IMG/VR virus record: IMGVR_UViG_3300038701_000886
Location: 1 to 36,206 of that record
Strand: one strand, 5' to 3'
Source of the DNA: a virus
DNA: 36,206 nt
In this document: positions 1 through 36,206 of the stretch, one piece after another
How positions within the stretch are numbered: position 1 is the stretch's first letter
Layout: each line of letters begins with the position of its first letter
Position numbers and translations under genes: made by a program
The notes under the pieces: generated by a model
What the model was told of the DNA's origin: nothing
Database searches by the model: none
What the model saw: only the letters and a program-made list of their open reading frames with translations

Positions 1-243
1 GGACGACACCATAGTCAAACACGACACCATGACCATACACGACACCTCGGTCACGCACGACACCTCGGTCACGCACGGCACCTCGGTCACGCACGACAGC
101 ATCGCCACGCACGACACCATGACCATACACGACACCATTGTCACGCACGAAACCTAGGTCACGCACGACACCTCGGTCACGCACGACACCTCGGTCACGC
201 ACGACACCTCGGTCACGCACGACACCTCGGTCACGCACGACAC
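1..243. repeat. 18-bp tandem repeat array, left part
   Basis: About 13 copies of an 18-bp unit, CACGACACCTCGGTCACG on the plus strand, each encoding one hexapeptide on the minus strand. Several neighbouring copies are identical. Bases 38-150 are identical to 35971-36083 (113 bp), so there is also a higher-order repeat. Array-length change would stay in frame. Confidence 0.95.
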
Positions 244-444
244 CATAGTCAAACACGACAGCCTTTTCGAAAACTTCACCTTCATCAAAAACCCAACCGT
301 TGTCAGATAAATTGTGCAAGCCTTCGACCCAGCCGCCCAGGTCGCCTTTTGTAGCCCATTTACTGTCACATGTGGCTTGAATGCGGTGAAGTTTTACACC
401 ACAATCGTTAATTTTAGTTTCGTCAGTTAATTTAAAGTGTTTCA
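1..444 (-). CDS. hexapeptide-repeat (YdcK-like) protein, N-terminal part, runs off the window
   Basis: Starts at ATG 444, 13 bases past the stop of the 891-457 gene, and stays open to base 1. The first ~50 residues (MKHFKLTDETKIN..., then GDLGGWVEG and NLS) match my memory of the N-terminal cap of YdcK-like and phage hexapeptide proteins. Then come about 13 six-residue units of the type R-D-R-G-V-V, with variants such as YGHGVV, RGDAVV, RDNGVV and RDLGFV. Small or hydrophobic residues at fixed positions (G/A, V, D) fit a left-handed beta-helix. The frame continues at the right end of the window (36206-35689), which supplies the C-terminal cap. Role unknown; possibly a rigid scaffold or binding protein. 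Last member of the early block before the junction. An apparent VTEVSC frame over the same DNA is a shadow. Confidence 0.85.
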
Positions 445-456
445 TGGTTTTCTCGC

Positions 457-891
457 TCAATGCCCTGCTTTTTTGAAGATCGAAGCAATTTCAGCCATAG
501 CGTTTTTAAAGCCTTCAGGATCATCTGCATACTCAGCAACGTCTAGCTCCGTAGGAATAACTTCTGGAAAGTCTGTTACATCGCCAAACATCCAGAACCA
601 GCCCAAGTCAATAAGACCCGACCTAAACATATCTAAAGCCGTCAGACAATTACCGTTGTGTCTGCTAGTCTCTGTAAAATCTTCAGGCTCTAAATACATA
701 GTTTTATCAGCCCCTAATGATTGAGCCATAACCCCGCCAGCTAGACAGACGACACAAACATTTCCGCGAGGCTGGTGCCAAATATCAAGATTTACCTCAT
801 AGCCAGGGCTTTGTTCGCACTTTACCAAATCTGAAAGCGCAAGCTCGATCAGTTCGCTGGGTTTATTGGGTAGTGTTACGTTGGTACGCAT
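457..891 (-). CDS. conserved phage hypothetical protein (WHQP / CVVCLAG motif)
   Basis: A 144-aa soluble protein starting at ATG 891 behind AAGGA (7-base spacing). It carries a W-H-Q-P...C-x-V-C-L-A-G-x-V-M-A segment at about residues 38-56, followed by an acidic, aromatic-rich second half. I recall this WH.P...C.VC.AG.VMA pattern from small proteins scattered across tailed phages, none with a function known to me. Two cysteines three apart are not enough to claim metal binding. It lies in the leftward early operon, directly before the hexapeptide-repeat gene. Confidence 0.75.
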   Translation of the reverse strand: MRTNVTLPNKPSELIELALSDLVKCEQSPGYEVNLDIWHQPRGNVCVVCLAGGVMAQSLGADKTMYLEPEDFTETSRHNGNCLTALDMFRSGLIDLGWFWMFGDVTDFPEVIPTELDVAEYADDPEGFKNAMAEIASIFKKAGH

Positions 892-967
892 AACGTTTTC
901 CTTTGATTACGGAACACGCCTTATGTGTGGGGAATGTTCCTAGCCTAAAATCAAACCTAGCCAAAGA

Positions 968-1038
968 AAGGGGGCGCTGTAGCGAGGGCTAGGTGGTCGC
1001 TAAATTCTCGGTAGCTACTCCAAGAACCGCGCCCCTTA
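968..1038 (-). other. GC-rich intergenic inverted repeat, possible terminator or structured RNA
   Basis: The gap between the genes at 1249-1079 and 891-457 is unusually GC-rich for this genome. AAGGGGGCGC near 968 pairs with GCGCCCCTT near 1030 (one G bulged). Inside it, TAGCGA and TCGCTA form a second perfect 6-bp stem. On the minus strand the outer stem is followed by TTTCTTT, so a weak leftward terminator is possible. The cloverleaf elements of a tRNA are not present. Confidence 0.4.
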
Positions 1039-1078
1039 ATCAGTATATAGTTATGAAACCTATAAGTTGCAAGAGTTA

Positions 1079-1249
1079 TTATTGTGTTTTAATTTTTTCG
1101 TGTGGAAAACTATTATGATGCATGACCTGAGATAAATCACGCATATCAACATATTGACCGCAATGTTTGCATTTATAAAAATGATCAAGTAAATCTTTAA
1201 CCTCTATTTCTTGACCAGTATCAGGATCAATTCTTTTTCCTAAAACCAT
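1079..1249 (-). CDS. small zinc-ribbon-like phage protein
   Basis: A 56-aa ORF starting at ATG 1249 behind AGGAGGTG (AGGAGGTGTTTATG). Residues 27-45 read CKHCGQYVDMRDLSQVMHH: a C-x2-C knuckle followed 15 residues later by a His pair, a plausible zinc site. I recall small phage proteins with the same C..CG..VDMRDL.QV.HH signature; their function is not known to me. It sits between the barrel-like gene and the 144-aa gene in the early leftward operon. Read directly from the DNA. Confidence 0.8.
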   Translation of the reverse strand: MVLGKRIDPDTGQEIEVKDLLDHFYKCKHCGQYVDMRDLSQVMHHNSFPHEKIKTQ

Positions 1250-1258
1250 AAACACCTC

Positions 1259-1666
1259 CTAAAATTTAATTTTTGTTTGAACGATAAAAACCGATGCACG
1301 GCTTTCAAAAATACCCTTTGGAACATACACAAGGTTGATGCCAACTTTCTTGTATCCTCCAGACACGACAGGGATAGGAGTCAGACGTAATCTTCCCCGT
1401 CTGTGAACCGCACCACCGCCGATGCCAAGCTCTGCCCACCAGTCGCCTTTATTAAAGGTCTTGACGTATGCAACACCCGCATATGTTAGCGGTCGGTTGC
1501 GGCTGTCTTTAAAAACATGGTGGCCCATGAATTTAAAATTCTTTGTGTTGTACTCGATACCAATACCCGGATGAAACTCGTTAAAATCCACACTTGAACC
1601 AAAGTGTTTTGATACGCTTGGACCTGTAACAAATAACTGACTAGCGATAGCGAGTACATTAAGCAT
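1259..1666 (-). CDS. putative small outer-membrane beta-barrel protein
   Basis: A 135-aa protein with start ATG 1666 behind AGGGGGC (5-base spacing). It has a short hydrophobic N-terminus (MLNVLAIASQLFVTGPSV) that may act as a poor signal peptide, then FNEFHPGIGIEY, a middle with SRNRPLTYAGVAYV, and a C-terminal strand ending in K-I-K-F. Alternating hydrophobic residues, many Gly and aromatics and a terminal Phe are typical of outer-membrane barrels. N-E-x-x-P-G-x-G-I-E-Y followed by an N-S/D-S-x-N-R-P region recurs, as I remember it, in small envelope proteins of Gram-negative bacteria and their phages. Expressed early, it could modify the host surface, for example in superinfection exclusion; that role is inference. 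Confidence 0.55.
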   Translation of the reverse strand: MLNVLAIASQLFVTGPSVSKHFGSSVDFNEFHPGIGIEYNTKNFKFMGHHVFKDSRNRPLTYAGVAYVKTFNKGDWWAELGIGGGAVHRRGRLRLTPIPVVSGGYKKVGINLVYVPKGIFESRASVFIVQTKIKF

Positions 1667-1675
1667 TATTGCCCC

Positions 1676-1930
1676 CTACTTTTTAAGATATTCAAAAACT
1701 TGGCCAGGTTTCACAATATCAAGTTTAAGAATTTTATTGTTTAAATGATCAGTAACCTGTTTCCTGTTTAATTTTTTTAAATTTTCAAGACCTGTAAGTT
1801 CTTCAATATGACTATCCATTTGTTTTATTATTTCTTTACACTCTCTTTGTTTTACAGGTTTCATTTTAATAACCATGTAATCTGATACGTAGATCAAATC
1901 TATGATTTCATCGTTTTCGTCATTATTCAT
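1676..1930 (-). CDS. hypothetical protein
   Basis: An 84-aa protein starting at ATG 1930 with a perfect AGGAGG. It is rich in Lys, Glu, Asp and Ile, with no membrane segment or signal peptide and predicted mostly helical by composition. The stop codon sits just before the ribosome-binding site of the barrel-like gene. I do not recognise a family. It lies between rusA and the barrel gene in the early operon. Confidence 0.7.
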   Translation of the reverse strand: MNNDENDEIIDLIYVSDYMVIKMKPVKQRECKEIIKQMDSHIEELTGLENLKKLNRKQVTDHLNNKILKLDIVKPGQVFEYLKK

Positions 1931-1939
1931 ATTTACCTC

Positions 1940-2302
1940 CTAATTATCGTATTCGTTTTTTATGATAATCGATCCCTCATAACCCCATATTTTTGTCGCC
2001 TTGATATCCCATATCTTGCAGTCATCCTTGAATATGGCGTCAAGCAGGGCTTTAAGTAAATTATCAACATCAGGCTTTTGCTGGTGCGGCTTCCTGTTCA
2101 TCATGCCTTTCTTTTTCTTTGACCAGGATTTAGGCATAGGAATAACAAAAGTAACATGATCCCCACACTCATTAACCTTAATGCCAGATGCTTTGACCTT
2201 TTCTTTAAAATCAAAGTATCTCAAGACACATGGTCTTTTTTTCCATCTGTCGGATTGTGTCATCCTTGGTGCTGAAACTGGGTCTATATTTAAAACCTGC
2301 AT
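1940..2302 (-). CDS. rusA: RusA-type Holliday junction resolvase
   Basis: A 120-aa protein matching the usual RusA length. RusA is a dimeric nuclease that cuts four-way DNA junctions made during phage recombination and replication. Seen here: K-P-D-V-D-N at residues 76-81 and LLDAIFKDD at 86-94, which carry the acidic metal-binding residues of the family (D78, D80 and the D-D pair), followed by I-W...K-I-W. The N-terminus IDPVSAPRMTQSDRWKKRP is also typical. I chose ATG 2302; a GTG at 2329 would add nine residues that overlap the upstream gene. It fits functionally with the RecE/RecT-like pair on the other strand. Confidence 0.9.
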   Translation of the reverse strand: MQVLNIDPVSAPRMTQSDRWKKRPCVLRYFDFKEKVKASGIKVNECGDHVTFVIPMPKSWSKKKKGMMNRKPHQQKPDVDNLLKALLDAIFKDDCKIWDIKATKIWGYEGSIIIKNEYDN

Positions 2303-2313
2303 ACTCTGAATTC

Positions 2314-2436
2314 CTAAAGAAGTTTGCACGCTTCGATAAAATCAAGAGCGGCATATGACCATGTAACACCCGATACAAACAAACCAAGGGCAACACCTTT
2401 CCAGAATTTCATGTCTGGCTTGCGGTCTTTAATCAT
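2314..2436 (-). CDS. small single-pass membrane protein
   Basis: A 40-aa ORF starting at ATG 2436 behind GGGAGTG. It has a charged N-terminus (MIKDRKPDMKFWK), one hydrophobic segment at about residues 14-31, and a short tail ending CKLL. Its first codons overlap the stop of the preceding 42-aa gene (ATGATTAA), so the two are translationally coupled. No family recognised. Confidence 0.6.
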   Translation of the reverse strand: MIKDRKPDMKFWKGVALGLFVSGVTWSYAALDFIEACKLL

Positions 2437-2557
2437 TTTTCACTCCCTGTTGTACCCACATGATTTCCTCCTTGCTGGTTTCTGACATTGCCCATAAGGC
2501 AAACCATGAAATTAATACAACCAACCAGAATAATGTTTTTGCGTTTTTCCTAATCAT
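2429..2557 (-). CDS. small single-pass membrane protein
   Basis: A 42-aa ORF starting at ATG 2557, overlapping the stop of the Cro-like gene (ATGATTAG). AAGGAT lies six bases upstream. A basic start (MIRKNAKT) is followed by a membrane segment (LFWLVVLISWFALWAM) and an acidic tail. The longer frame extending back to 2704 lies over the Cro-like gene and is not the true start. Function unknown; possibly an early membrane effector. Confidence 0.6.
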   Translation of the reverse strand: MIRKNAKTLFWLVVLISWFALWAMSETSKEEIMWVQQGVKND

Positions 2558-2774
2558 TATCGATATCCTTAAACGTTTCCGGTGCGAGACGGTGTTTTGG
2601 TATTGCCGTTTCCTTGTGAATGGTGTCGACAAACTTTTCCGGCACCTTGCCAAAATATTCCATGTTGTATGTTTGTGAGAAGCTACATCCAATTGCCTTC
2701 GCAAGCTCCGAACGGCTTCCCATGGTGAATACGGCCTCTTTTACGGCCTGTCTTACAATGTCTTCTGAATTCAT
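2550..2774 (-). CDS. Cro/YdaS-like helix-turn-helix regulator
   Basis: A 74-aa protein starting at ATG 2774 behind GGAGGTAA. Residues ~8-60 read as a small HTH: a GSRSELAKAIGCSFSQTYNM region (helices 2-3), then KVPEKFVDTIHKET and H-R-L-A-P-E, the pattern of YdaS/Cro-like proteins (R-x-P-x-x-x-V...G...H-L-R-P). It is the first gene of the leftward operon and faces the recombination operon across a 112-bp control region, the classic place for a Cro-type repressor. Its likely operator is the inverted repeat at 2838-2854 (inference). Confidence 0.75.
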   Translation of the reverse strand: MNSEDIVRQAVKEAVFTMGSRSELAKAIGCSFSQTYNMEYFGKVPEKFVDTIHKETAIPKHRLAPETFKDIDND

Positions 2775-2886
2775 TTTCGATTACCTCCGATAAAATCAAT
2801 GTAAATATTTTCAAAAAAAATGCAACCCATATGTTGACATTTAAAACTTAAATGATAAATATTGTGTATCAAGAGAGGTAAACATT
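2775..2886. promoter_or_regulatory. divergent early control region
   Basis: Very A/T-rich spacer between the Cro-like gene (leftward) and the first recombination-operon gene (rightward). Rightward: TTGACA at 2834-2839, 16-base spacer, TAAATA at 2856-2861. Leftward: a weaker candidate on the minus strand, TTGCAT, 16 bases, TACATT, at about 2824-2797. The opposing promoters next to an HTH gene suggest a lambda-like switch; only the boxes themselves are seen. Confidence 0.65.
2838..2854. promoter_or_regulatory. candidate operator (17-bp inverted repeat)
   Basis: CATTTAA-AAC-TTAAATG is a perfect 7-bp inverted repeat with a 3-base centre. It overlaps the end of the rightward -35 box and lies in the spacer between the -35 and -10 boxes. 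A dimeric HTH repressor bound here would block the recombination operon. Only one clear copy is seen. Confidence 0.5.
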
Positions 2887-3018
2887 ATGAAGAAAATCAT
2901 TGAATATTGGCGCGATCAAACGCCAGCAGACAAGACAGACTGGGTTGTACACACAATCCTTATTTCAATAGCTTTTGGCATGTTGTTAACACTTAATTGG
3001 GATTGGTGGTCGCTATGA
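2887..3018 (+). CDS. small single-pass membrane protein
   Basis: A 43-aa ORF, first gene of the rightward operon, starting at ATG 2887 behind AGAGAGGTAA. An amphipathic, charged N-terminus (MKKIIEYWRDQTPADKTDW) is followed by one membrane segment (about residues 20-38) and the tail NWDWWSL. It overlaps the next gene by ATGA. No family recognised. Confidence 0.65.
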   Translation: MKKIIEYWRDQTPADKTDWVVHTILISIAFGMLLTLNWDWWSL

Positions 3019-3293
3019 AAACTTTAGAACAAGCAATAATTGACGCAAGGATGCAGCGCGGTGCTGCGATTGAAAACATTCAGGAACTTCAAATCCAACT
3101 GGCTGAGTTCAGGAAAAAGGCAAAATCTTTTAAAGGTGTTTTGGAAGAATTAAGAGACGAAACAATTTTATCGCCTAATCACCGTGTGTCCATTCAGGAT
3201 GAGATTGATCAGTTTGACGACCTTGTGAATGACGTTTGCCATTACTTCAATAATGACATTGAAATACACGAAGAACTGCGGGACGAGTATTGA
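3015..3293 (+). CDS. hypothetical helical protein
   Basis: A 92-aa protein starting at ATG 3015, coupled to the preceding small gene through ATGA. Long heptad-like stretches (AAIENIQELQIQLAEFRKKA) and many Glu, Lys and Gln suggest a coiled coil, with an acidic C-terminus. It lies directly before the exonuclease gene, so a recombination-related role is possible but not shown. Confidence 0.7.
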   Translation: MKTLEQAIIDARMQRGAAIENIQELQIQLAEFRKKAKSFKGVLEELRDETILSPNHRVSIQDEIDQFDDLVNDVCHYFNNDIEIHEELRDEY

Positions 3294-3294
3294 T

Positions 3295-4203
3295 ATGATC
3301 ATAGAAAAGGCAGGCATTTACGATATAGACGAAGAAGAATATCACGCTGATCCGGTTCCGGCCGGGTCGCTATCTTCAAGCGGTGCAAAACTTATATGCA
3401 ATCAAACCCTGAAGCATTTCAGGTATCAGCAAGACAACCCAAACAAATCAACCCCGGCGCTTAATTTCGGTTCCGCTGCACATATGAAACTACTGGAGGC
3501 CAAAAGGTTCCGTGAAACATACTATGTGTTACAGGAAGGCTTCTCATGGACCCAGACAAAGAATCAAAAAGAATGGCATGACCAAGCAAATCTGGCTCTG
3601 AAAACCGGGAAAAAGCTATTAACATATTCAGATAATGAAAAGATTGCCGGCATGATGGAAAGCATGTCGGACCACAAAGAAGCTCTATCAAAGTTTGTAA
3701 CCGCACCTAAAGAGCAAAGCGGTTTCTGGTTTGATAAAACATTCAAGATATGGCGGCGTATGCGCCTTGACTGGCAACCGTTAAGCGGTCGGGTGTTTAT
3801 GGACTACAAAACCATATCAGCGCTTGATGACAACACCATAAACAAGTCCATGTATAATTTTGGATGGTATCAACAGGCAGCATGGTATCTGGACGGTATT
3901 AAGTCTTTAGGGCTTCACGATCAGCCACGGTTTGTTTTCCTTCTTCAGGAAAAGACACCGCCATACGACATTGTAATCCGTGAGCTTGATATGCAGGCAA
4001 TCGGCTTTGGACGCCTTAGAAACGCCAAGGCAATGGATTTGTTTGCTGAGGCACAAGAAACAGGTGAATGGCCTGGTTACCCATTAGAGCCAAGAATTGC
4101 CCATCTTCCGAGGTTTGGTGAAATATCACTGGAAGAAGAAAAAGAAGCAGGGGAAATGGCATTAACATACAGAATGCAAGCCCCACATTTTGAGGAAAAA
4201 TAA
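3295..4203 (+). CDS. RecE-like PD-(D/E)XK exonuclease (DUF3799/YqaJ type)
   Basis: A 302-aa protein likely to be the 5'-3' dsDNA exonuclease of a phage recombination pair. It makes 3' overhangs for the annealing protein encoded next. Seen: AGSLSSSGAK at 23-32, G-S-A-A-H near H63, D159 in RMRLDW, D170-Y-K172 in FMDYKT (the D-x-K of PD-(D/E)XK), and YQQAAWY at 192-198 (the Q-x-x-x-Y motif of RecB/YqaJ nucleases). Together these are the full set of catalytic motifs. The start ATG 3295 gives the usual N-terminus; an earlier in-frame start at 3229 overlaps the upstream gene. Its stop overlaps the next ATG (TAATG). Confidence 0.88.
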   Translation: MIIEKAGIYDIDEEEYHADPVPAGSLSSSGAKLICNQTLKHFRYQQDNPNKSTPALNFGSAAHMKLLEAKRFRETYYVLQEGFSWTQTKNQKEWHDQANLALKTGKKLLTYSDNEKIAGMMESMSDHKEALSKFVTAPKEQSGFWFDKTFKIWRRMRLDWQPLSGRVFMDYKTISALDDNTINKSMYNFGWYQQAAWYLDGIKSLGLHDQPRFVFLLQEKTPPYDIVIRELDMQAIGFGRLRNAKAMDLFAEAQETGEWPGYPLEPRIAHLPRFGEISLEEEKEAGEMALTYRMQAPHFEEK

Positions 4204-5045
4204 TGACCAACGATTTAGCATTAATAAAGGCAAAAGCCGAAATATCAGCCATTATTCCAACCGACCTAAGTCAGATTGAAAGGGTTGCGTCTCTTGTTGC
4301 GAACTCAGGGCTTGCACCGAAAGGGTTGCAAAGACCCGAGCAAATAGCGATTGCCATGATGCAGGGCATGGAAGTTGGTTTGAAGCCAATGCAGTCGCTT
4401 AAGAGTATTGCAGTCATTAATGGGCGCCCCTGTATATGGGGGGATGGTGCCATGTCTTTGGTGAGGGCTTCTGGATTATGCAAGAGACTTGAAGAAAGAA
4501 TTGAGGGGCAGGGTGATGATTTAACCGCGGTCTGCATAACCGAACGCACCGACGCTGAAGGATTGATTAAACGTACTTTTTCGGTTTCTCAGGCTAAGCA
4601 AGCTAATCTCTGGGGAAAGAGTGGGCCATGGACACAATATCCAGAGCGAATGCTGGCAATGCGGGCGCGTGGTTTTGCTATTCGAGATGCATTTGCGGAC
4701 GTTCTTTCGGGCATGCAGATAGCAGAAGAGGTTCGAGACTGTCCCGAAGAGCATCAGGAACCAGAACAACAGCCAGTGACGCTTGATGAACTGAAACAAG
4801 AACCCGAAACACCAGAAGAGGAAAGTCAGGACATTGACGACGCTGAAATCGTTACTGTGCAGCCACTAGACAGAACTGAGGTTATGGCATTGCTGATCGA
4901 ATTTGATGAAGCACAAGACGAAGATGAATTAACTGATTTGCTTGCTGAAAATCGAGCAAGAATTGATGCGATGGAAAATGGATCGCACAAAAACACACTA
5001 AGACAGAAGTACAAAAACAAACTGATAGAATTGAAAGGTGAATAA
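4203..5045 (+). CDS. recT: RecT-like single-strand annealing protein
   Basis: A 280-aa protein. RecT-type proteins coat the exonuclease-made overhangs and anneal them to complementary strands. The core (about residues 25-180) contains PEQIAIAMMQGMEVGLKPM, QSLKSIAVINGRPCIWGDG and, near 148-170, YPERMLAMRARGFAIRDAFAD, the signature regions of phage RecT relatives. After residue ~185 there is an acidic Glu/Pro/Gln-rich linker and then a small helical domain. It is coupled to the exonuclease gene by TAATG overlap. A truncated second copy of the core end is found at 5942-6373. Confidence 0.88.
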   Translation: MTNDLALIKAKAEISAIIPTDLSQIERVASLVANSGLAPKGLQRPEQIAIAMMQGMEVGLKPMQSLKSIAVINGRPCIWGDGAMSLVRASGLCKRLEERIEGQGDDLTAVCITERTDAEGLIKRTFSVSQAKQANLWGKSGPWTQYPERMLAMRARGFAIRDAFADVLSGMQIAEEVRDCPEEHQEPEQQPVTLDELKQEPETPEEESQDIDDAEIVTVQPLDRTEVMALLIEFDEAQDEDELTDLLAENRARIDAMENGSHKNTLRQKYKNKLIELKGE

Positions 5046-5046
5046 T

Positions 5047-5514
5047 ATGTTTGGATTTTTTGAAAAATATATCTCGGAAAGAAACAAAAGAGTTCAGGTT
5101 GAAACTGAAGTTCTGGACTTGAAAGAAAAGCTTAATAAGGCGGAAACCAAAATTTCTACCTTATCATTGTCTCAGGATGAGATTGAAATCCAGAAACAAA
5201 CAATTAAGCGATTAGAGAAGGAAAGAAAATCTCTGACAGAAGAAGTTGAACGATTGAAGCTTAAAAAGAAAATGGAAGACGAAGACATCAAGCATATGAT
5301 CAAAATTAACAAAGAGCGTAATGAACTCGAAATGGATAAAAGGATCATGGAAATTACTTCAAATGCTGATAATCGCGTCGGACAGATTAAAGACGAATAC
5401 CGGGATAAAATGGAAATCGACCTTAGAAAGCAGAATGAAAAGATGGCGGATATGTATTCCCAAATTCTTGAAAGGCTTCCAAATGTCTCAGCCTCATTCG
5501 AAAGGAAAGAGTGA
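5047..5514 (+). CDS. coiled-coil protein
   Basis: A 155-aa protein starting at ATG 5047 behind AAAGGTG. After a short N-terminus (MFGFFEKYISERNKR) almost all of it is a heptad-rich, Glu/Lys coiled coil (about residues 18-140). Its stop overlaps the next start (TGATG). No enzymatic motif. It occupies the slot after recT, as the coiled-coil gene at 6456-7034 does after the recT fragment. It may be a recombination accessory protein (inference from place only). Confidence 0.7.
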   Translation: MFGFFEKYISERNKRVQVETEVLDLKEKLNKAETKISTLSLSQDEIEIQKQTIKRLEKERKSLTEEVERLKLKKKMEDEDIKHMIKINKERNELEMDKRIMEITSNADNRVGQIKDEYRDKMEIDLRKQNEKMADMYSQILERLPNVSASFERKE

Positions 5515-5810
5515 TGGCTGCTTACTTTCGGCCTGCACAAGCTGCTGCAAAAGCCCAAACTCTTCAACAATATCAACGAGCACTAAGGCAAAAAGATGAA
5601 ATGCACGACCTGCAACAACAAAGGCTTTTACGACACGCAATAAAAAAAGGTCAGGAAATTGAATATGACATTGAAAATGACCAATATGTTTTAACATGCG
5701 ATTATGTAAAACCTGTCAAAGGGTTTTTTGAGGACAAAGAAACAGAAGTTTTACACGATCTTCAAAAAGAAACTGAAGATTGGCTTAAAGATGTAGAAAT
5801 AGGTGAATAA
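5514..5810 (+). CDS. hypothetical protein
   Basis: A 98-aa protein whose ATG overlaps the previous stop (TGATG). The N-terminal half is Gln/Ala/Arg-rich and helical (AAAKAQTLQQYQRALRQKDE), followed by a beta-like segment (EIEYDIENDQYVLTCDYVKP) and an acidic helical tail. No known motif. It is expressed between the coiled-coil and the truncated regulator genes. Confidence 0.65.
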   Translation: MAAYFRPAQAAAKAQTLQQYQRALRQKDEMHDLQQQRLLRHAIKKGQEIEYDIENDQYVLTCDYVKPVKGFFEDKETEVLHDLQKETEDWLKDVEIGE

Positions 5811-5811
5811 C

Positions 5812-5958
5812 ATGAGTGTTGATGCAAAAAATTATGACATAGCAGTTGCAAACAGAATTAAGAATTTGCGTAAGTTTAGAGGAATTTCTCAAAAAAAGCT
5901 TGGGGATCATATTGGCGTAAGCTTTGCACAGGTACAAAAATATGAAAAAGCATCCTAA
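5812..5958 (+). pseudogene. truncated Xre-family regulator
   Basis: A 48-aa ORF starting at ATG 5812 behind AGGTG. It aligns along its whole length with the intact Xre protein at 7044-7403 (NYDIAVANRIKNLRKFRGIS against NYNIAVGKVIRRLRNIKGLS, and QVQKYEKAS against QIQKYERAS). It stops at TAA 5956, just where the paralogue continues into helices 4-5 of the HTH fold (NRVSIGVLYKIADCL). The DNA that follows belongs to a recT copy, so this gene was cut by a deletion or recombination event. The remaining piece contains helices 1-3 only and is probably non-functional. Confidence 0.8.
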
Positions 5959-6373
5959 ACGTATGTTGCAAATGAGAGCCCGTGCTTTCTGCCTGCGTGA
6001 TGCATATGCTGACGTTCTCAAGGGCTTCAAGGTTATGGAAGAGGTTCAGGAATACACAAACATGGGGCCTGATTACGCCATTGATGTAACACCCCGGCCG
6101 GAACCAACACCTGAACCGGAAGTTGAACATGAAGAATTTGGCTTGATATATGACTGCGAAGGTAACTCTGTTGAACTGATGCAAACACCATTAGAGTGGT
6201 CATCAAAAGCTCAAGAGATACTAACAAACGCAAACGAGGTGGATATATCTAATTTCTGCGATCACAATGGTGATCAGTTATACGAAATTCAGCAGAAACA
6301 CCCTGAAATATACTCAAAAATTTCACCTGTTTTCGACGTCGAAGAAGATAACCAGAACACTTTAGACGTCTAA
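5942..6373 (+). pseudogene. 5'-truncated second recT copy
   Basis: Open frame of 143 codons from ATG 5942, without a ribosome-binding site. Its start, HPKRMLQMRARAFCLRDAYA, matches the middle of the intact RecT (YPERMLAMRARGFAIRDAFA). The segment DVLKGFKVMEEVQEY corresponds to DVLSGMQIAEEVRDC there. A Pro/Glu linker and an acidic C-terminal domain follow. The N-terminal ~150 residues, including the GLKPMQSL..ING region, are missing. The frame is uninterrupted after the junction, suggesting a fairly recent event or continued translation. Confidence 0.75.
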
Positions 6374-6378
6374 CCAGT

Positions 6379-6437
6379 TACGGGCGGGGCTTCATATACC
6401 ACTTCCCTCCCCTCTCTCAGCGCAAGTCTCGCCCGTA
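6379..6437 (+). other. 8-bp inverted repeat with a long loop
   Basis: TACGGGCG at 6379-6386 pairs with CGCCCGTA at 6430-6437 across a C/T-rich 43-base loop, in the 82-bp gap before the next gene. A T-run does not follow, so it is not a standard terminator. It could modulate read-through or mRNA stability. Confidence 0.4.
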
Positions 6438-6455
6438 TTCAAATAGGAGGTAACA

Positions 6456-7034
6456 TTGGAAGAAGAAACAGAAACAGTTTTAAAATCGGTATTGATTGCA
6501 CAGGTCAATGAAACCGAAAACTTGAAACAAAGATTGGAGGCCACGATTGAAGCATCCAAAGGCTGTGAAAGGGTAATATCTGACTTACAGGATGATCTTA
6601 ATTTTTCCCATCAAACCATAGAAATTCTAAATAAGTCAAAGTCCGATCTGGAAGAAAAATTATCCGATCTTGAAAGTAAAAACACAAAACTTAAGAACAC
6701 GGTCAAAAAACAGGCTGATGTTATTTGTCAAGGTCGTGAAGCAATCGCGAGGCGAAACAAAAGGCTTGGTAACTTTAAAGTAAAAACTCACAATCAAGAG
6801 GGAAGCATACATAGGCTTAAAAAAGATATTAAAGCTAAAGAAATGATTATTCTTTCATATCAAAAAGAACTGAATGCGGCAAAAACACAAGCTTGCTCAT
6901 CAGAATATCAAAAGGTGATAAATTATTACGGTGGCCTTGGCAGGTGGTTTAAAAATTGGCACAAGTCAAGATTTTCCAGAACGCTAAAAAAATTAAACAT
7001 TAATAAATCGCCAAAAGATTTTGGCATTTCATAG
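6456..7034 (+). CDS. coiled-coil protein
   Basis: A 192-aa protein with a TTG start at 6456 placed five bases after a perfect AGGAGG, which decides the start. Residues ~5-145 form a long Glu/Lys coiled coil (ETENLKQRLEATIEASKG, then SKSDLEEKLSDLESKNTK). A basic C-terminal end follows (GRWFKNWHKSRFSRTLKKLN) that could touch DNA or membrane. It is placed after the recT fragment as 5047-5514 is after intact recT. No family recognised. Confidence 0.72.
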   Translation: MEEETETVLKSVLIAQVNETENLKQRLEATIEASKGCERVISDLQDDLNFSHQTIEILNKSKSDLEEKLSDLESKNTKLKNTVKKQADVICQGREAIARRNKRLGNFKVKTHNQEGSIHRLKKDIKAKEMIILSYQKELNAAKTQACSSEYQKVINYYGGLGRWFKNWHKSRFSRTLKKLNINKSPKDFGIS

Positions 7035-7043
7035 GAGGTAAAT

Positions 7044-7403
7044 TTGGAAGTAAGTAAACAAGATTATAATATCGCAGTTGGTAAAGTAATTAGAAGATTG
7101 CGAAATATCAAAGGTCTTTCACAGACCAAAATTGGAGAACACGCTGATGTAAGTTTTCAGCAAATACAAAAATACGAAAGGGCATCAAACCGAGTTTCTA
7201 TTGGCGTTCTGTACAAGATTGCAGATTGCTTGGGTGTTAAGGTTGAAGACATTATAAAAGAAGTTGATAAGGAAGTTGGACATCCTCAAATAGTTTTCGA
7301 CCCCAACAGCGAAGAAAGCCGAGATATTTTGACGCTTTATTACTCTCTGTCCGAAAATGACAAAGAACTGATTAAACACAAAATAGCAAGCTGGATTGTT
7401 TAA
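7044..7403 (+). CDS. Xre/Cro-C1 family transcriptional regulator
   Basis: A 119-aa protein with a TTG start at 7044 behind AGGAGG. Residues ~8-65 form a complete HTH_3 fold: VIRRLRNIKGLSQTKIGEHA, then DVSFQQIQKYERASNRVS, then IGVLYKIADCLGV. The C-terminal half is acidic and ends with LYYSLSENDKELIKHKIASW, like the tail of many alphaproteobacterial-type Xre regulators. It could act on the control region at 2775-2886, opposing the Cro-like protein. The truncated paralogue lies at 5812-5958. Confidence 0.88.
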   Translation: MEVSKQDYNIAVGKVIRRLRNIKGLSQTKIGEHADVSFQQIQKYERASNRVSIGVLYKIADCLGVKVEDIIKEVDKEVGHPQIVFDPNSEESRDILTLYYSLSENDKELIKHKIASWIV

Positions 7404-7418
7404 AGGAAGGAACTGACG

Positions 7419-7802
7419 ATGAATATTGATGATATGAAATACGGTGATATTAAAAAAATCGCTCAAATCTTCAACCAGCAAGAAAATGAACAGACTTTTA
7501 ACAATGAAATGATTGGAGAGTATGTAATCGTTCGTTGTCGTGATGCGGGTGTTCATGCTGGGTTTTTGAAATCACATAAAGGACGTGAATGTATTTTGCA
7601 GGAAGCCCGGCGCCTTTGGTACTGGAAGCCTGAAGATGGAGCAAAGTTTTTGTCTGGTGTCGCCAATCAAGGATTGCATAAAGACAGCAAAATCTCTGAG
7701 CCGGTTGAAAAAATTCATCTAACAGAAAATTGTGAAATTATTTCCTGCACTAACAAAGCCATGGAATCTATTTCTAAAATGAAAGCCAGTTCAAATGAGT
7801 AA
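7419..7802 (+). CDS. DUF6948-like phage protein
   Basis: A 127-aa protein, ATG 7419 behind AAGGAAGG. Its middle, GEYVIVRCRDAGVHAGFL followed by EARRLWYWKPEDGAKFLSGV, and its end, V-E-K-I-H-L-T-E...E-I-I-S-C-T-N-K-A, follow the pattern I remember for the small phage family DUF6948 (YVIVR...GVHAG, A.R.WYW, I.LTE..EII.CT..A). Function unknown. It overlaps the Gly-X repeat gene through ATGAGTAA. Confidence 0.8.
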   Translation: MNIDDMKYGDIKKIAQIFNQQENEQTFNNEMIGEYVIVRCRDAGVHAGFLKSHKGRECILQEARRLWYWKPEDGAKFLSGVANQGLHKDSKISEPVEKIHLTENCEIISCTNKAMESISKMKASSNE

Positions 7803-8037
7803 CGTTCAAGAAAAAGAGTTTGGCTCTGGCGATGGCTCTGGCTATGGCTCTGGCTATGGCGATGGCGATGGCGATGGCTATGGCTCTGGCTCTGGCTATG
7901 GCTATGGCTATGGCGATGGCTATGGCTCTGGCTCTGGCTCTGGCGATGGCGATGGCTCTGGCTCTGGCTCTGGCTATGGCTATGGCGATGGCTATGGCTC
8001 TGGCTCTGGCTCTGGCGATGGCTCTGGCTCTGGCTAA
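7795..8037 (+). CDS. Gly-(Ser/Asp/Tyr) dipeptide-repeat protein
   Basis: An 80-aa ORF starting at ATG 7795, overlapping the previous stop. After nine ordinary residues (MSNVQEKEF) it is 35 consecutive Gly-X dipeptides ending in Gly, with X only Ser, Asp or Tyr. All Gly codons are GGC and all X codons are TCT, GAT or TAT. It is the last gene before the operon terminator. Gly/Tyr/Ser sequences of this kind are disordered and can be sticky or elastic; no function is known to me. Other frames and the opposite strand are also open across the repeat, but this frame has the translational coupling and the natural stop. Confidence 0.65.
   Translation: MSNVQEKEFGSGDGSGYGSGYGDGDGDGYGSGSGYGYGYGDGYGSGSGSGDGDGSGSGSGYGYGDGYGSGSGSGDGSGSG
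7822..8034 (+). repeat. GGC-NNT microsatellite-like repeat
   Basis: 213 bp made of alternating GGC and TCT/GAT/TAT codons, so a 6-bp periodicity with an invariant GGC and an invariant T at every sixth base. Replication slippage in 6-bp steps would keep the frame. Confidence 0.95.
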
Positions 8038-8060
8038 AACTGTATCTTTAACAAGAATAA

Positions 8061-8084
8061 AAAAGCGGCCTAAGAGCCGCTTTT
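8061..8084. terminator. bidirectional Rho-independent terminator
   Basis: AAAAGCGGC, loop CTAAGA, GCCGCTTTT: a 9-bp stem whose flanks give T-runs in both directions (CTTTT rightward; TTTTTTATTCTT leftward). It ends both the rightward recombination operon and the leftward late operon. Confidence 0.9.
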
Positions 8085-8195
8085 CTTTTGATTGGGTGGT
8101 GTTGGTGGTTTTGGTTTCTTGGGCAGTATAAAATCTAACCACCCTTGAAACAATTTTCTCACCGAACGGGGTTGTCTTGGTTTACGAGGCGCCAT
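8070..8195 (-). CDS. small basic proline-rich protein
   Basis: A 41-aa ORF whose ATG (8195) overlaps the stop of the lipoprotein gene (TAATG), so it is probably translated by coupling; no ribosome-binding site of its own is seen. The sequence is strongly basic and Pro-rich (MAPRKPRQPRSVRKL, then KKPKPPTPP). Its TAG lies in the loop of the terminator hairpin. It is the last gene of the late operon. Function unknown. Confidence 0.5.
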   Translation of the reverse strand: MAPRKPRQPRSVRKLFQGWLDFILPKKPKPPTPPNQKKSGS

Positions 8196-8584
8196 TAGTT
8201 AGCGCCCGGTACAAGAACATTTAAAATGCTATCAACAAGCCCATCTGTTGCCTCGATACCCGCCTCAGCAAGTTTTTCCTCTACAGCAGCCCGCAGGCCA
8301 ATGGCAGTTGATCCGTTGATATCTTCCCCCGCAAAGTTCAGGACAGTACCGTCAGCGAGACCTATAGCGATCTGTGACGCTGCTGCATCCTTGTAATTAA
8401 CATACCGTACAGCTTCAAGACATGCTGATGCAGGATCAACAGGGCATTTATAGTTTAAAGACCATTCTTCACCGCCTGCAAAGTTCTGCGGGTTATGGTT
8501 CTGGTAAGCACCCCATAAAATAGATTGGTTCCCACAAGCTGCGAGAACCAACATAGACAATAGAATTGTTACTAAAAAACGCAT
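8195..8584 (-). CDS. lipoprotein, possible lysis accessory
   Basis: A 129-aa protein starting at ATG 8584 behind GAGGAGG. It has a type II signal peptide with hydrophobic core and lipobox L-A-A-C (C17), so the mature protein would be lipid-anchored at Cys17. The rest is soluble and contains a helical C-terminal half (AIGLRAAVEEKLAEAGIEAT). It follows a holin-like gene, so a role in the outer-membrane step of lysis is plausible. It is longer than typical Rz1 and not Pro-rich, so the spanin label is not secure. Confidence 0.7.
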   Translation of the reverse strand: MRFLVTILLSMLVLAACGNQSILWGAYQNHNPQNFAGGEEWSLNYKCPVDPASACLEAVRYVNYKDAAASQIAIGLADGTVLNFAGEDINGSTAIGLRAAVEEKLAEAGIEATDGLVDSILNVLVPGAN

Positions 8585-8851
8585 TTAACCTCCTCTTCCA
8601 TCTTTCTTGGGTGGCTGGCTTCCGCTGCCTCCAAGCGTCTGGATCAAATCTTTGTTTTCTGGTGTCTTTTTAATCTTGTCACTATCGGTAATAATAGCAA
8701 CCACTGAAGCCAGAACTAAAAACGTACCCGCAATGACTTCAATGTCTTCCGGCGACACCATGTATCCGGCTAAAGTCGCTAGGCCAGCAAGGCCAGCAAT
8801 TGTTGAGGGTTGAGCAAATAGGCGAATTAGTTTTTCAATCTTTGTTTCCAT
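8585..8851 (-). CDS. holin-like membrane protein
   Basis: An 88-aa protein from ATG 8851 (AGGA eight bases upstream; ATGs at 8860 and 8857 are possible). It shows two hydrophobic segments (about residues 16-30 and 38-57, IAGLAGLATLAGYMV and IAGTFLVLASVVAII), a short turn, and a charged, Gly/Pro-rich cytoplasmic tail (PPKKDGRGG). This is the size and layout of a two-pass holin, which would form inner-membrane holes at lysis. Its start overlaps the upstream small membrane gene. Confidence 0.65.
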   Translation of the reverse strand: METKIEKLIRLFAQPSTIAGLAGLATLAGYMVSPEDIEVIAGTFLVLASVVAIITDSDKIKKTPENKDLIQTLGGSGSQPPKKDGRGG

Positions 8852-9089
8852 TATCATCATCCTTGTTTTTTGCTTTTAGATATTGTGAATACCCGGTTAA
8901 GAAAGCGCCCCCAGCTGCCAGGAGCGGAGGCAATATCTTGAGTAATTCAATTATGTCTGCGTTCGATAAGCTCATATTTACAGCCGTTTCCAATGCTTCG
9001 CCAGACGTTAAGGCCATTACCACACCCGAGAACAGAAAAGCAATTTTCGGATTAATGTTTTCCAGCGTTGTCATCATTGCGGTTATCAT
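8835..9089 (-). CDS. small membrane protein, holin-like candidate
   Basis: An 84-aa protein, start ATG 9089 with AGGAAA upstream. Two hydrophobic stretches (IAFLFSGVVMALTSG and LPPLLAAGGAFLTGYSQYL) are followed by a very acidic, Asp/Asn/Lys tail. It overlaps genes on both sides. It may be a second holin, an antiholin or a pinholin partner of the 8851-8585 product; the sequence alone does not decide. Confidence 0.6.
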   Translation of the reverse strand: MITAMMTTLENINPKIAFLFSGVVMALTSGEALETAVNMSLSNADIIELLKILPPLLAAGGAFLTGYSQYLKAKNKDDDNGNKD

Positions 9090-9198
9090 TTCTGATTTTC
9101 CTATGTTGCTTGCCTAATAGTTCGCGTACACCACGAATAAAACGCCAGAAGGCTATAATTAGCAAGATTATCCAAAGTAAAGAGTCGCCCGTTTCCAT
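9052..9198 (-). CDS. small single-pass membrane protein
   Basis: A 48-aa ORF from ATG 9198 with AAGGTG eight bases upstream. One membrane segment (LLWIILLIIAFWRFI) is followed by a strongly basic and polar tail (GKQHRKIRNDNRND). It overlaps the 3' end of the 164-aa membrane gene by ~98 bp in another frame. N-in/N-out topology and role unknown; the lysis neighbourhood suggests an Rz- or holin-regulator-like role. Confidence 0.5.
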   Translation of the reverse strand: METGDSLLWIILLIIAFWRFIRGVRELLGKQHRKIRNDNRNDDNAGKH

Positions 9199-9595
9199 AA
9201 AAATACACCTTGTCAACTCGCGATAATGCCACAAAACCAAGAAAAAGCTGAACAATATTTAGTGTACTGGTTACGGGCTCATATAAATTATAAAGAAATA
9301 CACTATTTGTTGGGTATTCTATAGCACTCAATACATTATATATTACGAACAATCTAAGGGTTAACGATTGCAATAATCCAAACCGATTGTGGTTTATTAG
9401 CAACAGTTCGGCGACAACCGTGTCAATAATTGCTCGTGTTAAATATGAAAAATGGCCTATGTGCTCAAGATACAAATAGACCAAAGCAGAAAACGCCAGT
9501 AACACAGCGTCTTTCCTGAATGGGGTCAAAACCCCGATAAACACAAATAACAAAATGTGCATATATTGCAGATACTCAAACACGATATTCCCCAA
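9101..9595 (-). CDS. multi-pass membrane protein
   Basis: About 164 aa with four or five hydrophobic segments (YLQYMHILLFVFIGVLTPF; AVLLAFSALVYLYL; LFVIYNVLSAIEY; IVQLFLGFVALS). The start is uncertain: a TTG at 9595 lacks a ribosome-binding site, and ATG 9562 is another option. It lies between a fibre gene and the holin-like genes. No enzyme motif recognised. It may belong to the lysis cassette or be an inserted membrane gene. Confidence 0.6.
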   Translation of the reverse strand: MGNIVFEYLQYMHILLFVFIGVLTPFRKDAVLLAFSALVYLYLEHIGHFSYLTRAIIDTVVAELLLINHNRFGLLQSLTLRLFVIYNVLSAIEYPTNSVFLYNLYEPVTSTLNIVQLFLGFVALSRVDKVYFYGNGRLFTLDNLANYSLLAFYSWCTRTIRQAT

Positions 9596-9597
9596 TG

Positions 9598-10410
9598 TTA
9601 ATCTGATACGTCGGTAAATGAACCAGTCCCTAATACTGTAAAGTTGTTTCCATTTCCAGACCTGTCAACATTACCAGCAGAAAACTGTGATGCGCTTCCG
9701 TAAATATCCAGTGCAGGCGTTCCATAGGCTGAAACTGCTATCTGTTCATTAACAGTCTGCATTGTTGTTGAATTGTAGAAGTTTTCCTGGACCGATAATT
9801 GACTAACATCAGGCATTTCCGCGGCGGTATCAAATTGGAACACAACAAATCTGTAAAGAGTAATGTCGATATTTCTTGATAATGATGATCCGACCCTGCC
9901 TCCAATCGACCAACCCGAACACATAAGCTCAAGTTCTTGTGTGTTTGGTGGTGTGCTGGTGGTTAAAACGTTCTGATTAATATTTTGTGTAGAACTTCTA
10001 AGGTGATATCTTCCTGTTGTTTGTGTGCTTCCTGTTCTAGCAATAGTGTAAAGGATATTTTGTCTTTCGTTTTCCGTGGCTGTTGGAAGAGATATTCTGT
10101 TGCCGTTGCTGCTATCTAAAATGTTTTCAAGGAAAACACTACCATCTGTTCCGCCAAAATCCCTTCTTTGTATTTGGATACCTCTAGGGTTATCTGTGTT
10201 TATAATAGGAAGATTTGGAAATGCTCCGTCAGTAACCTCTTGCGCAGAACCGGGGCGAAGAGAAATGAAAACCAGTGCAAAGTTGGTATTAACAATATTT
10301 GATCCACCGACCTGTAAAACCTGGCTTCTTACTAACTGAATGTCGTTAAACCTGACGCCTATAGCTCGGCCAGAAAACTTTGGTCCTAATGTTGAAACCG
10401 ATACACTCAT
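9598..10410 (-). CDS. tail fibre/virion surface protein
   Basis: A 270-aa protein rich in Asn, Ser, Thr and Gly with a beta-strand pattern and no signal peptide. Its C-terminus (LDIYGSASQFSAGN, then DRSGNGNNFTVLGTGSF) resembles parts of fibre proteins that carry D-R-S-G-N-G-N-D/N-F units. Its start overlaps the stop of the fibre gene upstream, so both are made together. A distal fibre or receptor-contact subunit is likely; the exact role is not determined. Confidence 0.65.
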   Translation of the reverse strand: MSVSVSTLGPKFSGRAIGVRFNDIQLVRSQVLQVGGSNIVNTNFALVFISLRPGSAQEVTDGAFPNLPIINTDNPRGIQIQRRDFGGTDGSVFLENILDSSNGNRISLPTATENERQNILYTIARTGSTQTTGRYHLRSSTQNINQNVLTTSTPPNTQELELMCSGWSIGGRVGSSLSRNIDITLYRFVVFQFDTAAEMPDVSQLSVQENFYNSTTMQTVNEQIAVSAYGTPALDIYGSASQFSAGNVDRSGNGNNFTVLGTGSFTDVSD

Positions 10411-11393
10411 GACAAGCCCTGACCTACGATAAGATACTCAGTTGCACTTTCCTTATGAAGCGTTGCCCATCCAGCCGGGCCTACAGTTCTGGAACCAGTA
10501 TTTACCGTGCTACCATCAAGCCACCTGATAGTTACATTTGATCCCTGAGAAACAGAGTAATTTCCAGTGCCTCGGTTTATAATTTCCATTCGTCCCCCAA
10601 CAGGAAAATCATTTGTTTCTGTGACTGTGAGTGTGTTGTTGTTGGCATCTGTCTTTTTTAAATATTCTCCGTTAAGAGCAAGAGAAATTGTGACATCTGC
10701 ATTAACGTTGTTTTCAAGTAAAACATTGTAACCAGCATCTTGTAGGTCAGTTTGTCCGGTTTTTCTTATTTTTACTTCGGCAATAGTACCGTCATCATCA
10801 AGCCTAAATGTAACAAGAGAACGATCAGTTACTTTGTCATAAAGTTGTGCTTCAGTATCGCTTGTGATGCGAATACCAAAAATTTCATCAACAATAAATT
10901 CACGTAGATCAGCGTCTATATCTGCTGTGACAACACTGTCGTCTGTAGCAATGGCTGAAAGACCTGGTAACTGTTGGGGTCCATTTAAAAGCCTGAATTG
11001 TGTGCCATCATATTGAACGGTGTAAATCCTGTCTGCTCTAAGGGATGCTGCAGCTAGTTCTGAGCCACCGATATTGTCTAAAATATTGGCGGAACCAATA
11101 CCATTAACATTAAGTGTGGTTCCACCTGCAGCATTATCACGGTCACATAAAAAACTGATCGTGTATCCGGTTGGGTATGCAGACCCCAGATTAACATCCA
11201 GTGTCAAAACATATGCGTTTCCTGTTCCTGATGTTGTAACCGCTGAAAGTGCCTGAAAATAACGAGCAATGCCCGCCATGAGTTCGCGGGCTGCATTGTT
11301 AACTTCTCGGTATTGCATGTTCTCGGGGAAACCATTAGGCGGCGCTGAGTCATTGTTTGCGGCCGTCCGGTCTAAAGTGTGAACTTCTGTCAT
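10407..11393 (-). CDS. tail fibre protein
   Basis: A 328-aa protein. The N-terminus APPNGFPENMQYREVNNAAR (residues ~17-36) followed by ELMAGIARYF is a signature I remember from virion-anchored ends of phage fibres. The middle holds NVNGIG and LADR-type repeats. The C-terminal domain (NDFPVGGRMEIINRGTGNYS..GSNVTIRW) is the beta-rich trimer-tip type. It starts at ATG 11393 overlapping the upstream stop (TGATG-like overlap). Confidence 0.78.
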   Translation of the reverse strand: MTEVHTLDRTAANNDSAPPNGFPENMQYREVNNAARELMAGIARYFQALSAVTTSGTGNAYVLTLDVNLGSAYPTGYTISFLCDRDNAAGGTTLNVNGIGSANILDNIGGSELAAASLRADRIYTVQYDGTQFRLLNGPQQLPGLSAIATDDSVVTADIDADLREFIVDEIFGIRITSDTEAQLYDKVTDRSLVTFRLDDDGTIAEVKIRKTGQTDLQDAGYNVLLENNVNADVTISLALNGEYLKKTDANNNTLTVTETNDFPVGGRMEIINRGTGNYSVSQGSNVTIRWLDGSTVNTGSRTVGPAGWATLHKESATEYLIVGQGLS

Positions 11394-11752
11394 GTGTTCT
11401 GATCTCCAGTAATTTTGGCGGAACTACCGTAACCGCTAAAAGTTAAAGCGTTAGCTACGCTGCTTTGTACCGCAATAGCTTCATCAAACATTAAGGATAC
11501 TCCACCTCCGTCTGTTTGGCTGTCAATTCTAAATGTTGTGTTTGCAGCCACCGGAACTTCAAAATATAAAGCAGTATTTTCGTCATATGTTGTTGCATTA
11601 ACATCGTGGTAAATAGAGAAGTTTGCAGGTTGATTTGTGGTGTTCGTAACAAAAATTGTTGAAATCTCTGTTGGAATTCTGGCAGTATAACCAACAACAG
11701 GGGTTGTGACGTTGGGACGTTGTCTTAATAACAAGCTAGAGGTAACAATCAT
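11390..11752 (-). CDS. small virion protein
   Basis: A 120-aa beta-rich protein. The N-terminus (TSSLLLRQRPNVTTPVVGYT) and the middle (IFVTNTTNQPANFSIYHDV) are typical of small structural proteins between ejection proteins and fibres in marine-type podoviruses, as I remember them. The ribosome-binding site is weak (AAAGAA). Its ATG (11752) shares the bases CATG with the ATG of the opposite-strand gene at 11751. Function in the particle unknown. Confidence 0.6.
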   Translation of the reverse strand: MIVTSSLLLRQRPNVTTPVVGYTARIPTEISTIFVTNTTNQPANFSIYHDVNATTYDENTALYFEVPVAANTTFRIDSQTDGGGVSLMFDEAIAVQSSVANALTFSGYGSSAKITGDQNT

Positions 11753-12005
11753 GAAATATATTCTTTCTTTTTTCGCTCTTGTTTCACTGTTGTTGTTTAC
11801 GGTCTACGGCTACCGATACTATTCCCCGGAATTTATGTGGGGCGTGGGTACTGGATTGGCTATTAGTTATTTTGTTTACTTTTCTTACCATGATGAATTT
11901 TTTAATCCTAAAGTCAAAAACGGCATCATAGTTTCCAAATCAGAAGAAACTATTGAGCCAACAAAGGAACAGCAGCCGGGGCAGCGAGTAGACTTAGAGG
12001 TGTAG
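11751..12005 (+). CDS. rightward membrane protein inside the late operon
   Basis: An 84-aa protein from ATG 11751 behind GAGGTAA (good spacing). Two membrane segments (ILSFFALVSLLLFTVYGY; MWGVGTGLAISYFVYFSY) are followed by a hydrophilic tail. It is the only plus-strand gene inside the 24-kb leftward cluster. Its start overlaps the start of the 11752-11390 gene (shared CATG) and its end runs 56 bp antisense into the 584-aa gene. A weak promoter-like pair (TTGTGA, 16 bases, TAATAA) lies just upstream. This is how a moron gene looks; the function is unknown. Confidence 0.55.
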   Translation: MKYILSFFALVSLLLFTVYGYRYYSPEFMWGVGTGLAISYFVYFSYHDEFFNPKVKNGIIVSKSEETIEPTKEQQPGQRVDLEV

Positions 12006-13704
12006 CCAAATCCTCAAATCCTCTTGCCACGTTAGCTCCGCCCTGCGCAAGCTGTTGACCACCTCGTAACAATCCTGAACCAACACCCCTTGAAAGTCCT
12101 TGGGACGCTAAAAACGGCGCTATGCCACTTGCAGCACCTGCGGTTGGGTCTGCTAGAAAAGCTCCGAATGGGGCAAGGTTTAAGGCTCTTGTCGCCGTTC
12201 CGCTGTCAGGAACATTACCTCGTAATACTTGATTTGCCGCCAATGTTAAATCTTTAAACTCTTTAGTTCCAGGTGACCTTTGAGCCAGATTAACAAGCGA
12301 TGCCAACGGTAAGTCACCACGCTTGCCCGCGGCAGTCCTGTCAAAAATTGTTTCAATGCTTTTAAAGTTTGCGTACTCAGAATTAAGGGCCTTTAGATTG
12401 TCACCTGTAGAGCGTTCAAAAGCATTATCAAGAGACAATTTCAAATCACCGTAAAGATCGCTTATAGGTCCATTGCTGGTAAATGTTTGGCGCTGCCTTT
12501 TCCCAAGAAATGAACGCAAACGTTGATAATCTTTACCGGATAAATCCTTACCAACTGCACGATCAAACAACTGATTTACAATGTCAGTTACTTGCTTGCG
12601 TTGCTCAACGCCCAAAAGTTCCTGATGCCTTGCTTCAATACCAGCCAAATCGTCAACAAAATCGTCAGTGTCTAACTTGACTGTTTTACCTTTTAAGGCT
12701 GTGTCATAACGCTGGCCAAACCTGTTACTTGCACGGTTAATAGCTTCCTGTGACAAAACCCCCTCAGACGCATCTTTTGATGTAAATCCTGACAATTCAA
12801 ACAGTTTTGAATTTAGCTTTTCGCGCTGGTCTTTAAACTGGTCAGCGATCGATCCTCCAAACAATGAACCGCCTAACGTTGTTTCAACGCCTTTAATAGC
12901 TTCGTTGCCCGTTTTTTGACCTGTAGACAATCGAAGTCCTGATTTTTCTAAAGTTCTGACAGCAGATTGATACACTTGATCCGCAGCACCGCCAATGTCT
13001 CCGGCCGCTCTTTCAAGTCCTCGTTTTGCCAAACGTCCAACAGACGGCAATGAAGCACCGACAGTTCCGCCTAGAACACCACCTGTTGCAATATCTTCAG
13101 CAAGTTCTGGTAATGTTTCCGCTTCTGAAAATCCTGCCCCCTGTATGGCGCCCTCAGTAGCGCTTACGCCAGCAAGTCTTGGTAATGACTGTGTACCCCT
13201 AAAGGCACCTGCTCTTGCTGCCCCTACTCCGCCTGTAAGCAATCCTCCACCTATTTCTAGACCAAGTGCGGTTCCGGGTGCTTCTTCTGCGAATTCTGAT
13301 GTTTCTTCTCTTATAGCGTCCCTGACTTGTTGATAAGTTTGCAATGGATTTCTATCCGGAACAGGTATATCAGCACCAAACAACCCTCCAATTCCTGATA
13401 TTCCTTGACTAATTAAATCTTTTGCCGCGGCTGCTCCACCAAACAATTCATCTGCAAATCCTAGAGTTAATCCACCAAGACCTGTAAACAACGATTTACC
13501 TGGCAGTCCTTCAATTTCACCAAAATCCTTCTCGCCTGTTGGCTGTTCAATTGGTGTAGCCGTTAAAGCAGTTGGCGCCGCTTGGGGTGATATACCAAGC
13601 TGGCGCGCTATTTCGTTTGCTGTCTGTTGTTGTTGTTCGGGGCTTAATTTAGTGAAGCTATCGTCAACTTCTACCCGTCGCCCTTCAATTTCGATTTCTG
13701 GCAT
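11950..13704 (-). CDS. ejection (internal virion) protein
   Basis: A 584-aa protein. The N-terminal domain (EIEGRRVEVDDSFTKLSPEQ, then QQTANEIARQLG) is one I recall at the front of phage DNA-transfer/ejection proteins. Then come Gly/Ala-rich hydrophobic stretches (GLGGLTLGFADELFGGAAAA; GLEIGGGLLTGGVGAARAG) like membrane-inserting glycine zippers, a long helical part, and a hydrophobic C-terminus (LSLLAAPAAVPLLAQ). Such proteins leave the capsid first and build the channel for DNA through the envelope. It is encoded directly after the 470-aa protein with a 1-bp overlap. Confidence 0.78.
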   Translation of the reverse strand: MPEIEIEGRRVEVDDSFTKLSPEQQQQTANEIARQLGISPQAAPTALTATPIEQPTGEKDFGEIEGLPGKSLFTGLGGLTLGFADELFGGAAAAKDLISQGISGIGGLFGADIPVPDRNPLQTYQQVRDAIREETSEFAEEAPGTALGLEIGGGLLTGGVGAARAGAFRGTQSLPRLAGVSATEGAIQGAGFSEAETLPELAEDIATGGVLGGTVGASLPSVGRLAKRGLERAAGDIGGAADQVYQSAVRTLEKSGLRLSTGQKTGNEAIKGVETTLGGSLFGGSIADQFKDQREKLNSKLFELSGFTSKDASEGVLSQEAINRASNRFGQRYDTALKGKTVKLDTDDFVDDLAGIEARHQELLGVEQRKQVTDIVNQLFDRAVGKDLSGKDYQRLRSFLGKRQRQTFTSNGPISDLYGDLKLSLDNAFERSTGDNLKALNSEYANFKSIETIFDRTAAGKRGDLPLASLVNLAQRSPGTKEFKDLTLAANQVLRGNVPDSGTATRALNLAPFGAFLADPTAGAASGIAPFLASQGLSRGVGSGLLRGGQQLAQGGANVARGFEDLATPLSLLAAPAAVPLLAQ

Positions 13705-15116
13705 TATTCTATCAACCTAAATCTAACGTTATTTACTGTTCCTGCGGTTTCGGCTGGACGTGAAGGTTCTTCACCTGCTTTCTTGCGAGCGCGTTCTTTT
13801 GCTGCTTCAAATACATCACGTAGGTCTTTCAGGCTGCGCACAAATTGTTCTTCACTTTGACGTGTAGAAAGATTTGCAAGCGCCGTTTCAGCCTTAATAC
13901 CTTCAGTTTCTGTAATTGTTCCTCCGCCTTTAAGTTTCTCAAATCCTTCCAAGAATGTCTGGCTTTGAAGTCTTGAAACTAAAGCTTCGAAATCGGCTGC
14001 ATCTGTACCTGCAATTGTCGGCAATATAGAACTTAGGCCTGTGGAAATTTCACGGCCCGGATGTTCAAGTAATCGATCAATAATGGAAATAGAACTGTCA
14101 GCTTGGGCAAGATTTTCATCAAGTACAGCACGAGCGCCAACGGTTTGCTTGGTTTCCTCTCTTGCTTCAATAAGCTGTTTCTCTTTTCCAACCTCAGTTG
14201 AAATTGCCTGATCAGCATTAATAACGCTTTTGCTTTGTCCTGTAAGTGGATCAACTGCAAGAATTTGACCGCCGGGACCTGTTCTAATTGACAGGTTTTG
14301 ACGTTCTTTTACAGGACGTCCATCAGCACCAGTGACAATTTCAAAATCACCATTGCGCCTGATAATACCAACTGACCCGTCATCGAGCGTTACACGAGAT
14401 TGAACGCTATTGTTCAAACCTGTTGCTCGTTGCTCTTGCAGCCTCTTTTCTTCCGCAGCAATTTGTTGCTGGAAATTCTCTCTCTGACTTATCTGCCTAA
14501 ACGCCGCCAATTGTTGCTCTGGCGTACCATATTGAAGCAACAATGCGCTAATATCGTCAGCCCCAGGCGTAGCGCTGTTAGAACCGCCTGAGGCTTGAGA
14601 AAAAGGGTTTAGAACAGGCGGTGCTGCTGGTGGCGGTGCAGGCGGCAATCCGGGTGGTATGGCTGGAGAAGCTGGTGGCTGACCCCCAAGAACGCCAGTT
14701 AATGCTTGAGGCGCTGCTACAGGGTTTTGCCCGCCAATAGAACCAGCAAGTGGTGAATTTAAGTTAACACCCGCCAATGGTGACGGTGCCGCCTGTTGTG
14801 CTGCAAGCAAAGCTGCAAGGTTTTGCGTTCCTGCTGCAGGTGCGCCTGCTGGTGACTTACCTTGTTTTACAAGCTGCTGTAGCGCTTTATTTAGCTGTTG
14901 CTGACGCTTTCTTTGTGCGGCAGTTTGCTTTGTTTGCTGTGTCTGAAGAAGTCCGCGGCGAATGGCCCCAAATGGATCAACTCTTTGTCCAAAAGGGTTG
15001 TTCGACTCTGACAAAAGACTTAGACCCACATTGATAAATGGGTCTTCCAGAATTCCTTGTAATCCACCTGATTTCGTTTGCTGAAACCTTGCTTTTGATT
15101 GTCCTAAAATATCCAT
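13704..15116 (-). CDS. ejection (internal virion) protein
   Basis: A 470-aa protein with Ala/Pro/Gln-rich low complexity between residues ~70 and 190 (PPAPPPAAPP) and helical regions on both sides. The segment ISTGLSSILPTIAGTDAADF, LVSRLQSQTFLEGFEKLKGG and G-T-I-T-E-T-E-G-x-K-A (about residues 355-410) is a motif I associate with internal virion proteins of podoviruses. The N-terminus begins MDILGQSKARFQQ. It is the middle gene of a three-gene ejection set. Confidence 0.75.
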   Translation of the reverse strand: MDILGQSKARFQQTKSGGLQGILEDPFINVGLSLLSESNNPFGQRVDPFGAIRRGLLQTQQTKQTAAQRKRQQQLNKALQQLVKQGKSPAGAPAAGTQNLAALLAAQQAAPSPLAGVNLNSPLAGSIGGQNPVAAPQALTGVLGGQPPASPAIPPGLPPAPPPAAPPVLNPFSQASGGSNSATPGADDISALLLQYGTPEQQLAAFRQISQRENFQQQIAAEEKRLQEQRATGLNNSVQSRVTLDDGSVGIIRRNGDFEIVTGADGRPVKERQNLSIRTGPGGQILAVDPLTGQSKSVINADQAISTEVGKEKQLIEAREETKQTVGARAVLDENLAQADSSISIIDRLLEHPGREISTGLSSILPTIAGTDAADFEALVSRLQSQTFLEGFEKLKGGGTITETEGIKAETALANLSTRQSEEQFVRSLKDLRDVFEAAKERARKKAGEEPSRPAETAGTVNNVRFRLIE

Positions 15117-15128
15117 ATTTCTACATCC

Positions 15129-16382
15129 TTAGAAGAATAGACCGCCAAGGCCACCGATTAGACCACCAATTGGGCCACCAATGCCAAAGCCTGTTGCTGC
15201 TCCGCCTAATGCGCTTGAGAACCTTGCGCCAGAACCGGGGTTTGTTTGCTGCGTTGACGTGCTGCCAAAGTTTCCAGTAATCGCCGACAAATACCTTTGA
15301 AGCGCATCGTCACGTTCTGTTTGACCAAAGTTAAATCTTCTGATCTGATCATCAAGAGCACGTTGCCCCAATCCTTCAACTTGTGCGCCAACGTTTCCAA
15401 GTTGGCCAATGTTAAAGAAGTCATCACGAGCCAAAGGCAATGTTGCACCAAATGCCTGCTGTTGCTGTGCAAGCTGGTTTTGTTGATTTGCAAGTGAGGC
15501 CTGTAGTTCATTTCTCTGGCTTGCAATTTGCGCCTGCAAATCCTGACCCCGTGCGCCAAGAATGTTTTGGCTTTCAAGACCCCGCCTTTGAATGTCCCTA
15601 CCAAGAGCCTGATTAAACAAGTTGGCGCCTTGACCTGCTGCTTGTAATCCAAGACCTTGTTGGGCTTGTGAAAGTGATCCAAGCTGTCCGGCGGCCGCCA
15701 GTTGCCTATCGCGTTCACGCTGGAAGTTACCGCCGTAAATTTGGTTTGCAAGATCGCCTAGTGTATCTGATACTTGCCCTGCGGCCCTAGACTGAACGTC
15801 TGCCTGGGCACCAGAACCTGTTCTTCCGGCAAGGGAAAACTGTGCTGACAATGCAGGCAATACTTCCCTGTTAAACGTCTCGGTTACGTTTCTTTGAGCG
15901 CGGTTAAAGGTTTCATCTAGAAACGGGTTGTTAGTCAGGTTTTGTCCTTGAGCCGTCTGCGTAAGTGCCGTCTGTGTTGCCTCTGGAAGCCCAGTTAATT
16001 GACCTAGAAAGCTACTTTGAGCCCCTTGCAATGTTGGTATATTTTCCTGACCGGCCAAACCACGGATATTAGCCGGGGATATGTCAACCCTAAACTGCTG
16101 AGGATCAACGTTGCCGCCCGCTTGTCCCTCTAGAATATTTTGCGCACGTTGCTGGGCTGCACCAACAAGGGGGCTACCTTCAAGAGCCCTTTGCTGCTGT
16201 AGACCTAAAGCCTGTTCAGTCTGTTGACTAAATGGAACATAGGTTGCACCAGGAAAGAACTGACGCGGTGTATTAAAGTTTTGAAGCGCGGCCTCAAAGC
16301 CACGCTGTAAAAATGGTTGTTGGAACTCAGGTGGTTCAATTCTCTGAACCTGACTTGGTCCCCGTCCGCCGCCTTTTCCCAT
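15129..16382 (-). CDS. ejection (internal virion) protein
   Basis: A 417-aa protein, Gln/Ala/Gly-rich and almost wholly helical. It begins MGKGGGRGPS and ends in a glycine-zipper-like hydrophobic tail (ATGFGIGGPIGGLIGG). The middle shows repeated Q-L/Q-A heptads (ELQASLANQQNQLAQQQQAF). Composition, length and place between nozzle and fibre genes fit the first ejection protein of a podovirus. Its start overlaps the end of the acetyltransferase-like gene. Confidence 0.72.
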   Translation of the reverse strand: MGKGGGRGPSQVQRIEPPEFQQPFLQRGFEAALQNFNTPRQFFPGATYVPFSQQTEQALGLQQQRALEGSPLVGAAQQRAQNILEGQAGGNVDPQQFRVDISPANIRGLAGQENIPTLQGAQSSFLGQLTGLPEATQTALTQTAQGQNLTNNPFLDETFNRAQRNVTETFNREVLPALSAQFSLAGRTGSGAQADVQSRAAGQVSDTLGDLANQIYGGNFQRERDRQLAAAGQLGSLSQAQQGLGLQAAGQGANLFNQALGRDIQRRGLESQNILGARGQDLQAQIASQRNELQASLANQQNQLAQQQQAFGATLPLARDDFFNIGQLGNVGAQVEGLGQRALDDQIRRFNFGQTERDDALQRYLSAITGNFGSTSTQQTNPGSGARFSSALGGAATGFGIGGPIGGLIGGLGGLFF

Positions 16383-16815
16383 CGGTTTTCATCCTCATTA
16401 CGGTAAATTCCTCATCAAATCCCAATGGTGTTGCAGTTTTTAACCAACCCCGTCGGCCGCAAAGGCTGACATATTTGCAACCTAATTCGGTCGCGTACTC
16501 GTGTAACTCATCTACCAATTTAGGTAGCCATTCCTTCATATTGTCACCGGATAAATATTGAACCAATACATGCTTGAACTTAGGCTCAATTATAACTTCT
16601 GTAATTGCTATAGCGCTAAAATCGTTGACATTCCAAAGCTGTAAATCACCTAATTGAAGGCCAGTTACAATGTCATCAATGCGCTTCCCGGTTTCTACTT
16701 TATTCAAAACCTTTTCCAGAAGCGGCCCTACGCTGCCCCAATTTTCAAGGATTGAGCTAGGACCTATGCGCTCGACAATAGCACAATTACAACAAGCTTG
16801 TAAGATTTCTTCCAC
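16336..16815 (-). CDS. GNAT-like virion-operon protein
   Basis: About 159 aa if the GTG at 16815 is used (GGAGGA 11 bases upstream); a TTG at 16848 is another choice. The C-terminal part, LPKLVDELHEYATELGCKYV, SLCGRRGWLKTATPLGF and EEFTVMRMK, matches the end of small phage GNAT-fold proteins that sit before ejection proteins (A...GC..I.L.GRRGW.....GF). A true acetyl-CoA loop (R/Q-x-x-G-x-G/A) is not evident, so catalysis is uncertain. Role in the virion or in modifying it is unknown. Confidence 0.6.
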   Translation of the reverse strand: MEEILQACCNCAIVERIGPSSILENWGSVGPLLEKVLNKVETGKRIDDIVTGLQLGDLQLWNVNDFSAIAITEVIIEPKFKHVLVQYLSGDNMKEWLPKLVDELHEYATELGCKYVSLCGRRGWLKTATPLGFDEEFTVMRMKTDGKRRRTGTKSGSEN

Positions 16816-17125
16816 CTTGGAATAATCCTCCGCCAAAACCACCTGCAAACGGATTGTTTGGCAAAGGTGGTGTAATGGGTTGTTGAACTGGTGGTTGCGG
16901 CATCATTTGCGGCATTGCCGGAGGCGGTGCTGGTGGTTGAATACCTGCTAAACCAAGTGCTTGCTGACTGAATGACCCTAAATCAGAAAAATTGCCAGAA
17001 CCAGGTATGGGTGCTTGTGGCAATTGTGGTGGCTGCATCATCTGCGGAACTGGCGGCGGTGCTGGTAAACCACCCCCTTGCTGATTTTGTATGTTCATCA
17101 ACAAATTCTCTAAAAAGTTTGGCAT
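16787..17125 (-). CDS. proline/glutamine/methionine-rich virion-operon protein
   Basis: A 112-aa low-complexity protein with repeats of P-P-x-P and P-Q-M-M (GLPAPPPVPQMMQPPQLPQA; PPPAMPQMMPQPPVQQP). The N-terminus MPNFLENLLMNIQNQQGGG is helical and the C-terminus Gly/Phe-rich (FAGGFGGGLFQGG). It starts at ATG 17125, overlapping the stop of the nozzle gene. Probably unstructured in solution. No known function. Confidence 0.65.
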   Translation of the reverse strand: MPNFLENLLMNIQNQQGGGLPAPPPVPQMMQPPQLPQAPIPGSGNFSDLGSFSQQALGLAGIQPPAPPPAMPQMMPQPPVQQPITPPLPNNPFAGGFGGGLFQGGRNLTSLL

Positions 17126-18585
17126 TATCGTTTTCTCCCTCTTGCCTTGGGTGTAAATTCAATTGCGTTTGCGTGCCTTACATCTGCCTGTGTCGTCAAT
17201 CTGAAACGAACGTATTTAGACCTTAATCTAACATCGCATATACCAAGGTCGTTCATTAGAGCAGGCGAAAGTGTAACTGGCGTGTCTATAATTCTATCGC
17301 GAACAATTGGCGTTACATTGACGTCTCCGTCAGCTTCCACCAGTGGTCTGACGTCGGTTATAAACATGAAAGTATCGTCTTGGCTGTATTCTTTTGTGTC
17401 GATGCACATTGGCAGGTTTTCGCCGGAAAATGTAGCCGCCCTGTTTTGTCCGTCAAATCCAATTACCCTGAATGAACCACCAATAAATGACGTGCTATCA
17501 ACTGAAAAATCATTAACGTCAATACCACCTGGCAACACTGGATCAAGTTCATCTAGCGTAAGGTTCTGGCTTACAAACTCGCTGATTACCTGAGTTTCTA
17601 TTACAGCGTATCCCCATTTATCAGATTGATAATTGTAAATTAAAAGTCTGTCATTGTTATCAAGCGACCCGGATGTTTTAAATGCCCACATTGCCAGATT
17701 GTTTTCACGATCAAGAGCGCCGCGCATATTAATAATTTCAGAAGTTTCTACTTCATTAAGAAACCACCTATTGACCCTGTTATGACCAATTGGTGAAGCA
17801 CCTTGTTGTCCACTTAAAGCAATGCTGTAAAAACCATCATGAGCATAAAAGAAAGCAATTGCGCCATTAGATACAACGCTCATAGGCGCTGCAGTACCTC
17901 TAGAACGCTCAATACGGTCAAACCTGAATATAAACGGAGGACCGATGTATCTCATGCGTGTGATACTGTTCTCGTGCCATATGGTGCCTTCTTCGCCTCC
18001 AATGATTTGTCTTACTTCACCACCCTGTCCGCGTAAGCTTTGACTGCCCGATTGTGTAATCTGGCTTTGCTCGTAATCCTCTGCATTGTTAAACGCTGAC
18101 CAGCGCACAGTGTCAGGACGTCGTACCCCGTCGTCAATGTCTCCTAACACTACAAAATCACGAACTACGGCTATTCTGGCGGCCCTTGGCGGGCTTCCCG
18201 CTGTGTCCCTGAAGTTTGTTCCCGTAAGCAAGTTAAATATTTGCAGGTTGTTAGAAATATTAGTGGCAAGGATAAAATCGCCGAACTGTGCAAACTGCCA
18301 GTTTACTGAATTATAACCTCCAGCATCGCTAACATCATTCCATGTTCCGCTGGTTAGCCTGTATAGTTTTGTCATGTCACCAGCAAAATTGGACACAACA
18401 TTATTGCTGTCCCTTATCCATGCAGCTCCAAGGCAGGGTCCATCAAGGGCATTGGTGAATGACTGCAAATCCCTCAGAGATCGGTAACTGACCAACTGAG
18501 GGATACAATTTTTTGCTACCAAGGTTCCAGGGTTGTTATGTTCTGGCAGGTCTGGGAGCCATTCGCCTAATGGTGCTTGTGTCAT
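17125..18585 (-). CDS. tail nozzle/packaged-DNA stabilisation protein (P22 gp10-like)
   Basis: A 486-aa beta-rich protein. The N-terminus (PDLPEHNNPGTLVAKNCIP) and the following L-x-S-x-x-x-A-L-D...G-A segment fit the large beta-propeller-like family of P22 gp10/T7 gp12-type nozzle proteins, which close the portal-adaptor channel and hold packaged DNA. Later segments (ISEFVSQNLTLDELD; GFDGQNRAATFSGENL) are also typical. It follows the adaptor gene with a 4-bp overlap and precedes the ejection genes, as in other podoviruses. Confidence 0.82.
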   Translation of the reverse strand: MTQAPLGEWLPDLPEHNNPGTLVAKNCIPQLVSYRSLRDLQSFTNALDGPCLGAAWIRDSNNVVSNFAGDMTKLYRLTSGTWNDVSDAGGYNSVNWQFAQFGDFILATNISNNLQIFNLLTGTNFRDTAGSPPRAARIAVVRDFVVLGDIDDGVRRPDTVRWSAFNNAEDYEQSQITQSGSQSLRGQGGEVRQIIGGEEGTIWHENSITRMRYIGPPFIFRFDRIERSRGTAAPMSVVSNGAIAFFYAHDGFYSIALSGQQGASPIGHNRVNRWFLNEVETSEIINMRGALDRENNLAMWAFKTSGSLDNNDRLLIYNYQSDKWGYAVIETQVISEFVSQNLTLDELDPVLPGGIDVNDFSVDSTSFIGGSFRVIGFDGQNRAATFSGENLPMCIDTKEYSQDDTFMFITDVRPLVEADGDVNVTPIVRDRIIDTPVTLSPALMNDLGICDVRLRSKYVRFRLTTQADVRHANAIEFTPKARGRKR

Positions 18586-19223
18586 ACTGCATAGTCCGGT
18601 GTTCGCTTAAACGGTCCTGATCTTATTTTCCGTTTTTCAATTTTTGCCAGTTCTTCAACACGCTGATTAAACCTGGCTTCGCATTTCGCTTCTTCTTCAG
18701 TGTCGTCAACGTAAAACCACAATTCTGCAAGAGCGGCGTAAAGATAAATATCATAATGATTGGTTAACACAAAGTTGGTGTCACTATCGTTCTGTAGCGC
18801 CGGAAATCTTTCATAATAACGGAAACGAACTTCAAACTCTTCACCGTCACCGGGCTCCGGACGGAATAAAATCTGGTTGCCGGAAAAAGTAAAAAACGTT
18901 CTTCTAGTGGTGTCGTTTATATACTGAACATTGTCATGATATTCATCAAACTGGTCAGGGGGCATAAAGTCCAACTTACGAACCCTTAGAGACGATGAAT
19001 TATCTGTAAAAGAAACGCTTCGATAACCAAGAAAACCAGTGGGAAGATCAACAGCCCCACTGGTCGGTACATTCATGACTATTTCTTTCTGCATTTCCTG
19101 AACACGAACACGTCTGGCAATGCGAGCCTCTGCCATTCTGATAAATCTTGGTAACACAGTTATCAGGTTTGGCTTAGTGCCATAATCAAGTAACTCTGAT
19201 TTTAATATGGCTAATGTTGTCAT
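18582..19223 (-). CDS. head-tail adaptor (tail tubular A-like)
   Basis: A 213-aa protein. LPRFIRMAEARIARRVRVQE (about residues 24-43), the VDLPTGFLGYRSV segment, and the C-terminal YDIYLYAALAELWFYVDDTEE with EARFNQRVEELAK are typical of the adaptor family that docks onto the portal ring in SU10-, P22- and T7-like podoviruses. The length fits. It overlaps the neighbouring genes on both sides by 4 bp (ATGA), typical for this module. Confidence 0.85.
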   Translation of the reverse strand: MTTLAILKSELLDYGTKPNLITVLPRFIRMAEARIARRVRVQEMQKEIVMNVPTSGAVDLPTGFLGYRSVSFTDNSSSLRVRKLDFMPPDQFDEYHDNVQYINDTTRRTFFTFSGNQILFRPEPGDGEEFEVRFRYYERFPALQNDSDTNFVLTNHYDIYLYAALAELWFYVDDTEEEAKCEARFNQRVEELAKIEKRKIRSGPFKRTPDYAV

Positions 19224-19552
19224 AGCTTCATAAACCTTAAGTGTTCGTAATCGCTGGAATTAAGACGGCCTGCTAAAAACTTTTGCCAACTCACGCCCCA
19301 AGTCTTGGGACCGTTTTTCCATTCTTGCCGCCATTTATGCATTAAGACGATTGGAACGCGTGCGCCGACTACTCCAGCAGCGCCGCTTTTAAGTCTTTCT
19401 TTTGATATATCGGCTTGTCGTTTGTTCCAGTTGATTATTTCCTCAACGCTGGCCGCGGGCATCGTTTCGGTTGTAATGATTTCATTGTCTTCAATAAAAA
19501 CCTTGCTTTCAGTAGCACCGCTTTTACCAGCATCAAGGATTAAATCAGCCAT
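19220..19552 (-). CDS. hypothetical head-module protein
   Basis: A 110-aa protein between the coiled-coil head gene and the adaptor. The C-terminal half (LMHKWRQEWKNGPKTWGVSW followed by FLAGRLNSSDYEHLRF) is an amphipathic, Trp-rich segment that I recall in small unknown proteins at this place in related phages. Possibly a head-completion or packaging accessory. No motif for an enzyme. Confidence 0.65.
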   Translation of the reverse strand: MADLILDAGKSGATESKVFIEDNEIITTETMPAASVEEIINWNKRQADISKERLKSGAAGVVGARVPIVLMHKWRQEWKNGPKTWGVSWQKFLAGRLNSSDYEHLRFMKL

Positions 19553-19561
19553 GTTTCCACC

Positions 19562-20116
19562 TTATTTTCTAGCTCTTTTACGAGTTGTCTTTTTTGGTTG
19601 TGCTGCTTCAAGTTCAGCAATTTTTGCTTTCAAAGCATCATTTTCGTCAAGAAGTGTATCTTCTCGTTCTTTGGCTTCACCAAGAAGAATATTAGCTTCT
19701 TGAACCCTTGCTTCATTTTGTGAGTTTTGATCCTCAAACTTAGCAAGCAAATTAGGGTCTGCTGCTTCAAGTGCCTTTTCATGTTGAAGTTTAACATTCT
19801 CAGCGCGGCGACGATCAAGACGTTCCTGACGGTCTCTTTGGCTTTCTTGAGTGTGGGTAGGCGCGTCAAGCGGTTTAAGGCCATTGTTATAGTCTTCAAC
19901 AAATTCACGCGCTTCCTCGTCACCCATATAGTGATATGGACGGGTAATAGGTTCGTCAGTGCGTTCGATATGCTCGCTTTTCAAAACCCAATGGTCATCA
20001 GGTACGTCAACTACCTGTGTTGCCTGTAACTTAGGAACACCCTTATTGCCATCAGCAAGAAAAAGTCCCCATGTTGAATATTGGCCGTTCATTGATTTAA
20101 TTCTAATTTTTGGCAT
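19562..20116 (-). CDS. head-module protein with coiled-coil tail
   Basis: A 184-aa protein. Residues 1-80 form a compact part (MPKIRIKSMNGQYSTWGLFL, then DDHWVLKSEHIERTDEP). From ~95 on there is a charged helix with heptads (RRRAENVKLQHEKALEAADP; ENDALKAKIAELEAAQ) and a basic end KKTTRKRARK. It is encoded just behind the major capsid gene, separated by a hairpin. It may be a decoration or head-vertex protein; not resolved. Confidence 0.65.
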   Translation of the reverse strand: MPKIRIKSMNGQYSTWGLFLADGNKGVPKLQATQVVDVPDDHWVLKSEHIERTDEPITRPYHYMGDEEAREFVEDYNNGLKPLDAPTHTQESQRDRQERLDRRRAENVKLQHEKALEAADPNLLAKFEDQNSQNEARVQEANILLGEAKEREDTLLDENDALKAKIAELEAAQPKKTTRKRARK

Positions 20117-20146
20117 CTTTTCACTTTCTTTGTTTAAAAGGGTAAA

Positions 20147-20164
20147 GGCGGCAATTAAGCCGCC
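20147..20164 (-). terminator. hairpin behind the major capsid gene
   Basis: GGCGGC-TTAATT-GCCGCC on the minus strand, followed by TTTACCCTTTT. A 6-bp GC stem with an imperfect T-tract makes a weak or partial terminator that would lower expression of the genes behind the capsid gene. Confidence 0.6.
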
Positions 20165-20173
20165 CTTTGTTTT

Positions 20174-21238
20174 TTATGCCACCATTGCGATGTTGTCGAT
20201 GTCGGCAATAATACCGCTTGCGGCTTCGTTTCGACTTTCGACACCCCAGTCAACAAGCAATACTTTCTTGTCGTTGTCACCAGTTTTCCCGATGTCGATA
20301 GTGTGGTAACCATCTGCATAAGAAATTGCCCACATATCCGGGTCAAGAATGAACACGTCACGCTCACGCTGGAAGCGGTTTGGAACTACGTCAAGAACAC
20401 CGAAATCAGACACGTAAACGTCAACAGAACCAACAACCATCAAACCTTCTGACTTGTTTGGTCCTGCGTCTTGGTACTGTGTTGCAATCCGTGCATTGGC
20501 AGAGAACATGTAATTCGAGAAACGACGCTTAATGCGTGGATCAAGCATAATCATGTTCGGATCGCCACCTTCTTCATAAATGTCAGAAATAACATCAAGA
20601 AGGGCAGTTTCAGAAAGTGCACGAAGTGTGCCATCTGTTGCCGCGGCGTTTGGCTGACCAAACGTAGTGTTTGATAGCGTAGGATCGGCACCACCGGAAC
20701 CGCGGTTAGTGTTTGTCCGTAGCCATGCAGCAAGACCAGCGGTGCGAGGCGCTACAGTAGCAGAACCCTGTACGGCTTGTTGGTTGTTTGTTGCTGCCTG
20801 CTCACAATCACGTTGTAGTTCAAGGCCAGCCTTAGAAATCTGATAACCGATTTCAGATTTACGGCCTGCTTTTGCAAACAGATTTGCACGGCGTGTGACG
20901 TTGATGTCTTTGCGTGAAATCTGCTGATAGTTGCCAATACGCTCACCACCGTTAATAGCCACACCTTGGAACACACCACCAGAAGGAGCAGCAGGTGTAG
21001 TATCACCCTCTGCCTGGAAGTCATCACCGTCAATGTGGGCATTGTCTGCGCGAGCATCAGCAAGGCTATCAATAGTCCATTCATGAAGATCGCTTTCCGC
21101 AGTTGTGCGGTCGGCGTTCATATGAAAAGGGCGCTCGGTTGGCGAGATATTGTAAATAATATCCGTTAAGTCCTCACGCACGTTGTCGCCAGTAGTATTT
21201 AGGTCATACCGGTCTAAGACCTGATCAGGTTGTGCCAC
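20174..21238 (-). CDS. major capsid protein
   Basis: A 354-aa protein with a GTG start at 21238 behind AGGAGA (7 bases), overlapping the scaffold stop. The N-terminus has R-E-D-L-T-D-I-I-Y-N-I-S-P-T-E-R-P-F (about residues 21-38) and HEWTIDSLADARADNAHIDG. These are hallmarks of the DUF5309/SU10-type HK97-fold capsid family (L-x-D-x-I-Y-x-I-S-P-x-E-x-P-F...H-E-W...D-x-L). Later DPRIKRRFSNYM and the C-terminal VDWGVESRNEAASGIIADID also fit. A hairpin follows the gene. Confidence 0.9.
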   Translation of the reverse strand: MAQPDQVLDRYDLNTTGDNVREDLTDIIYNISPTERPFHMNADRTTAESDLHEWTIDSLADARADNAHIDGDDFQAEGDTTPAAPSGGVFQGVAINGGERIGNYQQISRKDINVTRRANLFAKAGRKSEIGYQISKAGLELQRDCEQAATNNQQAVQGSATVAPRTAGLAAWLRTNTNRGSGGADPTLSNTTFGQPNAAATDGTLRALSETALLDVISDIYEEGGDPNMIMLDPRIKRRFSNYMFSANARIATQYQDAGPNKSEGLMVVGSVDVYVSDFGVLDVVPNRFQRERDVFILDPDMWAISYADGYHTIDIGKTGDNDKKVLLVDWGVESRNEAASGIIADIDNIAMVA

Positions 21239-22358
21239 GTCGATTTCTCCTATTGACTTGGGCGTTAATCAGGTTCGCAGCATCTTGTAAATTACCTGTT
21301 TTCTTAGCTCTGGCTTTAAGTTTGTTGATTTGAATATCACCACCTTTTGCAGGCATCTTACCGCCTGATTTAATAGCTTTTGGAACCTTACGAACCTCTT
21401 TTACGGCCTTCTTACTGTTAGCCATAATTTTGTCGTATTCCGCAGCCTTGTTGGCAATATCAATCAACCTCCAGTCAGCCACACCGTTAAGCTCGTCAGA
21501 AGTGTATCCATATGCATCACTAAGATAACCAGTTAACTGCTGGCTTTTCTCAGGTCCCCAATTTGGAATAACTTCCTCTAGCTTTGCTGTTGATTTCTCA
21601 AGCATTTCTGATGCCATTGCTAATTGTTGCATCTGTTGCTGTTCGGTAAAATGGTTATATTGCTGTGAAGCCTGGTTATAAATTTGCTGTAATCCGTTCA
21701 TGCGATCCTGAACAAGCTGACGTTGCTTGGCCCATTCACCGGGGTTGGTTTCTCTCAACTGAGCTAGTTGCTCATTATTAAGGTCGCCAACAAGTAGGTT
21801 TTGGGATTGCTGTAGGAACATAGCAAGAGGCGCAATCTGAGCCTGATAGTTCTGTTCATACTGTTGTCTTTGCTGTTCAAATGCCTTCATTTCTTCAGCA
21901 AGTTTTGATGTACGCTGCCTATAGTCCGCGTCCCTCTGGTTGCCTTTTGTTAATTCGCTAAGGGTGACAGTAACGTCTTCACCTGCGGCTTTGAAACTGT
22001 GGTTTAATCCCAAAATATCTTCAAGATCAAGGCCCGTTGCCTCTGCAAGCTCGCTAATTGTTGTCGGAAACTGTGCCTCTGCATCATCAGACAAGGCGTC
22101 ATTGGGTTGGTCTTCGTTAGCGTCCTGATAATCATCATCGTTAGAGCCAGCAAATTCGGCATCGCCGTAATCACCATTGTCATCATCAAATTGATTATCT
22201 TCGTTTTGGTGTCCTTGATCGCGCACATATGCGTTATCTTCTTGTCCACCTTGTGATTGCTCAAGTTGCTGACCAATGTGGTCTGCTGCTTGACGCAAGT
22301 TCATGCTCTCATTATTGCTACTGCCCCCGCTTGCGGGATTGAGTGGTGCTTGAGCCAT
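21225..22358 (-). CDS. scaffolding protein
   Basis: A 377-aa protein placed directly before the capsid gene, the usual spot for the scaffold. An acidic, Asp/Asn/Gln-rich N-terminal ~95 residues (DNQFDDDNGDYGDAEF) is followed by FPTTISELAEATGLDLEDIL (about 97-116), a long Gln-rich coiled coil (AFEQQRQQYEQNYQ), and a strongly basic helical C-terminus (KKAVKEVRKVPKAIKSGGKM). A basic helical C-end is what binds the capsid inner face in P22-like scaffolds. It overlaps the capsid gene by 14 bp. Confidence 0.82.
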   Translation of the reverse strand: MAQAPLNPASGGSSNNESMNLRQAADHIGQQLEQSQGGQEDNAYVRDQGHQNEDNQFDDDNGDYGDAEFAGSNDDDYQDANEDQPNDALSDDAEAQFPTTISELAEATGLDLEDILGLNHSFKAAGEDVTVTLSELTKGNQRDADYRQRTSKLAEEMKAFEQQRQQYEQNYQAQIAPLAMFLQQSQNLLVGDLNNEQLAQLRETNPGEWAKQRQLVQDRMNGLQQIYNQASQQYNHFTEQQQMQQLAMASEMLEKSTAKLEEVIPNWGPEKSQQLTGYLSDAYGYTSDELNGVADWRLIDIANKAAEYDKIMANSKKAVKEVRKVPKAIKSGGKMPAKGGDIQINKLKARAKKTGNLQDAANLINAQVNRRNRRGTT

Positions 22359-22361
22359 GTT

Positions 22362-22667
22362 TTAATTTCCTTTAATTTCATGCGGGTCATAAGGCTTTTT
22401 CTTTGATTTAGCCTCGACGCGCTTTTTCTCTTGGTTACCTGTTTGCACTGTTAATGTAAGCTCTTTTTTGACTTCCTCCATAGCCTGCAAGCTTCTAATT
22501 GTTTCTAATGCTTGATTTGACTTTACTTCGCTACCGTCCAACTTAATGGACATAAGGTCCCGAAACTTACGGTCTTTCAAGCGTTCAAATGTTTTTACAA
22601 ACTCTGGATTTTCCAGTATCTGGGCTGCTCTTTGTCCGTTTGCAACTTTGCTATCTCTGTTACTCAT
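22362..22667 (-). CDS. hypothetical head-module protein
   Basis: A 101-aa, Lys/Glu-rich helical protein from ATG 22667, overlapping the previous stop (ATGAGTAA); an in-frame TTG at 22673 is a less likely start. Contains FVKTFERLKDRKFRDLMSIK and a very basic end (KKRVEAKSKKKPYDP). Encoded between the unknown 106-aa gene and the scaffold. No family recognised. Confidence 0.6.
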   Translation of the reverse strand: MSNRDSKVANGQRAAQILENPEFVKTFERLKDRKFRDLMSIKLDGSEVKSNQALETIRSLQAMEEVKKELTLTVQTGNQEKKRVEAKSKKKPYDPHEIKGN

Positions 22668-22980
22668 TTTCAATAACCCCTATAAGTAAAAGCAACGTTT
22701 CAAGGTTGCGGTGCTCTATTTCTTCCTGTGTTAACCCAGAACGCCTTTGGTCTACTATAACACCACCTTGACCCTTTCCGCCACCCCTTGGGCGCTCAGT
22801 CTCTATTACAGGGGCTTCTGTGGGTATATATCCAGCAAGTTCACCCATGTAAACAAATGCGTCTTGATCGTAATGGGCAATCGATTGGGTATTGCTATTA
22901 ACGCCAAAAACAGCGCCTATTCCACCATCTAAGTGTAAGACACTGTCTTCGTATATTGCGTATATTGGTGCGTTTGCCAT
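22660..22980 (-). CDS. hypothetical head-module protein
   Basis: A 106-aa protein whose ATG overlaps the upstream stop (TAATG). N-terminus MANAPIYAIYEDSVLHLDGG, then a Gly/Arg patch (PRGGGKGQGG) and a C-terminal helix (TQEEIEHRNLETLLLLIGV). Part of a tight four-gene overlap chain between portal and scaffold. Function not recognised. Confidence 0.62.
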   Translation of the reverse strand: MANAPIYAIYEDSVLHLDGGIGAVFGVNSNTQSIAHYDQDAFVYMGELAGYIPTEAPVIETERPRGGGKGQGGVIVDQRRSGLTQEEIEHRNLETLLLLIGVIENE

Positions 22981-23342
22981 TAAACGTCTACGTATTCCAT
23001 TACAAAGACACTTTCACCTTGAGTGCCTCCAGTTCCAGCATTTAAGTCCAAAAACAACTCTGTATCAGCAGCAATAAAATTGCCAAGTATGCTGTCATAA
23101 ACTGTAAAATCTCCCACGTTAAAGAGTGATGTTCCAAATACAGAACCAAGGTCACCAGAAACCCCCACCCTGATTGTCGCACTAACTGCGTCCCATGTGG
23201 TTTTGGGCGCCAAATAGCCCCTTAAGAGCAATATTTCATTATCGACACTACCAAGCGAGACTGTCCCGTTTGTGTCGTCGTAATTGATCGTAACCTGAAG
23301 GGTTTTGACCAGATTGTCTCCGTCAGCGTGATGTACTGGCAT
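22980..23342 (-). CDS. beta-rich small virion protein
   Basis: A 120-aa protein of beta-strand type (TLQVTINYDDTNGTVSLGSV; IRVGVSGDLGSVF; TELFLDLNAGTGGTQGESVF). Such proteins in this place are often head-fibre or decoration proteins. Its ATG overlaps the TAA of the start-less frame at 23518-23342 (TAATG), which supports translation of that frame. Confidence 0.65.
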   Translation of the reverse strand: MPVHHADGDNLVKTLQVTINYDDTNGTVSLGSVDNEILLLRGYLAPKTTWDAVSATIRVGVSGDLGSVFGTSLFNVGDFTVYDSILGNFIAADTELFLDLNAGTGGTQGESVFVMEYVDV

Positions 23343-23518
23343 TATGTAATCTCCGTGGTTGTGAGTTTTCCGTCGTTATCAATAGTTAACTGCCACCTTT
23401 TACCATTTGGACTTGAAAGTATCTGATCAAGGAATATTACAGGCTCTGGGAATACAACAACTTCAGTGTCTGCATCTGGTTCATCTACATTGTCCCATAC
23501 GTAATCATCTGGGTTTGC
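23342..23518 (-). other. start-less coding frame, probable continuation of the 23715-23485 gene
   Basis: From a TAA at 23521 this frame is open for 58 residues and reads like real protein (NPDDYVWDNVDEPDADTEVV, then FPEPVIFLDQILSSPNGKRW and TIDNDGKLTTTEIT), with its TAA overlapping the next ATG. It has no ATG, GTG or TTG near its beginning. It is the -1 frame relative to the 76-aa gene ending at 23485. One extra A or C in CAAACCC near 23515 would join the two into ~124 aa. Either a 1-base deletion (real or sequencing) or a frameshift is needed. Confidence 0.65.
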
Positions 23519-23715
23519 TTATCGATCATGTCAGCCATCATTTTAGACATTTCGCTGTTTGCACCAGACATAGTTTCTACCATGTCCTTTAAACCACTAA
23601 TGGCGCCTGATAATTCAGACGCCGCTTTGTCATTTCCGTTGAAGATGTTTATTGGTTGCGCAGTTTTCTTCTTTTTGCTTCTACGCGCCCTCAAACTGTC
23701 ATTGTTCGTCGTCAT
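23485..23715 (-). CDS. small head-module protein, probably frameshifted at its end
   Basis: A 76-aa ORF from ATG 23715 behind AGGGGA, overlapping the portal stop. The N-terminus is basic (LRARRSKKKKTAQP), followed by INIFNGNDKAASELSGAISG and a Met-rich amphipathic helix (SEMSKMMADMIDKQ). The last nine residues (TQMITYGTM) look arbitrary, while the -1 frame gives a convincing continuation (see 23342-23518). The natural product is probably the fused ~124-aa protein. Confidence 0.65.
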   Translation of the reverse strand: MTTNNDSLRARRSKKKKTAQPINIFNGNDKAASELSGAISGLKDMVETMSGANSEMSKMMADMIDKQTQMITYGTM

Positions 23716-25933
23716 CGTCTTCCCCTTCGTTGTCAATGATTTCCCTGGCTTCTCGGGCTTCGTCGCTAGCTTCTACATTTGTCTTGCGGGCCTCGGCCTC
23801 AGCTTTAATCTTTTGGGCGGCAACAAGCTCTACTTCCTCGTTAATCTTACGAATTGTTGCGAGCTTTTCTTGTGAATGCACAGCATAATTGTCGTCATGC
23901 TCTTCTTTCATCAAGCTTATTTTTTCGCGTTCAATCGCTATTTTCTCAGCCTCTGCCTGCTGTGACGCCTGGGCCTTAGTAATCTCTGCCACAGCCTTCA
24001 TTTGGTCAACTTGTGCCTTGGCCTGTATCTCTGCCTGTTTATTTAAACCTTGCTGCTCCAGGGCCTTTGCATTGGCTTCAGCAAGGATCATTTGTGGGTC
24101 TGGTCCCGGCTGGGGTGGTTGCCAAGGTATTGGCTCACCTGTTTGCGGGTCTGTACCTACTGGTTTTGTCGGGTCAATGAAGTAACTGTTAGCAGAACCA
24201 AGTCCAGCCACTTCAACAAGACGTTTGATATTGTTGTATATCTTGCCTACATCAGTCAGGTTTTGTCCAAGGGCTTTTTCTTGCAGGCTTAAGAGTTCCA
24301 TGCGCAACTGCATTTCTGCCTGATTGCTGTTGTGTCCAAGGCCAACCCGAACACGGGTTTTCGTGCGTTCTTTCCATGTTGTTGGGTCAAATTGAACCCA
24401 TTCACCGCGGATTTTTACGCTTGATCTGGTGTTGATATGGTGCCTGATCAGATAATGGATTTTCTTCATCAGGGTGGAGTAACCAATTTCAGCGATAGTC
24501 CTGATAAGAAGGTCAAGACGCTGGTTTACCTCACCAAGGGCACTTTGGAATGCTTCTGCAGTTGACTGCCTTAGTGTGTTTGCATCAAGTGACAACTCTG
24601 GGGCTACACCAGTACGCAATTTTGTCTGGTCTTTCGTGTTTTGAATAACAGCCAAAAGCTCTTGGGTGATTGGTGATGTCACTTCTGGTGCGACTGCTCC
24701 GTTTGGATCGCCACGAACTGGAATAAGTCGGCTTTCGGGGTCAAGGTAGCTGTCCGTTGTTTCGCCATCTTCAAGCATTGCATCTTCATTAATGAAATGG
24801 CGTTTATCCGTCATCTGATAAACGTTATCAAGCATCTGGCGGGTAAGTACCGTAGACAGTAATTGAAGGTCACTGACGGCCTCTACAAGCGACATACAGA
24901 TATGTTTGTGGGGTATGATGATAGATGCACATGAAACCATGCCAAAGAATTCATCTTCTTCGTTCTCGAATATCTGGTCGCCGATCATGACCACGCGGCG
25001 GCGCTCGGCAATATCATCACCGTCAAAATCATAAAGACACGAGATTTCATGTACCCAAAGGCGCTTGCTTGCGCCTTGTTCTTCGCCTTCGTCACCTGCG
25101 TCAGGGTTCTCTTCTTCGTAAAAGTTACGGTTGGTCTTTTCACTGTTGAATGTGTTGTCGTCGGTGTCACCAAGGGCATACAAGTCATCAGCGTCATATC
25201 CCATCTGCACAAGCTCAGATACTGACTTCTTGACCCTGTGCGCAACGAATGGGCAACCATCAAGGATAACATGCTGCCAGTCATCACTGATAAGCACTTC
25301 CTCTGGCGGAAGGTTATCGATACAAATCTTGGTGTCTTCTGTGGTGTACTTAACGGTTAAGTCAAACGTCTGTATTTGTCCAAATCCCTCGACAAACTTT
25401 GTTTCAGCCTCAACCTCTGTGATTTCAGCGTTAGGGTTTTCTGTAATTTGTGCAAGGTCAAACTCTGTCAGGCCAGTCAGCTTCTTGGTTGTTACCTTTT
25501 TAACCTTTTCAGGATATGTCTTGATGTAACCATTCGGGAACATCAGCATGTCTTTTGACCAGTTATACATAAAGCTGAAACCGTTGTTTTCAACTTGAAT
25601 AAAATAATTGGCTATATCAGTTTCTTGTTCAGCAGAAACTTCGTCGTCTTGGTTTTCAGGCTCAAAAACAACTGCGCGTTCGTTGCTGGTAAACACCTTC
25701 ATGATCGAAGGCATAGCCCATTCTACAGCCTCAAGAACCTCGCGAGTGGTGAACTTTGATTTACCATCAACCTCAATACCGTAATACTTACCAAGGTATC
25801 TGTTCAGGTTGTATTCCCGGATTTTGGAAACGTCACCTTCTTCATTACCAATTGCAGTATCAACCTGGTTTTTCAGCCAGTTCTGAAACCTTGCAATCTC
25901 ATCTGTTCTGTCTTGTACTCTGATTGGAGCCAT
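23699..25933 (-). CDS. portal protein
   Basis: A 744-aa protein, the length of podovirus portals with a long C-terminal barrel. Start ATG 25933 behind AAGGTG. Segments typical of the SU10/BPP-1/P22-like portal group: FTTREVLEAVEWAMPSIMKV (about 63-82), FTSNERAVVFEP, NGYIKTYPEK, LPPEEVLISDDWQ, and VSDLQLLSTVLTRQMLDNVY. The last ~170 residues are an Ala/Gln/Glu/Lys-rich coiled-coil-like barrel (PQMILAEANAKALEQQGL onward), ending with an acidic tail. The portal is the dodecameric DNA gate at one capsid vertex. A terminator-like hairpin precedes the gene. Confidence 0.92.
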   Translation of the reverse strand: MAPIRVQDRTDEIARFQNWLKNQVDTAIGNEEGDVSKIREYNLNRYLGKYYGIEVDGKSKFTTREVLEAVEWAMPSIMKVFTSNERAVVFEPENQDDEVSAEQETDIANYFIQVENNGFSFMYNWSKDMLMFPNGYIKTYPEKVKKVTTKKLTGLTEFDLAQITENPNAEITEVEAETKFVEGFGQIQTFDLTVKYTTEDTKICIDNLPPEEVLISDDWQHVILDGCPFVAHRVKKSVSELVQMGYDADDLYALGDTDDNTFNSEKTNRNFYEEENPDAGDEGEEQGASKRLWVHEISCLYDFDGDDIAERRRVVMIGDQIFENEEDEFFGMVSCASIIIPHKHICMSLVEAVSDLQLLSTVLTRQMLDNVYQMTDKRHFINEDAMLEDGETTDSYLDPESRLIPVRGDPNGAVAPEVTSPITQELLAVIQNTKDQTKLRTGVAPELSLDANTLRQSTAEAFQSALGEVNQRLDLLIRTIAEIGYSTLMKKIHYLIRHHINTRSSVKIRGEWVQFDPTTWKERTKTRVRVGLGHNSNQAEMQLRMELLSLQEKALGQNLTDVGKIYNNIKRLVEVAGLGSANSYFIDPTKPVGTDPQTGEPIPWQPPQPGPDPQMILAEANAKALEQQGLNKQAEIQAKAQVDQMKAVAEITKAQASQQAEAEKIAIEREKISLMKEEHDDNYAVHSQEKLATIRKINEEVELVAAQKIKAEAEARKTNVEASDEAREAREIIDNEGEDDDDEQ

Positions 25934-25950
25934 TTGCTGCGCACCTTATA

Positions 25951-25979
25951 AAAAAATCCGGTGGGTATTTCACCACCGG
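25951..25979 (-). terminator. Rho-independent terminator between packaging genes and portal gene
   Basis: On the minus strand CCGGTGG, 8-base loop, CCACCGG, then ATTTTTTAT: a 7-bp GC-rich stem followed by six T. It is a good intrinsic terminator in sequence, in the middle of what looks like one late operon, only 18 bases before the portal ATG. Confidence 0.75.
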
Positions 25980-26002
25980 TAGTTAGTTGGGCCATATTGC
26001 TT

Positions 26003-26179
26003 TTAGCGAGAACCCCGGATTGTTCGTGTAGAACTTTTTCGTCCGCTTGAACCGCCGCCCTTTTGCATCTTTCCGTTTTCAAAAAGACCGCGTTTCTTTG
26101 ATGGATTGCGCATGGACATGTCATTCTTGCGTTTTGACATCATACGCTTACCTTTTCCGTAACCTTCGCCTTCTGGCAT
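26003..26179 (-). CDS. small, highly basic protein between terminase and portal
   Basis: A 58-aa ORF from ATG 26179 behind GGAGAG, two bases after the terminase stop. Rich in Lys, Arg, Gly and Ser (GYGKGKRMMSKRKND; SSGRKSSTRTIRGSR), without hydrophobic core, so likely disordered and nucleic-acid- or capsid-binding. It is the last gene before the internal terminator. No family recognised. Confidence 0.65.
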   Translation of the reverse strand: MPEGEGYGKGKRMMSKRKNDMSMRNPSKKRGLFENGKMQKGGGSSGRKSSTRTIRGSR

Positions 26180-26180
26180 T

Positions 26181-27776
26181 TTAAACTCTCCATTTTTGAG
26201 TGGTACCACGATGTTTTTTGAGGCGTGTCTTACGAGAAAGCTGATGATCACCGTTAGGTTCAACACTCGGAATATAACGGCCTTCTCTATACCCCTGAGC
26301 ATGTTGCCTAATGGCATCACACGCGTGCTCTGCCCAGTTTTTCACGGGTACTTTAACAAACGTCTCTAGCTTATCATCGTATTTATAGTAATAATTTTCA
26401 AGGCATTTGATGCCAGTCTCACAAAGCGTCTCATCTATAACCGCGGTTGAAAGCATCTGTCTGGTCATTTCTATGCCGTCATCCAGGTGCTTAATTCTTG
26501 GCACAATACGGGTGGGTTTAATGCCCAATTCATTCAATACTCTTTCACGGGTTTTATTCTCACCCTGTGACAAATCCTTGTTCTCTGCATCGTGTGGAAG
26601 ATAGTGAATACCGTATGTGTATTTATGGTATGGCAGGTCAATATCCTGCAACAGAACCCTGGCAGCTTCCTGCAGGTTAATGCCCTCACGTTGATAGAAC
26701 GCAATAAACCTGTTTTGTGTGCCAACACGCTGGTGGAACCAGATAGACATCATGTTACGTCCCAAATCCCAGAATGTATTGACTGGAGCGCCCTTGTGAT
26801 ACGGAACTGAGCATATCCTGCCTTGCTCACGCATTTCAAAGAGTTCATCACCGAACACAGCACCCTTTGTAATTCCCCTGAATGCCTCTTCTGGCGTTGA
26901 TGGATATTCTTGCTTCATAAGTATCTTTCCTAGACTGCGCTGCTTTCTCACGTACCAGTAACGCTTTTCAGGGCTAATTGTTATGTCCCAATAATCTTCA
27001 ATCTCGTTGAAGTATGAGTCCATTTCCGTGGTGGTTTCTATAGGTGTTGGGTTTTCGTATTCAACAGCCAAGAACCAGGCGAAGAAGAATATCTTATATT
27101 CCTGTGCAGTCAGGGGCGTCTTGTCCCGCTGCATCTGCAATGCATCTTGGCACATGTCATAGAATGCACCGTGCGCACCTTCACCCGTGCTTTCAATAAA
27201 GATAAAGTTTCCATCCTTAACCGTCTGCAATGCACCTGTGACAATCTCTTGCGCAACGTTAGGATACTTGGCGCATATCTTACCAAACTCTGAAATATGC
27301 ACGAACTGGCAAGCACGGCCCCTCAAACTGTCGTCAACGATAATCTTGGAACCGTTGCCAAACTCGATGTAATCAGACCTACGGACAACCGCCGGGATAG
27401 AACGCTTTAGATCATCTGGAAGGTTGTCGTATGCAAACAGAATGTTGTCACGAAACATGATCTTGCCATCATCAATAGTCTGAGCAATCAGTCCGCATGT
27501 TACGTTTGTGTTGAATAGGGCGAAGTCCAGCATCAGGATATCGACGAATGTTGACATGCCACGCTGACGGGCTTTGAGTATGATATTGAGATAATGCATA
27601 TCCCAATACAGTTCTTTTTGTTCTTGCCATGGGGAAAAACGGATTTTGTTACCGTCTTTGTCTTGTATCCAGTACAAAAGGTTTAGGCGCAGCCACTGGT
27701 CTGCAAGTATTTCCTTGAGGGTAAGGTTATTTTTTCTGATTCCCAGATTTAGCTTTAGGTTCGTTTCCGCGCTCAC
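26181..27776 (-). CDS. terL: terminase large subunit
   Basis: A 531-aa protein with both terminase domains. ATPase: Walker-A-like KARQRGMST (residues 68-76), Walker-B region VHISEFG (159-165), coupling motif FIESTGEG (193-200). Nuclease (RNase-H fold): D337 in FWDLGRN, D396 in YLPHDAENK, D487 in HACDAIRQH, the three acidic metal ligands. It pumps DNA through the portal and cuts concatemers. The start is GTG 27776 inside the small-subunit gene (50-bp overlap); no better ATG is present. Confidence 0.93.
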   Translation of the reverse strand: MSAETNLKLNLGIRKNNLTLKEILADQWLRLNLLYWIQDKDGNKIRFSPWQEQKELYWDMHYLNIILKARQRGMSTFVDILMLDFALFNTNVTCGLIAQTIDDGKIMFRDNILFAYDNLPDDLKRSIPAVVRRSDYIEFGNGSKIIVDDSLRGRACQFVHISEFGKICAKYPNVAQEIVTGALQTVKDGNFIFIESTGEGAHGAFYDMCQDALQMQRDKTPLTAQEYKIFFFAWFLAVEYENPTPIETTTEMDSYFNEIEDYWDITISPEKRYWYVRKQRSLGKILMKQEYPSTPEEAFRGITKGAVFGDELFEMREQGRICSVPYHKGAPVNTFWDLGRNMMSIWFHQRVGTQNRFIAFYQREGINLQEAARVLLQDIDLPYHKYTYGIHYLPHDAENKDLSQGENKTRERVLNELGIKPTRIVPRIKHLDDGIEMTRQMLSTAVIDETLCETGIKCLENYYYKYDDKLETFVKVPVKNWAEHACDAIRQHAQGYREGRYIPSVEPNGDHQLSRKTRLKKHRGTTQKWRV

Positions 27777-28203
27777 TTGGTAAACCCCTTGAGGTATCGC
27801 TGATTTCTTTCATAAGATCGTCAAGTGTGTTGACATCGTGCTGATGCACCTCGCGCCATTCTTCTGGTCTACGGCTCATTAACCAGAACTTTTGGGCGCC
27901 AATATCAGGCAATATATCTTCTTCGTAATGATGCTCAATGACTGTACCGTCTTTGCTATTGTAAAACAGCTTGACTTTTTTAGCGGTATATCCAACAGCA
28001 CGCTGGAACAGACTGGTTGCAACACGGTTATCAAGGTCCTGTCTTGACCTCTCAATGCCTTCGTTAAATTCTGGATACTTCTCTTTCCAGCGCCAGATAG
28101 TTGCCTGATTAACGCCAAAAGCCACCGACAAAATATTGTCGGTGGCTCCAAGCTTGGCCAGTTTCTCGGCCTCTTTAACGTATTCTTTCTTGTACTTTGT
28201 CAT
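27727..28203 (-). CDS. terS: terminase small subunit
   Basis: A 158-aa protein. The N-terminal HTH (AEKLAKLGATDNILSVAFGV, then NQATIWRWKEKYPEFNEGIE; residues ~12-50) recognises the packaging site. Then VATSLFQRAVGYTAKKVKLF and FWLMSRRPEEWREVHQHDV form the oligomerisation part, as in the HTH-type small terminases (Q-R-A-V-G-Y...F-W-L...P-x-x-W-R). It lies directly upstream of terL. Confidence 0.9.
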   Translation of the reverse strand: MTKYKKEYVKEAEKLAKLGATDNILSVAFGVNQATIWRWKEKYPEFNEGIERSRQDLDNRVATSLFQRAVGYTAKKVKLFYNSKDGTVIEHHYEEDILPDIGAQKFWLMSRRPEEWREVHQHDVNTLDDLMKEISDTSRGLPSERGNEPKAKSGNQKK

Positions 28204-28226
28204 ACGGTAATATTAATAGGTTTTGG

Positions 28227-28640
28227 TTATTTAAGCAAATTTGCTGTTGTCATAAGCATTTGCATCTTCGTAATACTATTTTTTGTGGCGTCAATCTCAT
28301 CCTGTAAATCACCGATCTGGCGCAATAGTTCCGCTGGATCAATGTCAATGTCTTCGCTGGTGGCCTCGTCTTCAACCTTTTCATAAGTTTGTTCGAAGAT
28401 GGCTTCCTTGACCGGATAAATATCACCCTCAATGCCTCTGACGATGTAGTCTCCGAGCATAAACAAAAAATTTCCTTCACGGCTTTTAACACTTGAAGCA
28501 TTTGAACCAAGAATGTTTGTTTCTATGATTTTATCGTCATATGCATTTTTATACCACATAGGAGCTTGATGATAGGTTTCGCTGTCACCAATAAAATTAA
28601 CAGCATCGACGATTACAGGTTTTTTACGGTATTTAGTCAT
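28227..28640 (-). CDS. phage protein of the KYRKKPVxVDAVxF type
   Basis: A 137-aa protein from ATG 28640 behind GGAGG. The start TKYRKKPVIVDAVNFIG and the central LGDYIVRGIEGDIYPVKEAI followed by FEQTYEKV match a widespread small phage family (K-Y-R-K-K-P-V...F, G-D-W/Y-I-V-x-G-x-x-G-E-x-Y-P-x-K...F-x-x-T-Y). Function unknown to me. It is extended here by a ~45-residue helical, acidic-to-polar C-terminal tail. Confidence 0.8.
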   Translation of the reverse strand: MTKYRKKPVIVDAVNFIGDSETYHQAPMWYKNAYDDKIIETNILGSNASSVKSREGNFLFMLGDYIVRGIEGDIYPVKEAIFEQTYEKVEDEATSEDIDIDPAELLRQIGDLQDEIDATKNSITKMQMLMTTANLLK

Positions 28641-28660
28641 GTTTACCTCCTTTGACTGAT

Positions 28661-28691
28661 AAGGGGACCATAAACAACATACAGTCCCCTT
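28661..28691 (-). other. 8-bp hairpin behind the tailspike gene
   Basis: AAGGGGAC and GTCCCCTT pair across a 15-base loop, between the tailspike stop (28699) and the ribosome-binding site of the next gene. Without a T-run it is more likely a processing or attenuation structure than a full terminator. Confidence 0.45.
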
Positions 28692-28698
28692 TCAAGTT

Positions 28699-31470
28699 TT
28701 ATGTTGGTGGGTCGCTTGGTGCGTCAGTAAGTGGACCGTTCTCAACAGCAAGGTTGCCATTGTTAGGCGCACGGTTATTACCAAAGTCAGCAGCATTGTT
28801 AGATAGATACAACTGAGGCGCAGTTGATAGCGGTGTTGTGCCATCAGAGCCAAGGCTGACGACGCCGCCCGTTGCACTGATAAATTTCCGCCTGTCTGCT
28901 ACTGTATCCATGTCGATCGCCTCTGCAAGGTTAAGATAAACATCAGCTAACCACATTTCCTGATTGTTACCGTTACCCGCCGCGCTGGTTGAGTTGATGA
29001 ACAACTGTGTCAGGTTACCAGGCATTGTACCATTCGTTGTCACTGTGCGCCCACTGTAGGTGATCTCAACATCGTTAATGAAATGGCGAGCCGTTCCAGT
29101 TGTCGTGTCGATGGTGATCAAGTGATGCAGCCATGTGTTAACAGGGTTAAATGTCGGGTTCGATGGGAAGCGCCAGAAGGCAATATTTGCTCCGGTGTTG
29201 TCCCGCATTGTCACAATCATTCTGCTTGAGCTTGACCGTGCAATTGTAAAGCGCTCATTACCTGAACTGTCTTCAAGGGTAAGCAACCTAGTATTAGCGT
29301 TCCATGCTGTCCGCGTATTCATCCAGAATGACATAGTCAGTTGCTGAGTAGAAGGCGTAGAGCCAAGGCTTGTGGTCTGAAGGAATGCCGTTGCCGGGAA
29401 TGCAACACCCTGCCCCGGCGTGAATGGTGGCGGAACAAAGGCAAAGTCCTGAACCTGCGCACCCGTTGGCACTGTTGATGCTGTGAACTCACGACCATTA
29501 ATGTCAGACAATAAAGGTACATCAATCAGGGCAATTGTCGGGCTGGCTGCGTTCCATTCGGTTTCAAACGCGGTCTTAAAGGCCTGCAACCTTGCGCTTG
29601 GGTCAGCAGTCAGAATACCAAACTCAGAGTTCTGTACAGGTGTAAAGTCTCCATTGGCAGGGTCAGTGTAGATATCAGTTGCGCTTACAACTGTGTCATT
29701 CGTTCCAAAGCTGATCGGTGACCGCAGGAATATGTTATCAATCTGATCACCCACGTTCGCTGCCGCAGTATTGGTATTAATACCGCCGCCACCGATCACA
29801 TTGCCTCTAACATGAATTAGCATGTCATCATCTGTTGCGGGCTCACCAAGAAACATGTTCGCACTATTCGTCAAGTCACTTGGTAAAGGCAACAAAGTGT
29901 TGTTGATAGCCTGTACAACGCCAAGCGATCCAGCCGGGTTATTATATCCTGTCTGCCCCGTGATAACTGGAGGCGCAGGCACTCGGTCAATTTCACCACC
30001 TCGCTGCTGTGATGCGATAGTACGACCGCTTGATGGGTCACGGTCATTTCCAGAAAACTCGTTAAATTCCCAGCTAATGTCTGACGCATCCTGATACGTA
30101 TGGAAACCGTTTACATTTACTTCCTTGTTTGAACGATTTCTAATCATCCTTGAACCAGTGAAGAAGTTCATCGCGTTTGAATGCGTCTCGAATGAACAGT
30201 TTTCGATCAGGTTGTATCCGTTAAACATAAACTCTGCCCATCCCTGGGTAGGTGGTGTTGTTCTGCTGAATGGTGCCGACGTAACCCCGCCGAATGACAG
30301 TATAGGCTGTCTCTCAATGCGCGTTATATGGTTATTAAACACCTGAACACGCCGTGAAGACAGGTTCTGGATACCCCGACCACCAATAGAGCGATCAAGG
30401 TCATTGTAGCGGACTAAAACGTCTTCCATGCCATCGATCTGTATCATTGGATTGTTTGACGGTCCGTAGCAGTTACCCATCACGTTCTGGGTAATGAGGT
30501 TATTGCTTCGGTTAATGCGGTCGGCAACGGGAATGGCACTTGTGCTTGAGCGCGAGAATATGCTGCGGGTTTGATCAAGCTCAAGGCCTCTGATGGTAAC
30601 GTCACGCATGTTGTTTGTGTCAAAGATGCGCGGCCGTGCAATATAGGTTATCTCACCTGGTGCACCGTCGTTAGAGCGCACATAAAGCGTAACTGTAGAC
30701 CCGCTGATGGTATAGCCCCACTGTCCGTCGGTTAGGGCAGGTAGAATGTTTCTAAGGGCAAAGCGTGCGCGGTTGGTATTGTCTTCAACGGTAAAGCCAT
30801 CAGGGTTACTGATTGTGACCGTATTTGTACCGCTGTTAAACGAAGATATAGCTACGCCTCTGGTTCGGTTGTCAGTGTAGGTAATCAACAGTTCAGCATT
30901 CTGTAGCTGCGCCTCAGTGTAGGCTGAGAACTCAGTTGATGTATATGTGCTGATTGTATCACCAATAACCGTTGTGGTGTCTGTTGCACCGTTCAGGGCT
31001 GTGGCTGTATGCCATGTTGATATTGTGAAGTTAAAATCATCAATGAACGGTGATGATGCACGGTCAAAACATAGTACCAGCGGGTTGCCGTCTTCCTGAA
31101 GGCCAAGGTGCTCAGGGTCAATGCCAGTTGGCAGGGTAATGTCTGTCTTGTAAATCTGGGCAAAGTTCGCACCGACTGTTGGCTGATCAGTGCTGGTACA
31201 CTGGGTAAATCCAGTTGCAACTTCACCGCCAGATAACTTGGCCCGTCCAGTCCCGCGTGTAGTGATTTCTAAATTGGACCAAACACGGCCTGTAAAGTTT
31301 ACCTCTTCACGGTAGGTTTGTGCTGGGTCAACAACAACTGTGTATTCTCTGCTTCCGTCATTGACAGCATTAATCGCTGTAATAGCTTCTTGAATGGTCT
31401 GCATAGCCGTCTCAGGCGTCAAACCGTTGCCACTTGATGGCATACCACCATCAACATAGTAATCACCCAC
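28699..31470 (-). CDS. tailspike: right-handed beta-helix plus LamG-like domain
   Basis: At least 923 aa (from GTG 31470). The N-terminal DYYVDGGMPSSGNGLTPETA and MQTIQEAITAINAVND, then repeated short strands with Asn ladders (residues ~250-480: TIRGLELDQTRSIFS, LITQNVMGN, VQVFNNHITRIERQP), are typical of pectate-lyase-like beta-helix spikes that bind or cut surface polysaccharide. The last ~230 residues form a concanavalin/LamG-like domain (LTMSFWMNTRTAWN; NTWLHHLITIDTTTGTARHF; LADVYLNLAEA). The GTG has no ribosome-binding site, and the frame stays open for 27 codons upstream to 31551, so the true start is probably elsewhere (see 31551-31557). Confidence 0.85.
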   Translation of the reverse strand: MGDYYVDGGMPSSGNGLTPETAMQTIQEAITAINAVNDGSREYTVVVDPAQTYREEVNFTGRVWSNLEITTRGTGRAKLSGGEVATGFTQCTSTDQPTVGANFAQIYKTDITLPTGIDPEHLGLQEDGNPLVLCFDRASSPFIDDFNFTISTWHTATALNGATDTTTVIGDTISTYTSTEFSAYTEAQLQNAELLITYTDNRTRGVAISSFNSGTNTVTISNPDGFTVEDNTNRARFALRNILPALTDGQWGYTISGSTVTLYVRSNDGAPGEITYIARPRIFDTNNMRDVTIRGLELDQTRSIFSRSSTSAIPVADRINRSNNLITQNVMGNCYGPSNNPMIQIDGMEDVLVRYNDLDRSIGGRGIQNLSSRRVQVFNNHITRIERQPILSFGGVTSAPFSRTTPPTQGWAEFMFNGYNLIENCSFETHSNAMNFFTGSRMIRNRSNKEVNVNGFHTYQDASDISWEFNEFSGNDRDPSSGRTIASQQRGGEIDRVPAPPVITGQTGYNNPAGSLGVVQAINNTLLPLPSDLTNSANMFLGEPATDDDMLIHVRGNVIGGGGINTNTAAANVGDQIDNIFLRSPISFGTNDTVVSATDIYTDPANGDFTPVQNSEFGILTADPSARLQAFKTAFETEWNAASPTIALIDVPLLSDINGREFTASTVPTGAQVQDFAFVPPPFTPGQGVAFPATAFLQTTSLGSTPSTQQLTMSFWMNTRTAWNANTRLLTLEDSSGNERFTIARSSSSRMIVTMRDNTGANIAFWRFPSNPTFNPVNTWLHHLITIDTTTGTARHFINDVEITYSGRTVTTNGTMPGNLTQLFINSTSAAGNGNNQEMWLADVYLNLAEAIDMDTVADRRKFISATGGVVSLGSDGTTPLSTAPQLYLSNNAADFGNNRAPNNGNLAVENGPLTDAPSDPPT

Positions 31471-31547
31471 CGTCGGGCCAGTAAATACGCTATCAGCACC
31501 TCTTTGTTGTGAAGGCTGTACAGTATTACCTCTTCGACGGCGGGCTC

Positions 31548-31817
31548 TTAAAAATTTCCTTCTTGTACTCCAGCATCAGCGGCATGGTCATCGCGTCGAC
31601 GAATGCCAAATATAGCAGTGGTGCAGTCAATAATTACGCTGTCATATTCCCTGATTGCAGCATTGTCATTGTACGTAACATCGCTTTGCCCAATGCACAA
31701 AGGCTGTGATCCTGCTGTAATCCTCAAGACACGACTTGAAGCACCACCAGTAGCGGCTCCAATGATCTGAACGGCGGTTCCGCCAACTTGTGTAACGCTA
31801 TGGTTTTCTAAAGACAT
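31548..31817 (-). CDS. 89-aa virion protein, possible N-terminal domain of the tailspike
   Basis: From ATG 31817 behind AAGGAA. Small beta-type protein (SVTQVGGTAVQIIGAATGGA; RVLRITAGSQPLCIGQSDVT) like the short phage proteins that attach to the particle or form a spike's head-binding part. It is the first gene of the late operon. It ends N-F-stop on GGA AAT TTT TAA, and the tailspike frame is open from the same point in the -1 frame. The fused product would be 1039 aa. Confidence 0.7.
   Translation of the reverse strand: MSLENHSVTQVGGTAVQIIGAATGGASSRVLRITAGSQPLCIGQSDVTYNDNAAIREYDSVIIDCTTAIFGIRRRDDHAADAGVQEGNF
31551..31557 (-). promoter_or_regulatory. candidate -1 ribosomal frameshift site A_AAT_TTT
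   Basis: In the frame of the 89-aa gene the DNA reads GGA-AAT-TTT-TAA. The heptamer A AAT TTT follows the X-XXY-YYZ rule for -1 slippage and touches the stop codon. After slippage the next codons (TTA AGA GCC CGC) enter the open tailspike frame: L-R-A-R-R-R-R-G-N-T-V-Q-P-S-Q-Q. A missing T in a run of six would look the same. Confidence 0.5.
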
Positions 31818-31906
31818 ATTCAGTTCCTTTCAATAATAGTGCGCGTGAATATTGCATTTTTTCGCATAATGACACAAAATGAGTTTTTAACAAGGAGGTG
31901 CCAATC
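31818..31906. promoter_or_regulatory. divergent spacer between late operon and M15 peptidase gene
   Basis: 89 bp, A/T-rich, containing the ribosome-binding sites of both flanking genes (AAGGAA leftward, AAGGAGG rightward). It must hold or adjoin the late leftward promoter. A weak sigma70-like pair is visible leftward (TTGTTA, 17 bases, ATTATG). No good rightward pair is seen, so a phage-specific activator may be used. Confidence 0.4.
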
Positions 31907-32419
31907 ATGGACAATTTAATCGACGCTATCAGTATAACCAAAAACTTTACTCTTGGTGAGTTTTTTGACAGCAGAACAGCTAAGGAAAAAGGTTTAATAA
32001 ACTATCCTGACAATGCAGAAGTTATTGTAAACATTTACAATTTAACAAAAACACTGTTGCAGCCAATAAGAGATAACTTTGGTAAACCTTTGCATATTAC
32101 CAGTGGTTACAGGTGCGCTGGACTGAACGAGTTAGTTGGTGGTGTTAGCAACAGCGATCACTTAACAGGCTGCGCAGCAGATTTTATAATTTCGGGTATT
32201 GACTGTTACCAGGTGTGTTTAGCGGTTTGGGACAGCCCATTTATTTTTGACCAGTTAATTTATGAAATACAGATCGATGCCGAGGGAAATCCAGTTGAAT
32301 GGATACACATTTCGAAGCAGCTTGTTAACAACAGGATGGAAACCTTGACCAAGTATGTTAATGCCGACGGTTTGACCTATACAGTCAATGGAATTGTTGA
32401 CGCTGATCAATTTACCTAA
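31907..32419 (+). CDS. M15-family peptidase, probable endolysin
   Basis: A 170-aa zinc peptidase that would cut peptide bridges in peptidoglycan. Seen: ITSGYRC (64-70), then S83-D84-H85-L-T-G88-C-A90-A-D92 (the S-x-H-x-x-G-x-A-x-D motif, H85 and D92 being zinc ligands) and W-I-H134-I-S (third ligand). The N-terminus FTLGEFFDS is also typical (F-T-L-x-E-F/L-x-x-S). ATG 31907 follows AAGGAGG; a GTG at 31898 lies inside the ribosome-binding site and is rejected. It is the only lytic enzyme recognised here. It is transcribed alone between early and late blocks, unlike the holin-like genes at the other end of the late operon. Confidence 0.9.
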   Translation: MDNLIDAISITKNFTLGEFFDSRTAKEKGLINYPDNAEVIVNIYNLTKTLLQPIRDNFGKPLHITSGYRCAGLNELVGGVSNSDHLTGCAADFIISGIDCYQVCLAVWDSPFIFDQLIYEIQIDAEGNPVEWIHISKQLVNNRMETLTKYVNADGLTYTVNGIVDADQFT

Positions 32420-32452
32420 AAAAAATCTCCGGGTAACTGACAAGCCCGGAGA
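32418..32452 (-). terminator. terminator of the leftward early operon
   Basis: On the minus strand TCTCCGGG, 11-base loop, CCCGGAGA, followed by an eight-T run that reaches the M15 stop region. It shields the M15 gene from leftward early transcription. Confidence 0.85.
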
Positions 32453-32484
32453 GTATTTTGAATGTTTGGTCTTTTAAAGGGGTA

Positions 32485-32510
32485 GGCCCGGCCATTGGGA
32501 TAACCGGGCC
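32485..32510. other. perfect 7-bp GC-rich hairpin
   Basis: GGCCCGG at 32485-32491 pairs with CCGGGCC at 32504-32510. No T-run follows on either strand. It is the middle of three hairpins between the converging M15 gene and early operon, and shares the CCCGG core with the first one, so alternative pairings are possible. Confidence 0.6.
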
Positions 32511-32542
32511 ACTAATCGTCAAGGAGGTAGCCTACAGATTAG

Positions 32543-32570
32543 AACCCTGCAACAGGGTTATTTATCTTTT
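32543..32570 (+). terminator. terminator of the rightward M15 gene
   Basis: AACCCTG, loop CAA, CAGGGTT (32543-32559) followed by ATTTATCTTTT: a short strong stem with a T-rich end in the rightward direction. Confidence 0.65.
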
Positions 32571-32697
32571 ACGTAGATTTGCCGTATCTGTCAATTTGCT
32601 TTTTAAGCTCGATTTCTGCCTCCTCTCTGGTTTGGAAAACGTTTCCATCTTTTAATCTATTGAAGCAGAATTCCTCGTCACCAATATCAATCTTCAT
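32569..32697 (-). CDS. small acidic/basic protein, last gene of the early operon
   Basis: A 42-aa ORF from ATG 32697, overlapping the end of the membrane-protein gene by 11 bases, with AAGGAA about eight bases upstream. The sequence (MKIDIGDEEFCFNRLKDGNV, then F-Q-T-R-E-E-A-E-I) looks like one small beta-alpha unit of the kind seen in short phage proteins where an F/V-x-T-x-E-E-A helix follows two strands. No function is known to me. Confidence 0.65.
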   Translation of the reverse strand: MKIDIGDEEFCFNRLKDGNVFQTREEAEIELKKQIDRYGKST

Positions 32698-32830
32698 TGA
32701 AAAATTCCTTTAACTCTTTTTCCATATTTTCAGCATTTTCTTTTGCTATTTTTTCAAATTTAGAAGCACGTAATGCGTAAACAAAAAGACAAATCATATA
32801 AATGATCACAATGCCAATTATTAAAACCAT
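32687..32830 (-). CDS. small single-pass membrane protein
   Basis: A 47-aa ORF; ATG 32830 is preceded by AAGGAAG at six bases, which favours it over longer in-frame starts (to 32923). A membrane segment at residues 2-20 (VLIIGIVIIYMICLFVYAL) is followed by a charged helix (KFEKIAKENAENMEKELKEF). This N-terminal anchor plus helix layout recalls i-spanins in outline but is far too short for Rz. The segment 32831-32967 upstream holds no convincing gene. Confidence 0.6.
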   Translation of the reverse strand: MVLIIGIVIIYMICLFVYALRASKFEKIAKENAENMEKELKEFFNED

Positions 32831-32967
32831 GATGCTTCCTTCCAGTATATGCTTGTCCATATGCAACGAACATGTTTGGGAAATATTGAAAAATGCACAT
32901 GACCAAAGCTTATCGTTAGCCAAAATACTGACCGTATCTTCGCCCTGGCTTGGGCCTCTTTCATTTC

Positions 32968-33225
32968 TTAGGTGTCCGCTAATTGAGCGAGGCTCGCTAT
33001 TCTAGCGCTGCACTCTTTGACGCGGCGTTCGAGATTTACAAGCTCATCTACAAGCGCGTCACGTAGGGTTTGAACTGGTATTATTTGAATATCTGGATTT
33101 TGCGCATGTATCTCGGCTTCTGCCTCGGTATAAATGCCAGCGTCATGAATATGCTGTGTGTATCCTTGTGAATTTGGGCGGTAATATAATCCGCGCTTTC
33201 TGAACAAATATCTATTCTCCATCAT
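32968..33225 (-). CDS. hypothetical early protein
   Basis: An 85-aa protein starting at ATG 33225 (or 33222) behind GGGGG and overlapping the upstream stop. N-terminal half with many aromatics (NRYLFRKRGLYYRPNSQGYT), then I-Y-T-E-A-E-A-E-I-H, and a C-terminal helix (ELVNLERRVKECSARIASLA). The R-G-L-Y-Y-R-P-N-x-x-G-Y-T pattern is one I remember in short phage proteins that carry A-x-x-Y-T/x-E-E-A-E. Role unknown. Confidence 0.7.
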   Translation of the reverse strand: MMENRYLFRKRGLYYRPNSQGYTQHIHDAGIYTEAEAEIHAQNPDIQIIPVQTLRDALVDELVNLERRVKECSARIASLAQLADT

Positions 33226-33478
33226 TTCCCCCTTTTTTGGTGTCTGGATTGTCTAATGCCTTGCGAAGCGCTGCGACACGTTTGGGAGGACTAATAGTTC
33301 TTGCCCAATCACCGTAGGACCATTGACTATGTATACCGGATTCTATTGTGAAAAACTCATTCCCTGGATTGTCAGCAGCATTGAAGGCCCATTCTTTTCC
33401 GTCATCAAACGTGGCCCATCCAGCCTTTACAGCACCGTTAGGGCTACGTGCCGAGACTATTATCTTAGTAACTTCCAT
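33212..33478 (-). CDS. hypothetical early protein
   Basis: An 88-aa protein from ATG 33478 overlapping the previous stop (TGATG), with GGAGGG upstream. The middle segment (GAVKAGWATFDDGKEWAFNA) looks like a beta-sheet core; Trp-rich. The C-terminus is a basic helix and Asp/Gly tail. No family recognised. Confidence 0.65.
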   Translation of the reverse strand: MEVTKIIVSARSPNGAVKAGWATFDDGKEWAFNAADNPGNEFFTIESGIHSQWSYGDWARTISPPKRVAALRKALDNPDTKKGGNDGE

Positions 33479-33741
33479 CACTTACCCTCCAGTGCTGCAT
33501 CGATCATACTGCGGTGATGCTCAGTATGGTACTCATCGCCCAAGTAGTCTTCGTATCCACTCATTGCTGATGCATACAAAAGCATAAGATCAGTAGGCTC
33601 ATGCATTGCTTTTATGGCTGCTTTCGCAATAAAAACATCAAGGGTTTCTGACTTGTCTTGAGTAGTTGGTCGGTACTTATACCAATCTTTTCTTGCCTGA
33701 CTTACGGCATTGGAAACTTTATCAACCATTGTTTCGATCAT
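33478..33741 (-). CDS. hypothetical early protein
   Basis: An 87-aa protein. ATG 33741 is preceded by a perfect AAGGAGGT, so the longer frame to 33828 is rejected. Helical and charged (VSNAVSQARKDWYKYRPTTQ; FIAKAAIKAMHEPTDLMLLY), with a His/Tyr-rich end (GDEYHTEHHRSMIDAALEG). The segment 33742-33857 upstream has no own gene. Function unknown. Confidence 0.7.
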   Translation of the reverse strand: MIETMVDKVSNAVSQARKDWYKYRPTTQDKSETLDVFIAKAAIKAMHEPTDLMLLYASAMSGYEDYLGDEYHTEHHRSMIDAALEGK

Positions 33742-33857
33742 TTTAAACCTCCTTATTTTAAGCTCCATACAGAAGCATCTTTTTAGTTCTGGTACGTCGA
33801 CACCAAATAACACCAAGTTTCTTAACATACCCCTGTTAAAACGCCGTATAGACGCAT

Positions 33858-34163
33858 TTAAAACTCGTTTTCGATCAGCTTCTTCAAGAAATTACGTAAT
33901 TGACGATATCTGAAGCTAGAGTTGTAACAATAATCTACCAAGTCCTTCACGGTCGGCCTGCGGTGCGAATACGGCGATTTTGTCAGCCACTTTACCGCTG
34001 CGGCATCGACCACGTACGACGGGTATGCCTTCACCGCCTCAACGTAATCCTTGGCGACCTGCTCGGCGATAAACAAATCCTGCTCCTGGCGTGGATAGTG
34101 CGCAAGCAGTGCTGCGATGCGTGCAGCCTTGATGCCGTGCTCGTTCTCAGTCTCCAAACACAT
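33858..34163 (-). CDS. putative replication accessory protein
   Basis: A 101-aa protein from ATG 34163, overlapping the initiator stop by 17 bases; AGGTG is close upstream. The longer frame to 34502 lies wholly over the initiator coding region and is rejected. The C-terminal half (YPSYVVDAAAVKWLTKSPYS, then R-R-P-T-V-K-D-L-V-D-Y-C) has the pattern P-x-x-V-x-x-A-x-x-x-W-x-x-x-S-x-x-x-P-x-x-x-E/D-L that I remember from small proteins in phage replication modules. Its position behind the initiator suggests a helicase-loader-like or accessory role (inference). Confidence 0.65.
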   Translation of the reverse strand: MCLETENEHGIKAARIAALLAHYPRQEQDLFIAEQVAKDYVEAVKAYPSYVVDAAAVKWLTKSPYSHRRPTVKDLVDYCYNSSFRYRQLRNFLKKLIENEF

Positions 34164-35013
34164 CAACACCTGGCGCCCCCAAGTCTTGCAGCCCAGTGGC
34201 AACCTTTTCGAATGCCTGAGTTTGTTGTACAGCCCCTTGGCTTGGGCCTCTTGCTTGGCCTGTCCGTGAAAATCCGGAAACGTCTGCATATTTTCGACAC
34301 CAGTTGCGGAAAGTTGCATTCCAATCTCGTTTTCTAGCGTTTGCACCGGATGCTGACTTCCAGTAGTCGATAAACTTTTCTTGCTCGCTTCTGATTTCGT
34401 CGGCCGAGATTTTGGTGCACTCCGCGATGCCTCGAGCAAGCTCTGCACTGCAGCGCCAAGTGTTGGGGATGAACTGCCCTTGTTTGGTTGGTTGGTATTC
34501 ATCGCTTTCCTCCAAGGTTAAAAGTTCGCCCTGATTACTTTTTTTGGATAATAATTTATTATTATCTTTTTTTATATATGGTTCTGGTTCTGGTTTCCGC
34601 GCGTGTGTCGTCGGTTTCCGGTCGGTTTCCGGTCGGTTTCCGGTCGGTTTCCGAGGGGTCGTTTTGTTTGTTTTCAATGACTTGCTGGCTAGCTCTTTTT
34701 TTTTGCCGTTTTTTCGGTTAAAAATTTTGTCATTTATTTTTTCAAATTCTTTCATTTGCCTACGCTGAAAAATACGCTTGTTTTTGCGCGTGAAAAACTC
34801 ATTAATGATGATTAAAACGATGTCCTGATATTGCTGTTCTGACACCCTCAAATGACGTCGTAACCATCTCTCATCATCTGGAATTGAGCACCCTGGTGAG
34901 CGCCAGCAAAGCCGTAAAAGGCGATTATAAACGCCGTCCTCTTCAAGCGTTAAATGCGCTGTTGCGGCCTCGTAATCGTCAACATAAAGCGGCATTGATG
35001 GCAGGCTAGTCAT
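34147..35013 (-). CDS. replication initiator, DUF1376 family
   Basis: A 288-aa protein. Residues ~7-75 (MPLYVDDYEAATAHLTLEED, then GVYNRLLRLCWRSPGCSIPD, DERWLRRHLRVSE) are the DUF1376/YdaU N-terminal domain of phage replication proteins. A Lys/Pro/Arg-rich linker (about 95-170) follows. The C-terminal part (AECTKISADEIRSEQEKFID, then YWKSASGANARKRDWNATFR and NWCRK) resembles the DnaT/primosomal-type DNA-binding end. Start ATG 35013 has AGAGGG eight bases upstream and overlaps the previous stop (ATGA). It presumably binds the iterons at 34610-34653 in its own gene, as lambda O does. Confidence 0.85.
   Translation of the reverse strand: MTSLPSMPLYVDDYEAATAHLTLEEDGVYNRLLRLCWRSPGCSIPDDERWLRRHLRVSEQQYQDIVLIIINEFFTRKNKRIFQRRQMKEFEKINDKIFNRKNGKKKELASKSLKTNKTTPRKPTGNRPETDRKPTTHARKPEPEPYIKKDNNKLLSKKSNQGELLTLEESDEYQPTKQGQFIPNTWRCSAELARGIAECTKISADEIRSEQEKFIDYWKSASGANARKRDWNATFRNWCRKYADVSGFSRTGQARGPSQGAVQQTQAFEKVATGLQDLGAPGVDVFGD
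34538..34579. other. A/T-rich stretch, candidate DNA-unwinding element
   Basis: About 42 bases almost wholly A/T (runs of T7, ATAATAATTTATTATTATC, T7, ATATATG), located 30 bases from the iterons and inside the initiator coding sequence. Confidence 0.45.
34610..34653. repeat. four perfect 11-bp iterons, candidate replication origin
   Basis: GTCGGTTTCCG repeated four times head to tail without a mismatch (34610, 34621, 34632, 34643). The period of 11 is not a multiple of three, so the initiator frame reads a different peptide in each copy (RKPTGNRPETDRKPTT). The repeat is therefore kept at DNA level, not protein level. One unit is about one helical turn, so bound proteins would line up on one face. 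Confidence 0.8.
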
Positions 35014-35240
35014 GATCGCGTCCCTCTGCTTGTCATGTATTGGCTGTGCGCTTTTAACCTGCTGAAAACTTCCTCGTAACTTTCTGGGCAAATGCCGGAA
35101 AATCCGCGTATTCTGTCGATATAACCAAGGGTATAATCAGCATGATATTGTATGCTCTCATCAGTCCAGGGGTATGCGCGTAATAAGGCAAACAAATCAG
35201 ATTTAATTCTCGGTTCAACTGTTGGTCTTCTTCGCATCAT
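35010..35240 (-). CDS. hypothetical early protein, paralogue of 35577-35320
   Basis: A 76-aa protein from ATG 35240 directly after the stop of the 28-aa ORF (TGAATGATG). The core D-L-F-A-L-L-R-A-Y-P-W-T...Y-T-L-G-Y-I-D...S-Y-E-E-V-F-S-R-L-K-A aligns with E-L-L-Y-L-L-N-S-Y-P-W-T...Y-L-S-G-Y-I-E...S-Y-H-E-I-F-V-R-L-C-A in the gene two places upstream. Charged and helical. Function unknown; it precedes the initiator gene with an ATGA overlap. Confidence 0.72.
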   Translation of the reverse strand: MMRRRPTVEPRIKSDLFALLRAYPWTDESIQYHADYTLGYIDRIRGFSGICPESYEEVFSRLKAHSQYMTSRGTRS

Positions 35241-35327
35241 TCATCCCCGCCGTTTATCGAACACCGGCACCAGCGGGCTATGCAAACGGCCTGGGACATT
35301 TGCATTAACAGTAATTAGATTATCCAT
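35241..35327 (-). CDS. very small ORF between paralogues
   Basis: A 28-aa ORF from ATG 35327, overlapping the upstream stop, with AGGGA six bases upstream; its TGA is immediately followed by the next ATG. Sequence MDNLITVNANVPGRLHSPLV followed by a basic end. The coupling at both ends supports translation; size and lack of a known family keep confidence low. Confidence 0.4.
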   Translation of the reverse strand: MDNLITVNANVPGRLHSPLVPVFDKRRG

Positions 35328-35577
35328 TATCGTTCCCTGTCATGTTTTCGATATTGGGTTGCTGCAAATATCGACCGCGAGCACACAAGCGGACAAATAT
35401 TTCGTGATAGCTGGTTGGCTTTCTCGGAACAATGCGGCTATGTACCTCTATGTAACCGGACAGATAAGCCGCCCTTATCTGATCTTCCGTGCTTGTCCAT
35501 GGATACGAATTTAACAAATAAAGCAATTCTGATCTGTAAAGTGGATCCACAAGCGGTTTTTTTCGAAATTTAGGCAT
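35320..35577 (-). CDS. hypothetical early protein, paralogue of 35240-35010
   Basis: An 85-aa protein. ATG 35577 with GAGGT five bases upstream is chosen over an in-frame ATG at 35616, which overlaps the upstream gene. Basic N-terminus (MPKFRKKPLVDP), then the S-Y-P-W-T...G-Y-I-E...S-Y-H-E-I-F core shared with the gene at 35240-35010. The pair probably arose by local duplication followed by strong divergence. Confidence 0.72.
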   Translation of the reverse strand: MPKFRKKPLVDPLYRSELLYLLNSYPWTSTEDQIRAAYLSGYIEVHSRIVPRKPTSYHEIFVRLCARGRYLQQPNIENMTGNDNG

Positions 35578-35743
35578 TTGTGACCTCATCGGTGCAATTT
35601 TTCTGGTATTTCTCATTGAATGGCAGGCGTGGGTCGCTGTCGCCGTAAATGGTTCGTGTTGTTGCCCACACCCATCCAGTGCCGTTACCTAAACTCGCGT
35701 TAGTCTGATAAAGCGGGTGAGTAGAGGTTTCCAGTGCTTCCAT
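35570..35743 (-). CDS. hypothetical small early protein
   Basis: A 57-aa ORF from ATG 35743, overlapping the end of the hexapeptide-repeat gene by ~55 bp and the next gene's start by 8 bp. The sequence has G-N-G-T-G-W-V-W-A-T-T-R-T-I-Y-G-D-S-D-P-R-L-P-F in its middle, which looks like a folded motif. The start signal is weak (AGAGAG). Longer in-frame starts lie over the repeat gene and are rejected. No family recognised. Confidence 0.55.
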   Translation of the reverse strand: MEALETSTHPLYQTNASLGNGTGWVWATTRTIYGDSDPRLPFNEKYQKNCTDEVTNA

Positions 35744-36206
35744 AGCTCTCTGTCTTTGGTATCGCCTATAGAAAATTGATCGTTGGCTTTCAGCTTCCGC
35801 CACTCTGTAAATGTTTTGGTCTCGCAACCTATGGTCATATGGTTATCAGTAATAGTAACCTCATATTTTAGACCAGTTATATTTATGGCTTCTGAACTGC
35901 ACACAGCATCGCCACGCACGACACCATCGCCACGCACGACACCTAGGTCACGCACGACACCTCGGTCACGCACGACACCTCGGTCACGCACGACACCTCG
36001 GTCACGCACGGCACCTCGGTCACGCACGACAGCATCGCCACGCACGACACCATGACCATACACGACACCATTGTCACGCACGACACCTCGGTCACGCACG
36101 ACACCATGACCACACACGACACCTAGGTCACGCACGACACCTCGGTCACGCACGACACCTCGGTCACGCACGACACCTCGGTCACGCACGGCACCTCGGT
36201 CACGCC
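35689..36206 (-). CDS. hexapeptide-repeat (YdcK-like) protein, C-terminal part, runs off the window
   Basis: Open from the right window end through ~17 hexapeptide units (R-D-R-G-V-V and variants CGHGVV, RDNGVV, YGHGVV, RGDAVV), then a unique C-terminal domain: INITGLKYEVTITDNHMTIG, C-E-T-K-T-F-T-E-W, and DRELWKHWKPLLTRF. The segment I-x-G-L-x-Y-x-V-T-I-T-D-N-H-x-x-I-G-C is, as I remember it, the standard C-terminal cap of YdcK-like proteins. An internal GTG at 36189 is only a codon of the repeat. Joining to the part at 444-1 gives a complete protein of about 330 residues with N cap, helix and C cap. Confidence 0.85.
   Translation of the reverse strand, partial: RDRGAVRDRGVVRDRGVVRDRGVVRDLGVVCGHGVVRDRGVVRDNGVVYGHGVVRGDAVVRDRGAVRDRGVVRDRGVVRDRGVVRDLGVVRGDGVVRGDAVCSSEAINITGLKYEVTITDNHMTIGCETKTFTEWRKLKANDQFSIGDTKDRELWKHWKPLLTRFIRLTRV
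35906..36206. repeat. 18-bp tandem repeat array, right part
   Basis: About 17 units of the same 18-bp repeat as at 1-243, same strand sense and phase. Segment 35971-36083 is identical to 38-150. Joined as a circle, the two arrays meet with an in-frame 3-base insertion (CCG) relative to the regular unit. Confidence 0.95.

Follow-up and report, generated by a model that had tools for sequence, protein, structure and literature searches.

In phages, frameshifting is a known route by which coat or tail tube proteins gain extra domains. In gene 10 of T7 and T3 (10A/10B), as in Ig-like coat extensions, translation from a single start produces a short structural protein and, in minor amounts, a longer version made by frameshifting (PMC5009743). 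In the lactococcal 936 phages (MTP-TpeX) and in the SPP1 tail tube, a repeated structural protein acquires a putative carbohydrate-binding module through a frameshift (PMC4759559). In E. coli dnaX and in IS911, the signal combines a Shine-Dalgarno (SD)-like motif ∼10–12 nt upstream, a slippery heptamer, a short spacer, and a stable (branched) hairpin (PMC4066793). In the groundnut rosette and Ethiopian tobacco bushy top umbraviruses, AAAUUUU lies next to a stop codon and is followed by a large bulged stem-loop, and a 5-nt spacer is typical of this group (PMC4737148). The phage locus analyzed here, at which an 89-aa gene (p89) meets the frame of a putative tailspike, resembles these systems in layout. 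We put at roughly 70% the probability that programmed −1 ribosomal frameshifting at this junction yields both p89 and a 1039-aa p89–tailspike fusion.

The window is the whole of IMG/VR virus record IMGVR_UViG_3300038701_000886, 36,206 bases long. Its portal is of the SU10 type (Pfam SU10_portal match), with a likeness to the portal of podovirus SU10. The same 18-bp tandem repeat (ACGACACC..GGTCACGC) lies at either end of the record (3–260 and 35913–36205), probably because a circular or permuted assembly was cut within a single array. Four perfect tandem 11-bp units (GTCGGTTTCCG) lie at 34610–34653, inside the minus-strand ORF 34147–35091; because 11 bp is not a multiple of 3, the peptide of this array runs through three repeat frames. 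On the plus strand, positions 5803–6373 hold a truncated XRE-type helix-turn-helix ORF and, after it, a fragment that matches RecT-like proteins over their C-terminal part alone. This region is read as the remnant of a deletion or recombination, and a longer RecT-like gene is present at 4203–5045.

The junction itself lies on the minus strand. The p89 gene occupies positions 31548–31817, from an ATG at 31817 preceded by a good ribosome-binding site, AAAGGAA (AAAGGAAC), to a TAA stop at 31550–31548, and it ends GGA AAT TTT TAA. Judged by codon usage trained on 13 minus-strand genes, p89 is coding all the way to its stop. The protein has no family, PDB, or phage match, and no homologue was found in phages, plasmids, IMG/VR, or GTDB contigs; AlphaFold returned no confident model (mean pLDDT 37.5). 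We propose that p89 serves as the N-terminal, virion-binding anchor of the fusion.

The putative tailspike ORF (28699–31470, minus strand) encodes 923 aa from a GTG, with a probable beta-helix enzyme domain and, as judged by inspecting its sequence only, what looks like a C-terminal LamG-like domain. Its frame is −1 relative to that of p89 and is open from AAA at 31557 (ORF boundary 31575) to 28699. The in-frame stretch that joins the junction to the spike ORF (31471–31557, minus strand; KFLRARRRRGNTVQPSQQRGADSVFTGPT) is free of ATG, GTG, TTG, CTG, ATT, ATC, and ATA codons, and GTG 31470 has no ribosome-binding site. The 27 codons above this GTG score as coding, at 0.145 per codon, on a scale where true frames reach 0.277 ± 0.156 (SD) and wrong frames about −0.24. 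The spike frame is coding from the heptamer onward, so that the coding signal changes frame at the junction without a gap; thus, these are not two ordinary adjacent genes. Joining the 89 aa of p89 to the 950 aa read from TTA onward gives 1039 aa. The first-pass annotation of this DNA had described the same layout, and its account of the meeting frames and their positions, of the GTG lacking a ribosome-binding site, of the open, protein-like, and startless 27 codons, and of the length of the −1 product proved correct throughout.

The sole relative found for the spike is a distant one, a Pseudorhodobacter plasmid protein with 25% (23–25%) identity, which is a hypothetical protein encoded among secretion/polysaccharide genes. 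There was no Pfam or PHROG match, and the AlphaFold model of the spike frame was unusable (pLDDT 32). The enzyme-like domain of the Pseudorhodobacter homologue aligns from the DYYVDGG point, which places GTG 31470 at the domain edge. The stretch upstream of the GTG would then be a linker to p89.

The two frames meet at the slippery heptamer A_AAT_TTT (31551–31557, minus strand), and the p89 stop TAA follows it directly. This is an X_XXZ_ZZN heptamer in the zero frame and within the overlap of both frames, as specified by Sharma et al. 2014, and the R_RR.U_UU.Y class is listed among shifty motifs in E. coli (PMC4066793). In frame, 0.34% of codons in the record (34/10135) carry an X_XXY_YYZ sequence (Y = A/T, Z not G), which gives a ∼3% chance of such a heptamer in the ∼9-codon overlap. 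Twelve nucleotides upstream of the heptamer lies an SD-like GGAG (31568–31571, minus strand). At this distance such motifs are known to stimulate −1 frameshifting, and it falls within the 6–17 nt that Sharma et al. 2014 applied (PMC4066793); such a motif accompanies 12.8% of random codon positions. An AGGA that abuts the heptamer was rejected as a −1 stimulator for being too close, whereas GGAG at 12 nt fits.

Downstream, a 5-nt spacer, UAAGA (31546–31550, minus strand), separates the heptamer from a candidate stimulatory hairpin (31465–31545, minus strand). Its basal stem comprises 11 bp (31545–31535 with 31465–31475), its inner stems are interrupted, and its apical loop has 8 nt. Sharma et al. 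2014 considered hairpins of 17–140 nt that start 4–10 nt after the motif, are G-C closed, and have a stability of at least 7.6 kcal/mol. The hairpin identified here spans 81 nt, starts 6 nt after the motif, and folds at −38.7 kcal/mol; its outermost pair is G-U, and the first C-G pair is reached at 7 nt, with 36.7 kcal/mol from there. Among the 49 in-frame X_XXZ_ZZN heptamers in the record, A_AAT_TTT has the strongest hairpin conforming to these rules, with the SD-like motif in addition, and none of 600 random codon positions matched the junction hairpin. Basal stem pairing probability was ∼0.99 in six of seven sequence contexts and 0.65 in the other. Rfam returned no match. A possible pseudoknot between the apical loop (CAACA) and UGUUG downstream was seen by eye and is not counted as evidence.

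Comparisons with randomized sequences also single out this fold. For the 102 nt from AGA 31548, an equally good fold arose in only 5 of 5000 synonymous sequences drawn to match the phage's codon usage (z = −3.45) and in no sequence among 2000 in which the existing codons were permuted synonymously (z = −5.4). A 113-nt fold gave z = −5.4 against dinucleotide shuffles; these values pertain to folded windows partly picked after the fact, and to a single sequence, which cannot prove a functional fold. The junction is the third-strongest GC-corrected fold locus in the record. The strongest RNA fold locus is a hexamer repeat array of ∼36 units at 7795–8037 (plus strand), which encodes a Gly-rich G[SDY] repeat protein and reads as ALAM/ARAI repeats in its other frames. 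The second-strongest GC-corrected locus (28066–28226, minus strand) covers the point where the small terminase gene starts, and it may regulate translation of that gene.

In layout, the signal appears dnaX/IS911-like, and it suggests the following sequence of events. Ribosomes would initiate at p89, and the majority would read GGA AAT TTT TAA and release the 89-aa protein. A minority, with AAT occupying the P site and TTT the A site, would pause at the hairpin. Pairing of GGAG with 16S rRNA would pull these paused ribosomes back, and a slip by one base to AAA TTT would let them continue with TTA AGA and on through the spike, giving the 1039-aa protein. The p89 domain would be a virion-binding structural domain made in excess, and in a mixed assembly the spike would be held through its p89 part, with the frameshift rate setting the number of p89 copies that bear the enzymatic spike. 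We advance only tentatively, and at somewhat less than even odds, the fuller proposal that p89 is a repeated virion protein, that the frameshifted p89–spike is the only spike made, and that the slippage rate meters spikes per particle.

The main alternative to programmed frameshifting is that p89 and the spike form an ordinary single gene of ∼1039 aa from which one base was lost near the T-run, by assembly error or real mutation. The first-pass annotation had itself warned that a lost T would mimic slippage. Such a loss would explain both the unbroken coding signal and the heptamer; since a T6 sequence would hold the same heptamer, the heptamer alone cannot decide between the two. On the other hand, an indel predicts neither a hairpin at 5-nt spacing nor the GGAG. 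The T5 run is short, and 51 longer or comparable runs inside genes (at least 6 A/T or at least 5 G/C) are intact, so this assembly does not generally drop bases from homopolymers. What keeps the indel explanation alive is a second startless −1 junction in the same record, after the portal gene (23736–23345, minus strand), where orfA ends ...QMITYGTM* and orfB reads ANPDDYVWDN...SSPNGKRWQLTIDNDGKLTTTEIT*. There, orfB has a strong coding signal and no start codon, and the junction lacks a slippery motif and folds only weakly. That break may be an indel, in which case the record may hold others. The SSPNGKRWQLTIDNDG motif of orfB resembles a short stretch in other phages.

Relatives of the phage were also sought. 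Portal and capsid alignments retrieved ∼130 related viral loci, one of them with 76% capsid identity, and none had p89 or this spike. At that place, the gene content differs in the nearest fuller relatives examined (L090, L102, L098, and their records), and a search for the junction DNA pattern that allowed T-run variants found no second assembly. The p89–spike junction was likewise not found in phages, plasmids, IMG/VR, or GTDB contigs, so that the comparison suggested by the first-pass annotation, with relatives having one fused gene or the same heptamer, found no such relative. According to the GeneTack authors, errors or indels explain most frame transitions that occur as singletons, with no relatives (PMC3711429). 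One related phage (L137 298–3247, at the start of contig G002) encodes, near the same place upstream of the terminase, a pair of proteins whose N-termini are secretion-signal-like; beta-helix-like sequence follows the first of them. Taken together, the earlier claim that slippage makes a short and a spike-linked form is supported but not proven: the hairpin at its 5-nt spacer, the GGAG, the codon-usage switch, and the GTG without a ribosome-binding site argue for it, and the relatives without the junction and the second frame break argue against it. On this balance, we regard the loss of a base as unlikely.

Two separate genes, with leaderless or coupled initiation of the spike at GTG 31470, are a very improbable arrangement. 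The position of this GTG exactly at the start of the conserved enzyme domain would suit such a start. However, besides lacking a ribosome-binding site, the GTG is buried in the 3′ arm of the hairpin, where 31470–31468 pair with 31540–31542; it is separated from the p89 stop by 77 nt; and the codons above it look coding. A spike begun there would also have no N-terminal attachment domain. GTG 31470 was therefore rejected as the true start, which leaves the spike without a usable start of its own. Finally, almost no weight can be given to transcriptional slippage at the A3T5 tract, which would add a base in some mRNAs and give the same fusion: homopolymer tracts can cause such slippage in bacteria, but the runs involved are usually longer than T5, and neither the hairpin nor the GGAG would be needed.

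If programmed frameshifting does operate here, a whole host-recognition/depolymerase spike would be made only as the frameshifted extension of a small protein, and spike copy number would be tied to the slippage rate. Gene callers that seek standard starts would report the spike from GTG 31470 and lose the anchor; similar cases may therefore hide in other phage genomes. Literature searches, beyond whose reach most subscription papers lay, found no frameshifted phage tailspike.

The differences from the known systems help to define this candidate. Relative to dnaX and IS911, the heptamer is A_AAT_TTT rather than A_AAA_AAG, the stop adjoins the heptamer, and the downstream product is a phage tailspike. 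The likeness to the umbraviruses, in which the signal belongs to the polymerase gene of a eukaryotic RNA virus, is one of layout only. The 936 and SPP1 events are +1 shifts (CCC.UAG in 936) in long-tailed phages, whereas here the shift would be −1 with a hairpin. In T7/T3 gene 10, the coat protein forms the body and carries a small extension, whereas here an 89-aa body would carry a 950-aa, enzyme-like spike extension. The unusual feature of the present case is that frameshifting would supply the entire spike.
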